The notes under the pieces: model-generated
Told to the model about the DNA's origin: nothing
Database searches by the model: none
The model's input: only the letters and a program-made list of their open reading frames with translations
Assembly (NCBI GenBank): GCA_016794945.1
Contig: JAEUIX010000028.1
Coordinates: 1 to 7,800, forward strand
Length of the DNA: 7,800 nucleotides
Source: Phycisphaerae bacterium
Lineage (GTDB): Bacteria > Planctomycetota > Phycisphaerae > Phycisphaerales > UBA1924
Direction of reading: 5' to 3'
Position numbers and translations under genes: made by a program
Shown: positions 1 through 7,800 of the stretch, piece after piece
Position numbering within the stretch: the first letter of the stretch is position 1
Layout of the letters: every line of letters begins with the position of its first letter

Positions 1-318
1 GGGTTCGAGCGGGTGGCGCGGTCGCTGAACGGGACGATCGTGGTGCGGCTGTACAAGGGAACGGCGACGACCGTGCGCCGGCGGAGCCCGGACTCGTTGT
101 TCAGCGAGGCGTTCGCGACGTTCAGCAAGGACGAGGTGTACAACCAGAAGGACGCGGGCGGGTTCATCCGGCTGTACTCGCTGCCGTCGCGGATCGCGGC
201 GCTGCGGCGGATGGGGGCTGGGGCCGGCGGCAAGCCGGCGGGCCGCGCGCGATCGAACGGCAAGCCGGCGGGGGTGGTGAAGGCCGGCGGGAAGCGCGCG
301 GCCAAGGGGGCGCGGTAA
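1..318 (+). CDS. argG: Argininosuccinate synthase, C-terminal part (5' end outside window)
   Basis: ArgG joins citrulline and aspartate, using ATP, to give argininosuccinate in the cytoplasm, the next-to-last step of arginine synthesis. The frame is open from base 1, so the gene enters from the left; 105 codons are visible before TAA at 316-318. The C-terminal signature is recognisable: a VRLYKG strand, then RRSPDSLF, then the VYNQKDAGGFIRLYSLP block (roughly residues 14-63 of the visible part), which matches the end of the family. The normal end should be near LPSRIAALRRM; here about 34 more residues follow, rich in Gly, Ala, Lys and Arg, with GKPAG occurring twice. argH follows with no spacer, as in many argGH operons. 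The GTG at base 13 is an internal codon, not a start. Identity rests on motif recognition and on the argH neighbour. Confidence 0.9.
   Translation, partial: GFERVARSLNGTIVVRLYKGTATTVRRRSPDSLFSEAFATFSKDEVYNQKDAGGFIRLYSLPSRIAALRRMGAGAGGKPAGRARSNGKPAGVVKAGGKRAAKGAR
228..272 (+). repeat. 15-base direct repeat in the argG tail
   Basis: The 15-mer CGGCAAGCCGGCGGG occurs at 228-242 and again at 258-272, offset by 30 bases (10 codons). Both copies are in the same frame and encode GKPAG. This suggests that the basic tail of ArgG grew by duplication of a short in-frame unit. Confidence 0.7.
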
Positions 319-1734
319 GTGGGCGTGCTGTGGGGCGGGCGGTTCGCGGGCCGGGCGTCGGACCTGTTCAAGCGGTTCAACGACTCGCTGCCGTTCGACC
401 GGGCGCTGTGGCGGGAGGACCTCGCGGGCTCGGCGGCGTGGGCCGGGGCGCTGCGGCGGGCGCGGGTGCTGACGGCGGCGGAGCACGGGAAGATCGTGCG
501 GGCGCTGGCGGCGATCGGGCGGGAGCTGGAGCGGACGCCGGCGCTGCTGGAGCGCAGCGGCGAGGAGGACATCCACAGCTACGTGGAGCGGGCGCTGATC
601 GCGCGGGTGGGCGACCTGGGCAAGAAGCTGCACACGGGGCGGAGCCGCAACGACCAGGTGGCGACGGACGTGCGGCTGTGGGCGGCGCGGGCGGTGCGGG
701 GGCTGCGGGCGGGGATCGCGCGGGCGGCGGGCGCGCTGGCGGCGCTGGCGGAGCGGGAGCTGAAGGCCGGGACGGTGCTGCCGGGGTACACGCACCTGCA
801 GCGCGGGCAGCCGGTGCTGATGGCGCACTGGTGCCTGGCGTACGTGGAGATGCTGCGCCGGGACGATGAGCGGCTGGCCGATGCGCTGCGGCGGATCGAG
901 GTGTCGCCGCTGGGGTCGGGGGCGCTGGCGGGCACGGCGTACCCGATCGACCGGGCGGCGCTGGCGCGGGACCTGGGCTTCGGGGCCGGCGGGCCGAGCC
1001 GCAACTCGCTGGACGCGGTGAGCGACCGGGACTTCGTGTTCGAGACGCTGTCGTGCGTGGCGCTGTGCGGGCTGCACCTGTCGCGCCTGGGGGAGGACCT
1101 GGTGGTGTACTCGTCTGCGGAGTTCGGCTTCGTGCAGATGGCCGACCGCGTGACGAGCGGCAGCAGCCTGATGCCGCAGAAGAAGAACCCGGACGCGGCG
1201 GAACTGATCCGCGGCAAGAGCGGGCGGCTGCTGGGGAACCTGGTGCGGCTGGCGACGACGCTCAAGGGGCTGCCGCTGGCGTACAACAAGGACCTGCAGG
1301 AGGACAAGGAGCCGCTGTTCGATTCGGTGGAGCACCTGGGCATGTGCCTGGCGATGGTGCCGGAGTGCCTGAAGGGCGTGCGCGTGGACCGGGCGCGCTG
1401 CCGCGCGGCGGCGGACGACGGCTTCAGCGCGGCGACGGACCTGGCGGACTACCTGGTGAGGCGGGGCGTGCCGTTCCGCGATGCGCACCACACGGCGGGC
1501 CGGCTGACGCGGCTGGCGCTGGAGCGGGGCGTGGCGCTGCACCGGCTGACGCTGGAGCAGATGCGGAGCGTGGAGGGGCGGATCGGGCGGGACATCTACC
1601 GGCACCTGGAGGTGGGCGCGGTGGTGGGCAAGCGGAACGTGACGGGCGGGACGGCGCCGGCGCAGGTGCGGCGGCGCGTGGCCGAGGCGAAGGCCTGGGC
1701 GGCGCGGCGGCTGCGCGAGGGCGCCGGGCGGTGA
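319..1734 (+). CDS. argH: Argininosuccinate lyase
   Basis: ArgH splits argininosuccinate into arginine and fumarate, the last step of arginine synthesis. It is a cytoplasmic homotetramer of the fumarase/aspartase superfamily. At 471 residues it is near the usual length of about 460. Visible motifs are LWGGRF at the N-terminus, HTGRSRNDQ (105-113), YTHLQRGQP with the catalytic histidine at about 159, and the superfamily signature GSSLMPQKKN (281-290) with the catalytic serine at 282 or 283. The C-terminal block GGTAPAQVRRRV is also typical. The GTG at 319 follows the argG stop directly (TAAGTG), and an AAGGGGG stretch at 304-310 sits 8 bases before it. A second GTG at 325 would give MLWGGRF and cannot be excluded, but it lies too far from that site. 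Translation is probably coupled to argG. Codons end overwhelmingly in G. Confidence 0.97.
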   Translation: MGVLWGGRFAGRASDLFKRFNDSLPFDRALWREDLAGSAAWAGALRRARVLTAAEHGKIVRALAAIGRELERTPALLERSGEEDIHSYVERALIARVGDLGKKLHTGRSRNDQVATDVRLWAARAVRGLRAGIARAAGALAALAERELKAGTVLPGYTHLQRGQPVLMAHWCLAYVEMLRRDDERLADALRRIEVSPLGSGALAGTAYPIDRAALARDLGFGAGGPSRNSLDAVSDRDFVFETLSCVALCGLHLSRLGEDLVVYSSAEFGFVQMADRVTSGSSLMPQKKNPDAAELIRGKSGRLLGNLVRLATTLKGLPLAYNKDLQEDKEPLFDSVEHLGMCLAMVPECLKGVRVDRARCRAAADDGFSAATDLADYLVRRGVPFRDAHHTAGRLTRLALERGVALHRLTLEQMRSVEGRIGRDIYRHLEVGAVVGKRNVTGGTAPAQVRRRVAEAKAWAARRLREGAGR

Positions 1735-1741
1735 GGGCCGC

Positions 1742-1770
1742 GGGGGGCTGGGGGTGGCGGGGTGGCGGGG
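1742..1770 (+). other. G-quadruplex-forming tract in the argH 3' region
   Basis: Four guanine runs of 6, 5, 4 and 4 bases (1742-1747, 1750-1754, 1759-1762, 1767-1770) are separated by loops of 2, 4 and 4 bases (CT, TGGC, TGGC). It begins 7 bases after the argH stop codon and ends 20 bases before the terminator hairpin. The runs are on the argH mRNA strand, so the fold could form in RNA as well as in DNA. Folding is predicted from the pattern only. Confidence 0.75.
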
Positions 1771-1790
1771 TGCGATTGGCAGGAACGAAG

Positions 1791-1819
1791 AAGGCCCCGG
1801 TCGGGTGGACCGGGGCCTT
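1791..1819. terminator. Hairpin terminator shared by argH (+) and tRNA-Gly (-)
   Basis: A perfect 12-bp inverted repeat, AAGGCCCCGGTC (1791-1802) and GACCGGGGCCTT (1808-1819), surrounds a 5-base loop. On the + strand it is followed by only a short T run (TTTCG). On the - strand it is followed by CTTCTTCGTT, a somewhat better pyrimidine/U-rich tail. Its place between two converging transcripts, 56 bases after the argH stop and 12 bases past the tRNA 3' end, suggests a bidirectional terminator. The weak U tracts make full efficiency uncertain. Confidence 0.75.
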
Positions 1820-1831
1820 TCGTGCGTTCAA

Positions 1832-1903
1832 AGCGGGCGAAGGGACTTGAACCCTCGACCCTCACGTTGGCAACGTGATGCTCTACCACTGAGCTACGCC
1901 CGC
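1832..1903 (-). tRNA. tRNA-Gly, anticodon GCC
   Basis: Read on the - strand it folds as a full cloverleaf: acceptor stem GCGGGCG (1903-1897) with CGCCCGC (1839-1833), and a D arm GCTCAGTGGTAGAGC. The anticodon arm is TCACG-TTGCCAA-CGTGA, and the T arm is GAGGG-TTCAAGT-CCCTT (last base pair G-T). The loop TTGCCAA gives anticodon GCC, reading GGC and GGT glycine codons. The discriminator base is T (complement of 1832), usual for tRNA-Gly. The 3' CCA is not encoded, so it must be added by the CCA-adding enzyme. Length is 72 bases with the discriminator. It lies downstream of dsbD on the same strand but has its own likely promoter. Confidence 0.96.
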
Positions 1904-1909
1904 GATGTC

Positions 1910-1928
1910 GCCGCGGATTGGCCGCGGC
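1910..1928 (-). other. Short hairpin in the tRNA-Gly leader
   Basis: GCCGCGG (1910-1916) and CCGCGGC (1922-1928) form a 7-bp stem with a 5-base loop, 6 bases ahead of the mature tRNA 5' end. It may be part of the precursor removed by RNase P, or a weak barrier to transcripts arriving from dsbD; there is no U tract. Confidence 0.4.
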
Positions 1929-1937
1929 AGGGACAAA

Positions 1938-1964
1938 GTTAGACCGGGTAAGCGGATGGGTCAA
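1938..1964 (-). promoter_or_regulatory. Candidate promoter of the tRNA-Gly gene
   Basis: On the - strand TTGACC (1964-1959) matches the -35 consensus at 5 of 6 positions. TCTAAC (1943-1938) matches the -10 box at 4 of 6 after a short 15-base spacer; a 17-base spacer would give the poorer TAACTT. Transcription would begin about 28 bases before the tRNA. It lies in the 73 bases between the dsbD stop and the tRNA, so the tRNA need not depend on dsbD read-through. Confidence 0.4.
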
Positions 1965-1976
1965 ACGCCGAGCCGG

Positions 1977-3917
1977 TCAGCCGCCGCCCCTGGCTCGGGC
2001 GACGGCGTCCTTGAGATCGGCGGGTTTGAAGAAGGACTGGAAGTAGATGGGGGTGTCCTTGGCGGCGGGTCCGAAAACGGCGATGAGGGGGATGCCGCCG
2101 CCGCCGGAGACCTTTCGGACGGTGCCCCAGCCCTGGTCGTCGCCGGCGGAGGTGAGATCGACCTTGAAGGGAACGACTCCTGGCTGCTTGAAGACCTCGA
2201 GGCCGGTGTCGCTGTAGAGGACGCTCTTCTCGATGACGTGGCAATTGACGCACCACTTGGCGGTGAAGTCGACGACGACGACCTGGCCCCTGGCGACGGC
2301 CTGGGCGATGGCGGCCTGGAGCTGCGCGTCGGACTCGTTCTCGAAGCGGCGCCAGTCGATGGGCGGCGGGCGGGTGACGGACCAGGTCATGAGCGCGAAG
2401 GCCAAGGCCGCGACGGCGGCGATGGAAGCGTTGACGATGCGGGCGGTGCGCGTGCGGAGCGTTCGGATCGCGCCGACCCCCCACCACGCGCAGGCGAACA
2501 GGCAGAGCGCACCGACGATCCACCACGGCCAGCGGTCGCTGGTGAGGTTGCCGGCGAGGTAGGCGGCGACGCCGACGAGGAAGAGCCCGATGACCTGCTT
2601 GAGGAGTTCGCCGCCGGGCCCGCCGCGGGGCATGCGGCTGACGAGCCGCGGGAAGGCGATGAGCAGGGCGTAGGGGAAGGCCATGCCGAGGCCCATGGTG
2701 ACGAAGGTGAGCAGGCCGACGGCGGGCGGCTGGGTGAAGATCCAGGCGAGGGTGGCGCCCAGGAGCGGGCCGGTGCAGGGGACGGCCAGGACGCCGGTGA
2801 GCAGGCCGCCGACGAAGTTGCCCAGGGCGGTTTCGCCGGTGGGGTTGACCATGTAGACGGCGTTGGGCAGACGGATGGTGAAGAGGCCCATCATGCCGAC
2901 GCCCATGACGGCGATGATGAGGGACATGGCGATGACGAACCAGGGGATGGTGAAGATCTGGCCCCAGTCGAACTTCTTGCCGCCGGTGATGAGGCCGTAG
3001 GCCATGAGGCCGAGGATGAGGTAGAGGGTGACGATGCCGAGGCAGTAGATGGCGCCGAACCAGGCGAGCTTGCCGGGGCTGTTGGCGTGGCTCTGGATGC
3101 TGAGGATCTTGATGGGGATGACCGGCAGGACGCAGGGGGTGAAGTTCATGAGGGTGCCGGCGGCGAAGGCGAGGGCGAAGATGAGCAGGAAGGCGTTCTC
3201 GGGAACCTGGAAGGTGTAGCCGAGGAAGTCGAACTGGCGTGACCTGGCGGGACTTGAGGTGTCGATCTCGCCGGAGAGGATGCGGGCGAAGACGGCGGGG
3301 TTGAAGTCGTTGAACGTGCCGGAGGCATCGGGGGCGGAGGCGGCGTCGGCGATGGTGATGGAGACGGGAAGGGAGAGGGTCTGCTCGGCGATGCAGGTCG
3401 ATTCGTTGCAGGCCTGCAGGGAGAAGGTCAGCGGGATGGTGTGGGTTCCCTTCGGCGCATCGGGGGCGAGGATGACGGGGATGTAGATGATGCCGCGGCC
3501 CGAGAGCGAGAGGATGGACAGGGGCTTGGCGTCGTCGCCGGTGCCGAAGGCGGCGGTGGCGACCGGGTGCGGCTCGGGCCACTGGGCGGCTGCGGTGACG
3601 ATGCGGATGGAGGCTGGCAGGGCCGGGGTGGGGGCGAGGGCGACCTGGGACGGGATGGTGAGCAGGCCGTCGAGTTCCTTGGGGAGGACGGGCTTGTTGG
3701 GCCAGGCGTGCCAGCCTTCCTCGAACTCGTAGACGATGGCGATGGCGAACTGGTCGCCGGGGGCGACGGCGGCGCGGCCGGGGAGGGCGAAGGCGGAGAT
3801 GCGCTGGCCATCGACGGGGGCGGGAGGCTGGTTCGCGGGGGACGCGGCGGCGAGGATCGCCGGGCCGAGCAGCAGGAGGATCGCGGCGGCCAGAGCGCGG
3901 AGGGGACGGCTGGGCAT
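1977..3917 (-). CDS. dsbD: Thiol:disulfide interchange protein DsbD (transmembrane electron transporter)
   Basis: DsbD takes electrons from cytoplasmic thioredoxin and passes them across the inner membrane to periplasmic partners, used in disulfide isomerisation and cytochrome c maturation. The protein has 646 residues and the full three-part layout. First is a signal peptide (about 1-25, LRALAAAILLLLGPAILAA). Then comes an N-terminal periplasmic domain with the cysteine pair C170-NEST-C175. A membrane core of about eight segments (about 235-540) carries C262 in NFTPCVLPVIP and C381 in AVPCTGP. Last is a C-terminal thioredoxin domain with WCVNCH (C556, C559). All six expected cysteines are present. 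ATG at 3917 is chosen because the signal peptide starts there; the frame stays open further upstream, but that reading is unlike any DsbD and overlaps fliM. I see no Shine-Dalgarno site before the ATG. It diverges from fliM. Confidence 0.93.
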   Translation of the reverse strand: MPSRPLRALAAAILLLLGPAILAAASPANQPPAPVDGQRISAFALPGRAAVAPGDQFAIAIVYEFEEGWHAWPNKPVLPKELDGLLTIPSQVALAPTPALPASIRIVTAAAQWPEPHPVATAAFGTGDDAKPLSILSLSGRGIIYIPVILAPDAPKGTHTIPLTFSLQACNESTCIAEQTLSLPVSITIADAASAPDASGTFNDFNPAVFARILSGEIDTSSPARSRQFDFLGYTFQVPENAFLLIFALAFAAGTLMNFTPCVLPVIPIKILSIQSHANSPGKLAWFGAIYCLGIVTLYLILGLMAYGLITGGKKFDWGQIFTIPWFVIAMSLIIAVMGVGMMGLFTIRLPNAVYMVNPTGETALGNFVGGLLTGVLAVPCTGPLLGATLAWIFTQPPAVGLLTFVTMGLGMAFPYALLIAFPRLVSRMPRGGPGGELLKQVIGLFLVGVAAYLAGNLTSDRWPWWIVGALCLFACAWWGVGAIRTLRTRTARIVNASIAAVAALAFALMTWSVTRPPPIDWRRFENESDAQLQAAIAQAVARGQVVVVDFTAKWCVNCHVIEKSVLYSDTGLEVFKQPGVVPFKVDLTSAGDDQGWGTVRKVSGGGGIPLIAVFGPAAKDTPIYFQSFFKPADLKDAVARARGGG

Positions 3918-4077
3918 GGGGAACTGTACGAAGGCGGGGCGTGGGACCGTTCGGACGGTGTTGGCCGGCGGCGGTTCAAGAGCGCAGGGATTGCGGGCCG
4001 ATCTTGGAGACGACGCGGCTGTCCTGCGCGCCGGAACCGGCGCGGGGGCGGGGCGGTCAACCGATGCAGGGGATTGG
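3918..4077. promoter_or_regulatory. Divergent dsbD-fliM intergenic region
   Basis: The 160 bases between the two start codons must hold promoters for both directions, but I find no convincing -35/-10 pair on either strand. It contains a small hairpin, ACCGT-TCGG-ACGGT (3946-3959), and the larger inverted repeat listed separately. AGGGG at 4068-4072, 5 bases before the fliM ATG, is a usable ribosome binding site. Confidence 0.5.
4027..4044. promoter_or_regulatory. Inverted repeat ahead of fliM
   Basis: CGCGCCGG (4027-4034) and CCGGCGCG (4037-4044) are perfect inverted halves around AA, 33 bases before the fliM ATG. It could be a protein-binding dyad, or in RNA a 7-bp hairpin with a GAAC loop in the fliM leader. 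Its function is unknown, and in DNA this GC-rich some such repeats arise by chance. Confidence 0.45.
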
Positions 4078-5097
4078 ATGCCGGACGTGCTGGACCAAGG
4101 CGAGATCGACGCGCTGCTGGCGGCGGTGGACTCGGGGGAGGTGCGGCAGGAGGGCGCCGCGAGCCCGAAGATGTTCGGCCGCAACCGCAGGGACGGCGGG
4201 ACGGTGGAGGTCCGGGGGTACGACTTCAAGCGGCCGGAGCGGGTGAGCAAGGACCAGATGCGGGCGTTGCAGACGCTGCACGAGGGCTTTGCGCGGAACT
4301 TCGGGGCGAGCCTGTCGGGGTTCCTGCGGACGATCGTGGAGGTGAAGGTCGCGACGTGCGAGCAGATGACGTACGGGGAGTTCATCGCGGGGCTGCCGAA
4401 CCCGACGAGCTTCAACCTGATCGACGCCAAGCCGCTGGAGGGGCAGGTGTGCCTGGAGATCAGCCCGCTGATCATCTACCCGATCATCGACCGGCTGCTG
4501 GGGGGAACGAACCAGGACCTGTTCATCCCGCAGCGGCCGATGACGGCGATCGAGTCGCGGCTGATCGGGAAGATGATCGGGCGCGGGCTGGCGGCGCTGG
4601 CGGAGGCGTGGGCGGGGATCAAGCAGATCGAGTTCCAGGTGGCGGCGACGGAGAGCAACCCGCAGCTGGTGCAGATCGTGCCGCCGAACGAGGTGGTGGT
4701 GGTGGTGGGTTTCGAGCTGAAGATGGGGGCGCGGGCGGGGACGATGAACCTGTGCATCCCGTACAACGTGATCGAGCCGGTGATGGAGGAGCTGTCGGCG
4801 CAGTCGTGGTTCAGCAACTCCCGGCTGGCGCGTTCGAAGGATGTGCAGCAGCGGATCGAGCGGTCGCTGTCGCGTGCGGGGCTGACGGTGACTGGGCTGC
4901 TGGCGCAGACGACGATGACGCTGGCGGACCTGCGGTCGATGGCGGTGGGCGACGTGGTGGCGACGGAGAAGCCGGTGGGCCAGCCGGTGGTGCTGTGCGT
5001 GGAGGGCGAGAAGAAGTTCCTGGCGCACATCGGCCAGTTCAAGGGGCAGCGGGCGCTGCGGATCGTTCGGGCGATCACGCCGGCGGACCGGGTGTGA
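4078..5097 (+). CDS. fliM: Flagellar motor switch protein FliM
   Basis: FliM forms the middle of the flagellar C-ring and joins FliG to FliN. It receives phospho-CheY to reverse rotation. It has 339 residues (E. coli about 334). The N-terminus LDQGEIDALL (5-14) is the CheY-binding segment. The CheC-like middle domain starts around YDFKRPERVSKDQ and includes ARNFGASLSGFLRTIVEV. The C-terminal FliN-like (SpoA) domain includes LRSMAVGDVVATEKPVG and VEGEKKFLAHIGQFKGQRALRI. The ATG at 4078 places the CheY motif at the very N-terminus as expected; the frame is open upstream, but that sequence does not resemble FliM. The loop that usually reads GGxG and contacts FliG reads GGTN here (142-145). No fliN, fliL or other flagellar gene is adjacent. 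A run of five valines is encoded by a GGT-repeat tract near 4692-4706. Confidence 0.95.
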   Translation: MPDVLDQGEIDALLAAVDSGEVRQEGAASPKMFGRNRRDGGTVEVRGYDFKRPERVSKDQMRALQTLHEGFARNFGASLSGFLRTIVEVKVATCEQMTYGEFIAGLPNPTSFNLIDAKPLEGQVCLEISPLIIYPIIDRLLGGTNQDLFIPQRPMTAIESRLIGKMIGRGLAALAEAWAGIKQIEFQVAATESNPQLVQIVPPNEVVVVVGFELKMGARAGTMNLCIPYNVIEPVMEELSAQSWFSNSRLARSKDVQQRIERSLSRAGLTVTGLLAQTTMTLADLRSMAVGDVVATEKPVGQPVVLCVEGEKKFLAHIGQFKGQRALRIVRAITPADRV

Positions 5098-5109
5098 GGG
5101 CGGGGGCGG

Positions 5110-5469
5110 TCAGCCGATGGCGTCGACGTGACGGAGCGCCTCGTCGAGATCGGGGACGATCTTGAAACGGCGGTCGAGCTTGACCTGAGCGAGGAACCGG
5201 CCGATGGCGGGCGGGACGCGGGTGAAGACCATGCGGGCTCGACGGCGGCGGCACTCTTCCTCGACCTGGAGGAGGCAGGTGATGCCGATGGAGTTGATGA
5301 GCTCGACGTTGTCGAAGTCCAGGACGAGGCCGGCGCCGTCGACGCGGGGCATGCGGGCGTGGACCTCGGCCTGGATCTGGGCGACGCACTCGTCGGTCAC
5401 CTGGCCGGGCAGGTGGAGGAGCAGGACGCTGCGGTCGGTGCCGACGATCTCGGAGGCCAGGGGGCTCAT
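5110..5469 (-). CDS. STAS-domain protein, anti-sigma-factor-antagonist type
   Basis: A 119-residue single-domain protein of the SpoIIAA/RsbV STAS fold. Such proteins usually bind an anti-sigma factor or serine kinase and are switched off by phosphorylation of one serine. The segment LVLDFDNVELINSIGITCLLQ (48-68) fits the family: a hydrophobic strand, then DFxxVExINSxGI, with S60 at the usual phosphorylation site. The C-terminal half (RARMVFTRVPPAIGRFLAQVKLDRRFKIVPDLDEAL) is also typical. No kinase, phosphatase or sigma factor gene is visible nearby, so the partner is unknown. ATG at 5469 gives a standard STAS N-terminus; I see no Shine-Dalgarno site before it. It converges on fliM, with 12 bases between the stop codons and no clear terminator there, so the transcripts probably overlap. 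A link to chemotaxis or motility is possible but rests only on position. Confidence 0.85.
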   Translation of the reverse strand: MSPLASEIVGTDRSVLLLHLPGQVTDECVAQIQAEVHARMPRVDGAGLVLDFDNVELINSIGITCLLQVEEECRRRRARMVFTRVPPAIGRFLAQVKLDRRFKIVPDLDEALRHVDAIG

Positions 5470-5539
5470 GAAGGGGAGCAAGCGTAGCGCCGGGTCGTGA
5501 AGACTCCATGACCACGGGTGCGGGGCCGGCGGGGCGGGA

Positions 5540-5566
5540 TGGACGGGGACGGGGATCCCGTATAAA
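5540..5566 (+). promoter_or_regulatory. Weak candidate promoter for the nusA leader or small RNA
   Basis: TATAAA (5561-5566) matches the -10 box at 5 of 6 and is the only AT-rich patch for a long way. TGGACG (5540-5545) matches the -35 at 4 of 6, but the 15-base spacer is short. Transcription would start near 5573 and run through the hairpin array. The same AT patch could serve the divergent STAS gene. Confidence 0.3.
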
Positions 5567-5572
5567 CTCCCT

Positions 5573-5871
5573 ACGGACAACCGGTGTTTCACGTGGCAGA
5601 TTCGATTCGCGGAACGCACGCATGACCAGCGACCGTCATCATGCTGTCTGACCTCACGACGAGGCCGGCGGCTGCGCTGTGCAGACCCGGGCACCGGGAT
5701 CTGGCCCAAGGAAGGGGCCGGAGACCCGGCGGTACGGGTCGTGAGTTCCGCGGGAGCGGCTCGGGCGGAAGGAGGCCGATGGCCTGACCCCCACGCTCGA
5801 TCGGTCGCCGGCTCGGAGCCGGCGGCGTTGGAAGGCCACGGAGCATCGGCGACCGTGGCCTTGTTGTTTTT
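5573..5871 (+). ncRNA. Structured RNA upstream of nusA: leader/attenuator or separate small RNA
   Basis: No convincing gene lies between 5470 and 5940. From 5672 on, the + strand shows consecutive small hairpins. These are CTGC/GCAG (5672-5684), CCCGG/CCGGG (5686-5698), GGCCC/GGGCC (5703-5719), GACCCG/CGGGTC (5723-5740), TTCCGC/GCGGAA (5746-5770), AGGCC/GGCCT (5773-5785) and GCCGGCT/AGCCGGC (5807-5823). Last comes an intrinsic terminator at 5832-5871. Two sets of alternative pairings are possible: TGGCCT (5780-5785) can pair with AGGCCA in the terminator's left arm, and CGCCGGC (5806-5812) can pair with 5664-5670 instead of its neighbour. This could be a transcription attenuator for nusA or an independent small RNA. 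I compared it by memory with RNase P, SRP, tmRNA and common riboswitches and found no match. The 5' end is a guess. Confidence 0.45.
5832..5871 (+). terminator. Intrinsic terminator upstream of nusA
   Basis: A perfect 10-bp stem, AAGGCCACGG (5832-5841) with CCGTGGCCTT (5853-5862), has an 11-base loop and is followed by GTTGTTTTT. This is the best intrinsic terminator in the window. It lies 69 bases before the nusA start and faces nusA, so it either ends a separate transcript or controls read-through into nusA-infB. Confidence 0.85.
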
Positions 5872-5873
5872 GG

Positions 5874-5891
5874 GGCCGCCGCGCGGCGGCC
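5874..5891. other. 18-base perfect palindrome after the terminator
   Basis: GGCCGCCGCGCGGCGGCC (5874-5891) is a perfect inverted repeat with no central gap. In RNA it would be a 7-bp hairpin with a GCGC loop directly behind the terminator's T tract; in DNA it could be a dyad for a regulator. It lies 49 bases before nusA. Confidence 0.6.
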
Positions 5892-5930
5892 GTCAGATTC
5901 GGATCGGATAACCAGACAACGCGACAACTC

Positions 5931-5934
5931 GGAG
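5931..5934 (+). promoter_or_regulatory. Ribosome binding site of nusA
   Basis: GGAG lies 6 bases before the ATG at 5941. It fixes the nusA start and contrasts with dsbD and the STAS gene, which have no visible site. Confidence 0.8.
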
Positions 5935-5940
5935 ATCGGA

Positions 5941-7275
5941 ATGAACACGGCAGAGATGATGCGGATCCTGGACTCGATCGCCCGCGACCGGAAGCTGGAC
6001 AAGCAGTCGCTGGTAAAGGTGCTGGAGCGTGCGATGGTCTCGGCGGCGCGGAAGCACTTCAACACGCTGGACACCGAGGAGTTCCGGTGCGAGCTCGATC
6101 CGCTGACGGGTCAGATGCAGTTGTTCCGGCACAACGAACCCATGAACCTGTCGCCGGAGGACCTGGGGCGGATCGCGGGGCAGACGTTCAAGCAGGTGAT
6201 GATCCAGGGGTTCCGCGACGATGAGCGGACCACGATGCTGAACGAGTACAGCAAGCGGGTCGGGGAGATCGTGACGGGGGTGGTTCAGCGGTACGACGGG
6301 GGCGCGCTGGTGGTGACGATCGACCGTGCCGAGGCGTTCATGCCGCGGAGCGAGCAGATTCCGGGGGAGCAGTTCCAGCCTGGGGACCGTGTGCGGTGCC
6401 TGGTGCTGGACGTTCGGGACGCCGGGAACCAGGTGAAGATCGTGCTGTCGCGCGGGCACCCGGACTTCATCAAGCGGCTGTTCGAGGTGGAGGTGCCGGA
6501 GGTGGCGGAGAAGATCATCGACATCAAGGCGATGGCCCGGGAGGCGGGGTACCGGACGAAGATCGCGGTGGCGAGCGTGGACAGCAAGGTGGACCCGGTG
6601 GGCGCGTGCGTGGGCGTGCGCGGGAGCCGGATCAAGAACATCGTGGACGAGCTGAACGGGGAGAAGATCGACATCGTCCGGTGGAACGAGTCGAGCCAGA
6701 TCCTGATCGCCAACGCGCTGAAGCCGGCGGAGGTTGCGGAGATCAGCCTGTGCTTCGAGCTGGGGCGTGCGACGGTGGTGGTGCGGGACGACCAGCTGAG
6801 CCTGGCGATCGGCAAGCGCGGGCAGAACGTACGGCTGGCGGCGCGGCTGACCGGCTGGGACGTGGACATCCTGACCCCGGACGAGTTCAACAAGGGCCTG
6901 GAGATCATGACCTCGACGCTGAGCGGCGTGGAGGGGATCAGCGAGGAGCACCTGGACAAGCTGGCGGCGCTGGGGATGGTGAGCGTGTTCGACGTGGAGG
7001 AGGTCGGCGCCGAGGTGCTGATGAACGAACTGGGCGTCAGCGACGAGGTGGCCAAGCGGGTGGTGGAGACCGCCAGCGTGAAGGCCAAGGAGGTCGCCGA
7101 GACGCAGCAGAAGGAGAAGGAGGCCGCGGAGCAGCGCAAGCGCGAGGAAGAGGCGGCGGCGCGGCGGCTTCTGGAGTCGGGCGCATCGCCGCTGGCCGAG
7201 GGCACGGGCCCCGCGTTGGGCGTGAGCGACGATGCGCGGGCGGCGGACATCCTGGGGCAGGCTCCGGCGCAGTGA
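5941..7275 (+). CDS. nusA: Transcription termination/antitermination factor NusA
   Basis: NusA binds RNA polymerase and nascent RNA, promotes pausing and intrinsic termination, and takes part in antitermination. The 444-residue protein has the standard order. An RNA-polymerase-binding N-terminal domain (about 1-105) is followed by an S1 domain (about 108-180, GEIVTGVVQRYDGGALVV). KH1 has its G-x-x-G loop at 225-228 (GVRG) and KH2 at 291-294 (GKRG, in AIGKRGQNVRLAARLTGW). After KH2 comes one helix-hairpin-helix-like unit (about 325-378, EGISEEHLDKLAALGM and following). Then there is a highly charged helix (about 380-410, QQKEKEAAEQRKREEEAAARR) and a short tail. E. coli NusA has two acidic repeats after KH2; only one similar unit is seen here. 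The gene is followed by infB, the usual partner, but rimP, often upstream, is absent. Confidence 0.97.
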   Translation: MNTAEMMRILDSIARDRKLDKQSLVKVLERAMVSAARKHFNTLDTEEFRCELDPLTGQMQLFRHNEPMNLSPEDLGRIAGQTFKQVMIQGFRDDERTTMLNEYSKRVGEIVTGVVQRYDGGALVVTIDRAEAFMPRSEQIPGEQFQPGDRVRCLVLDVRDAGNQVKIVLSRGHPDFIKRLFEVEVPEVAEKIIDIKAMAREAGYRTKIAVASVDSKVDPVGACVGVRGSRIKNIVDELNGEKIDIVRWNESSQILIANALKPAEVAEISLCFELGRATVVVRDDQLSLAIGKRGQNVRLAARLTGWDVDILTPDEFNKGLEIMTSTLSGVEGISEEHLDKLAALGMVSVFDVEEVGAEVLMNELGVSDEVAKRVVETASVKAKEVAETQQKEKEAAEQRKREEEAAARRLLESGASPLAEGTGPALGVSDDARAADILGQAPAQ

Positions 7276-7363
7276 GGCGGCGGAGGGGGGACGGGGAGCG
7301 GCGGACGGCGGAGCGTGAATCGGAAGACGGGAACCACGGTGGGGCGAAGGCACGGAGCATTGC
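7276..7363 (+). other. nusA-infB spacer, G-rich
   Basis: These 88 bases hold no gene and no convincing terminator or promoter. The first part is G-rich (GGAGGGGGGACGGGGAGCGG around 7281-7300). The second part, GAACCACGGTGGGGCGAAGG (7330-7349) and the following CACGGAG, is repetitive in character. Both genes are probably on one transcript. Confidence 0.5.
7354..7357 (+). promoter_or_regulatory. Ribosome binding site that fixes the infB TTG start
   Basis: GGAG lies 6 bases before TTG at 7364, the same spacing as in nusA. No ATG or GTG in the same frame lies near, and the protein from this TTG (MAKRRLGEIAKEL) matches the usual IF-2 N-terminus. Confidence 0.75.
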
Positions 7364-7800
7364 TTGGCTAAGCGCAGACTCGGCGAAATCGCGAAGGAAC
7401 TGAACGTCCCGGTGAAGGCGATCATCGACAAGTGCCTGGCGGAGGAGATCCCCGCCGACACGGTCAAGACGCACGCGTCGATGATCTCGGCGGGACTCGA
7501 GGCGACGATCCGCGAGTGGTTCAGCGACGCCGCGTCGGGCACGGCGGTCGAGACGAAGGAGCACGTCGACGTCACCAAGGTCCGGGCGGTGGCCAAGCCG
7601 GCCAAGAGCCGGGCGAAGAAGGCGGGCGGGGGCGATGCCGAGGCGTCGACGGCGGTGGCCGAGCCGCCGGCGCACGCGCGGCCGGACGGGGTGGAAGCTC
7701 CCGAGCGAGTGGAGGCCAGACCGGCGTCGAAGCCCGCCAGGCCGGCGGCACCGGCGGTTGCGCCGGCGCCGGCAGCGCCCGCAGCACCCGTGGCGCCCGC
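7364..7800 (+). CDS. infB: Translation initiation factor IF-2, N-terminal part (3' end outside window)
   Basis: IF-2 is the GTPase that brings initiator tRNA to the ribosome; its GTPase core lies beyond the window. The 145 visible codons start at TTG 7364 and contain no stop. Residues 1-55, beginning AKRRLGEIAKELNVPVKAII, are the small IF-2 N-terminal domain. After a short helix (LEATIREWFSDAA) follows a long Ala/Pro/Lys-rich linker from about residue 65, ending in alanine-proline repeats (APAVAPAPAAPAAP). Such variable linkers are normal in IF-2. The position after nusA supports the identification. The start codon is rare, but a well-placed GGAG precedes it. Confidence 0.93.
   Translation, partial: MAKRRLGEIAKELNVPVKAIIDKCLAEEIPADTVKTHASMISAGLEATIREWFSDAASGTAVETKEHVDVTKVRAVAKPAKSRAKKAGGGDAEASTAVAEPPAHARPDGVEAPERVEARPASKPARPAAPAVAPAPAAPAAPVAP

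Follow-up and report, generated by a model that had tools for sequence, protein, structure and literature searches.

The window, that is, the whole 7,800-nt stretch of DNA analysed here, carries in this order argH, a tRNA-Gly gene, a gene for a DsbD-like protein, fliM, a gene for a STAS protein (minus strand), a leader region, nusA and the start of infB (Table 1). The window is planctomycete, the nearest relatives of the encoded NusA having been found on Phycisphaerales contigs, with 81% identity in the best segment. RimP_N was found in none of 11 planctomycete genomes searched (G001-G006, G008, G040, G054, G187 and G191) and in 10 of 14 control genomes with the same search, and the operon therefore seems to start with nusA. 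A simple promoter scan returned no promoter for the leader; the best -35 match to the TATAAA at 5561-5566 was 4/6 at 15-nt spacing, and A/T-rich hexamers were seen by eye at similar places in relatives. Running ARAGORN on the window gave no tRNA or tmRNA in the leader, the tRNA-Gly lying elsewhere. Between argH and this tRNA gene, a hairpin (AAGGCCCCGGT..ACCGGGGCCTT, 1791-1819) resembles a two-way terminator.

Table 1. Coordinates of the leader elements and of the genes that follow them
Feature	Coordinates	Strand	Basis
-10-like TATAAA, tentative leader promoter	5561..5566	+	sequence; no good -35
uORF1, 9 codons, MTSDRHHAV-stop	5622..5651	+	length enrichment; SD-like site upstream
uORF2, 48 codons, ATG overlapping uORF1 as ATG-N5-TGA, stop identical to minigene stop	5641..5787	+	
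Hairpin enclosing Shine-Dalgarno and two-codon ORF	5761..5798	+	predicted fold, -19.1 kcal/mol
Shine-Dalgarno AAGGAGG of two-codon ORF	5769..5775	+	sequence; anti-SD duplex -11.7 kcal/mol
Two-codon ORF ATG-GCC-TGA	5779..5787	+	length enrichment, all three stops
Middle hairpin	5804..5826	+	predicted fold
Terminator hairpin facing nusA	5832..5862	+	AAGGCCACGG, 11-nt loop, CCGTGGCCTT; covariation
Interrupted U-tract TTGTTGTTTTT	5861..5871	+	sequence; similar interrupted T-rich tails in relatives
Two ACAAC copies between terminator and nusA	5916..5928	+	sequence
nusA	5941..7275	+	Pfam NusA_N, S1, KH_5
infB (IF2), start only	7364..7798	+	Pfam IF2_N, E 1.2e-4, 22.2 bits, under curated cut-off 25.3

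Leaders were compared in several sets. The main set comprised 80 loci minus one in which the nusA start lay off the contig (L068), together with the window, giving 80 leaders; adding loci L081-L095 gave a set of 95, and a set of 89 with near copies removed was used for the uORF2 statistics. An independent Phycisphaerales set was obtained by fetching 40 more leaders, of which 9 were repeats and 29 of the other 31 were left after removal of near copies. Searches for DNA similarity across the 80 loci recovered 7/80 with nhmmer and mainly the start of nusA with blastn, and statistics on codon length were more productive for comparing leaders.

A sequence-only reading of this region had placed an intrinsic terminator in front of nusA, and the hairpin and tail given in Table 1 bear this out. 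The hairpin ends 78 nt before nusA and was missed by a simple terminator scan, probably because its 11-nt loop exceeds the 8 nt that the scan permits. Of the 70 leaders with a chosen minigene (69 relatives and the window), 69 had a hairpin followed by a T-rich tail, the exception being L050; a few of these hairpins are doubtful (e.g. L038). From the 69, near copies and doubtful cases were excluded and 44 hairpins including that of the window were aligned, with stems mostly of the G[AG][CT]C[AG]CG type in the relatives and AAGGCCACGG..CCGTGGCCTT in the window. Covariation in relatives had been proposed as a check, and compensatory changes were observed at 8 of the 9 stem pairs; 92.2% of the alignment cells were paired as compared with 34-42% after sliding, and two-sided changes occurred in 54 cells versus 15 in the shuffled alignment. 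With a stricter rule, terminator-like hairpins preceded nusA in 26/58 relatives (those of the 79 that passed the gene finder for this comparison) and other genes on the same contigs in 2/122 cases. By a strict rule, terminators were present in only 14 of the 29 new Phycisphaerales leaders, versus 1.9 in shuffled sequences. Judging from these comparisons, the predicted terminator facing nusA is real and conserved through compensatory changes.

The distance from terminator to nusA was at most 40 nt in 5/69 loci, with a minimum of 32 nt, which leaves scant room for a second promoter. This bears on the idea of a stand-alone RNA, small or dual-function, that stops at the terminator while nusA is expressed from a promoter of its own; a separate small RNA had been named as the other possibility in the sequence-only reading. 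Such an RNA would fit the conserved terminator stem, but the gap of as little as 32 nt and the presence of terminators before nusA in many orders speak against it; we found no support for a separate RNA and consider it highly improbable. The attenuator of nusA that had been suggested first emerges as the most probable reading, given the covarying hairpin, its enrichment before nusA (26/58 versus 2/122) and its closeness to the gene in 5/69 loci, and attenuation of nusA by the leader is likely.

The rest of the leader turned out differently from what had been described. The earlier reading saw an array of seven separate small hairpins, but the minimum-free-energy fold of 5573-5880 is branched with long-range pairing, and instead of a hairpin array the leader holds short ORFs with the appearance of being translated, which were absent from that reading. 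The leader was more stable than 100 dinucleotide shuffles (z = -3.08), as was the opposite strand (z = -3.65), so that little can be read from stability alone. When 8 relatives from one clade were folded to a consensus, a hairpin enclosing the Shine-Dalgarno sequence and the two-codon ORF was again predicted, and single-sequence folds of many relatives had, by eye, some hairpin between the minigene and the terminator.

Two alternative pairings had also been proposed. The complementary pieces were placed correctly (TGGCCT at 5780-5785 with AGGCCA at 5833-5838; CGCCGGC at 5806-5812 with GCCGGCGGC at 5664-5672 and 5818-5826), but the general comparison of leaders gave no sign that the pairings are conserved. 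The complementarity of the left arm of the terminator to upstream sequence had a z of -0.48 ± 0.12 relative to shuffles (right arm 0.02; 69 loci) and of -0.26 ± 0.13 across loci (right arm 0.12; 59 loci). By eye, the minigene start looked well matched to the left arm in a few loci with a GTG start and gave an A-C mismatch in many of those with ATG. A putative antiterminator is thus weakly supported by the sequences compared.

As for known RNA families, Rfam includes a rimP-leader model. The proposed Rfam search gave no match above chance in the leader among 4227 families (the only match had E 4.2), and 20 further leaders had no match at E 0.5. A covariance model (R1) was built from 8 sequences that belong to one clade. 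In genome G003 it gave a single strong match, located before nusA (E 2.3e-28; next match 0.057), but in the 16 other genomes searched it recovered none of the nusA leaders; among 46 sources its matches came mainly from its own clade. Since R1 missed the leaders in 16 genomes, further copies of the leader might exist elsewhere. Downstream of the terminator, at least two ACA[A/T]C copies were present in 41/68 regions upstream of nusA and in 5/138 regions upstream of other genes, and (G)ACAAC/ACATC repeats in 16/29 new Phycisphaerales leaders and 1/19 leaders of the order of genome G187. These repeats might be a candidate RNA-binding array, for example for NusA.

The window carries, at 5769-5787, a Shine-Dalgarno sequence followed by ATG-NNN-stop, the pattern of a two-codon minigene such as lambda bar, and this pattern is kept in relatives. 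An ATG ORF of exactly two codons was present in 58 of the 80 leaders of the main set versus 10.7 expected, and in 23 of the 29 independent Phycisphaerales leaders versus 2.0 expected (maximum of 100 shuffles 5). For most other lengths the counts of ATG ORFs in the 80 leaders were near chance, the exceptions being two and nine codons; ORFs of 14, 15, 21, 22 and 24 codons were also raised about twofold, and ORFs of 13 codons were found in 8 of the 29 independent leaders versus 1.6. On the same contigs, ATG-NNN-stop was found in 39/58 nusA leaders and in 10/122 leaders of other genes.

Each of the three stop codons was enriched after ATG-NNN in the 95 leaders (TGA 52 versus 7.3, TAA 9 versus 1.6, TAG 8 versus 1.8), as were certain other triplets (GCT 23 versus 6.7, GGT 19 versus 7.6, CGC 24 versus 13.5). 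Conversely, ATG was the triplet most raised before NNN-stop (68 versus 10.3), with lesser excesses of ACA (25 versus 9.5), GCT (21 versus 9.5) and GTG (23 versus 13.4). The separate enrichment of three stops and of ATG indicates a pattern of translation and not a fixed RNA motif, and from this codon pattern we infer that the two-codon minigene is probably translated.

With candidates picked by position and Shine-Dalgarno sequence, a minigene was listed in 70/80 leaders, two of them (L014 and L077) without a clear Shine-Dalgarno sequence. The 10 leaders without the pattern were L001, L007, L019, L032, L042, L043, L045, L049, L057 and L064, of which L045 and L064 seem by eye to have CTG-TAG and TTG-TAG, respectively. 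By eye, start-NNN-stop was present in 10 of the 11 leaders L081-L091, and 6 of the 29 independent leaders had no ATG ORF of two codons. Among 89 loci the starts were ATG in 76, GTG in 9, CTG in 2 and TTG in 2 and the stops TGA in 67, TAG in 14 and TAA in 8, the search pattern having admitted only these four starts and three stops. The second codon represented 14 amino acids in the 89 loci, so that selection seems to act on position and not on the peptide. In the window the minigene stop is separated by 44 nt from the terminator and by 153 nt from nusA, a distance at which direct coupling to nusA is unlikely.

It could be argued that ATG-NNN-stop is not translated and serves as an RNA motif or a protein-binding site, in keeping with its location within a hairpin predicted for the window and for one clade. 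The enrichment of TGA, TAA and TAG alike, the variation of the start codon (ATG 76, GTG 9, CTG 2 and TTG 2 of 89) and the one-codon versions in the order of G187 described below make this scarcely credible. Two variants of the segment were seen in individual loci: a tandem duplication of the Shine-Dalgarno sequence with ATG-ACC-TGA in L018, the copies lying some 377 and 296 nt ahead of nusA, and by eye a three-codon version, ATG-GCC-GAY-stop, in L092, L093 and L094.

Two longer ORFs, uORF1 and uORF2, start upstream of the minigene. Nine-codon ATG ORFs were present in 33 of the 80 leaders versus 9.2 expected and in 8 of the 29 leaders of the independent set versus 1.7 (maximum 6). The ATG of uORF2 was placed exactly as ATG-N5-stop from an upstream stop in 49/89 leaders versus 1.3 (maximum 4), and this N5 spacing was found in 48 of 53 overlapping uORF pairs. 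An ATG uORF2 of 15-60 codons shared its stop with the minigene in 63/89 leaders as compared with 27.2 in shuffled sequences (maximum 36), and the two wrong-frame controls gave 8 and 5. Overlap of uORF2 with the minigene out of frame was in moderate excess (24/89 versus 14.7, maximum 22); a shared stop or such an overlap was found in 79/89 leaders versus 37.8 (maximum 47), and the remaining 10 had no ATG uORF2. The initial idea of a minigene alone was revised accordingly, uORF2 usually ending on the minigene stop.

The Shine-Dalgarno sequences of the three ORFs differ. In 46 loci, anti-SD sites of -4 kcal/mol or better were found for 40 uORF1, 4 uORF2 and all 46 minigene starts, against a background of 31%, and the mean energies were -6.3, -1.8 and -8.5 kcal/mol, respectively; in the window the SD-like site of uORF1 is weak (-3.5 kcal/mol). 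The count for uORF1 is biased upward, as 15 of the 46 starts had no nine-codon frame and were chosen by the best Shine-Dalgarno match, and so is that for the minigene, whose set was partly picked with this feature, while the low count for uORF2 is free of such bias. The pattern fits loading of ribosomes at uORF1, a coupled start of uORF2 and a fresh, strong start at the minigene.

The sizes of uORF1 and uORF2 are those of leader peptides, as in a classical ribosome-stalling attenuator in which one of them would sense an amino acid or a ribosome-targeting drug, and codon 7 was His in 21 of 41 nine-codon ORFs. This His looks, however, like a by-product of the next frame: codon 7 was CAT, GAT or AAT in 32/41, which creates an ATG in that frame. 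Among 35 loci with the next-frame ATG (near copies included), the ORF beginning there shared its stop with the minigene in 29, and in the other 6 it ran into the minigene start with an ATGA or TGATG overlap. We therefore dropped a conserved His codon in uORF1 as a candidate feature, the conserved letters being the ATG of the next frame. We likewise set aside a +1 frameshift that would lead from uORF1 into uORF2, as the last codon of uORF1 varies and the ATG is mostly kept. Stalling is further opposed by the uORF peptides inspected, in which no run of a single codon was seen by eye, by the variable length (17-48 codons) and sequence of uORF2, and by the 14 amino acids represented by the second minigene codon across 89 loci. 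Taken together, a stalling attenuator appears improbable.

A minimal ORF of another length was found in the order of genome G187, which is presumably Pirellulales. In 16 of 20 newly fetched leaders of this order (near copies included) a one-codon ORF, ATG-stop, was present. After near copies were removed from the 32 leaders formed by these 20 and 12 earlier ones, 19 were left, of which 15 contained ATG-stop versus 2.8 expected (maximum 7); ATG-TAG had first been noticed in some of the 12 earlier leaders, which are thus not independent of the idea. All three stops contributed (TAG 6 versus 0.46, TAA 5 versus 0.51, TGA 4 versus 1.48) and two-codon ORFs were at chance (3 versus 2.6). A GTGGG..CCC stem with a T run was present in 15/19 of the leaders, and under the strict rule terminators were found in 9/19 versus 1.5 in shuffled sequences. 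ATG-stop and the terminator stem were found together in 13 leaders; in 12 of these ATG-stop came first, at a distance of 102-139 nt, and in L222 it lay 54 nt downstream of the terminator. We found no longer ORF regularly sharing the stop of ATG-stop in this order, which makes the minimal ORF the common element. The ORF length is thus held at exactly two codons in one planctomycete lineage and exactly one in another.

In other planctomycete orders, terminators were found by the same strict rule in 32 of 50 nusA leaders versus 3.6 in shuffled sequences, and minimal ORFs were within the range of the shuffles (one codon, 6 versus 5.9; two codons, 11 versus 5.8, maximum 13); some nusA leaders of other orders contained little beyond a promoter and a GTGGG..CCCAC terminator. 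The terminators without minimal ORFs speak for regulation of the operon by NusA alone, in which a NusA-dependent terminator with interrupted U-tract would itself be the sensor and the short ORFs would only hold ribosomes on the leader, or shield it from Rho, and release the ribosomes ahead of the terminator. Feedback by NusA has been proposed for the rimP-leader (PMC2965389), and by analogy with it the autoregulation by NusA put forward in the sequence-only reading is plausible, given that the bare promoter-terminator leaders of the other orders resemble the rimP-leader as described there. The exact length of two codons or one, the strong Shine-Dalgarno sequence and the exact N5 overlap are left unexplained by NusA alone, which we consider a rather unlikely account of the leader.

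The reading that we prefer, with about equal shares of belief and doubt, is that the leader is a transcription attenuator of nusA-infB read by ribosomes via a relay of short ORFs. We have high confidence in the anatomy as predicted from the sequence (terminator, ORFs, their lengths and overlaps, and the Shine-Dalgarno pattern), whereas that the ORFs are translated and ribosomes re-initiate, that there is a switch, which way control runs and what signal is sensed are inferred. A ribosome would load at uORF1, terminate after 9 codons and re-initiate on the overlapping AUG of uORF2, which lacks a Shine-Dalgarno sequence. It would then read uORF2 to its end at the strong Shine-Dalgarno sequence and AUG-X-stop. 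A ribosome terminating on the minigene would have a strong Shine-Dalgarno sequence close behind and an AUG no more than two codons away; it could restart and so idle at a fixed spot, which in the order of G187 would be the AUG-stop. The position of the ribosome on the leader, or its absence, at the time RNA polymerase synthesizes the terminator would decide whether the terminator folds, and NusA would then strengthen termination. The switch step is the weak point of this mechanism.

Given that ribosomes would initiate or re-initiate at each step of the relay, the quantity measured would likely be the capacity for initiation (IF2, initiator tRNA), and as the operon encodes NusA and IF2 a feedback loop would close. 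That the leader senses initiation capacity is a reasoned proposal, which draws on the products of the operon and the nature of the ORFs. The leader might represent a new kind of attenuator, whose sensor would be an ORF too short for a regulatory peptide. In it, a ribosome fed by the relay and parked on SD-AUG-X-stop or AUG-stop would gauge the capacity for initiation or re-initiation (IF2, initiator tRNA, recycling) and thereby control how much the NusA/IF2 operon is transcribed. There is little that ORFs of one or two codons could signal apart from initiation, termination and recycling, and for this reason what the leader senses is testable by changes of start, stop and Shine-Dalgarno sequence. 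In nearly all bacteria the nusA-infB operon connects transcription with translation, and the leader might be a built-in gauge by which the cell tunes its own translation and transcription machinery. A literature search found no published report of such a leader, and to our knowledge no transcription attenuator has been described before in which a minimal ORF is conserved across a bacterial class; this would be the first.

The trp, his and ilv operons are preceded by ribosome-mediated attenuators, in which a leader ORF is followed by a terminator before the operon. Unlike in these, a regulatory codon run was not found in the leader peptides inspected by eye, and the final ORF here seems too short for stalling on a chosen codon. 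The order of leader ORF, terminator and operon is nevertheless the same as in these systems and in the ribosome-mediated attenuator of ilvB1 in M. tuberculosis as described in the account cited (PMC13236596).

Two-codon minigenes in leaders are described singly, in axe-txe (mg2) and EHEC LEE1, in the text drawn on here (PMC8708949), and share with the window a Shine-Dalgarno sequence and ATG-NNN-stop upstream of the regulated gene. As presented in that text, mg2 affects the translation of a gene only 15 nt away (PMC8708949), whereas the minigene of the window is 153 nt from nusA and before a terminator; in addition, the two-codon length is kept in most Phycisphaerae leaders examined and the stop is usually common to a longer uORF. 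A eukaryotic start-stop uORF is that of Arabidopsis NIP5;1, which responds to boron and in which, as in the order of G187, an AUG directly before a stop forms a regulatory ORF (PMC5972666, in the part used here). ORFs of this type are described there as acting by eukaryotic re-initiation, stalling or mRNA decay (PMC5972666), whereas the present ones are bacterial and combined with a Shine-Dalgarno sequence and a terminator.

The rimP-leader, termed the most ubiquitous attenuator, consists of a terminator with GGGc..gCCC before rimP-nusA-infB, for which feedback by NusA was argued, NusA being only a proposed sensed factor (Naville and Gautheret 2010, PMC2965389); the portions of that paper used here describe only the terminator and, in several Gammaproteobacteria, a tandem terminator. 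Like it, the window has a predicted intrinsic terminator in the leader of an NusA/IF2 operon, and a GGG..CCC stem is found in many leaders of other planctomycete orders. The window differs from the rimP-leader so described in that its stem (GGCCACGG..CCGTGGCC) lacks the GGGc..gCCC motif, in that nusA directly follows the leader, rimP having been found in 0/11 planctomycete genomes, and in that a short-ORF relay precedes the terminator. In E. coli, the metY-rimP-nusA-infB operon begins with an initiator tRNA gene and has terminators upstream of rimP, as far as the source drawn on describes it (PMC6511841). The two operons have in common the core genes, the upstream terminators and a link to initiation; where the E. 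coli leader contains a tRNA gene (PMC6511841), the planctomycete leader contains short ORFs.
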